From: Saprospiraceae bacterium
Lineage (GTDB): Bacteria > Bacteroidota > Bacteroidia > Chitinophagales > Saprospiraceae
NCBI GenBank assembly: GCA_020436935.1
Contig: JAGQWX010000048.1
Coordinates: forward strand, 1-39,204
Reading direction: 5' to 3'
DNA: 39,204 nucleotides
In this document: one piece after another, positions 1 to 39,204 of the stretch
How positions within the stretch are numbered: the stretch's first letter is position 1
Layout of the letters: each line of letters opens with the position of its first letter
The notes under the pieces: model-generated
What the model was told of the DNA's origin: nothing
What the model saw: the letters and a program-made list of their open reading frames with translations, nothing else
Databases searched by the model: none
Program-made: the position numbers and the translations under genes

Positions 1-290
1 GTTGAATAGTTACAAGCAAAATTATATTAAATAATATTATAATATATTATCTTGTCAGAAATAATTTGAATATGTACCCGGTCAAAGACCAGAACTCGAA
101 TATTGAAGAAAAACTTATGGGTAAATTTAAACTTATGGGATGTGTAGATTGCGGGAATTTATACCAAAGTATGCACTATTCCGACAAGTAACGTGGATGA
201 AGTCAGGCTTATTATTCTTATTTTGAAAAATGAATTATAAATTTTGGTTGTTTCAGATGGGAATACGGGGCACAGATATAAAACAGAAAT

Positions 291-330
291 AAAAAAAAAG
301 AGGTTAGTAAACCCCCGCTCTAACCTCTTT
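291..330 (-). terminator. Rho-independent terminator-like hairpin read on the minus strand
   Basis: An 11-bp perfect stem (297-307 pairs with 320-330) encloses a 12-base loop. On the minus strand the stem is followed directly by a run of nine T (complement of 291-299), the classic intrinsic terminator layout. On the plus strand only three T follow. No minus-strand gene lies immediately to its right, so either a small RNA ends here or the hairpin serves plus-strand transcripts entering from outside the window. Confidence 0.6.
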
Positions 331-498
331 ACGAATTAAAAATCCTTAATAACCTGAACACATTTATATTGTTGCAAATACATTGCCAAAAATCCAGGGT
401 TTACCCTAGTAAAGAATAAAAATATCAGATAAGGATATATTTTTATATGTTTTATGCAGATTTTTAGGCTTAATTAAATTATATCTTGTTACTATGCA

Positions 499-531
499 TT
501 GAAAATTTTTTAAAAAATATTTTCAACTTTG
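499..531 (+). promoter_or_regulatory. Probable parE promoter (Bacteroidota -33/-7 type)
   Basis: TTG at 499-501 lies 22 bases upstream of CAACTTTG (524-531), one mismatch from the Bacteroidota -7 consensus TAnnTTTG. Transcription would start near 537-540, giving a leader of about 55 bases before the parE ATG at 594. Confidence 0.5.
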
Positions 532-593
532 CGTGGTTCAATCAGGGAATACCACTAACTAATAACAAATCAAGTAAAATTTGACCCATATCT

Positions 594-2510
594 ATGAGTG
601 ATTTACAAAATGTAAAATACAATGAAGATAATATCAGGACCCTGGAGTGGAGAGAACACATCAGACTCCGTCCGGGAATGTATATTGGTAAGTTGGGTGA
701 TGGATCATCAGCTGATGATGGTATCTATGTATTGCTCAAAGAAGTCATTGACAACAGTATAGACGAATTTGTCATGGGCCATGGCAAGGCTATTGACATT
801 GAAATTTATGAAGGTGTTGTAAAAATCCGGGATTATGGAAGAGGTATTCCTCTTGGGAAAGTAGTGGATTGTGTGTCTAAAATCAACACTGGTGCCAAGT
901 ACGACAGCAAAGCATTTAAAAAATCTGTGGGCTTGAATGGTGTAGGTACTAAGGCTGTAAATGCCTTGTCCAAACATTTTTCTGTCGCAGCCTATCGCGA
1001 AGGTGAATCAAAGGTGGCGGAATTTGAAAATGGTGTACTCATTTACGAATCAAAAATTGAGAAGACAACAAAATCCAATGGTACTTACATCGAGTTTACG
1101 CCAGATGAATCCATATTCAAAAACTATAAATTCAGATATGAATTCGTTGAAAACCAGCTCTGGAACTACGCATATCTCAATGCAGGCTTAAAACTGAATT
1201 ACAACGGAAAAACCATGGTTTCCAAAAATGGTCTGCTGGACCTGTTGGAAAGGAAGGTAAATACAGACACCCTCAGATACCCTATTATCCATATAGCGGC
1301 TGAAGATATAGAAGTTGCATTCTCGCATGGTGAACAATATGGAGAGGAATATTATTCATTTGTAAATGGTCAAAATACCACACAGGGAGGTACTCACCTG
1401 GCAGCATTCAGAGAAGCAGTTGTGAAGACCATCAGAGAGTTTTACAATAAAAGTTTTGATTCACGGGATGTGCAGGCATCGATCATTGGAGCTTTAAGTA
1501 TTAAGGTTGAGGAACCTGTATTTGAGTCGCAAACTAAAACCAAGCTTGGATCGATCAATATTTCTCCTGAGGGGCAAAGTATCAGATCTTTTATCACTGA
1601 ATTTCTAAAAACACACCTGGACAACTATCTCCACAAAAACAAAGATGTTGCGGACGCCCTTCTCAGACGGATACAACAGAGTGAAAGGGAAAGGAAGGAA
1701 ATCTCAGGGATCAAAAAGCTGGCGAACGAACGCGCTAAAAAAGCTGCACTTCACAATAAAAAACTGAGAGATTGTCGCGCACATCTCAATGACACCAACA
1801 AAAAAATAGATGATGAAATCAAGTTAGCGACAACTATTTTCATCACTGAAGGTGATAGTGCCAGCGGATCTATAACTAAGGCCAGAAATGTTGAAACTCA
1901 AGCTGTGTTTTCACTAAGAGGAAAACCTCTAAACTGTTACAGCATGACCAAAAAAGTGGTGTATCAGAACGAGGAATTCAATCTATTGCAACATGCCCTG
2001 GATATAGAAGACGGCATTGAAAACTTAAGATACAACAGAGTCGTTATTGCCACAGATGCAGACGTCGACGGTATGCACATCAGACTGTTGTTGCTTACCT
2101 TTTTCCTCCAATTTTTCCCGGATCTGGTTAAACAAGGACATTTATATATTCTTGATACTCCATTGTTCCGGGTGAGGGACAAACAAAAGACTTACTACTG
2201 TTACTCTGAAAAGGAAAAACAAGCGGCCATTGAAAAATTGCGTGGTAAGCCGGAGATCACCAGGTTTAAGGGTCTGGGTGAGATCAGCCCAAATGAGTTT
2301 GAAGATTTCATTGGTGAGAACATCAAGCTTGATCCGGTCATCCTCAAAGACAAGACCAATATTGAGGAGGTCCTGAGTTATTACATGGGTAAAAACACAC
2401 AGGAGCGCCAAGACTTCATTATAGACAACCTAAAGGTTGAAATTGATGAAGTAGTAGATCAGCATTTTGTACAGGAAAGTCTTGAAACTGTTGAAGAGGC
2501 TTTGGTTTAA
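594..2510 (+). CDS. parE: DNA topoisomerase IV subunit B (ParE)
   Basis: ATPase subunit of the type IIA topoisomerase that decatenates daughter chromosomes; it works as a heterotetramer with ParC. The 638-residue chain has the full GyrB/ParE order: a GHKL ATPase domain with IDNSIDE near residues 52-58 and the glycine-rich GLNGVGTKA near 113-121, the transducer lysine motif QTKTKLG at 313-319, then the TOPRIM domain with EGDSA (419-423) and DADVDG (488-493). The length and the LRGKPLNCY stretch after the TOPRIM glutamate fit ParE better than the longer gram-negative GyrB. It starts with ATG and has its own probable promoter. The usual partner parC is not next to it: the following gene is aroC, convergent. 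Confidence 0.93.
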
Positions 2511-2544
2511 GATTAACTCAACCAGGCAATTACAATTATTTCAC

Positions 2545-2557
2545 GCCAGTTACTGGC
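2545..2557. terminator. Small hairpin between convergent parE and aroC
   Basis: GCCAG-TTA-CTGGC forms a 5-bp stem with a three-base loop in the 47-base gap between the two convergent stop codons. It has no strong T-run on either side, so a terminator role is only suggested by its place. Confidence 0.25.
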
Positions 2558-3637
2558 TTATAACTTAGCAACCCGGGCTCTAAGAAAGTGATCGGCCAGC
2601 ACCAATGCTGCCATGGCTTCTACAATAGGCACTGCTCTTGGGACTACACATGGATCGTGTCGGCCTTTACCTTCAACCTGAGCAGGATTACCGTCTTTGT
2701 CTACTGATTCCTGAGCAGGTACGATTGTTGCTACAGGCTTAAAAGCAACAGAAAAATATATGTCCATACCGTTGGATATTCCGCCTTGGATTCCGCCGCT
2801 ATTGTTGGTCTTTGTAGATATTTTTCCACCAATATTTTCGAAAAGGTCGTTGTGTGCAGAGCCCCTCATTGACGCTGCTCTGAATCCGGAACCATATTGA
2901 AATCCTTTTACCGCATTGATGCTCAACATTCCTTTTCCAAGGTCAGCATGAAGTCTGTCAAAGACTGGTTCTCCCAATCCGACAGGGCATCCGGTGATAA
3001 GGCAGCTGACCACCCCGCCAACAGTGTCGCCATCTTTTCTAACCTCTTTGATGTAAGATTCCATGATTTCTGCAGTAGCTGTGTCGGGACATCTTACAGG
3101 ATTGCTTTCAATGAGTCTAAAATCCAGGGGATATGATTCAACCGGAATTTGGATATGGCCTACCTGGTCGACATAGGCCGTAATGGTTACACCTGCAGTT
3201 GCGAGCAATTTTTTTGCTATGACCCCCGCTGCAACTCTGGCAGCAGTCTCTCTTGCTGAGGATCTTCCCCCACCTCTATAATCTCTTACACCATATTTTT
3301 CCTGATAAGTAAAATCAGCGTGAGATGGACGAAAAGCGTCCTTTATGTGACTGTAATCCTTGGACCTTTGGTCTTCGTTGGGTATGAAAATATTGATGGG
3401 TGTTCCGGTAGTTACTCCTTCGAAAACACCAGACATGATATGTGGGGTATCACTTTCTTTGCGTTGGGTGACTATGGCCGATTGTCCGGGTCTTCTTCTA
3501 TCAAGATCAATGGCTATATCTTCTTCTGTGATATTGATGCCAGCTGGACAGCCATCAATGACGACTCCGATGCCTTTGCCATGTGATTCACCGTAGGTTG
3601 TGATTTTAAATATTTGCCCAAAAGTACTCCCCGGCAT
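2558..3637 (-). CDS. aroC: Chorismate synthase
   Basis: Converts 5-enolpyruvylshikimate-3-phosphate to chorismate, the last shikimate-pathway step, using reduced FMN as a catalytic cofactor. The 359-residue chain covers the whole family. The N-terminal [15 protein letters not shown] holds the conserved GESHG histidine, and the signature blocks [26 protein letters not shown] and the C-terminal [15 protein letters not shown] are all present. The start matches the family's usual M-x-G-x-TFG beginning. It is the last gene of a minus-strand run from hemL and sits 33 bases after the response regulator, but a perfect -7 box at 3660-3667 suggests it can also be transcribed alone. Confidence 0.95.
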
Positions 3638-3659
3638 ATGATTCCGTTTTAATAGGCTG

Positions 3660-3667
3660 CAAAAGTA
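3660..3667 (-). promoter_or_regulatory. -7 box (TACTTTTG) upstream of aroC
   Basis: A perfect TAnnTTTG match on the minus strand, 22 bases before the aroC start and just past the stop of the upstream regulator gene. No clear -33 TTG is seen, so this is a tentative internal promoter. Confidence 0.35.
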
Positions 3668-3670
3668 AAA

Positions 3671-4360
3671 TTATTCTTCCGGATTTGTAAACTTATATCC
3701 AACTCCTCTAATGGAGTGGAAGAATTTGGGTTCTTTTGGGTCGGCCTCAAAATATTTGCGGAATGCCATGATGAAATTGTCTATGGTTCTTGTGGATGGA
3801 TAAACATCATAGCCCCAGACATTTTGTAAGATTTGATTTCTGCTGATGACTTCGTTTTTGTGTTCAATGAGCATTTGCAGGAGCATGACTTCTTTATTGG
3901 TCAGGGTAAAATGTCCTTCTGTCCCTTCAGCTTCATAGGTGGCAAAATTGATTTTGTTCTTTCCGAATGTGTAAGTATCCAGCTGAGTCTTTTTTTCTTC
4001 ACTGCTTCTTTTGACAAGATTTTGCACCCGCAAAAGCAGCTCTTCAAGGTTGAAAGGTTTGGTGATGTAATCGTCAGCGCCAAGCTTCAAGCCCAGAATA
4101 CGGTCTTCTGTGCTATCTCTAGCCGACAAAAAGATGATGCCAACTTTTTTGTTGCGAAGTCTGATTTGCTCACAGATTTGGTAACCATTGATTTCTGGTA
4201 ACATGATGTCGAGCAAAATCAGATCAAAGTGCTGACTGTTGATGATGTTCAATGCTTGTGGACCATCAATGGCTTCAACTACTTCATAGCCCTCCAGCTG
4301 AAGGTTCATTTTGACCAGTTTTCTGATTTGGTCTTCATCTTCGACCAATAGAATTCTCAT
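3671..4360 (-). CDS. OmpR/PhoB-family response regulator
   Basis: DNA-binding output protein of a two-component system. Residues 1-120 form a receiver domain with the acidic pair E8/D9, phosphoacceptor D51 (LLDIMLPE), S79 and K101 (ITKPF). Residues 130-229 form a winged-helix domain ending in the typical RGVGYKF. Its ATG overlaps the stop of the upstream histidine kinase by four bases (ATGA), so the pair is translationally coupled and almost certainly cognate. The target genes cannot be read from sequence. Placement in an operon with hemL may only reflect co-transcription. Confidence 0.92.
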   Translation of the reverse strand: MRILLVEDEDQIRKLVKMNLQLEGYEVVEAIDGPQALNIINSQHFDLILLDIMLPEINGYQICEQIRLRNKKVGIIFLSARDSTEDRILGLKLGADDYITKPFNLEELLLRVQNLVKRSSEEKKTQLDTYTFGKNKINFATYEAEGTEGHFTLTNKEVMLLQMLIEHKNEVISRNQILQNVWGYDVYPSTRTIDNFIMAFRKYFEADPKEPKFFHSIRGVGYKFTNPEE

Positions 4361-5304
4361 GATACCAATGGCAGTTTGACTTCAAATATAGAACCTTTGG
4401 GTTGATTTTCATGAAAACTTACTGAGCCTCCATGCCCCTCCGCAATTCTATCCACAATGTATAAACCAAGTCCTGTGCCTTTTGTTTTTCTGGTTTGTTC
4501 AGAACCAATCCGGTAAAATTTCTGGAAGATATTATTCCTTTCTTTAAGAGGTACGCCAGGGCCCTCGTCGCAAACCTTCAATATCGCTACACCATTTTGC
4601 TTATCAGAAGAAAGAGAGATGTGAATTGGTGATGATTCACCATACTTTATGGCATTTTCGATCAGGTTGGTGAGTATTTTCTCAACCGATTTCCCATCAC
4701 CGTTAATGTGCACATTTTCCTGAACATCATCTGTAAATACAAAATATTCGGATCGGTCTTTATACCTGTTGATGGTTTCCGATACCAATGTTGATAAGTC
4801 AATTTTTTCTTTACTAAATTGGTATTTCTGGTCAAGTTTGGAAGCCAAAAGTAAGTCGTTGATCAATCTCTCCAATCGGTGACTTTCTTGTAAAGCAGAC
4901 TCAGAAACCTCTTTGACCATGTCGTGCTCGAGTTTCCTTTTTTTAAGGGTTTCAAGTGAAAGATTGATGGTTGTTAGGGGGGATTTCAATTCGTGGGTTA
5001 CTGAAAGCAAAAAGTTGTTTTGTTTTTCTTTTGTTTCCAGTTCTCTGGCAAATGACCTCTGTATAAGCCATATGCCGATAAGGAGAGAAACACCAAACAC
5101 CATGCCTTCTCCAAGAATCATATTGGCCTGTCTTTTATAGTTTTTTGTCAAAAACTCATATGTTTCAGGAGTATTGTGCTGCGTAATTTTGAGGTTCTCG
5201 ACCTGTGCTTCATAAACTTCTCTGTTTTTGGTGTGCAATAAAATGGTCCACCATACCAGTGCCAGGAGCATGTAAGAAATAACAATATAACTGAGCCACT
5301 TCAT
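4357..5304 (-). CDS. Two-transmembrane sensor histidine kinase
   Basis: Membrane sensor that would autophosphorylate and hand phosphate to the overlapping response regulator. Two hydrophobic segments (about residues 4-23 and 66-81) bracket a short periplasmic loop of some 40 residues, too small for a recognisable ligand domain. The HisKA H-box has H104 in SVTHELKSPL. The ATPase domain shows the N-box with N217, DEGPG (246-250) and GTGLGL (277-282). The start ATG shares one base with the hemL stop codon (TAATG), so translation is probably coupled to hemL. The small sensor loop suggests membrane-level or protein-partner sensing, but this is inference. Confidence 0.9.
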   Translation of the reverse strand: MKWLSYIVISYMLLALVWWTILLHTKNREVYEAQVENLKITQHNTPETYEFLTKNYKRQANMILGEGMVFGVSLLIGIWLIQRSFARELETKEKQNNFLLSVTHELKSPLTTINLSLETLKKRKLEHDMVKEVSESALQESHRLERLINDLLLASKLDQKYQFSKEKIDLSTLVSETINRYKDRSEYFVFTDDVQENVHINGDGKSVEKILTNLIENAIKYGESSPIHISLSSDKQNGVAILKVCDEGPGVPLKERNNIFQKFYRIGSEQTRKTKGTGLGLYIVDRIAEGHGGSVSFHENQPKGSIFEVKLPLVS

Positions 5305-6617
5305 TATATAGCTTCGTGTGCAAGGTCAACAGCTGCCTTTAAAGCTTCAATCAAGCTGTCAATATCCTGGTCTGTATGTGCATCACTGATAAAGCCAACT
5401 TCGTATCCTGAAGGTCCAAAATAAATGCCTCTTTGGAGCAACTCGTGGTGGATGATCTTGAATTTTTCCATACCTGCAGGATCAATCTGATCTGCTGTGA
5501 AAGTTCTGTCTGCAGAAAAGCTGAGCCAAAAAATACTTGCAATGTGGGGCATAGACATATCATAAGACCTCTGTTTGAAAAATGCTTCCATTTCTTCTAC
5601 AAGCCTGTTTGTTTTGGCTTCCAGTTTCTCATAAAACCCTTCTTTCAGCAATTGTTTGATGGTTGCAATTCCGGCGGCCAGCGTAACAGGGTTGGCACTT
5701 AAAGTACCGGCCTGGTATACCGGACCTTCAGGTGCGATCATTGACATGATTTCTGCTTTTCCTCCATATGCCCCAACAGGCATACCACCGCCGATGACTT
5801 TACCAAAAGTGATGATGTCGGGTTGGATGCTGTAGAATCCACTCGCCCCTTCAAATCCAATTCTGAATCCTGAAATAACTTCGTCAAAAATCAACAAGAC
5901 ATTGTGTTCATCGCATATTTTTCTAAGCCATGCCAGAAAGTTGTAATCCTGGATCAAAAGTCCGTTGTTTGCAGGAACAGGTTCAATGATGACAGCAGCA
6001 ATTTCATCGGCATGCTGATCAAGCAATTGAATGCAGGCCTGCAAGTCATTAAGCGGAATTACGATGGTTTCCTGGGCAAATGCGTCAGGCACACCGGCTG
6101 ACGAGGATATCCCAAACGTAACCAATCCACTTCCGGCCTTCACCATCAATGAATCGACATGTCCGTGGTAACAACCCTCAAATTTGATGATTTTATTTTT
6201 GCCGGTATAACCTCTTGCCAGTCTGATGGCACTCATAACAGCTTCTGTGCCTGAACTGACAAAGCGGATTTTTTCAAGATATCTGTGGTTGTTAACAATC
6301 AACTCTCCGATTTCAACACCGTATTTTGTTGGAGTGCCAAAACTGGTGCCATTTGAAGCAGCAGCAATGATTGCTTCCCTTACCTCATCGTTGTTGTGTC
6401 CCAAAATGAGCGGCCCCCAGGATCCACAAAAGTCTATGAATTCGTTGTCATCTTCATCCCAAATTCTGGAACCCTGACCTTTTTTGATGAAGAGTGGTGC
6501 CCCCGTAACTGATTTGAAAGCTCTAACTGGTGAGTTTACTCCACCCGGGAAAAGGGTCTTGGCTTTTGCAAAAAGAGCTTCTGAGTTTTTTCGGGAAATG
6601 CGGTCTGTGAAATTCAT
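5304..6617 (-). CDS. hemL: Glutamate-1-semialdehyde 2,1-aminomutase
   Basis: PLP enzyme that isomerises glutamate-1-semialdehyde to 5-aminolevulinate, the last step of the C5 route into haem. At 437 residues it has normal family length. The signature PGGVNSPVRAF is near residues 24-34, the PLP-contacting SSGTEA at 121-126, the aspartate in FDEVISGFR near 245, and the Schiff-base lysine K273 in FGKVIGGGMPVGA. It begins with ATG about 40 bases downstream of a perfect -7 box (6659-6666) and leads an operon-like run with the kinase/regulator pair and perhaps aroC. A second tetrapyrrole gene, hemD, lies at 10.2-11.0 kb. Confidence 0.95.
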   Translation of the reverse strand: MNFTDRISRKNSEALFAKAKTLFPGGVNSPVRAFKSVTGAPLFIKKGQGSRIWDEDDNEFIDFCGSWGPLILGHNNDEVREAIIAAASNGTSFGTPTKYGVEIGELIVNNHRYLEKIRFVSSGTEAVMSAIRLARGYTGKNKIIKFEGCYHGHVDSLMVKAGSGLVTFGISSSAGVPDAFAQETIVIPLNDLQACIQLLDQHADEIAAVIIEPVPANNGLLIQDYNFLAWLRKICDEHNVLLIFDEVISGFRIGFEGASGFYSIQPDIITFGKVIGGGMPVGAYGGKAEIMSMIAPEGPVYQAGTLSANPVTLAAGIATIKQLLKEGFYEKLEAKTNRLVEEMEAFFKQRSYDMSMPHIASIFWLSFSADRTFTADQIDPAGMEKFKIIHHELLQRGIYFGPSGYEVGFISDAHTDQDIDSLIEALKAAVDLAHEAI

Positions 6618-6658
6618 TTTTTAAGTTTCTGGTTTGCAATACAGGGCAAGCTGTTGCG

Positions 6659-6666
6659 CAAAGTTA
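6659..6666 (-). promoter_or_regulatory. -7 box (TAACTTTG) of hemL
   Basis: A perfect TAnnTTTG match on the minus strand, about 42 bases before the hemL ATG, in the 167-base gap after the secreted-protein gene. The -33 element is weak. Confidence 0.45.
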
Positions 6667-6784
6667 AAATGGATTTTGAGCTGAAACGTAGATTTAGTTT
6701 ATTTTATCAATAATTGATCTTAGAGTCTATTAACAGTCCTTTTAAAAGCAAGTTGTCTGTTTTGGGCATTAAAAATTGGTTGTT

Positions 6785-8191
6785 TTACATCTTTGCAAAC
6801 TTTCCACGGTATAAAATGCCTGTTTTATCAAATAGCACGATGTAGTAAATTCCTGAGCTCAAATCGCTTACCATCAAATGATCCATTCCCATTTCTTTTT
6901 TGACAAGCTTGCCATTAACATCATAAAGCACAGCAGTAATCACAGTGTTATTCATGTCAATACCCCCAATTTGTAGCACATTACTTGCCGGATTTGGATA
7001 TAGTTGTATATCTGAACTGCTTAAATTCTTAGCTGATGTTGAAACAATTGGTGTATAATAAAAATCATATTTCTCGTCAGAAATACCGACGATGCTCAAT
7101 GGTAAATTATAGAAAAGTGGATTGCTGAGATGAAATTGACCCGGGGGAATTATCTCGGAATAAATTTGATTCACAATTTCACTATATAATCTGGGAATGT
7201 AACATTCGGTAAATTGCTTGTCATTTATAAAATAAAAATTGGTTTCGCCATTTTCATTGAGATTTTCGTCCAGGCGAGATAGTCGAATAAGATTTCCTTT
7301 GGAATCGTATTGTGCAAAACTTCCATTTAAGCTTAACCCAGATTTTACTATTGTTTTTTCAACCTTACCACCCGAAAAAATATGATACCTTTCTGTTATT
7401 GAGCTATCAGATCCAAAGTAAGATGCCTGTCTTATTTTGAATGTATCGCCAACCTCAATTCCAGTCTGGAGAAACCAAGTTTTTAATAATTCATTTGCAT
7501 TCTCAGGATTGTCAATTTGTTGAAATTCTATATATTTAATGAGCTGTCTATCATCCCATTGGGTATTCCATGAAGATACTAACCTCCAGCCAATTGATGT
7601 CTTCTTGAAAGTGTTTAGTATTGATGCGGTATCTCCAAAAAGTTCAAAGTAAGTAATCTGGGTGGTGTCATTGCCTGCAAATGTATATTGGTATTTATAA
7701 ATATCATTTAGCTGAATTTCAAGTGATTTAGGAACCGAATTCCAATTCATTTGGCTACTTTGCCAATTGAAATGTGTTTTTATTATCGTATCACCTACAT
7801 ATGAAAATTGAACGCTATCCAGATTGGCAAGTAATTCATCGTCGAGACTTAATCTCATAATTATTTGATAGTCAATAACATCTCCATTGTAGTGACTTAC
7901 GGTTCTGTTTTTGTTTTCATATTGATTTATGGTGGAATTCAAATTCCAATTTTCTTCAGAAACCAGTTTGCTTGATTCGTCATAAGCGTAAGAAAACCTT
8001 CGCTTAAAGAGAGTTGTAATAAATTCTTCATCAAGCAGTCTGTTTTTATCATCATAAGTAAATTTTCCGAGTCCAGTTTCACCCCAGGACCTCTTAAATA
8101 ATATACTATCCAACCTCATGGTATGGTTTTGGGCAAATGACAAATTATCAATAAATAACAGGGCAAGAAAGCAAATAATAACAGTTTTCAT
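6785..8191 (-). CDS. Type IX-secreted protein with YD-like repeats and C-terminal sorting domain
   Basis: Of unknown function, but its route out of the cell can be read. Residues 1-20 form a signal peptide ending near SFAQN. The last roughly 78 residues, from 391, look like a Por secretion tail (TIGR04183 type): LYPNPAS at 397-403, the strand pattern VLYDVNGKLV and the ending SGIYYIVLFDKTG. The middle is rich in short beta-type segments such as FTYDDKNRLLDEE and AQYDSKGNLIRL that resemble YD/RHS-like repeats seen in surface proteins, with no catalytic motif I recognise. It should cross the outer membrane through the type IX system and be anchored or released. Its neighbour downstream of a short gap is porQ, itself part of that system. 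It starts with ATG just after a -7 box. Confidence 0.8.
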   Translation of the reverse strand: MKTVIICFLALLFIDNLSFAQNHTMRLDSILFKRSWGETGLGKFTYDDKNRLLDEEFITTLFKRRFSYAYDESSKLVSEENWNLNSTINQYENKNRTVSHYNGDVIDYQIIMRLSLDDELLANLDSVQFSYVGDTIIKTHFNWQSSQMNWNSVPKSLEIQLNDIYKYQYTFAGNDTTQITYFELFGDTASILNTFKKTSIGWRLVSSWNTQWDDRQLIKYIEFQQIDNPENANELLKTWFLQTGIEVGDTFKIRQASYFGSDSSITERYHIFSGGKVEKTIVKSGLSLNGSFAQYDSKGNLIRLSRLDENLNENGETNFYFINDKQFTECYIPRLYSEIVNQIYSEIIPPGQFHLSNPLFYNLPLSIVGISDEKYDFYYTPIVSTSAKNLSSSDIQLYPNPASNVLQIGGIDMNNTVITAVLYDVNGKLVKKEMGMDHLMVSDLSSGIYYIVLFDKTGILYRGKFAKM

Positions 8192-8209
8192 TAATCATAA
8201 TTTATAAAA

Positions 8210-8217
8210 CAAAATTA
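8210..8217 (-). promoter_or_regulatory. -7 box (TAATTTTG) of the type IX-secreted protein gene
   Basis: A perfect TAnnTTTG match on the minus strand, about 19 bases before the ATG at 8191. No clear -33 TTG is seen. Confidence 0.4.
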
Positions 8218-8266
8218 TGCTAAAAAATGTACTTGCTTTGAATTGTTTGCTAAATAAATTATTTTA

Positions 8267-9328
8267 CTATTTGATAAAATCATTGAGATTTGTGGCAATA
8301 GATAGATGGTTGGTCCCTCCAGCCAGGTGATAATAACCTACACCATAATCGATTCTGAATTGCTTGATTTTAAGGCCGAAGCCCAGGGAAAACCCACCCA
8401 AGGATCTGAATTGGCTGACCTTGAGTTCTTGTCTTCGCAGATGATTGTACGCCCCCCGAACCACAAAGTTTTCGTTTTTTCCAAGTAAAAACTCTCCATT
8501 GAAGATCACATGGCGAAAAAAGTTGTCGATGCCTGCAGAAAATGCCGATGGATTGATCTCCTGCCCCAGCAAGTCTACATCCGCGTTGTAATCGGGGTCA
8601 TCATATCGAAGTGACCACTGCTGTAAATTCTGGACGACCACTCCAAATCTCAAGGGCATGTGTTTGAGCTTATTGGTAAAACCCACAAGTATATTGAATG
8701 GCATCCCGTATCGGGTACCTGTGTACGTCGATGTTTCCAGCCCAAGATTGCGTATGACAAAAGAAAGCGACGTGCGTCCCTCGTTGGTTTGATAATGCAG
8801 TGAGCCATCTACAGCCAGACCCGAAGCCTTGTATGATTCAAGGTTTGAAAATATTGCTTTGATGTTTGTCCCGACTGTCAATTTTTCGTTCAGTGGTCTT
8901 GAAGCACCAAGGACAAATGCCAAATCGTTGGCTTTGAACTGTCCATTTTTCACTCCCACTTCATCGGCAAGGGTAAATTCCCCATAATTGGCAAAAACTA
9001 TTCCCCCGTGGGCATTCAAATTGTACTTTGCAAGACGTCTTCCATACGCAATCTGGCCATTGGATATACCGTCAAATACAAAGTTGTAATTGATCGCCAG
9101 GGCATTGTCCATCTTGTCATTAGATAGTCCGGGCGTTGCCAATGCAAGGTTAACATCGCCGTCTGCAATGGTCACCAACTGACCACCTACTGATGTAAGT
9201 CTGGCACTCCCCGGCAAATTGAGGAAAGTGAAGGCATGCTGACGAACGGGCTGTGCCTGCAGGGCAAAAACCATCATCATCAAAAAGCCAACTTTTATCC
9301 CTTGGTGATATTTTCTTCTTCTTTCCAT
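8267..9328 (-). CDS. porQ: Type IX secretion system protein PorQ
   Basis: Outer-membrane beta-barrel protein of the PorQ family, part of the PorU/V/Q/Z attachment complex that processes type IX substrates at the cell surface. The chain has a signal peptide (hydrophobic GFLMMMVFALQAQ) followed by the family-typical FTFLNLPGSARLTSVGG, an alternating strand pattern, and the glycine-rich GGFSLGFGLKIKQFRIDYG block near the end. The frame is open to a TTG at 9340, but the ATG at 9328 gives a better signal peptide and is preferred (353 residues). It overlaps the end of the upstream lipoprotein gene by 34 bases, so the two are probably translationally coupled. The other attachment-complex members are not in this window. 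Confidence 0.87.
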   Translation of the reverse strand: MERRRKYHQGIKVGFLMMMVFALQAQPVRQHAFTFLNLPGSARLTSVGGQLVTIADGDVNLALATPGLSNDKMDNALAINYNFVFDGISNGQIAYGRRLAKYNLNAHGGIVFANYGEFTLADEVGVKNGQFKANDLAFVLGASRPLNEKLTVGTNIKAIFSNLESYKASGLAVDGSLHYQTNEGRTSLSFVIRNLGLETSTYTGTRYGMPFNILVGFTNKLKHMPLRFGVVVQNLQQWSLRYDDPDYNADVDLLGQEINPSAFSAGIDNFFRHVIFNGEFLLGKNENFVVRGAYNHLRRQELKVSQFRSLGGFSLGFGLKIKQFRIDYGVGYYHLAGGTNHLSIATNLNDFIK

Positions 9329-9909
9329 ATAGTTGTGCAAACCCCCAGGCTGTCACATTGCATTTTTTTGATCAGTTTGCCGTTTACATCAAAATGTTCC
9401 AACAAACCAAATTCATGATCGCCATTTAAATATTGGCCTTTCCATTTGACAACGCCATTGTCATAATATTCTATAAACGGGCCGTTTTCGTTGCCGTCGA
9501 CAAAGGTAACTTCTTCTGCCAATTTTCCATTTTCATGGTATTTATAAAATGGTCCGATGAGTTTATTGTCTTTGTAATTGCTGTCTACCCTGAGCTTTCC
9601 TGAAGGGTAATACACCTTTCTTGGGCCATGTAACAAACCATTTACGTAGGTTGCTGTATATTCCAGGTTTCCATCTTCAAAAAATATTTTTCTGATGCCA
9701 TTTTGCTCGTTATCAATGTAAATGGTTTCTTCTGCTACTACGCCATTCTCAAAGTATCTGTAATACTTACCGTTTTTCTTCCCACCCTCATTTACCTCAT
9801 ACTTTTCCTTGAGCTTGCCGGAATCATAAAATGTTTTCTCATATTTAGTACACGACATTATCGAAATCACTATCAGAAATGAGCCCATTCGGATCAATGC
9901 ATTCATCAT
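9295..9909 (-). CDS. MORN-variant (YwqK-like) repeat lipoprotein
   Basis: An outer-surface or periplasmic lipoprotein built of about six MORN-type repeats of roughly 23 residues. Each has the pattern Y-x-NG-K/V followed by a glycine-turn unit such as NGKYYRYFENG or NGPFIEYYDNG. The signal peptide ends in a lipobox (SIMSC, Cys20). Such proteins are often labelled as YwqK-family antitoxins in databases, but the lipobox makes a classical antitoxin role unlikely. Its 3' end overlaps porQ by 34 bases, which hints at a link with the type IX export machinery or the cell surface. The exact function is unknown. Confidence 0.8.
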   Translation of the reverse strand: MMNALIRMGSFLIVISIMSCTKYEKTFYDSGKLKEKYEVNEGGKKNGKYYRYFENGVVAEETIYIDNEQNGIRKIFFEDGNLEYTATYVNGLLHGPRKVYYPSGKLRVDSNYKDNKLIGPFYKYHENGKLAEEVTFVDGNENGPFIEYYDNGVVKWKGQYLNGDHEFGLLEHFDVNGKLIKKMQCDSLGVCTTIWKEEENITKG

Positions 9910-10208
9910 AACTAAAAACCTTATTGATTATGGAAAAACGCAAGACAGTGTCAAAAGTGTATGTATTATGGGCAAAGAAGTGCAATAAATACGCGACGCA
10001 AGCCACAATTACAATCGCTTAATTCTGTACAGTTATAAAAAATAGAAGAGCATTATTGAATGTTTGGATAAACCGATATTTTCAAACTGGCAATCAATCT
10101 TTGGGCAGCGCATCTTTCAAACAAAATTCATTTTTTTAAAAAAACCAAATGAGTCATTGCATGATGCTGTATATCAAAATCGATTTATCTATGGTTGCAT
10201 TACAATAC
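9910..10208. other. Intergenic region between the MORN lipoprotein gene and hemD
   Basis: About 300 bases with no supported gene. A plus-strand open frame starting at 10064 runs into hemD antisense and has no family features. The right edge borders the inverted repeats around the hemD stop codon. A promoter for the minus-strand lipoprotein gene is expected in the left part, but I only see one-mismatch -7 boxes. Confidence 0.5.
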
Positions 10209-10248
10209 TTCTGATCAGAAATCAAATAATTATCCGTTTGATTTCTGA
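10209..10248. repeat. Nested inverted repeats spanning the hemD stop codon
   Basis: A 12-bp perfect inverted repeat (10215-10226 against 10237-10248) has a 10-base loop that contains the hemD TAA. Its left arm overlaps a perfect 12-base palindrome, TTCTGATCAGAA (10209-10220). In hemD mRNA the two structures would be mutually exclusive. There is no T-run, so it is either a processing or stabilising hairpin or a weak terminator. Confidence 0.55.
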
Positions 10249-11024
10249 AGATATTGCTCAAGTGCCATCGACATCGATGGGGCTTCTGGAGTTGGTGCCT
10301 GAATGTTTGGAAATAAATTTTTATCCAAAACTGCCTGGAGTGTTTGTGAACCAAAAATGGCTAACCTTGTATTGTTTTGTTTGAAATCAGGAAAGTTTTC
10401 AAAAAGAGACTCTATTCCCTGAGGGCTAAAGAATATCAAAACATCATAAAAAACATCTTTCAAATCTGAAAGGTCACTGGATAATGTTTTGTACATAAGC
10501 GCTTCTGTGTATTGAAGGCCATTTTTCTGCAAATAGGGAATATATGCTTCTGCTCCCAGATTTGAAAGTGGCAATAGAAAATGCTCACCCTTGTATTTCA
10601 TGAAATAATTGTGGAGATCCTCCATATGTTTTTTACCTACAAAAACTTTACGTTTTCTATAGATTATAAACTTTTGAAGATAATTCGCAATAGCTTCTGT
10701 GACACAGAAATATCTGTTGTCGGGCGAAATTTTTGCCCTTGTTTCTTCTGCAAGTCGAAAGTAATTATCGATCGCATTTTTGGAAGTAAAGATTACACAA
10801 GAAAACTCGTCGATCTTAATCCTCTGGCGTCTAAACTCCTTTTCGCTAACTCCTTCCACATGAATGAAAGGTCTCCAATCGATGGTCAGCCCGTGCTTCT
10901 TTTCGAGATCGTAATATGGTGATCTTTCCGGTTTTGGTTGTGAAACCAAAATGGTTTTTACTTTACGATATTCCTCTACGTAAGCCAATTTCTCCGCCTG
11001 TTTTGAATTTCCTGTAATTGACAT
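10230..11024 (-). CDS. hemD: Uroporphyrinogen-III synthase (Bacteroidota type)
   Basis: Closes hydroxymethylbilane with inversion of ring D to give uroporphyrinogen III. The family is poorly conserved, but this 264-residue chain has the two-lobed HemD layout. It shows the Bacteroidota-typical KTILVSQPKPE start of lobe one, PFIHVEGV, the DEFSCVIFTSKNAI segment, and the second-lobe block DVLIFFSPQGIESLFENF with IFGSQT near the end. It lies 15 bases downstream of the DUF4271 gene, and I recall this DUF4271-hemD pairing as common in the phylum. The stop codon sits in the loop of a strong inverted repeat. Confidence 0.87.
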   Translation of the reverse strand: MSITGNSKQAEKLAYVEEYRKVKTILVSQPKPERSPYYDLEKKHGLTIDWRPFIHVEGVSEKEFRRQRIKIDEFSCVIFTSKNAIDNYFRLAEETRAKISPDNRYFCVTEAIANYLQKFIIYRKRKVFVGKKHMEDLHNYFMKYKGEHFLLPLSNLGAEAYIPYLQKNGLQYTEALMYKTLSSDLSDLKDVFYDVLIFFSPQGIESLFENFPDFKQNNTRLAIFGSQTLQAVLDKNLFPNIQAPTPEAPSMSMALEQYLQKSNG

Positions 11025-11039
11025 AAAGTTTAGTATGTC

Positions 11040-11960
11040 TTAAGTTAAATTAGTAATTAATCTATACCCAATCAGCAAGGGTGCTAATTCCAGGGTGCAA
11101 AGATAAACAAAAAATAAGAAAAAGTTGCTAACAACAAAATTTGCAGAAATAAATAATCCTCTTAAATACCTGATTAACAATAAAATACCAATGATAACCA
11201 ATCCCACGATGAAGGCTGGTTTGAATAAATTCTCAGGACCGAAGGCCATCAAAAGGTTTACTGGTATTAAAAATAATCCCAACAAAAGGTTGATCACCAT
11301 GATGGTAAAGCTGTACAATGATGATTCTTTTTCTATTGGGAAGAGCCAGCCGATAAATCGCATTACAATGTGTCTGACTATATAAATCGCGGCAATTGAA
11401 AGCAAGATCAGAAACCATGTCCATACAGAAGGCTCATCAAAGTATTGTTTTCCAATCAAATATATAAATACGGAAGCATTAATAAAAAATACAATGTACA
11501 TCAGGACATAGTGCAAATTCAAGCCTTCACCATCCTGTCTCTTTGTCAATTTCAAAACATTTTCATTGAACAAAGAACGACTAAGCTTAGGTAGAATATC
11601 TCGTTTGTTACCAAGAACAACTGCCAAGAGCAGCCAGGAGAAAAGCATCAGCCAAAATATGAAATTGGTGTTGACCTTGGGTTTGATGTCCAGTGGTATC
11701 TGGCCAATGGATGGTCCTTTTCTTCTGATTGGAATGTGACTGACCTCGAATGGATTTTTTGCCCTGAGTTCTTCAAATCGTTCTTCTTCAAAAGTCTGTT
11801 TCTGGGCATCCGTCATCTGGGCAGTATCAGGACTTTGTTGGAGACTCCCGGTGTCAACTGCAGCAGATGGTTCTGTTTGTCTGACCTCAATCGAATCCTG
11901 GCCGCTCACCTGCAGAACAAAAAAAAGAAAAAGCAGGCCAATGCTGAGGTAAAACTTCAT
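11040..11960 (-). CDS. DUF4271 family membrane protein
   Basis: Inner-membrane protein of unknown function found in Bacteroidota. The frame is open up to an ATG at 12032, but the ATG at 11960 is chosen for two reasons. It gives a clean signal peptide (FYLSIGLLFLFFVLQVSGQ), and a full promoter (11992-12022) would lie inside the longer version. The mature 306-residue form has a hydrophilic Pro/Gln/Thr-rich stretch of about 70 residues, then roughly six hydrophobic segments in the C-terminal two thirds. It precedes hemD by 15 bases, so a shared transcript is likely. A role linked to haem or export is only suggested by that neighbour. Confidence 0.82.
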   Translation of the reverse strand: MKFYLSIGLLFLFFVLQVSGQDSIEVRQTEPSAAVDTGSLQQSPDTAQMTDAQKQTFEEERFEELRAKNPFEVSHIPIRRKGPSIGQIPLDIKPKVNTNFIFWLMLFSWLLLAVVLGNKRDILPKLSRSLFNENVLKLTKRQDGEGLNLHYVLMYIVFFINASVFIYLIGKQYFDEPSVWTWFLILLSIAAIYIVRHIVMRFIGWLFPIEKESSLYSFTIMVINLLLGLFLIPVNLLMAFGPENLFKPAFIVGLVIIGILLLIRYLRGLFISANFVVSNFFLFFVYLCTLELAPLLIGYRLITNLT

Positions 11961-11991
11961 ATTGGTTGGATTATTTATTCTTAACAATTTG

Positions 11992-12022
11992 CAAATGTAC
12001 TTGGTATTGAAGGCATATACAA
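11992..12022 (-). promoter_or_regulatory. Promoter of the DUF4271-hemD operon
   Basis: On the minus strand TTG (complement of 12020-12022) is followed after 20 bases by a perfect -7 box TACATTTG (complement of 11992-11999). Transcription would start near 11985, some 25 bases before the ATG at 11960. It is one of the best matches to the Bacteroidota promoter consensus in the window. Confidence 0.65.
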
Positions 12023-12033
12023 TAAACTTCATC

Positions 12034-12041
12034 TAAATTTG
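12034..12041 (+). promoter_or_regulatory. -7 box (TAAATTTG) just upstream of the second histidine kinase
   Basis: A perfect TAnnTTTG match with a TTG 24 bases upstream (12007-12009), slightly long spacing. It ends only four bases before the GTG start at 12046, so a transcript from it would be leaderless or nearly so. Confidence 0.35.
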
Positions 12042-12045
12042 GGAA

Positions 12046-13299
12046 GTGGATGACAACAAATTTCTAAGAATTGTCCTACCGGGCATATTTGCGATCGCCG
12101 GACTGGTTGGTGTGCAGGCGTACTATCTTTTAAAAAGCTGGGATCTCAAGGATCAGGAGTTTGATACAACGATGCACATCATTTTGAGCAAGGTTGCCAA
12201 TGAGATTGCAAAATACAACGACACAGTCCTGCCCAAAAAGAATTTGATACAGAGAAGATCCTCAAATATCTATGCGGTCAATGTCAATAGTTCAATTGTT
12301 CCTTATGTTGTGGAGGACTTTCTGTACCAGGAGTTTACCAATGCTTCCCTGACGACTGATTTTGAGTATGCTGTATTCGATTGCCACAGCAACGAGTTGG
12401 TTTATGGCAACTACTGCCGGTTCAATGAAAAAGACAGGCCTGTATACCAGGCATCGCTTCCCCGATTTGATGAATTTACGTATTACTTTGTCATTAAATT
12501 TCCGGAAAGGGAGAGCTTTCTCCTATCCAATCTCAGCTTCAATCTGACTTTCGCGTTATTGGCAATCCTGGCCTTGTTTTATTTTGTTTATACCAGCTAT
12601 GAAGTTGCCAGACAGAAAAAATTATCCAAGCTGCAGATTGAGTTCATCAACAACATGACGCACGAATTCAAAACTCCGGTATCTTCCATAAAAATAGCCG
12701 CTAATGCATTGCTCAACAGCAAGCTTGTCAAATCTGATGAAAAGCTTGAGAAATACGTCAGCATCATCAATGACCAAAACAGCAGAATCAACAATCAGGT
12801 GGAGCGCGTTTTGAGCATAGCCAGTGTTGAAGACGATTTTCTGCAACTCAAAAAGGTGGATTTCGATCTGGTATCTGTTGTCGAAAAAATCATTGATCAG
12901 GAAAACATCAAGCAAGGCCAGGCACTCATCAGTATGGAAAGCTGTTGCGATAGCCTTATCATTAATGCTGATGAAGTACACTTTACGAACGTCATCTTCA
13001 ATCTCATCGATAATTCTCTTAAATACAACGAAAAAGAGCCAAAAATCACGGTGAACATAGACCAGGACCAAATTGGAAAAATCATTTTAAGTATTCAGGA
13101 CAACGGCATAGGCATTGCCAAAGAAGAGCAAAAAAACATTTTCGACAAATTTTACAGAGTGAGTACCGGTGACAGACACGATGTGAAGGGTTTTGGTCTT
13201 GGCCTTTTTTACATTAAAAATATCTGTGAAGCGCATGGCTGGCAGATCTCATTGCAATCTGAAGTCCGTGAGGGAACAAAAATTTCAATCATTATATGA
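12046..13299 (+). CDS. Sensor histidine kinase with large extracytoplasmic domain
   Basis: Membrane sensor of the Bacteroidota type in which a first transmembrane helix (about residues 7-29) is followed by an extracytoplasmic domain of some 130 residues and a second helix (about 164-184). The H-box has H206 (NNMTHEFKTPVSSIK), the N-box N323 (NLIDNSLKY), then QDNGIGIA (351-358) and GFGLGL (382-387). It starts with GTG; an in-frame stop lies 12 bases upstream, and no ATG precedes the first membrane helix. It overlaps its response regulator by four bases (ATGA). The two cysteines at 113 and 124 in the sensor domain could form a disulfide. The signal is unknown. Confidence 0.9.
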   Translation: MDDNKFLRIVLPGIFAIAGLVGVQAYYLLKSWDLKDQEFDTTMHIILSKVANEIAKYNDTVLPKKNLIQRRSSNIYAVNVNSSIVPYVVEDFLYQEFTNASLTTDFEYAVFDCHSNELVYGNYCRFNEKDRPVYQASLPRFDEFTYYFVIKFPERESFLLSNLSFNLTFALLAILALFYFVYTSYEVARQKKLSKLQIEFINNMTHEFKTPVSSIKIAANALLNSKLVKSDEKLEKYVSIINDQNSRINNQVERVLSIASVEDDFLQLKKVDFDLVSVVEKIIDQENIKQGQALISMESCCDSLIINADEVHFTNVIFNLIDNSLKYNEKEPKITVNIDQDQIGKIILSIQDNGIGIAKEEQKNIFDKFYRVSTGDRHDVKGFGLGLFYIKNICEAHGWQISLQSEVREGTKISIII

Positions 13300-13976
13300 A
13301 AGAAAAAGTACTGTATGTAGAAGATGACGAATCTTTGGCATTTCTCACAAAAGAGGCCATGGAAGAAAATGAGCTGGAAGTCATCCATTTCGACAATGGA
13401 AAAGATGCCATGTCTTACTTCAAAAAAGAAGTACCTGATATTTGCATCTTTGATGTCATGCTCCCAAAGCTTGATGGATTTAACCTGGCCAAAAATGTAA
13501 GACAGCTCAATTCGCACATACCGATCATATTCGTCACTGCCAGAACACTGAGTCAGGACAAGATTGCGGGATTTGAAATTGGAGGCGATGACTACATTAC
13601 CAAACCTTATGAAATTGAAGAACTTTTGTTCAAAATCAGGGTCTTTTTAAAGAGGAAGTTGATAGTTGAAAAGCCGGAAGAAGTTGTAAAAATCGGGGCT
13701 TATACCTTTGATTATTCAAATTTATCACTCCTTGTAAACCAGGAGAAAAGAATGCTTACCCAGCGGGAAGCTGACCTGCTCAAAATGCTTTTCGAAAATA
13801 AAAATAAAGTGGTCAAACGAGAAAACATCCTCGAAATGATCTGGGGAAAAAATGATTATTTTCTTGGCCGTAGCCTGGATGTATTCATCAGCAGACTCCG
13901 AAAATACCTCAAGAGCGACGATAGCCTAAGTCTCGAAAATGTACACGGTGTAGGCTTTATGCTTAAAACCTTATAA
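13296..13976 (+). CDS. OmpR/PhoB-family response regulator
   Basis: Cognate regulator of the overlapping kinase. The receiver domain has D11 in the acidic pocket, phosphoacceptor D53 (IFDVMLPKLDG), T81 and K103 (YITKPYEIEEL). The C-terminal winged-helix domain ends in the usual NVHGVGFML. It starts with the ATG of an ATGA overlap with the kinase. Its end overlaps the end of the convergent transglutaminase-DUF2126 gene by six bases. Proximity to the peptide-ligation cluster does not prove that it controls it. Confidence 0.92.
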   Translation: MKEKVLYVEDDESLAFLTKEAMEENELEVIHFDNGKDAMSYFKKEVPDICIFDVMLPKLDGFNLAKNVRQLNSHIPIIFVTARTLSQDKIAGFEIGGDDYITKPYEIEELLFKIRVFLKRKLIVEKPEEVVKIGAYTFDYSNLSLLVNQEKRMLTQREADLLKMLFENKNKVVKRENILEMIWGKNDYFLGRSLDVFISRLRKYLKSDDSLSLENVHGVGFMLKTL

Positions 13977-16900
13977 CAACTGCAAATCCAGGGTCATTGG
14001 AAATTCATCATTGACAGGCAATTGGTAAGGCTCAAATGAGTCTGCAATTGTTGTCTTTGGATTGAGAAATTTACCTGTGCCCTTCACAGGAGCAGCAGTC
14101 GGATTGATGACCGACACCGGATTTACCGGGCTGTGATTTTCTTCGTAGAACCTGGTGACCCTTCTGCCTTCGGCTTCAAAAGCATTGATGGGGAAGGTAT
14201 CGTAAGATCTTCCGCCCGGGTGCATCACATGATAAGTACAACCGCCGATCGACCTTTTGTTCCATGTATCATAAATGTCAAAAACCAGCGGCGTATCTAC
14301 CCCTTTAGTAGGATGCAACGCCGAAGGTGGAGCCCAGGCTTTGTACCTGATCCCAGAAACATATTGCATGGGCACATTGGTGGGTTTCATCGGTACAATG
14401 CACCTGTTGCACAGCAACTGATATCTGTCAGGGTTGAAATTTTTGAGCACGACTTCTATGCGTTCCATAGAAGAATCAACAAATCTCGCTGTACCACTGC
14501 TCGACATTTCTTCTCCCAGAACATTCCATGGTTCGATTCCTGCCCGCAATATCAACTCGGTTTCGTCGATAACCAATCTGCCTAATGTAGGAAATCTGAA
14601 TTCAAAAAATGGTTCGAGCCATTCCATTTTGAAAGCAATGCCTTCGTCGTTGAGATATTGCACTACATCTTCCATGTCCTTTCTCACATAATGATGGATC
14701 ATGAAACGGTCATGGAGTTCGCTTCCCCATTTGATGAGCTTGTGTTTGTATGGTTTTTTCCAGAATGATGCCACAAGTGCACGTATCAAAAGCAACTGGA
14801 CCAATGCCATATCTTCCTGCGGAGGCATGTCAAAGCCCCTCAATTCCAGTATACCGAGCCTTCCTGTGGATGAGTCGGGGCTATACAACTTGTCGATACA
14901 AAACTCTGATCTATGGGTATTACCGGTAATGTCCGTCAGGATATTTCTAAACAACCTGTCCACCAGCCAGAAAGGAGGGTCCTCATGCTTGGCCAACTCT
15001 TTGAATGCGATGTTGAGATTATAAATCGCGTCGGGCTTACCTTCATCGACCCTGGGAGATTGTGAAGTCATACCCACAAACGGTGAACTGAACAGATAGG
15101 AAAGACATGGGTGATTGACCCAGAAAGAAATCATACTCTGCAATAAATCAGGTCTTCTCAACAATGGGGAATCCTCAGGCTTGCTGCCTCCAAGTGTAAT
15201 GTGATTTCCCCCACCAGTACCAGTATGTCTTCCGTCAAGCATAAATTTTTGGGCTCCCAGCTTTACATTTTTTGCCTCATCAAACAAAACACTGTATTTA
15301 TCCACTATTTCTTTCCAGTTCTTTGATGGGTGGATATTGATTTCCAAAACACCAGGATCGGGTGCAATGGCAAGTTTTTCTATTCTTTTGTCATAAGGTG
15401 GCTGGTAACCTTCAATGAGCACTGGCAAGCCCAGCACTTCGGCAATGTGCTCAACGCTCGCAATCAGATCAAGAAAAGGTTCGATTGTTTTCACCGGTGG
15501 CAGGAAAATGGAAATGTTTTCATTTTTGAGTGAAATACACAAAGCTGTTTTGATGGTTTGGACTTTACCATGAGTTTCGCCAAACTTGTTGTTTTGTTTT
15601 CTTTTTATGATCCTGTATCGCACAGCATCTGGTTCGGGCAAACCTTCCACTGGTTCCAATGGATCCGGAGGAAGCACGATGGTGGCAACATCCACAGATT
15701 CGACGGGCAGTCTGTCCAGAGGAAGTCTATATCCTACATCACTGTTGCCCGGTATCAAAAAGAGTTTGTCGCGTTTGATTTGCCACTTACAACTTTTCCA
15801 TTTTGATCCGGTGTAATCCCATTCCAGCGGTATGACAATGCCCGTTGGTTTGCCAAGATCGTGGTCAAGCAATTGGGCCAATGTTTTTCTGGCTATGGAA
15901 TCTTTGAGGTCAATGCCCTTTACGTCAATATTCAAGGGTAGGTTGTTCTCTTCCCATGCGTAATAAAAAAGGTCTTCGTAAGCCAGATGTACACAATCCT
16001 TCGAGAGCCCAAGGCACGATGCAAGGGCATTGGCAAACAGTTCAATATTGCCAAAATTCATTTTGCCGTTCGCATTTGGATCTGCAAATGGGACCTTATT
16101 ATTCCAAATGGGCAAACCGTCCTTTCTCCAGTAGATGGCGTATTGCCATCTTGGTATCGGCTCTCCCGGATACCATTTGCCCTGGCCAATGTGAATCAAT
16201 GCATCTTTTGAAAAACGGTTGCGCAATCTCAGTGTGAGATCATAGCCCAGTTTTCTTTTATCTTCTCCGTCCGCTGCTTCATTCCACTGATCAGATTCCA
16301 TATCTGTAGAGGAGACAAAAGTAGGTTCTCCACCCATCATCAATCTTGCATCACTTTCTTCCAGCATTTCATCAATCGCAAAGCCGAGTGCTTTGATTTC
16401 TTCCACCTGGTGCTCATCGTATGGCAATGTCACCCTGGGAAGTTCTTTGACCCTGGTGACACTGTTGGCGTACTCCATGGTGGAGGTAGTAGGTTCTGTA
16501 TATCCTGAGACCGCTGCAGCACTTACAGGATCAGGCGTACAAGCCAATGGAATATGGCCCTCTCCTGCCAGCAAACCGGAGGTAGCATCCAGACCTATCC
16601 ATCCAGCCCCGGGAATAAATACCTCGGCCCATGCGTGTAAATCAGTAAAATCCTCTTCAGGACCATTGGGGCCATCCACTACTGTTTCATCGGGTTTAAG
16701 CTGGACCAGATAACCGGACACAAAGCGGGCCGCTAGTCCAAAACTTCTGAGCAATTGTACTAAAACCCAGCCGGAATCCCTACACGAGCCAAGTGCCTTG
16801 CCAAGCGTTTCTTCACAGGTTTGGATACCCGGCTCCAAACGAATGACATAATTGATATGATTGGTCACATGTCTGTTGAGGTTGACCAAAAAGTTGACAG

Positions 16901-17324
16901 TATTTTCTCCGAGATATTGGGTTACTTCTTCTTTTAGAGACATGAGCAATGGGCCTTGCTCCTTGATTTCGAGGTATGGAGTGAGCTCTTTTTTGAGCTG
17001 CGCATCGTATTCAAATGGAATCTTTTCCGCATATTCTTCCAGGAAAAAATCAAACGGATTGAAGGTTACCAGGTCAGCCACTATATCTACGTCAACGACC
17101 ATATCTTTTACCAGATCCTGAAAAACCACTCTTGCATTGTAATTTCCAAATGGATCTTGCTGCCAGTTGATGAAATGATTTTCCGGTTGAATTCTCAGAC
17201 TATAACTAACAATAGGCGTGCGCGTATGAGGGGCAGGTTTCAATCTGAATACCTGCGGAAATACTTTTATTGGTCTGTCATAAGAGTATTTTGTATGATG
17301 GTTTATCGCAACACGTATCGACAT
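13971..17324 (-). CDS. Transglutaminase-DUF2126 fusion protein
   Basis: A very large (1117-residue) cytoplasmic protein without signal peptide. Residues 1-90 match the bacterial transglutaminase-like N-terminal domain. Residues 150-260 form the transglutaminase core with an apparently intact Cys-His-Asp triad: C181 (GSCRDSGW), H230 (DLHAWAEV) and D246 (GLDATSG). From about 300 to the end is DUF2126 with GGEPTFVSS (331-339), GQGKWYPGEP (380-389), PDPGVLEINIHPS (656-668) and GTGGGNHITLGG (702-713). Published domain analysis (Iyer, Aravind and colleagues) placed this region among circularly permuted glutamine-synthetase-like ligases. The chain could thus join an amide-forming and an amide-cleaving or exchanging activity. 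It is transcribed divergently from the ATP-grasp/alpha-E/Anbu operon, with 159 bases between the starts. Confidence 0.9.
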   Translation of the reverse strand: MSIRVAINHHTKYSYDRPIKVFPQVFRLKPAPHTRTPIVSYSLRIQPENHFINWQQDPFGNYNARVVFQDLVKDMVVDVDIVADLVTFNPFDFFLEEYAEKIPFEYDAQLKKELTPYLEIKEQGPLLMSLKEEVTQYLGENTVNFLVNLNRHVTNHINYVIRLEPGIQTCEETLGKALGSCRDSGWVLVQLLRSFGLAARFVSGYLVQLKPDETVVDGPNGPEEDFTDLHAWAEVFIPGAGWIGLDATSGLLAGEGHIPLACTPDPVSAAAVSGYTEPTTSTMEYANSVTRVKELPRVTLPYDEHQVEEIKALGFAIDEMLEESDARLMMGGEPTFVSSTDMESDQWNEAADGEDKRKLGYDLTLRLRNRFSKDALIHIGQGKWYPGEPIPRWQYAIYWRKDGLPIWNNKVPFADPNANGKMNFGNIELFANALASCLGLSKDCVHLAYEDLFYYAWEENNLPLNIDVKGIDLKDSIARKTLAQLLDHDLGKPTGIVIPLEWDYTGSKWKSCKWQIKRDKLFLIPGNSDVGYRLPLDRLPVESVDVATIVLPPDPLEPVEGLPEPDAVRYRIIKRKQNNKFGETHGKVQTIKTALCISLKNENISIFLPPVKTIEPFLDLIASVEHIAEVLGLPVLIEGYQPPYDKRIEKLAIAPDPGVLEINIHPSKNWKEIVDKYSVLFDEAKNVKLGAQKFMLDGRHTGTGGGNHITLGGSKPEDSPLLRRPDLLQSMISFWVNHPCLSYLFSSPFVGMTSQSPRVDEGKPDAIYNLNIAFKELAKHEDPPFWLVDRLFRNILTDITGNTHRSEFCIDKLYSPDSSTGRLGILELRGFDMPPQEDMALVQLLLIRALVASFWKKPYKHKLIKWGSELHDRFMIHHYVRKDMEDVVQYLNDEGIAFKMEWLEPFFEFRFPTLGRLVIDETELILRAGIEPWNVLGEEMSSSGTARFVDSSMERIEVVLKNFNPDRYQLLCNRCIVPMKPTNVPMQYVSGIRYKAWAPPSALHPTKGVDTPLVFDIYDTWNKRSIGGCTYHVMHPGGRSYDTFPINAFEAEGRRVTRFYEENHSPVNPVSVINPTAAPVKGTGKFLNPKTTIADSFEPYQLPVNDEFPMTLDLQLL

Positions 17325-17483
17325 AAAATTTCAATTTTTCGAATGAGAGTACAAATAATTTTATTAAAACAAGATCAAACAAAATAGCATACTTTAGCGT
17401 GTCTTGCCCAAAATTTATTTTGCTAAAACTACAAAATTTGATGATTTACTTCTATAATAATTTGTAAAAAACAAGTTACTTTT
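17325..17483. promoter_or_regulatory. Divergent control region of the ligase/peptidase cluster
   Basis: A 159-base AT-rich gap separates the divergent starts of the transglutaminase-DUF2126 gene and the ATP-grasp operon and must hold both promoters. I find only one-mismatch -7 boxes on the plus strand (around TTATTTTG and AAAATTTG) and a short-spaced TATTTTG on the minus strand. No operator palindrome stands out. Confidence 0.4.
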
Positions 17484-18995
17484 ATGGGAACCCGAAAAAT
17501 ACCATTTAATTTAACCAGTCGCGAAATAGGAAAATTCAACACCATGCAGAATCTTTTGGGCCAATACAAATTGAAAGACGGATGTTTTGATGAAGTTTTT
17601 GAGCAAAAAGGCACATACCGACCCGAATACAAACTGCTCGAATCCATCGCCAACAATATGGATGTTTCTACTTTTTATAGTTTGAATGAAGAAGCAAAGT
17701 TGAGCTTTTTCAACCAGGGTATAACTTACGCCTTATACACTGCACAAGAGTCTACAGAAACCATATTCCAATTTGATCTGATGCCCAGGGTGGTATCGGC
17801 CGAAGAATGGGATGTACTTGAAAGAGGTCTTATTCAAAGGAATACCGCCTTAAACATGTTCATCCATGATGTGTACAATGACGCGAAAATCCTCAAGGAC
17901 AAAGTGGTTCCGGCTGACCTGATTTATTCCTCTAAACATTTTGTGCATGAAATGAAAGGATTTAGTCCTGTCGGTAATATTTATTGCCACATCGCGGGTA
18001 CTGATCTGATCAGACATTCAGACGGGAATTACTATATTCTGGAAGACAATTTGCGAAGTCCTTCAGGTGTAAGTTACGTACTGTCCAACAGGGTGACATT
18101 GACGAGGACTCTTCCCAACTTATTCCAGGGCAAGAGGATTCATCCTGTTTCGCAATATCCCAAAGAATTGCTTGAAACGCTCAGATCGGTCAGCAATCAG
18201 CAGGAGGATGATGTAGTTTGTGTTTTACTAACACCGGGCCAGTACAACTCAGCTTATTACGAACATTCTTTTTTGGCAAAAATGATGGGTATCGAGTTGG
18301 TGGAAGGTCCTGATCTTTTTGTGGAAAATGACAAAGTTTATATGAACACCATAGGCAAAAAGGTAAAGGTCGATGTCATTTATCGCAGGATCGACGATGC
18401 TTTTCTTGACCCGGAGGTTTTCAGAAAAGATTCCATGTTGGGCGTTAAGGGACTGATGAATGCCTATCTGAAAGGCAATGTTACGATCGTAAACGCTCCT
18501 GGCACAGGCATTTCTGATGATAAGGCGGTGTGTGTTTTTGTGCCGGACATGATCAAATATTATCTTTCTGAAGAACCAATTATTTCTAATGTTCCCACCT
18601 ATATATGTGAAAAACCGGCTGATCTGGCTTACGTCTTGGAAAACATATCTTCTATGGTGATTAAGCCTGTGGATATGTCGGGGGGATACGGCGTGACCAT
18701 TATGGAAGAGCTGACCAAAGAGGAAACGGAAGAAGTAAAGGAAAAAATCAAGGCCAATCCGCGTGAATATATTGCCCAACCGAAAATGATGCTTTCCTGT
18801 CATGCCACTTATATTGAAGATCTCAGGCAATTTGAGCCAAGACACATTGACCTTAGGACCTTTGCACTCATGGGAAAAGACCGGTCATACATTTTGCCTG
18901 GAGGTCTTACACGCGTTGCCTTAAAAAGAGATAGCCTCATTGTGAATTCATCTCAGGGAGGAGGATCAAAGGATACTTGGGTAATGATGAATTAA
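17484..18995 (+). CDS. Circularly permuted ATP-grasp type 2 ligase (DUF404/DUF407)
   Basis: A 503-residue soluble protein of the COG2308 family, predicted to form amide or peptide bonds through an acyl-phosphate intermediate. Conserved blocks are present: YDEVF-like FDEVFEQKGTYRPEY near 35-49, QRNTALNMFIHDVY at 118-131, EDNLRSPSGVSY at 187-198, VIKPVDMSGGYG at 392-403, PRHIDLRTF at 452-460, and QGGGSKDTW at 491-499. The last blocks correspond to the nucleotide- and metal-binding parts, moved by the permutation. It heads an operon with the alpha-E and Anbu genes. The substrate is unknown; a peptide-tag or small peptide product is the published prediction. Confidence 0.9.
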   Translation: MGTRKIPFNLTSREIGKFNTMQNLLGQYKLKDGCFDEVFEQKGTYRPEYKLLESIANNMDVSTFYSLNEEAKLSFFNQGITYALYTAQESTETIFQFDLMPRVVSAEEWDVLERGLIQRNTALNMFIHDVYNDAKILKDKVVPADLIYSSKHFVHEMKGFSPVGNIYCHIAGTDLIRHSDGNYYILEDNLRSPSGVSYVLSNRVTLTRTLPNLFQGKRIHPVSQYPKELLETLRSVSNQQEDDVVCVLLTPGQYNSAYYEHSFLAKMMGIELVEGPDLFVENDKVYMNTIGKKVKVDVIYRRIDDAFLDPEVFRKDSMLGVKGLMNAYLKGNVTIVNAPGTGISDDKAVCVFVPDMIKYYLSEEPIISNVPTYICEKPADLAYVLENISSMVIKPVDMSGGYGVTIMEELTKEETEEVKEKIKANPREYIAQPKMMLSCHATYIEDLRQFEPRHIDLRTFALMGKDRSYILPGGLTRVALKRDSLIVNSSQGGGSKDTWVMMN

Positions 18996-19024
18996 TTTTG
19001 ATTGAACGGGGAAAACAAAATACT

Positions 19025-19969
19025 ATGCTAGTAAGAGTTGCTGAAAACCTATATTGGACAGGTAGATATATCAAAAGAGCGATGTATCTGTCTAAGTTTC
19101 TGAGGGTTCAATATTTTTCGACACTGGATGCCTCCATGGCCCACAATCTGGAATTCACCTTGCGGTCTATTCAGAATATTTTTGGAAACGACACCAGCAG
19201 CGAAAAAAAGCTGGTGGAAGATGAAGTCTTGTTTGAAGTAGGCTTCAAGAGTGATAATCCTTCTTCCATATTTTCTACTATTGCCGCTGCCAGAGAAAAT
19301 ACAAGGGCGTTGCGTCATGTATTGTCAACAGAAATCTGGGAATCCACCAATATGATGTATCATTTCGCCAGAACCTACAATACAGATTATTTTGTGGAAA
19401 GAGGCTTGTATGATTTTACTACTAAGGTAGAAGAGAAAGTCAAAATCATCAGGTCCAATATCCATTCTACCATGATGCGCACGGATGAATACTATTTTCT
19501 TATGCTTGGATCGTGGTTGGAAGAAGCGATGCAGATCCTAAGAATATTAAAATCAAAGCTCAGTGACACTGAAATCCTGAGTCAAAACGGTGAAAATATT
19601 CCGATTATGCAATACCAGTGGACCATTACGCTTAAAGCTTTAGAGTCTTTTGATCTCCACAACAGGTATTTTCATAATTCCACAAGCATCAAATCCGTAG
19701 TAGAGTTTTTGATTTCGACTTACCAGTTTCCGCGGTCGCTGTTCTATAATTTCACACATCTGATCAGGGATGTAAAGAAGATTTCTATTAAGCCGGAAGG
19801 GTTTTCTGACTTTGTATTTATGCTTGAAAAACTCGAAAGTGACGCAAAATTTTTCAAATATGAAGATAATGATCAATTGCACGAATTTTTAGATGATTTA
19901 ATCGTGCGAGTGGCCAGTATTCATGATATTTGTGGCCAACTTTATTTTAATAAATCCAGTAACTCATGA
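19025..19969 (+). CDS. Alpha-E domain protein (DUF403)
   Basis: An all-helical 314-residue protein of the COG2307 family with no known catalytic site, almost always found with the circularly permuted ATP-grasp protein. The start is set at ATG 19025 because the family begins with M-L-x-R-VAENLYW-x-GRY, exactly as here (LVRVAENLYWTGRY). A longer frame from a TTG at 18977 would overlap the ligase end. Conserved pieces include REN-x-R-x-LR (ARENTRALRHV) and the WE-x-x-N motif (EIWESTNMMYH). It probably serves as partner or scaffold of the ligase. Its stop overlaps the Anbu ATG by four bases. Confidence 0.88.
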   Translation: MLVRVAENLYWTGRYIKRAMYLSKFLRVQYFSTLDASMAHNLEFTLRSIQNIFGNDTSSEKKLVEDEVLFEVGFKSDNPSSIFSTIAAARENTRALRHVLSTEIWESTNMMYHFARTYNTDYFVERGLYDFTTKVEEKVKIIRSNIHSTMMRTDEYYFLMLGSWLEEAMQILRILKSKLSDTEILSQNGENIPIMQYQWTITLKALESFDLHNRYFHNSTSIKSVVEFLISTYQFPRSLFYNFTHLIRDVKKISIKPEGFSDFVFMLEKLESDAKFFKYEDNDQLHEFLDDLIVRVASIHDICGQLYFNKSSNS

Positions 19970-20715
19970 CATATTGCCTCGGCATCAAGGTAAAAGAAGG
20001 TCTTGTAGCCATAGCTGATACAAGAATCACCTCTGGCACCGAAACCACTACTGCGAAAAAAATTTCCATTCATAAAAACGGGAAAAACAACCTGTTTCTG
20101 ATGACCTCAGGATTGAGATCTATCAGGGATAAGGCCGTTACCTATTTTGAGGAGTTGCTGGAATCAGACGAAATTCCCTATGATAAGATGTACAAAGCTG
20201 TCAACGCTTTTGGCTCACAACTTCGCAGGGTAGCTGATGAAGATAAAGTTTCGCTCCAGGAATCAGGGCTGTTTTTTAATCTGTTTACCATCGTCGGAGG
20301 CAAGCTCCAAAACGATAAGGAGCACAAACTCTTTTTGCTGTATCCTGAAGGCAACTGGATCGAAATTGGTGAAGCGACTCCTTTTTGTATCATTGGAAAT
20401 TCCGGCTATGGCAAACCCATACTCGCACGTGCCCTGACTTCTGATTCGTCCATAAAGTTTGCGCTAAAAACGGGGTTTTTATCCTTTGACTCCACAAGAG
20501 TTTCTGCCAATGATGTTGGCTATCCCATAGATGTAGCCATCTTCAAAGTTTCTGAAGGAAGTCTTATTGAAAAGCGATTTCATGAAGATGATCTCAAGGA
20601 CCTTGGTATTATGTGGGGCAACAAGCTGAGGGAAGCCATACTGGAAATACCTGACCTTTGGATAGAAGATATGATGAGTATGCCTGATACCAGGTTCATC
20701 AATCTACAACAATAA
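19966..20715 (+). CDS. Anbu-type proteasome-like peptidase
   Basis: A 249-residue NTN-hydrolase-fold protein of the Anbu family (COG3484). The chain starts MTYCLGIKV; removal of the initiator methionine would expose threonine as the N-terminal nucleophile, without a propeptide. D18 in AIADTRITSG matches the proteasomal Asp17, and the lysine pair at 31-32 is the likely Lys33 equivalent, though the offset should be checked on an alignment. Anbu rings are known structurally, but clear peptidase activity has been hard to show, so 'peptidase' is a family-level call. Its ATG overlaps the alpha-E stop (ATGA), which ties it tightly to the ligase operon. Confidence 0.9.
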   Translation: MTYCLGIKVKEGLVAIADTRITSGTETTTAKKISIHKNGKNNLFLMTSGLRSIRDKAVTYFEELLESDEIPYDKMYKAVNAFGSQLRRVADEDKVSLQESGLFFNLFTIVGGKLQNDKEHKLFLLYPEGNWIEIGEATPFCIIGNSGYGKPILARALTSDSSIKFALKTGFLSFDSTRVSANDVGYPIDVAIFKVSEGSLIEKRFHEDDLKDLGIMWGNKLREAILEIPDLWIEDMMSMPDTRFINLQQ

Positions 20716-20741
20716 ACTTATAGTAACAACACCTTTATTAT

Positions 20742-20770
20742 AAGCTGATGCCTGGCGAATGGTTCAGCTT
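20742..20770. terminator. Bidirectional hairpin between the Anbu gene and manC
   Basis: AAGCTGA (20742-20748) pairs with TCAGCTT (20764-20770) around a 15-base loop in the 54-base gap between convergent genes. T/A-rich bases flank both sides, and the right arm touches the manC stop codon. It could end both transcripts, though the T-runs are short. Confidence 0.45.
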
Positions 20771-21849
20771 TAATTGATGTTTTCTATCTTTTTTATTGTC
20801 TCTTTGATCTCTTGTTCGTCGTCTTTTGGATAGATCAGTAAGGCATCCTTTTCATCAACAACGATATAATTGTTGAGACCCTTGATGACGACAATTTTTT
20901 CGCTGTCAGTTTTCACGATACAGTTGGCTGTGTCGAACAAATAAGTATTGCGGCCCACTACTGCAGTCTCATTTCCATCCTTATCGAGAAATTCGTGGAG
21001 GCTATTCCATGTTCCCAGATCGCTCCAGCCTATGTCAGCGGGTATGGTGAGGACATTTTTTGCCTTTTCCAAAATGGCGTAGTCCACACTGATTGATGGA
21101 GTATCCGGGTATACTTCATTGATATAAGATTGTTCCTCCTGACTGCCAAACTTGGATTTATCGCGACAAAGCACATCGACTATGGCCGGCTCATTGAGCT
21201 TAAACGATTGCATCAAATGTTCTGCCTTCCAGATGAAAATTCCCGCATTCCAGAAATAATTGCCACTTTCCAAATAGCCCTGTGCTGTTGCGAGGTCCGG
21301 TTTTTCGCGAAAACTTTTGACTTCAATCAGGTTTTTAGCCATGTCTTCTTTCCTGACCTCAATATAGCCATAACCTGTATTTGGTCTCGAAGGTTGGATG
21401 CCCAGTGTCACAATGGCATCATTTTCAGAAACATATGCCAGTCCTTGCTCAATTTTTTCTAAAAACGCAGTTTCCTTCAAAATGACATGGTCCGATGGTG
21501 CTGTAACAAAAACAGCCTCAGGGTCTTTGGCCAGCAAATGCAATGCGGTATATGCAACACAAGGGCCTGTATTGTTTCTTGAAGGCTCACATAATATGTT
21601 GGATTCCGGCATTTCAGGTAGATCTGCTTTGACAAGATCTTTATACACCTGATTGGTTACAACCAGTATGCGGTCCGCGGGAACAAGGTGCAGAAAACGC
21701 TCAAAAGTGGACCGCAACAAGGATTTTCCTGTTCCAAGTATATCCAAAAATTGCTTTGGTCTTGCATTTGTACTGGAGGGCCAAAATCTTGACCCAACAC
21801 CACCTGCCATAATACTAATATAAAAGTTGCTGTTTTTGCTCTTATTCAT
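20770..21849 (-). CDS. manC: Mannose-1-phosphate guanylyltransferase
   Basis: Makes GDP-mannose from mannose-1-phosphate and GTP for surface polysaccharide, O-antigen or glycoprotein synthesis. The nucleotidyltransferase signature GGVGSRFWP sits at residues 16-24, followed by FLDILGTGKSLL, the APSDHVI block and the FREKPD sugar-phosphate motif. The 359-residue length means only the pyrophosphorylase part plus a short beta tail is present; the isomerase domain of bifunctional enzymes is missing. It starts inside the end of the M15 peptidase gene (8-base overlap) and is the last gene of a three-gene operon. Confidence 0.93.
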   Translation of the reverse strand: MNKSKNSNFYISIMAGGVGSRFWPSSTNARPKQFLDILGTGKSLLRSTFERFLHLVPADRILVVTNQVYKDLVKADLPEMPESNILCEPSRNNTGPCVAYTALHLLAKDPEAVFVTAPSDHVILKETAFLEKIEQGLAYVSENDAIVTLGIQPSRPNTGYGYIEVRKEDMAKNLIEVKSFREKPDLATAQGYLESGNYFWNAGIFIWKAEHLMQSFKLNEPAIVDVLCRDKSKFGSQEEQSYINEVYPDTPSISVDYAILEKAKNVLTIPADIGWSDLGTWNSLHEFLDKDGNETAVVGRNTYLFDTANCIVKTDSEKIVVIKGLNNYIVVDEKDALLIYPKDDEQEIKETIKKIENIN

Positions 21850-22678
21850 AACATTCGGGATTGATACCCATTACATAATTGTCTTTAACGTTGATTTCCG
21901 TTGCTGCTTCGCTTCCGGGAAAGCCAGTAATTGCCTGATTGGTCAACATTTGGTCTGCAAGTTTAGTAATATCTTTTGAAACTGGTTTATAGGTATAGTG
22001 CCATTTTTCTTCTTCATAACCCTTTTTCCGGCCTGAATCTCTTGATGTATATACCTGATAAAAGCCAAATTTTTTGCCCTCAGTTTGCATCCAGTCGTAC
22101 AGTTTTTTGCCTTCTCCCTTTGAAAACCAGCTGTTGTTCAGGCTGTTGAGGTCAATATCTGTTCCCCAATGATGGCGGGAAGCGCCAGGCATCGCACTGT
22201 ATTTCATGATGGCCTTTGCTCTTGCAGCAGGATCTTTTATGTCTGTAGCTTTAGTTTGACCTTCTAACAATGTCTGGCCAGTCCATTTTCTGTCCCAAAT
22301 GCCCTTTTGATAATCAAAATTTCTCGTTGCGGAAATGATCACGAGTTGGATATCATCCTTATTGGCTGCTTCCTTCATCATTTGATATGCCTCCAGCACT
22401 TCTTTTCTTAGATACAGATCTGGTTTGTCTGCGAGTCCATTTGGAATTTTTTGGAAACAATCCATGATTTTGGGGTCAAACTTACCCGTAATGTATGACA
22501 GTGAAGGTATGCCACATATACTGTCAGCAACGGCTGGTATGGAATCGACCATTGCTGAAGTCTCTATTTTTTTTACTTCCATGGCAGGCATTTTAAAATC
22601 AGATTTTTTTTCACTGCATGAGATAAACCACAATAAGCTGATCATCAAAGGAAGCGTCATGTTCAACATTGTTTTCAT
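21842..22678 (-). CDS. M15-family (VanY-type) D,D-carboxypeptidase lipoprotein
   Basis: A predicted zinc peptidase that trims D-Ala-D-Ala ends of peptidoglycan stem peptides. The signal peptide ends in a lipobox (WFISC, Cys21), so it should be anchored to a membrane facing the periplasm or surface. The family motif S-x-H-x3-x-D is seen as SRHHWGTDID (167-176), giving H169 and D176 as zinc ligands. The third ligand H227 and the catalytic glutamate E224 are in EEEKWHYTY. At 278 residues it carries an N-terminal linker of some 60 residues. It shares a four-base overlap with the upstream unknown gene and eight bases with manC, which supports an envelope theme. Confidence 0.87.
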   Translation of the reverse strand: MKTMLNMTLPLMISLLWFISCSEKKSDFKMPAMEVKKIETSAMVDSIPAVADSICGIPSLSYITGKFDPKIMDCFQKIPNGLADKPDLYLRKEVLEAYQMMKEAANKDDIQLVIISATRNFDYQKGIWDRKWTGQTLLEGQTKATDIKDPAARAKAIMKYSAMPGASRHHWGTDIDLNSLNNSWFSKGEGKKLYDWMQTEGKKFGFYQVYTSRDSGRKKGYEEEKWHYTYKPVSKDITKLADQMLTNQAITGFPGSEAATEINVKDNYVMGINPECYE

Positions 22679-24075
22679 TTTGACTTAAAATATCCCTTTT
22701 CCTTGATGGTTGAAGCCACCACTTCTGGAACCATTTCTTCCCAGCCTGGTTCATCGAGTTGCAACATATCCAGCACTTTGTGGGGGAAAATGTTCAACAA
22801 GTCTTCGTTGTAGTTTTGGATCTCAACAATCTGATTTTCATTGATGAGGTGTTTGTACAAAAAGGTAATGCCATCAGGCACCGGAAGGTTGTAGGCTGTG
22901 AGTACTTCTCCACCATTTTGGTCACTGGCCGGATAAGCAAATATTTTAATGTTTCTGGTAAACAACTCACCAAATGCAACCAGCAATCTTCCATCCCTGT
23001 TGGTGTAATATTTTTCATTGATGATATCCAACAACTCACGCACGCCAATGACCAGACCTAGTTTTGGAATTTTGTAATCAGCCATGTAGTTGATCATTAC
23101 CTGGTGGTTGGTACAATCACTGACCATCACTTTGTAGCCCAGAGCATTCAGAAGGTCTGCCCGTTGAAAAAAGTCTTCTTCATCGAGTTCCCCATCCCCG
23201 GACCTCAGGTAATCGAGCGTGAGTTCTGCCACAATCAGCGACCGGGACTCTTCCACACTTGGTTCCTGGATGAAGGTTGCAAAACCACTCTTGAATACAT
23301 CGAGTGTCACCAATGTTGGAGGTTTGAAATGCCCCCTGACCACCATCAGTGATTTTTTGTAAAGGAATTCCGATGCGTGTATACCCAGGTGGTTTTCATC
23401 AAAAATTGCGAGTTCTGAAAGACCATATTTCACCAAATAAAAAACCAGTAGCCTATTGTCCACATGGTTGAAATTGGGCCCTGAAAGCCGAATATGATCT
23501 ACCGTTATCCTTCCCCTAAGTCCATCGTGCAATGATTTTACAAGAAACTTGGGGTCATGATTGAGATAGTAGACTGCATATAACAAATTCACCCCAAGCA
23601 CCCCGATGGCTTCCTGTTGAAGCTTTGCATCATTATCGAGAAGCTTGGTGTGAATGACTATTTCGTTGGGAGGTCCATCGGGTACCAACTGAAATCTTAT
23701 TCCAAGCCATCCCTGACCTTTGATGGTTTTTGAAAAATTGATCGTTGTTACTGTATCTGCGAATACAAAAAATGTGGAATCTGGTTTGATGTTTCTCAGT
23801 CGCTCATCCAATAGCTGCCACTCATGGTCAAGCATTTTGTAGAGGCGTGCTTCACATACATATCTCCCTGAAATTTCCGGTCCATAAATTGCATCTGAGT
23901 ACGTTTTGTCATAAGCAGACATGGTCTTAGCTATCGTGTTGGCCGCAGCACCAGCCTGAAAAAAGTTTCTGGCTACTTCTTGTCCTGCTCCAATCTCAGC
24001 AAATGTTCCGTAAATGGCATTATTTAGGTTTATTTCCAGTGCTTTCTGCTCCGTTTTGAGCAATTGATAATCCAT
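22675..24075 (-). CDS. Conserved soluble protein of unknown function
   Basis: I recognise this 466-residue chain as a widespread conserved family but know no function for it. From memory, database copies are often labelled TonB-dependent receptor, which does not fit: there is no signal peptide, TonB box, plug or C-terminal barrel strand. The N-terminal block is distinctive (KALEINLNNAIYGTFAEIG, then GQEVARNFFQAG and SGRYVCE), and the middle is mixed alpha/beta. No Walker, Rossmann or metal site is obvious. It leads the operon with the M15 peptidase (four-base overlap) and manC, behind a -7 box at 24099-24106. Confidence 0.75.
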   Translation of the reverse strand: MDYQLLKTEQKALEINLNNAIYGTFAEIGAGQEVARNFFQAGAAANTIAKTMSAYDKTYSDAIYGPEISGRYVCEARLYKMLDHEWQLLDERLRNIKPDSTFFVFADTVTTINFSKTIKGQGWLGIRFQLVPDGPPNEIVIHTKLLDNDAKLQQEAIGVLGVNLLYAVYYLNHDPKFLVKSLHDGLRGRITVDHIRLSGPNFNHVDNRLLVFYLVKYGLSELAIFDENHLGIHASEFLYKKSLMVVRGHFKPPTLVTLDVFKSGFATFIQEPSVEESRSLIVAELTLDYLRSGDGELDEEDFFQRADLLNALGYKVMVSDCTNHQVMINYMADYKIPKLGLVIGVRELLDIINEKYYTNRDGRLLVAFGELFTRNIKIFAYPASDQNGGEVLTAYNLPVPDGITFLYKHLINENQIVEIQNYNEDLLNIFPHKVLDMLQLDEPGWEEMVPEVVASTIKEKGYFKSK

Positions 24076-24098
24076 ATATTCATATCATGATGATTCAA

Positions 24099-24106
24099 CA
24101 AATATA
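24099..24106 (-). promoter_or_regulatory. -7 box (TATATTTG) of the unknown/M15/manC operon
   Basis: A perfect TAnnTTTG match on the minus strand, about 24 bases before the ATG at 24075. No good -33 TTG is visible. Confidence 0.45.
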
Positions 24107-24268
24107 AGATAAATAAGCGAAGCCCTCGGTTGAAAACAGTCTTTCGTCCTGCTCAACCGTCTCGTAAATTTCTATAGAACAATTTTCTATGGCAAAAGCA
24201 GTTTTGCACCTTTTCTCAATACAATTTGTCTTACCTTGCATTTAATAATTCATGACGATTTGCTGGAA

Positions 24269-24904
24269 ATGAAATCATACAAGGATGAGAAAATCGAAAG
24301 AATTTTCCCATTAGAAAATGGCTTTATTCTTTGGCCCAGGCCCAATCATGTCAGGACCTTCAAGCAGATATTGATGATTCATCAACACCTGTTTGAGGAA
24401 GTCGTTCCCGGGCGGGACTCTATTGCTGTCCTTTCCACATCAAAAACCAGAGAGCAATTGTTTTATCTTGTACTGGATCTTTTGGAAGACTTTTCTATCC
24501 AGGAAGATGATGTCATCAACCCGCGTCAACATCTTTTGCCCATCCAATATGACTGGAATGGTGAAGACGTCTTAGGGCTTTGTAAGCTTCTATCCATCGA
24601 CCAGGAGAGCTTGTTTGAAATCCATGCGTCCTGCACTTTTACTGTTGAGTTTTTTGGCTTCCTTCCCGGCTTTCCTTACATGAGTGGACTTGCTGAATCG
24701 CTCCAGGTTCCCCGCAAATCCAGGGCGACCAAGAATGTAAAAGCCGGCAGTGTCGCCATAGCCAATGATATGTGCGGCATATATCCGCAGGATTCACCAG
24801 GAGGCTGGCATGTCATCGGCCACATTGAGGAACCGCTTTTTGATGCGCGTTTGGAACCACCGTCTTATATTTTTCCGGGTGATGCTGTCAACTTCATCCC
24901 TTAA
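24269..24904 (+). CDS. pxpB: 5-oxoprolinase subunit B (KipI family)
   Basis: With PxpA and PxpC it forms the ATP-dependent prokaryotic 5-oxoprolinase that turns pyroglutamate back into glutamate. The family blocks FFGFLPGFPYMSGL, KAGSVAIAND and GIYPQDSPGGWHVIG are all present. The ATG at 24269 is chosen because family proteins begin a few residues before the first strand (here RIFPLENGFIL). A TTG at 24236 would add 11 residues of no family character. The gene lies three bases upstream of pxpC. In Bacillus the homologue KipI inhibits the kinase KinA, a secondary role not inferable here. Confidence 0.88.
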   Translation: MKSYKDEKIERIFPLENGFILWPRPNHVRTFKQILMIHQHLFEEVVPGRDSIAVLSTSKTREQLFYLVLDLLEDFSIQEDDVINPRQHLLPIQYDWNGEDVLGLCKLLSIDQESLFEIHASCTFTVEFFGFLPGFPYMSGLAESLQVPRKSRATKNVKAGSVAIANDMCGIYPQDSPGGWHVIGHIEEPLFDARLEPPSYIFPGDAVNFIP

Positions 24905-24907
24905 GGC

Positions 24908-25744
24908 ATGCAGGGATTTGCGCAAATATTGACACCGACAACATGTATGAGCATTCAGGATGGGGGCAGAAAAGGGATGATGCATCTGGGCATACCTGCT
25001 TCTGGATATATGGACCATCAAAAGGCTCATTTTGCCAATGAAGCTGTGAAAAATGTTGAAGACGCTGCGTGTCTGGAAATATTCGGTAATGGATGCAAAA
25101 TCAGGTTTTCACATCCCACACTTTTGGGCATGGCTTCCGATGGGGCTGAATTATTCGTGAATGAAAATAAGGTGGCATCAGCTTGTTGCATGTTGGGTAT
25201 TCATCAGGGCGATGTCGTAAGTATAAAAAACAATCTTACCTGGACCTATCTTGCCATTTCCGGAGGCTGGCAATCCCCGATAGTTCTGGGCAGTAAAAGC
25301 ATGATGAAAGGTATAAGTCCTCAAGCAATGCTCACAAAAGGTCAGGTGATCCCCTATGAATCTGCACCTGACCAGGACTTATGCATTCAATGGAATCATG
25401 AATTTGAATCGATACAATGTTTTAAGGTAATACCAGGACCCGAATTTTCGAAATTGAAAAACCCACCTACCCAAATAGAGCTTACCATTTCTCCTCAGTC
25501 AGGCAGACATGCCACCATTCTGGAACACAATACAATGCTGAAGGGTGGCGAGATACCGTCAGGCGTCACAATTCCCGGAACCATTCAAATGACCCCAGAT
25601 GGAAGCATTTATGTGCTGAACCGAGACGCACAAACCACAGGAGGTTATTACAGAATAGGATTTATTGCTGCAAAAGATTTAGACCTATTCAACCGAAACA
25701 AAGTCGGTGAAAGGATAAGCCTGGAATTTGATCTGAGTTTATAA
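24908..25744 (+). CDS. pxpC: 5-oxoprolinase subunit C (KipA / biotin-dependent carboxyltransferase-like)
   Basis: Partner of PxpB, with the allophanate-hydrolase subunit 2 fold. Blocks seen are TCMSIQDGGRKGMMHLGIP near the N-terminus, SGYMDHQKAHFAN, the LAISGGWQSPIVLGS core, and the C-terminal GGEIPSGVTIPGTIQ and RDAQTTGGYYRIG. At 278 residues it is shorter than the Bacillus and Escherichia proteins (over 300), but every core block is there. It follows pxpB by three bases and its end overlaps the convergent aldehyde dehydrogenase gene by six bases. pxpA, the LamB/YcsF-type subunit, is not in the window. Confidence 0.88.
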   Translation: MQGFAQILTPTTCMSIQDGGRKGMMHLGIPASGYMDHQKAHFANEAVKNVEDAACLEIFGNGCKIRFSHPTLLGMASDGAELFVNENKVASACCMLGIHQGDVVSIKNNLTWTYLAISGGWQSPIVLGSKSMMKGISPQAMLTKGQVIPYESAPDQDLCIQWNHEFESIQCFKVIPGPEFSKLKNPPTQIELTISPQSGRHATILEHNTMLKGGEIPSGVTIPGTIQMTPDGSIYVLNRDAQTTGGYYRIGFIAAKDLDLFNRNKVGERISLEFDLSL

Positions 25745-27277
25745 ATCAAAAACTATGCCCTGTGCCAGAGGTAAGTGGTCGCTGTAATTGATGGTATTGG
25801 TCTGTCTCCTCATGTAAGCCTTCCATGCATCCGAGCCCGACTCACGACCTCCACCGGTCTCTTTTTCACCACCAAATGCACCTCCAATTTCTGCCCCGCT
25901 GGTACCAATATTGACATTAGCTATGCCACAGTCGCTACCATTGGCGCTCAGAAACTGCTCTGCCTCTTTGAGATTGTTGGTCATAATGGCCGATGAAAGT
26001 CCCTGAGGTACATTGTTTTGTATGGCTATTGCTTCACCTAAATCACCAGTATATTTCATGATGTAGAGGATAGGTGCAAAGGTCTCCTTTAATACGATGT
26101 CCATTTCGCTACTGACCTCAACGATGCATGGCCTGACATAACACCCGCTGGAATATACACCACCTTCAAGTGAGCCATATGACGTCAACATTTTACCACC
26201 CTGGCTCAAGGCTGTCTGGATGGCTTGGTTGTAAGTTTCAACAGCTTGCTGATCAATCAAAGGTCCCACATGATTGGTCGGATCGAGTGGATCACCAATG
26301 CTCAGCTGGCCATAGGCTTTCACCAGGGCATTGACCACTTTGTCATATATATCTTCGTGGACTATGAGCCTTCTTGTGGAGGTACATCGCTGCCCAGCCG
26401 TACCAACTGCTCCAAAAACAGCTCCCGGAACGACTACCTTCAGATCAGCCGTTGGTGTGATGATTATGGCATTGTTGCCACCCAACTCAAGAATGGTTTT
26501 TCCAAGTCTTTCTCCAACTGTTGCAGCCACCGTCTTTCCCATACGCGTGCTGCCTGTTGCTGATATCAGTGGTATTCTGGTATCCGTCGTCATCCATTCT
26601 CCCACTGATCTGTCGCCTGTGATGATGGATGAAATGGCTTCCGGCAGATGATTATTGCGGATTACTGTTGCAAACAATTTCTGGCATGCCACAGCACAAA
26701 GAGGAGCTTTTTCACTTGCCTTCCAGACCACTACATTGCCACAAACCAGGGCAATCATGGCATTCCAGGACCAAACGGCCACCGGAAAATTGAATGCTGA
26801 AATGACCCCAACGATGCCTATGGGATGCCACTGCTCGTACATCCTGTGGCCGGGACGTTCTGAATGCATGGTCAGACCATACAACTGTCTGGAAAGTCCA
26901 ACCGCAAAGTCGCAGATGTCTATCATTTCCTGAACTTCGCCAAGCCCTTCCTGCAAGCTTTTGCCCATCTCATAGGAAACCAGGCGTCCAAGGGCCATCT
27001 TGCTTTCACGCAAGAGATTCCCATATTGCCTGATGATTTCACCGCGTTTTGGAGCCGGAATATTCCTCCAGCTTAGGAATGCCTGTTGTGCCTCAAGTAT
27101 TGTTTTTTCGTATTGGTCTTTGCTTGTAATGCTGACTTTCCCAATCAGCTCGCCGTCAACGGGTGAATAGGATGAAATGAAATCATTGCCCGGCATTTCA
27201 GATAGACCGGAAATGGTGCCAGCATTCTTTTCATTCAACTGGTTGGAAGTAAGTATGTCTTTAACTATTGATTCCAT
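25739..27277 (-). CDS. ALDH7-type aldehyde dehydrogenase (aminoadipate-semialdehyde / piperideine-6-carboxylate dehydrogenase-like)
   Basis: NAD-dependent oxidation of an aldehyde to an acid; the closest match is the family acting on 2-aminoadipate 6-semialdehyde in lysine breakdown. The 512-residue chain has the ALDH7-type substrate and cofactor block GIVGVISAFNFPVAVWSWN (154-172), general base E264 in LELGGNN and nucleophile C298 in GTAGQRCTSTRR. The late GGAFGGEKETGGGRESGSD motif is also ALDH7-like. It follows the penicillin-binding-protein gene by 50 bases with no clear promoter of its own, so it may be read through. No other lysine-degradation gene is near, and the substrate is uncertain. 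Confidence 0.85.
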   Translation of the reverse strand: MESIVKDILTSNQLNEKNAGTISGLSEMPGNDFISSYSPVDGELIGKVSITSKDQYEKTILEAQQAFLSWRNIPAPKRGEIIRQYGNLLRESKMALGRLVSYEMGKSLQEGLGEVQEMIDICDFAVGLSRQLYGLTMHSERPGHRMYEQWHPIGIVGVISAFNFPVAVWSWNAMIALVCGNVVVWKASEKAPLCAVACQKLFATVIRNNHLPEAISSIITGDRSVGEWMTTDTRIPLISATGSTRMGKTVAATVGERLGKTILELGGNNAIIITPTADLKVVVPGAVFGAVGTAGQRCTSTRRLIVHEDIYDKVVNALVKAYGQLSIGDPLDPTNHVGPLIDQQAVETYNQAIQTALSQGGKMLTSYGSLEGGVYSSGCYVRPCIVEVSSEMDIVLKETFAPILYIMKYTGDLGEAIAIQNNVPQGLSSAIMTNNLKEAEQFLSANGSDCGIANVNIGTSGAEIGGAFGGEKETGGGRESGSDAWKAYMRRQTNTINYSDHLPLAQGIVFDL

Positions 27278-27327
27278 TGGTGTAATTTTTGGTGTGGATG
27301 CAGTAAAAGGTTGTGGGTTTCGTGCCT

Positions 27328-29802
27328 TTAAAACTCTTCTTCTACTTCGTCTACCTTTTGCTTCTGAACTTCTCCTGCATCACTTCCCGGGACCAGTCTT
27401 ACATATAAGCTGCAATCTGTTTCCACCAGCTTTTCTGTAGGCTGTATGAACTGCTCCTCCGTATTGAATTTGATTTTTGGATCTGCTTCTATTTTCTGGA
27501 GGAAGGATTGGAAAAATGGCCTGGCCATCACTGCTCCTTGTCCATCAGCAAGAGTGTTAAATCTGATCCATTGTAAGTCTCCTCCAACCCATGTAGCCAC
27601 TACAATATTTGGTGTAAATCCTATAAACCATCCGTCCTTATAATCGTTGGTCGTACCTGTTTTCCCAGCGACGGGACTCTTTACATTCCTTTGAACAGTT
27701 GCTGCTACATATTTGAGCATGTCAACAATTACATAATTGTAGGACGGATTGATGACTTTCTTTTGCTCCGGCATAGCGGTATAGATTACCCTTCCATTCT
27801 TATCTTCAATTCTTGAAATGAAAAAGGGTTTTGAAAGTACACCATTATTGGCAAAAGCGGTATATGCTGTAGCCATATCCATAGCCGACAATTCCGGTGT
27901 TCCAAGACAAATGGAAGGAGCGGATGGAATTTTATTTTTATCTATGCCCAGTTCAGCTGCAAAACTTCTAACACGTTCAACATTGCCGATTTCCTTCATA
28001 AGATATACAGATACAGAATTGAGTGACTGTTTGAGACCTTCTCTGAGTGTAACAGAATTGCCGGAATGTCTTCCTTCGGCATTGTCCGGACACCACGTTT
28101 TTTCCAATTTGAAATTAGGGTCTCCTGCTGGAATGCAATACTGCACGTCCTGAACCCTGAAGCAAGGTGACATGGCCTGGTCTATGATGGCAGTGCCGTA
28201 CACAAATGGTTTAAAGGACGAACCCACCTGTCTGTTGGAAGTAACGTGGTCAAACTGGAAATACTTGTGATCTATGCCTCCGATCCATGCTTTCACTTCA
28301 CCCGTTTTGGGATCAACAGCAAGAGAACCAATCTGCATGTGCTTCAAATAAAACTTGATCGAATCCAAAGGTGACATGGTTACATTTTTTTCACCTCCTG
28401 TCTCGTAATCGTAAACTCTCATAGGTACCGGCTTGGCAAAAACCTTGTCGGCGTCGGTCCTCAATTTTGTCCAGGCAGCTTTGAGCTTTGGCCAGTATTC
28501 GCTGGCAAGTATTTCGTTATAGACCTCTGCCTGGTCACTGCTGATGGTTTTTGATTTGATCAGCTTATCAAAATATTTTTTATCCTTCTCTCCGCTAAAG
28601 AGCCTGAATATGTCCCCATCATACAAACGGGAGTCCGGAATATTCTTATAGATCTCCTGGGAAACTTCTTTCAGATAAGAATTTCTCATATTGATGAACC
28701 GGTCTGATTGTCTCACCATCGACGCCAACATATTGCTTCTTGCTTCCCGTTGGGCTGCATCGGTATTATACGTCCACGGATCCCGGTCTTTCCATCTGCT
28801 GAAGTAAGTTTTTTGGAGGTTGCGCATATGTGCACGCATGGCTTCTTCAGCATGTTTTTGCATCAGTGGATCTATGGTGGTGTATATTTTGAGGCCACTG
28901 GTATTGATGTCGTAGTTGGTGCCGTCCGGAGCTTTGTACTTGTCTTGTTTGAGCAGATCTTTCACCCATTTGGTCAACTCTACCCTGAAGTAGGTCGCCA
29001 TGCCCGAATAGTGTTCTTCGCTTTTGAAGTTGCTCAAGTCGATCGGTTTGGCGATGTTCTTTTCATATTCTGCCTTGGTCAGTTTTTTCTGTTTATACAT
29101 CTGAGACAGGGCAACATTCCTTTGCTGTATTGCATTTTCAGGATTAATCTTTGGATTGTACAAACGCGGGTTTTTGAGCATGGCGACAAGAATGGCTGCC
29201 TCATCCGGCGTCAATTTGCTCTGGTCTTTGCCGTAATAAATCCTTGCTGCTGTACCAATTCCTATGGCATTGTAATAGAAGTCAAATTTATTGAGATACA
29301 TGGCGATAATCTCCTCCTTGGTATATCGCTTTTCAAATTCTACAGCGATGACCCATTCCTTGAGTTTTTGCCATACCCTCTTGACTTTATTTTTTTCATA
29401 ATTGGTAAAAAACTGTTTGGCCAATTGCTGGGTAATGGTACTACCTCCACCTCTGCTTCCGGCCAGCATCACAGCGCGGCCAACACTTCTGAAGTCAATG
29501 CCATTGTGTTTAAAGAATCTTTCATCCTCCTTTGAAACAAGAGCATTTACAATATGAGGATTGAGGTCTTTGTATTCCAGCCAGACACGGTTGGTGGTGA
29601 AGATCTTTCCCAGTTCACTTTGGTCATTGGCATATACCACCGACGCAATGTCATAATCCGGATTTTCCAGTTCCCTGGTATCAGGAAGCAGCCTTTTGGA
29701 TATATATAGAAAAGTAGCGGCACCTACAAGCACTCCTGTAAAAGTAGCCAACCATATAAATTGAATCAGGCTGTTTTTCCAGCCGTTTACCTTATTCGCC
29801 AT
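27328..29802 (-). CDS. Class A penicillin-binding protein (PBP1A type)
   Basis: Bifunctional peptidoglycan synthase anchored by one N-terminal transmembrane helix (about residues 12-34). The glycosyltransferase 51 domain has catalytic E92 in KEDERFFKHNGID and RGGGSTITQQL (118-128). The transpeptidase domain has S528-S-F-K531, S593-L-N595 and K714-T-G716, so all three active-site motifs are intact. An insert-like charged stretch (about 330-480) separates the two catalytic parts. The chain ends in an acidic tail. It starts with ATG a few bases after a -7 box at 29820-29827. The downstream aldehyde dehydrogenase may share its transcript. Confidence 0.94.
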   Translation of the reverse strand: MANKVNGWKNSLIQFIWLATFTGVLVGAATFLYISKRLLPDTRELENPDYDIASVVYANDQSELGKIFTTNRVWLEYKDLNPHIVNALVSKEDERFFKHNGIDFRSVGRAVMLAGSRGGGSTITQQLAKQFFTNYEKNKVKRVWQKLKEWVIAVEFEKRYTKEEIIAMYLNKFDFYYNAIGIGTAARIYYGKDQSKLTPDEAAILVAMLKNPRLYNPKINPENAIQQRNVALSQMYKQKKLTKAEYEKNIAKPIDLSNFKSEEHYSGMATYFRVELTKWVKDLLKQDKYKAPDGTNYDINTSGLKIYTTIDPLMQKHAEEAMRAHMRNLQKTYFSRWKDRDPWTYNTDAAQREARSNMLASMVRQSDRFINMRNSYLKEVSQEIYKNIPDSRLYDGDIFRLFSGEKDKKYFDKLIKSKTISSDQAEVYNEILASEYWPKLKAAWTKLRTDADKVFAKPVPMRVYDYETGGEKNVTMSPLDSIKFYLKHMQIGSLAVDPKTGEVKAWIGGIDHKYFQFDHVTSNRQVGSSFKPFVYGTAIIDQAMSPCFRVQDVQYCIPAGDPNFKLEKTWCPDNAEGRHSGNSVTLREGLKQSLNSVSVYLMKEIGNVERVRSFAAELGIDKNKIPSAPSICLGTPELSAMDMATAYTAFANNGVLSKPFFISRIEDKNGRVIYTAMPEQKKVINPSYNYVIVDMLKYVAATVQRNVKSPVAGKTGTTNDYKDGWFIGFTPNIVVATWVGGDLQWIRFNTLADGQGAVMARPFFQSFLQKIEADPKIKFNTEEQFIQPTEKLVETDCSLYVRLVPGSDAGEVQKQKVDEVEEEF

Positions 29803-29819
29803 AGTGATGATTAGATCTG

Positions 29820-29827
29820 CAAATTTA
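29820..29827 (-). promoter_or_regulatory. -7 box (TAAATTTG) of the class A PBP gene
   Basis: A perfect TAnnTTTG match on the minus strand, 18 bases before the ATG. About 20 bases further upstream is TTTA in place of the -33 TTTG. Confidence 0.4.
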
Positions 29828-30108
29828 ATAATTATTTACATATTAATTAAATTGTAAATATAAAGCCCGGAACCCCTTTATCCCGAATTCCTGTTATGGA
29901 ATGGTCTGCCCGCGAAGTTTGTTCAAGAACTTTAAACTCAATGTACATAACTTTTGCTTCATAAACCCAAATTCCTTTCAGTATTCCGGTCCAGGCATTC
30001 TATCATTGTATTCAAAACAAAACTGCTATAAGCATGAGTATTCACAAATTCTAACGAAACATTGATCAATTTTATTTATATAGATACCTATTCCACTATG
30101 GGTTTGAA

Positions 30109-30116
30109 TATATTTG
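30109..30116 (+). promoter_or_regulatory. -7 box (TATATTTG) of pheT
   Basis: A perfect TAnnTTTG match 26 bases before the pheT ATG. No -33 TTG is found at the expected distance. Confidence 0.4.
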
Positions 30117-30142
30117 CGACCTGAATTACAGAATCAATTGGC

Positions 30143-32581
30143 ATGAACATTTCAAGACGCTGGCTCAACCGATATTTGGACATCACTTCCTTCAGCAATG
30201 AGGATTTGCAGGATATGCTTACTTCCCTAGGCCTGGAAGTGGAGGGATATCATGAAGTGGAGAGTTTAAAAGGTGGACTTCAAGGCCTGGTCATAGGTCA
30301 TGTCCTTACTTGTGAAAAGCATGAAAATGCAGATAAGCTTTCTGTAACTACCGTAGATGTAGGGCAGGAGCAGGCTTTACAAATTGTTTGCGGAGCACCG
30401 AATGTAGCTGCAGGACAAAAAGTAGTTGTTGCCGTTGAAGGCGCAAAATTGTATCCCACTGAGGGCGAGCCTTTCGTGATCAAAAGAAGCAAAATCAGAG
30501 GAGTAGAATCTCAGGGCATGATATGCGCTGAAGATGAAATTGGTCTGGGCAGCAGCCATGCCGGAATCATGATTTTGGACGAAAATGCTCAGGTTGGAAA
30601 ATCAGCAGCTGAGTACTTTGAGGTAAGCAGTGATACTGTATTTGAAATTGGTTTGACGCCCAACAGGTCTGACGCAACCTGTCATCTTGGAGTTGCGAGA
30701 GATCTTTTTGCATACCTGACCATCAACAGATCATATGATGGCGTATTGAACGAACCCGGCACACAAGCTTTCCATACCGATAATACAGGAAGCTCCTTTG
30801 AAGTGGATGTTCTTCATCACGATTGCGTCAGATATTCAGGTCTTACGCTGACCAATGTGGTCATCGGACCATCACCCAAGTGGATGAGGGATTTGCTCGG
30901 ATCTATTGGTGTAAAAAGCATCAACAATGTAGTAGACATAACCAATTTTATATTGCACGAATATGGGCAGCCATTGCATGCATTTGATGCAGATAAGCTG
31001 GAAGAACATAAGATCATTGTAGATAAACTTGCTGAGGGCACGGCTTTCCATGCCCTTGATGACAAAATTTATAAATTGAGTTCGGAAGACCTGGTCATTT
31101 GCGATTCAGCAAGAAAACCGGTATGTATTGCCGGAGTTTATGGTGGAAAGGACAGTGGGGTTTCGGAGTCAACGACATCGATATTCCTGGAATCGGCACA
31201 CTTTGCTGCGGGGTCAGTCCGAAGAACCAGTATGCTGCACAATTTGAGAACCGATGCGGCTAAAGTCTTTGAAAAAGGCAGTGATCCCGGCATCACAGTT
31301 ACTGCTTTGAAAAGAGCGGCAATTCTTTTGGTGGAACACGCTGGAGCGAGAGTGTCATCGGACCTCATAGATGTTTACCATGAAAAGGTCGTGCCCGCTG
31401 AAGTAGTGCTCAAATATCAGAAAGTCAGGGACCTTATTGGCAAAAACATCCCCGATCAGGTCATCAATGATATTCTGCAGGCATTGAATATGGGCATTAG
31501 AAAAGTTGACCAGGATTCATTGATGGTCACTGTGCCTACCAACAAAGCAGATGTAAAACGAGATGTAGATGTGATTGAAGAAATCCTCAGGATATATGGC
31601 TTCAACAATATTGATGTGCCGGAAAAAGTCGTGAGCAACATCAACTACAAATCTCATCCGGACCCTAGGGATGTGCGGAATAGAATTCTTGACATGTTGG
31701 CTGCCAATGGTTTCCACGAAATGATGGGCTTGTCACTGGTAGAGTCCAAAACAGCTACTGAGCTTTTTGGAATTCCGGAGGAAGAAATTGTGTACATCAA
31801 TAATACTTCCAATATTTCATTGGATGCCATGAGGCCGGATATGTTGTTATCTGGACTTCGCTCAGTCATGCACAATGCCAACAGGCAAATGACAGACATC
31901 AAACTTTGCGAATTCGGACGTCAGTACAGAAGAAAAGAGGGTGGATTTGAAGAAAAGTCGTTTATAAGTATATTGATATCCGGTCAGACCGGGGAGGAAA
32001 GCTGGCATGATAAGACCAGGGATGCCGATTTCTATGATTTGAAAAGGTATGTCCACAAAATCCTGGCTACGCTTGGGATCAATGGCTATAAAAGCACAGA
32101 AATTGAGGAGGACTCCAGGTATGCATATGGTCTCCAGTATTCAAGAGGGCCGATGGTTTTGGTAAAGTTTGGAATGGTAAGTCCGGGTGTTGCCAAAGGC
32201 ATGGATGTAAAACAAAAGGTATTTTATGCTGAGTTGGAATTTGAAAACCTACTGAGATGCCTTCAAAAAAATGTGGAGATGGAAGCCATCAACAGGTTCC
32301 CTTTTGTCACCAGAGACCTGGCCATCGTGGTCAATAAAGCCCTCAGCTTTGGAGAACTTGAGAAAGCCGCTTCTAAAGCTTCAAAAAAACTGCTCAAATC
32401 AGTGAGCCTTTTTGATGTTTATAAGAATGAAAATCAACTGGGTAAGGACAATAAATCGCTGGCTTTGAGGTTTATATTTGAAGACAATGAAAAAACCCTG
32501 ACCGATGAGGTCATAGAGGCTGAAATGAAAAAGATCATTGAGGTGTTTGCAAAAGATTTTACCGCTCAGATAAGATCATAA
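30143..32581 (+). CDS. pheT: Phenylalanine-tRNA ligase beta subunit
   Basis: Charges tRNA-Phe as an alpha2-beta2 enzyme with PheS. At 812 residues it has the long bacterial form: an N-terminal tRNA-binding OB fold (about 40-150, with CGAPNVAAGQKVVVA), the B3/B4 editing domain (LTPNRSDATCHLGVARD onward and VDITNFILHEYGQPLHAFD), the B5 domain, a catalytic-like core, and a C-terminal ferredoxin-like anticodon-binding domain (FPFVTRDLAIVV to the end). No frameshift or truncation is seen. pheS is not adjacent, as is common in this phylum. Two hairpins follow the gene. Confidence 0.95.
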   Translation: MNISRRWLNRYLDITSFSNEDLQDMLTSLGLEVEGYHEVESLKGGLQGLVIGHVLTCEKHENADKLSVTTVDVGQEQALQIVCGAPNVAAGQKVVVAVEGAKLYPTEGEPFVIKRSKIRGVESQGMICAEDEIGLGSSHAGIMILDENAQVGKSAAEYFEVSSDTVFEIGLTPNRSDATCHLGVARDLFAYLTINRSYDGVLNEPGTQAFHTDNTGSSFEVDVLHHDCVRYSGLTLTNVVIGPSPKWMRDLLGSIGVKSINNVVDITNFILHEYGQPLHAFDADKLEEHKIIVDKLAEGTAFHALDDKIYKLSSEDLVICDSARKPVCIAGVYGGKDSGVSESTTSIFLESAHFAAGSVRRTSMLHNLRTDAAKVFEKGSDPGITVTALKRAAILLVEHAGARVSSDLIDVYHEKVVPAEVVLKYQKVRDLIGKNIPDQVINDILQALNMGIRKVDQDSLMVTVPTNKADVKRDVDVIEEILRIYGFNNIDVPEKVVSNINYKSHPDPRDVRNRILDMLAANGFHEMMGLSLVESKTATELFGIPEEEIVYINNTSNISLDAMRPDMLLSGLRSVMHNANRQMTDIKLCEFGRQYRRKEGGFEEKSFISILISGQTGEESWHDKTRDADFYDLKRYVHKILATLGINGYKSTEIEEDSRYAYGLQYSRGPMVLVKFGMVSPGVAKGMDVKQKVFYAELEFENLLRCLQKNVEMEAINRFPFVTRDLAIVVNKALSFGELEKAASKASKKLLKSVSLFDVYKNENQLGKDNKSLALRFIFEDNEKTLTDEVIEAEMKKIIEVFAKDFTAQIRS

Positions 32582-32595
32582 ATGTTAAAGTATTT

Positions 32596-32646
32596 AAGTA
32601 ATTGATTATTTCCCTTGGATTTGTAAGGGCGATTACTTTATTTTGT
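32596..32646 (+). terminator. First hairpin after pheT
   Basis: AAGTAATTG (32596-32604) pairs with CGATTACTT (32630-32638, one G-U), with an inner CCCTT/AAGGG stem (612-616 and 625-629 of this kilobase). A T-rich TATTTTGT follows. It could be a first, imperfect terminator of pheT. Confidence 0.4.
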
Positions 32647-32688
32647 AAAACACCCCTTAATTAAACTATAATTTGTTTGGATACTATG

Positions 32689-32729
32689 TAGTGGGAACTT
32701 CAAAAGTGAAGCTTCCCACTATTTTTTTT
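32689..32729 (+). terminator. Strong rho-independent terminator of pheT
   Basis: TAGTGGGAA (32689-32697) pairs perfectly with TTCCCACTA (32713-32721), with an extra CTTC/GAAG inner stem, and eight T follow (32722-32729). The end of the T-run overlaps the stop codon of the convergent EamA transporter gene. Confidence 0.85.
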
Positions 32730-33648
32730 AGGACTTATTCCCAGATACTAAAAATACACCACCTATTACCAGCAAGGTTCCTAGTATCTGTACCAGTCCA
32801 ATTTCTTCACCCAAAAATATGGCAGCGAGAATTATTGTACTTATAGGTCCCACACTTCCAATGATGGAGGCATCACTGGAACCCAATCTATTGATCCCTT
32901 CTGATATCATAAAAGATGGAATCACGGTAGCAAAAACTGCCATGGCAAAGCCATACCAATATACCTCTGCATCGAGAATGGGGAAAAAGATGTTTTGATC
33001 AACATAACAATGAAGAATCACACAAATGCTGGATATGATCATGGCCAGAGAGGTAAACCTCAAGGTTCCAAGTTTGGGCACGAGTTTGCCACTACCAACA
33101 AGGTATGAGGCATAGGTGATAGCACTCAAAAGGATCAGAAAACTACCAAGTCCGATATTTTCCGTTGTTGCCACCTTGCCCTCAAATAAATAGGAAATAA
33201 CAACGCCCAGGTAGCAGATGACAATGGCCATGATTTGTCTGGATGTAATTGCCTTGCCAAAAAACATCCTGTTGATGATGACTACGATGGTGGGGTAAAT
33301 GAACAATATGATCCTTTCCAGTCCGGCCGAAATGTATTGCAAACCCTTGAAATCAAAGTAACTGGCGAGGTAATAGCCAAGAATACCATAAAGAATGATT
33401 TCACCATAAGCCTTGAAGCTCAGCCTGGGAGGATTGGTTTTATTTTTATTGATGGCCAGAATGACCAAATAAAAGGGCAAAGCAAACAACATGCGCAACA
33501 AAAGGAGGTTTACCGCATTGACACCATCATATCGATAGGCAAGTTTTACCATGATGGCTTTTGTCGAGAACAAAATGGCTCCGCATAGGACCAATAATAC
33601 TCCCGAGATACGATGCTTGTCGATAATTGTGGTGGTGGTCATATTCAT
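32728..33648 (-). CDS. EamA-domain DMT-family transporter
   Basis: An inner-membrane exporter of the drug/metabolite superfamily. The 306-residue chain has about ten hydrophobic helices arranged as two EamA repeats. The first starts with GVLLVLCGAILFSTKAIMVK and the second around GLGSFLILLSAITYASYLVG. The ending ILAAIFLGEEIGLVQILG is typical of the second repeat. The substrate cannot be predicted; relatives export amino acids, nucleotides or cofactors. It stands alone, convergent with pheT, whose terminator touches its stop codon. Confidence 0.88.
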   Translation of the reverse strand: MNMTTTTIIDKHRISGVLLVLCGAILFSTKAIMVKLAYRYDGVNAVNLLLLRMLFALPFYLVILAINKNKTNPPRLSFKAYGEIILYGILGYYLASYFDFKGLQYISAGLERIILFIYPTIVVIINRMFFGKAITSRQIMAIVICYLGVVISYLFEGKVATTENIGLGSFLILLSAITYASYLVGSGKLVPKLGTLRFTSLAMIISSICVILHCYVDQNIFFPILDAEVYWYGFAMAVFATVIPSFMISEGINRLGSSDASIIGSVGPISTIILAAIFLGEEIGLVQILGTLLVIGGVFLVSGNKS

Positions 33649-33768
33649 CGCACAAGGATATAAAAACCCTCTTCTAAAGGCAGCACACTATGGAAACAGA
33701 TTGCTTTCAAAAACCAAAGAATCTACAAATTCCAAATCATTGAAAATATTACTCCATCCACACAGGTC

Positions 33769-33807
33769 AAAAAAAAAACGCTTCTTAGGTTCTATTCTAA
33801 GAAGCGT
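33769..33807 (-). terminator. Rho-independent terminator of lolA
   Basis: An 11-bp perfect stem (ACGCTTCTTAG at 33778-33788 with CTAAGAAGCGT at 33797-33807) and 8-base loop are followed on the minus strand by nine T (complement of 33769-33777). It lies 35 bases after the lolA stop and closes the clpX-lolA transcript. Confidence 0.88.
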
Positions 33808-33842
33808 CAGGTCGGTAAAAACTGAGAAGTTTTTGATCTCTA

Positions 33843-34541
33843 TCAATCAATCCTCAGATCTTCTACATGTATTCCCGGGTATTTTTTCTCGTTGAAAACG
33901 AAAGCATCCGGTTTATACAATTTATCGTATGATGTACTCTTGATGACAAGAGTCATTTTTGCACCATTTTTTGAGAATACCTTGATGTAGTTAGGCATTC
34001 CATTGCTATTGTCGACACCAATGCGCACTTTTGAGTATTGACTCATTCTGCTTTTTGGTTTGAATTCTATGTTGGTCAGGTTTTTAGTCCCAATCTTTTC
34101 TTCTCCTGTGATGGCATACAAATAATTGCCGTTTTCATAAAACCTCAGCAACTGCTCAGGTGACATCACTTCTTCACTGCTTTTATCATCAAAATTGTTG
34201 ACTTGTACTTCCTTGTCATCTTTGAGATAATACCAGACATTTTTCCCATCACAATACACCTCCTGATCACTCATCACCATGGCGTACTTTTTGCCCTGCT
34301 GGATGAGTTTACCACTTTGCGTCATTGCTTTTGAGCCTGGATATTCTGTCACAACGTCAAAAACAGTTTCTATGGTCTTGTGCTTTTGATATTCCTTTTT
34401 GATCTTTTCAAGCATCTTCGTTGCCTCAGGATCGTTGCCTGTTAAGGGCTTGCTCTGGGCAAAGCTTGAAGAAACTGCCATCAAAATGATTAAAAGAACT
34501 GCAAAAATATGTTTGAAAACCTTTATCCTGTTCATAGTCAT
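33843..34541 (-). CDS. lolA: Outer-membrane lipoprotein carrier protein LolA
   Basis: Periplasmic carrier that takes lipoproteins from the LolCDE complex to the outer membrane. A signal peptide ends at SSSFAQ (cleavage near residue 29). The mature part has the LolA-like half-barrel strand pattern: SGKLIQQGKKYAMVMSDQEV, then DGKNVWYYLKDDKEVQV and the late NIEFKPKSRMSQYSKVRIGV. Either the ATG at 34541 or the one two codons later could be used. It follows clpX by 64 bases and ends at a strong terminator. Several lipoproteins in this window are potential cargo. Confidence 0.85.
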   Translation of the reverse strand: MTMNRIKVFKHIFAVLLIILMAVSSSFAQSKPLTGNDPEATKMLEKIKKEYQKHKTIETVFDVVTEYPGSKAMTQSGKLIQQGKKYAMVMSDQEVYCDGKNVWYYLKDDKEVQVNNFDDKSSEEVMSPEQLLRFYENGNYLYAITGEEKIGTKNLTNIEFKPKSRMSQYSKVRIGVDNSNGMPNYIKVFSKNGAKMTLVIKSTSYDKLYKPDAFVFNEKKYPGIHVEDLRID

Positions 34542-34605
34542 CGCTTTATTAACACCAATAGGACGTTTTTTCGTTCACTGATTCGGTTAATAATTTGTTA
34601 AGCCA

Positions 34606-35853
34606 TCAGGCAGCTTTGAGTTTGCTGATCTTAGACTTATTTATTTTTTCCTCTGCCAGTGATTTGTCCACAACAAATTCCGAAACGTTTTTGGTGGATG
34701 GAAGTTCAAACATGGCATCTTTGAGGATGGCTTCACAAAGCGACCTCAGACCTCTTGCACCAAGTTTGAATTCCAATGCTTTGTCTGCAATGAATTCCAG
34801 AGCATCTTCCTCAAACTTCAATTTGATACCCTCCAGCTCAAACAATCTGCCGTACTGTTTTACCAGGGCATTTTTGGGTTCTGTCAGTATTGAAATCAAA
34901 GTTGATTTATCGAGTGGCTCCAGATATGTAAGGACGGGCAACCTACCCAACAACTCTGGTATAAGGCCAAAAGATTTCAAATCCTTATGGGTGATGTATT
35001 GAAGAAGATTATCGTTGTCTACTCTTTCGTCTTCTCTCTTCCCGTATCCTATGATTTGGGTATTGAGTCTTTTTGAAATCTCTTTCTGGACACCGTCAAA
35101 TGCACCTCCACAAATGAAAAGGATATTTCTGGTATCAACTTTGATCATCTTTTGCTCGGGGTGCTTTCTACCGCCCTGCGGTGGAACATTCACTTCCGTA
35201 CCTTCCAGCATTTTCAACATGGCCTGCTGAACACCTTCTCCGGAAACATCCCTTGTTATGGAAGGGTTGTCCCCTTTACGTGCAATTTTATCAATCTCAT
35301 CGATGTAAACGATTCCGCGTTCGGCAGCCGGTACATCATAGTCACAAGCCTGAAGCAATCTGGTCAACATGGATTCAACATCCTCACCCACGTACCCGGC
35401 CTCCGTAAATACGGTAGCGTCCACAATGGCAAAAGGCACATCCAAAAATCTTGCAATGGTTTTAGCCATCAATGTTTTTCCAGTGCCCGTTTCTCCTACA
35501 AATACAATGTTAGACTTTTCAATTTCTACATCGTCTTTGGTCTTTTGTTTTAGTCTTTTGTAGTGATTGTAAACGGCTACAGAAATGGTCCTTTTGGCAT
35601 CATCCTGACCTATGATGTATTCATCCAGGAAAGATTTGATGTCCTTTGGTTTGTATTCCAGGCCAAAGTTGTTGGTCTGTTTTTTCTTTTTACCGTCATC
35701 AAATGGGTCCTGCACTTCATCATTGATGATCTGGTAGGCCTGCTCAACACACGATTCACAAATGTGTCCTTCAAGTCCTGCGATCAGAATTAGCGCATCT
35801 TTTTTGTCCCTTCCACAAAAAGAACATTTGATATTTTCTTTAAACTTTGCCAA
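34606..35853 (-). CDS. clpX: ATP-dependent Clp protease ATP-binding subunit ClpX
   Basis: AAA+ unfoldase that feeds proteins to ClpP. The N-terminal zinc finger uses C10, C13, C32 and C35. Walker A is GETGTGKT (120-127) and Walker B is VYIDEID (182-188), with the pore loop GYVGEDVE (153-160). The ClpP-docking loop reads IGY at 268-270 where many ClpX proteins have IGF. The start codon is TTG: the frame has a stop a few codons upstream and no ATG, and [15 protein letters not shown] is the expected N-terminus. clpX follows clpP with a hairpin between, and lolA follows it. Confidence 0.95.
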
Positions 35854-35969
35854 TGCTAGAAATTATTGATACAATATTTTATTTGCTGTTGTAATATAAG
35901 CCTATCAGAGAAAATAGACACCAGATCGTTGCCCTCAACTTTCCAGGCCATTGTGTTTTCCGATAAGTA

Positions 35970-36000
35970 TAACAATAAAGGGGACTAAAAAATCCCCCTT
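35970..36000 (-). terminator. Hairpin between clpP and clpX
   Basis: AAGGGG (35978-35983) pairs with CCCCTT (35995-36000) around an A/T-rich loop. On the minus strand the stem is followed by TATTGTTAT. It probably ends part of the tig-clpP transcript, so clpX likely has additional initiation in the 160-base gap. Confidence 0.5.
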
Positions 36001-36013
36001 ACTGAAAATTATC

Positions 36014-36712
36014 TTATTCTGGTTTACGTGGATTGCTTCTGTCGAGCACCTCATCCACCAATCCATAATCTTTTGCTTCATACGAGGTCATCCAGTTGTC
36101 TCTGTCGGAATCTCTCGCGATGTCATCAAATGTTTTGTTGGTATGTTGAGCAAGGATATCGTACAATTCCTGTCTCAACTTGCTGATCAGTTTGTAGCTG
36201 ATCTCCATGTCAGAAAACTGCCCCTGCATTCCTCCCGAAGGCTGGTGAATCATCACTCTTGAATGCTGAAGGCATGATCTTTTGCCAGTTTTACCCGCTG
36301 CCAGAAGTACTGCACCCATAGAAGCGGCCATACCTGTACAAATGGTAGCAACATCCGGAGAAACATACTGCATGGTATCGTAAATACCCATACCATCGAT
36401 AACGCTTCCCCCCGGGCTGTTGATAAACATCTGAATGTCTCTCTTTGGGTCAGTTGACTCCAAAAACAACAACTGGGCCTGGATCACATTGGCCACATAG
36501 TCGTTGACTGGCACACCCATGAAGATGATTCTGTCCATCATCAACCTGGAGAACACGTCCATACCAACTATGTTGAGTGTGCGCTCCTCGATTACCTGAG
36601 GCGTGAATCCCTTGATATTGGGTGCCGCAGCATCCATATAATGCTCAAGGTGCATTGAGCTCATTCCCAGGTGTTTGGTAGCGTACTTTTTAAATTCGTC
36701 TTTCGGAAACAT
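36014..36712 (-). CDS. clpP: ATP-dependent Clp protease proteolytic subunit ClpP
   Basis: Serine peptidase that forms the 14-mer degradation chamber used by ClpX. The nucleophile is S131 (CTGMAASMGAVLLAAG), the base H156 (RVMIHQPSGG) and the acid D205 (DSDRDNWM). The 232-residue chain has an N-terminal extension of about 35 residues before the usual core, possibly cut off on maturation. It lies 30 bases after tig in the conserved tig-clpP-clpX order. Confidence 0.96.
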   Translation of the reverse strand: MFPKDEFKKYATKHLGMSSMHLEHYMDAAAPNIKGFTPQVIEERTLNIVGMDVFSRLMMDRIIFMGVPVNDYVANVIQAQLLFLESTDPKRDIQMFINSPGGSVIDGMGIYDTMQYVSPDVATICTGMAASMGAVLLAAGKTGKRSCLQHSRVMIHQPSGGMQGQFSDMEISYKLISKLRQELYDILAQHTNKTFDDIARDSDRDNWMTSYEAKDYGLVDEVLDRSNPRKPE

Positions 36713-36742
36713 GCGATTTTGTTTTTAGTTATGAAAGCATTT

Positions 36743-38122
36743 TTATTCAGCTTCCACCTCAGCTGTTTCTTCGACTCTCAGTTCTTCAAATGCTTTAAGG
36801 CTGATTTCTTTTGTGTCTTTCTGGATGAGTTTTTCGATCTCGGAGAAGATCTTGTTGCTCAAAATAATATTGGAAGCCTTGTATACTTCATTGCGGTCTT
36901 CCTTCATCCTTTTTAAAACTTTATCAAATATGCCTTGGTCGAAGAAGCCAAACTGCTGCATAAAGCTGTCTGCTTTACTCATCAAATATTGGTCCACTTC
37001 ACTATTTGTCACCTGCACTCCCAATCTGTTTTGCATTTCTCCCTGAATTATAGACCATTTAAAGTCTTTTTGGAAGGATTCGTACATTTCTTCTACCTTA
37101 TCGGCTGACATATTTTCATATTCCCTGAGCCATCTTTTGACAAAAGTGTCAGAATAGGTCAGTTCGGTTTCGTTGTACATGCGCTTGTAAATGTCGTCAA
37201 ACAACTTTCCTCTTACCTTATCGTCGTGTTCGTGCTGTGCATTTCTTGAAAGAATTTCTCTGAGTTTCTCCATAGAATCCACATCATTTTGTCCGAAAAG
37301 TTCTTTGACTTTTTCATCGTCCAAAACAATCGGCATCTTTCTTTTTACTGCCTCGATGGTAAGTTCAAACATATCGTTGATGGCGCGATCATCGTCTTCA
37401 TCTACCTGAAGCAAAGACTTTCTCACGTTGTCAGCGTCTCTGAAAGAAAATTCGTTGATGTTCACCACCACTTTATCACCCTTCTTCAAACCTACAAATT
37501 TCGCCTGTTCTTCTTCCTTAATGGCGAAAACATCAAGTTCGAAAGCAGAATGCCATCCGTCTTTTTTTGGAGTAAGTTCTTCATTGAGTTCTACTGCCGA
37601 TACATCTACTTTATCATTGATTTCAACAGCTTCGTCAACTATTTCCATTTTACCATAGGCGTGCTCAAGTTCCTTGATTCTATCTTCAACCACATCCTCA
37701 CTTCCGGTGATGGTATAAGTTTCATATACATCTTCAGGACTGATGCCTTTGATGTCGAGTTCATTTCTTGTGCCTACTTCATACTCAAACGTGTAGGAAG
37801 CGTTGGCATCTGCCGGATTGAGGCTTATGGATTGCTGACCTTCTGCAGGTAATGGCTGACAAATGTAGGGCACATTATTTTCGTGGAGGTATGCATATAT
37901 CTTTTCAGAAAACATCTTGTCTAAGATTTCAGCAAGTACACTTTCTCCATACATTTTCATGATGACGTGGTCTGGAACGTGTCCTGCTCTGAAACCTTTG
38001 AGGTTGGCTTTTGCTTTTACGCCTTTAAGTCTGTCTTTAAATGTCTGGCGGTAATCAGAGGGTTCAAGCGTTATACTTAACTTGCTTACCATGTCTGCAA
38101 CTTCTGATCTATTGATGTTCAT
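36743..38122 (-). CDS. tig: Trigger factor
   Basis: Ribosome-bound chaperone that meets nascent chains at the exit tunnel. The N-terminal domain has the ribosome-docking motif GFRAGHVPDHVI (residues about 43-54). The middle domain is a diverged FKBP-like region (KKGDKVVVNINEFSF), and the helical C-terminal arms contain the acidic ending VEETAEVEAE. At 459 residues it has normal length. Peptidyl-prolyl isomerase activity is doubtful, because the classical FKBP active-site signature is not evident. It is the first gene of the tig-clpP unit, with a -7 box about 135 bases upstream. Confidence 0.92.
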   Translation of the reverse strand: MNINRSEVADMVSKLSITLEPSDYRQTFKDRLKGVKAKANLKGFRAGHVPDHVIMKMYGESVLAEILDKMFSEKIYAYLHENNVPYICQPLPAEGQQSISLNPADANASYTFEYEVGTRNELDIKGISPEDVYETYTITGSEDVVEDRIKELEHAYGKMEIVDEAVEINDKVDVSAVELNEELTPKKDGWHSAFELDVFAIKEEEQAKFVGLKKGDKVVVNINEFSFRDADNVRKSLLQVDEDDDRAINDMFELTIEAVKRKMPIVLDDEKVKELFGQNDVDSMEKLREILSRNAQHEHDDKVRGKLFDDIYKRMYNETELTYSDTFVKRWLREYENMSADKVEEMYESFQKDFKWSIIQGEMQNRLGVQVTNSEVDQYLMSKADSFMQQFGFFDQGIFDKVLKRMKEDRNEVYKASNIILSNKIFSEIEKLIQKDTKEISLKAFEELRVEETAEVEAE

Positions 38123-38255
38123 ATCTGTATTTATGTTGTAATTCTAATTTATGATTTCCCTGTTCTTCATATTTCATCCGGCACCAAACAAGGCTATTGC
38201 ATTGTCTGTCAACCCATTAAGTAAGAATCAGGACCATTTTTTTCAAAAATGACTG

Positions 38256-38263
38256 CAAAGATA
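38256..38263 (-). promoter_or_regulatory. -7 box (TATCTTTG) of the tig-clpP unit
   Basis: A perfect TAnnTTTG match on the minus strand. It would give a leader of about 125 bases before tig, long for this window, in which nothing else is recognised. Confidence 0.4.
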
Positions 38264-38366
38264 CTATTTTCATCAGAAATCGCTGAAAAATAAGTGCTTA
38301 AGAAAGCATCTCTGCACGACACTTATGGAATTTTGATACATTCAACTGACTCTTTTTGGAATGAGT

Positions 38367-38990
38367 CTAAATGCTCAGATAGATAAAGCGCGGCTCCATG
38401 GTGCAGAATGCGGTAGCTTTTTCCGGATCACAGTACACCTTACACATGTTTTGATCGGTCTGATTTCTTCCTGCCGCATCATTGACGCCGCACTGGATGG
38501 CGCCATTGCCACCGGATACCCAGTTTTTGGGTGTTCTTTTTTCCTCATTTAAAATACAACTACACCTCACACTGCTTACTTCCTGAGGTTCGGGCTCCGA
38601 GGTCAGATCTATATATTTTTTGCCAGGACTCTGAATCAGAATTTTGCCCAGCTCACACGACAATTTGATGGCGTTTACCTGACCCAATCCAAATATATTT
38701 CCATCAAAACCCAGTGTCTGTCGCTGGCCATTGAGAAAGTCCATGTACAGCTTTTTGTCTGATTTGCCATAATAAATGGATTGGATGGACGCATTTTGGA
38801 AATCTATTGGGCGCTGGTACTGGATGAAAAAGCATTCCCGGCTTTTCTCATGGCAGATATAAGCTGCGTTTTTGAAAGCTGTGACTTTATACATGGATAC
38901 CGCTTCCTGACGCTGCACTTTACAAGACCACAATACCACGATGACCATCAAGGCTGCAATAATCCGAGTCCAATATGTGGCTTTGTACAT
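38367..38990 (-). CDS. Cysteine-rich lipoprotein of unknown function
   Basis: Not recognised. The ATG at 38990 gives a 207-residue chain with a hydrophobic signal (RIIAALMVIVVL) ending in a lipobox (LWSC, Cys23). A longer frame from TTG 39032 would put 14 polar residues in front and is rejected. The mature part contains around ten further cysteines, most of them in the last 60 residues (CSC, then single and paired cysteines up to AFCTM), as in disulfide-stabilised surface or periplasmic domains. It is transcribed toward tig with a 244-base gap, so it is probably separate. Confidence 0.65.
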   Translation of the reverse strand: MYKATYWTRIIAALMVIVVLWSCKVQRQEAVSMYKVTAFKNAAYICHEKSRECFFIQYQRPIDFQNASIQSIYYGKSDKKLYMDFLNGQRQTLGFDGNIFGLGQVNAIKLSCELGKILIQSPGKKYIDLTSEPEPQEVSSVRCSCILNEEKRTPKNWVSGGNGAIQCGVNDAAGRNQTDQNMCKVYCDPEKATAFCTMEPRFIYLSI

Positions 38991-39204
38991 CTGGTATCGT
39001 TTTGTTGGCTGAAGTAGCTTTAAATGAATCAAAAAGCCTGATCAGCTTAGAATTTTAAAGTGCCCCGTGAAAGGGGTCATTCAATGTTGTGAATATTATA
39101 ACCGCAAAAAAGCAAGGCATGTTCGGTTAAAATAAAACCTAAATGGTTCAGGGAAACACCAACAGCCATGAAAGTCGGTTAAAAGACGTTCTCTAAGTAA
39201 CAAT

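Follow-up and report, generated by a model that had tools for sequence, protein, structure and literature searches.

The proteobacterial Anbu operon, known from Yersinia bercovieri and Pseudomonas putida (PP_2685-2688), encodes four kinds of proteins, which in the one-strand four-gene arrangement follow the order ATP-grasp ligase, alpha-E, transglutaminase (TG) and Anbu; PP_2687 is presumably alpha-E. Iyer, Aravind and colleagues are said to have predicted a bacterial peptide-tagging system from such neighbourhoods. In another kind of neighbourhood, a TG-DUF2126 fusion (TGD) is accompanied by an ATP-grasp ligase (GRASP) fused to alpha-E and by a free TG. The mycobacterial cluster is, we assume, also of this kind.

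The first descriptions of Anbu and its partner ligases date from 2008-2009, to go by what PMC5666114 and PMC6376114 cite, and the papers considered here name no substrate for them. Anbu was assayed with standard proteasome substrates (PMC5666114, PMC6376114). No peptidase activity is reported for Yersinia, Hyphomicrobium and Pseudomonas Anbu in the excerpt of PMC6376114, according to which neither peptidase nor amidase activity was found for Yersinia Anbu, no complex was found among the operon proteins, and the ATP-grasp protein frees phosphate from ATP. Pseudomonas Anbu binds proteasome inhibitors at Thr1, which shows a working nucleophile; Anbu-2 of Cytophaga was left unmodified by them (data not shown in that source), and the same excerpt reports Anbu expression as unchanged across various conditions and holds protein degradation likelier than peptide synthesis (PMC5666114). 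In the excerpts on P. putida, one published study describes strong nitrogen-dependent induction of Anbu, and another an induction of only 1.1- to 4.8-fold. These data are the best functional clue to the cluster discussed here, though carried over from another phylum.

The window analysed here (39,204 nucleotides) is one entire contig (C124) of a 5.8 Mb genome (G000) assembled in 181 contigs, the closest relatives of which, by Anbu comparison, are Saprospiraceae-type Bacteroidota. As judged from sequence, positions 13971-20715 hold the known Anbu-associated amidoligase system, with predicted functions, in a copy that is intact and typical of the lineage (Table 1). What the present analysis adds is a sharper delimitation of the core, the hybrid layout and, from fold comparison, support for DUF2126 as a glutamine synthetase (GS)-type ligase. 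The sequence-only reading had named the four genes with their coordinates and strands, which ORF calls, Pfam and PDB matches bear out, and had filed them under the Anbu-associated amidoligase neighbourhood of Iyer and Aravind, rightly so, as ATP-grasp, alpha-E, cluster-type TG and Anbu are all present. The Pfam and PDB scores of these predicted proteins exclude chance similarity; no NCBIfam model matches any of the four at E 0.001.

Table 1. Features of the Anbu-associated cluster of the window
Feature	Position	Strand	Description
TGD	13971..17324	-	Transglutaminase-like domain (residues ~1-275) and DUF2126 (~279-1114), by Pfam, invariant residues and fold searches
Divergent gap	17325..17483		Separates TGD from the plus-strand genes; promoters presumed
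GRASP	17484..18995	+	Circularly permuted ATP-grasp ligase, free (unfused) type
alpha-E	19025..19969	+	Helical protein PF04168; start in the ORF list TTG 18977
Anbu	19966..20715	+	Anbu-2 type proteasome-like NTN hydrolase

The GRASP protein is assigned by Pfam to CP_ATPgrasp_2 (PF14403, 528.5 bits) and to CP_ATPgrasp_1 as well, and matches PDB entry 3n6x (E 3.7e-147). Its start may be ATG 17544, as seen by eye from the L011 relative. GRASP-like genes also occur in 4 of 50,697 phage records, at 27-46% identity. The alpha-E protein (PF04168, 209 bits), the predicted model of which is all-helical with a mean pLDDT of 91.1, almost certainly begins at ATG 19025 rather than at TTG 18977: every one of the 65 aligned rows, the window among them, has M17. 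The apparent GRASP/alpha-E overlap therefore vanishes, and of the "overlapping or close genes" first described only alpha-E and Anbu do overlap, sharing 4 bases (19966-19969). Ligases of 847-895 aa containing both GRASP and alpha-E are found in several genomes; nine of them form one clade of the ligase tree with 100/100 support, and the window GRASP falls among the 40 free ligases of the same tree. The sister clade, where ATP-grasp and alpha-E are fused, speaks for a putative complex of the two where they are separate proteins.

TGD (1117 aa) comprises, according to Pfam, Bact_transglu_N, Transglut_core and DUF2126 (1165 bits). The TG residues C181, H230 and D246 are invariant in 28/28 aligned fusion proteins (window counted), as are many residues of DUF2126. 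With 172.7 bits against a profile of the free cluster TGs, the TG domain belongs to the cluster type, and this part of the predicted model matches 3isr in fold searches. The DUF2126 part matches glutamine synthetases in both Foldseek and VIA-align, with 254-289 residues aligned in 48 of 49 GS-fold rows; the Foldseek rows lie above E 0.001, the many VIA-align rows are redundant entries of one family, and the model is moderately confident (mean pLDDT 69.8, pTM 0.62) and poor at residues 201-230, which adjoin the TG histidine. A glutamine-synthetase fold is thus supported by the model, DUF2126 being probably GS-like at the fold level. The predicted structure is like that of GS, GmaS and YbdK, but identity is as low as 8-14% and DUF2126 has an additional C-terminal region. 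Of the earlier description of DUF2126 as a permuted GS-like ligase, the GS-like fold is supported, and the permutation found no support in sequential alignment: both Foldseek and VIA-align proceed in order along the chain, starting near residue 300 and reaching 912 or further, so that no permutation is needed. The word DUF2126 is absent from the open-access literature searched. Papers on membrane vesicles and Rlo (PMC12096838, PMC12239564) were set aside, since in the excerpts considered they concern a membrane-bound inactive TG.

Anbu of the window is recognized by Pfam only as a member of the general Proteasome family (27.5 bits), and five PDB sequences match it, titled Anbu (three) or "Peptidase" (two), with 5loy being the best (E 1e-35). 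The active-site residues T1, D17 and K31 are present, and the T1 nucleophile is expected to become exposed once Met is removed. The pocket reads I20-A29-T46-R50-R53, with R50 and R53 also present in 80/80 relatives, and on this basis the protein is classed as a basic-pocket Anbu-2. Anbu-2 of Cytophaga hutchinsonii, also one of the Bacteroidota, likewise has two S1-pocket arginines; its pocket is given as I20-A29-R46-R50-T53, and acidic specificity has been suggested in the excerpted source (PMC5666114). T46-R50-R53 and R46-R50-T53 are the same residues with positions 46 and 53 exchanged, perhaps through a difference of numbering or order. The claim that key motifs are intact holds for the cluster: the TG triad is kept, and among columns at least 95% conserved the window alters 0/136 in GRASP (54 relatives) and 0/67 in Anbu (80 relatives). 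A check for degenerate catalytic or ATP-binding residues likewise found none altered at the conserved GRASP columns or in the triad.

Related loci were fetched via Anbu; the 80 compared are the best 80 of 218 and were chosen by Anbu similarity, so that their counts are not population frequencies. Among these best 80 of 218, the window layout (TGD divergent from GRASP-alpha-E-Anbu) is the commonest, with 26 loci, and is shared by the nearest loci, L048 and L011; two further loci combine it with a free TG. The order GRASP-alpha-E-TG-Anbu is found in 12 of the best 80 of 218 (L047, with GRASP split over two ORFs, is a 13th), GRASP-alpha-E-Anbu-TG in 10, and Anbu alone in view in 10; the remaining 19 are partial or mixed, some being cut by contig ends. 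Unlike the proteobacterial operon, the window has its TG fused to DUF2126 in a divergent gene (TGD on the minus strand and the other three on the plus strand, as first read), so that the one-strand order is not found, carries no free TG in the cluster, and has an Anbu-2 with a basic pocket.

With the clusters of TGD, fused ligase and free TG (L114, L115, L116, L122) the window shares TG-DUF2126, ATP-grasp and alpha-E, but the ligase is fused (847-884 aa) and of a separate clade there and free in the window. The nine fused-ligase stretches include TGD or part of it in six (L114, L115, L116, L117, L122, L126) and a free TG in seven (L114-L118, L122, L126); Anbu is in view in one, L117, and not in view in the other eight. 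L117 (a Methylobacter record) is an exception to a clean split of the two neighbourhood kinds, as a distant Anbu (118 bits) and TG lie near its fused ligase and a free GRASP-alpha-E pair is also present. The window looks like a hybrid, combining TGD as in the fused-ligase neighbourhoods with a free GRASP, an alpha-E and an Anbu as in the other kind. Genome G016 has TGD divergent from GRASP-alpha-E on one contig and TG paired with Anbu on a different one (L132, L133). The open literature searched yielded no description of the hybrid layout, the founding paper lying outside that search.

Co-occurrence was followed in a family sample of 100 genomes, 98 of which reach at least 90% completeness with no more than 5% contamination; G000 is included on account of the window. 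GRASP is found in 17 genomes and alpha-E in the same 17. The cluster-type TG, detected with a profile of free TGs in which 2 of 17 rows come from G000 and G016 themselves, gives full-length matches of at least 163.5 bits in 17/17 GRASP genomes and no full-length match in the remaining 83, where the best hit, of 79.1 bits, covers the core part only. GRASP, alpha-E and TG together thus occur in 17 genomes and 0/83 others, or 16/16 against 0/83 with G000 left out; Fisher values for co-occurrence are tiny, but overstate the evidence because the genomes are related. Anbu occurs in 14/100 genomes (the query was the window protein, and a 41% match was still detected) and DUF2126 in 13/100, in both cases entirely inside the 17. 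Both are present in 11 of these, Anbu only in 3, DUF2126 only in 2 and neither in 1, with no mutual association between them. The sole genome of the same genus in the sample, G002, has none of the four genes.

ATP-grasp, alpha-E and TG, which coincide in 17/17 against 0/83, make up the constant core of the system in this sample; DUF2126 and Anbu can each be missing and represent separable add-ons. The four genes had been called a complete cluster and their co-conservation in relatives proposed as a check: the strong association holds, and so does co-conservation of GRASP, alpha-E and TG, but for the other two parts the check goes against a complete set, as Anbu is missing in 3/17 and DUF2126 in 4/17, and the four are not indivisible. 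In 9/13 DUF2126-bearing genomes no cluster-type TG occurs besides the fused one, all 4 DUF2126-lacking genomes among the 17 carry a free TG, and G000, G016, G041 and G050 have both; this distribution suggests that the fusion gene provides the TG function of the window cluster. Of 22 genomes in which the Anbu locus, as fetched, lacked GRASP, 20 have this gene at another place or past the fetched stretch (in G118 as a 74-position fragment), and it was not detected in G100 and G113, genome completeness not being given.

A second Anbu of G000 (contig C2:9313-10053), 57% identical to that of the window, is overlapped by a free TG (C2:8478-9323), the closest PDB entry of which is 3isr of C. hutchinsonii (E 2e-124). 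This Anbu alters 7/67 conserved columns, more than any of the 80 others (next 5), and R19Q is one of these changes. Position 29 of its pocket is K, and no terminal branch of the Anbu tree is longer than its own (1.24). Of 72,556 plasmid records, 25 contain matches to it at under 60% identity. Two Anbu paralogues are reported for C. hutchinsonii in the excerpted source (PMC6376114). GRASP, alpha-E and DUF2126 are present in one copy each in G000, and therefore two Anbu/TG pairs, if both active, would have to share the single ligase. Assembly contamination was considered and rejected: GC of C2 is 0.42 against 0.41, and its tetranucleotide correlation with the window is 0.921, compared with 0.96-0.98 for 11.8-kb window pieces (part of what they are compared with), 0.84-0.89 for contig C181 of G000 in 3.2-kb pieces and 0.20-0.86 for 13 loci of other records. 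Contig C2 probably belongs to the same genome as the window.

Among ORFs of at least 80 aa, chosen by length and recurring in at least 6 loci, two-component regulators recur beyond the core in 13 loci, window included; other families (one in 11 loci, two in 6 loci each) have no window member. The adjacent HK-RR pair (12046-13976) was rejected as a regulator of the system and is not counted in it, since no such pair was recognised beside TGD in five relatives viewed by eye. A phage or plasmid origin was likewise rejected; no relative of TGD or alpha-E was found in viral contigs. The proposed search for short conserved peptides had a negative outcome: no ORF of 15-90 aa in the cluster gaps or the 1.2 kb downstream is widely conserved (largest family 4 loci), and the gap 17325..17483 has none conserved with the window. 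A peptide encoded within the cluster is therefore unlikely.

The interpretation given by the sequence-only reading is, overall, partly supported. Sequence and fold comparison gives two predicted ATP-dependent amide-forming enzymes of different folds (ATP-grasp and GS-fold), a papain/transglutaminase-fold cysteine enzyme fused to the GS-fold ligase, an NTN hydrolase (Anbu-2) and an alpha-helical partner, found beside ATP-grasp among all ligase-bearing genomes of the family sample and fused to it within the sister clade. We tentatively propose that the cluster makes and takes apart a glutamate-containing amide under nitrogen control, both substrate and product being predicted. GRASP with alpha-E would activate a carboxylate with ATP and join it to an amine. 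The DUF2126 part could form a second, glutamyl-type amide, as GS-fold enzymes do, and the fused TG domain could transfer or hydrolyse a gamma-glutamyl-type amide. Anbu-2, with its two invariant pocket arginines, would cleave beside an acidic residue; glutamate is suggested as the substrate because of the GS fold and this basic pocket. The product may be a small nitrogen-bearing conjugate more probably than a protein tag, and the cycle would be cytoplasmic and probably tied to nitrogen supply, as the published P. putida data suggest. This glutamyl-amide cycle is opposed by the failure to find activity or a complex for Yersinia Anbu (PMC6376114, excerpt), by the unmodified Cytophaga Anbu-2 and the case for degradation with unchanged expression (PMC5666114, excerpt), by the disagreement of the two P. 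putida studies, by the moderate TGD model with its Foldseek rows above E 0.001 and redundant VIA-align rows, and by Anbu without detected GRASP in 2/22 genomes.

Alternatively, following the idea of Iyer and Aravind that the sequence-only reading took up, GRASP and TGD could add an amino acid or peptide to proteins, with Anbu removing the tag or degrading the tagged protein. The two predicted ligases adjoining a proteasome-like hydrolase would fit such tagging, as would the co-occurrence of Anbu with the ligase (14/14 in the family sample, 20/22 in the genomes whose fetched locus lacked GRASP); the cluster gaps and the 1.2 kb downstream, where no conserved gene for a short peptide was found, the absence of Anbu from 3/17 ligase genomes, and a report of neither complex nor peptidase activity (PMC6376114, excerpt) make it rather unlikely. 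Somewhat less probable again is a broader reading, where glutamate conjugates of amines, peptides or proteins would arise from the GS-fold part and ATP-grasp/alpha-E, gamma-glutamyl bonds would be edited by the TG domain, and Anbu-2 would be a dedicated caspase-like (after-acidic) hydrolase returning glutamate and nitrogen, the second, diverged Anbu/TG pair sharing the single ligase and giving a second specificity.

A role for Anbu in general protein degradation during nitrogen starvation, with the ligases serving another purpose, seems improbable to us. Degradation is argued on structural grounds in the excerpt of PMC5666114, where Pseudomonas Thr1 also reacts with proteasome inhibitors, and one P. 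putida study found nitrogen-dependent induction; against this, all 14 Anbu genomes of the family sample have the ligase, one P. putida study, unlike the other, shows weaker induction for Anbu than for any other operon gene, and in the excerpt of PMC6376114 standard peptides gave no activity. Very improbable is a graspetide-like route from a ribosomal peptide, or some other secondary-metabolite pathway: ATP-grasp ligases do make graspetides (PMC8939145, excerpt), but no conserved ORF of 15-90 aa that could be the precursor peptide lies in the gaps or 1.2 kb downstream, and, two-component regulators excepted, no recurring non-core neighbour family includes the window.

For the tentatively preferred glutamyl-amide cycle, the core of ligase, alpha-E and TG, the dependence of Anbu on this core, the predicted GS-type DUF2126 and the acid-favouring Anbu-2 pocket would narrow the search to glutamyl-type amides, and the same features say which proteins to assay together.

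The only circularly permuted ATP-grasp ligase (GRASP) and the only helical partner protein alpha-E detected in the source genome are the copies in the window. A diverged second Anbu, the proteasome-like NTN hydrolase, is located on another contig of this genome, where it overlaps a free 3isr-like transglutaminase (TG).

For the basic S1 pocket of the Anbu-2 subtype, the published description (PMC5666114) gives R46/T53, whereas T46/R53 is found in the family considered here (80 relatives). In an Elusimicrobia Anbu the predicted nucleophile is Ser, not Thr, and five conserved columns are changed. Another Anbu match, in genome G056, contains one in-frame TGA.

Two further gene groups of the window are listed in the table below. 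The carboxyltransferase-domain genes, which we take to be of the 5-oxoprolinase subunit type, are absent from the neighbour families recurring across the related loci. For the grouped ClpX-type, ClpP-type and trigger-factor genes, no connection to the Anbu-amidoligase cluster was seen.

Coordinates of features in the window and in compared loci
Feature	Location	Position	Remark
CT_C_D and CT_A_B genes	window	24236-25744	3.5 kb from cluster
ClpX-type, ClpP-type and trigger-factor genes	window	34606-38122	grouped
Second Anbu with TG	C2 (L091)	8478-10053	
Anbu, Ser nucleophile	L089	1807	Elusimicrobia
Anbu match, in-frame TGA	G056:C1 (L104)	460535-461257	
Fused-ligase set	L114	5460-14859	
Combined stretch	L117	5109-18000	Methylobacter

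GRASP-like genes (27-46% identity) are also carried by four phage-labelled records (CAKLQH020000004.1, CAKLQF020000002.1, MT835738.1 and MT835541.1), where they are perhaps host DNA.

In four loci (L114, L115, L116 and L122) the transglutaminase-DUF2126 fusion gene has as neighbours a ligase in which GRASP and alpha-E are fused, and a free TG, with Anbu not in view; in L114 and L116 the transglutaminase-DUF2126 gene also lies immediately beside free GRASP and alpha-E. The Methylobacter stretch brings together free, paired GRASP and alpha-E, a distant Anbu accompanied by TG, and the fused type of ligase, this last alongside TG and DUF2126.
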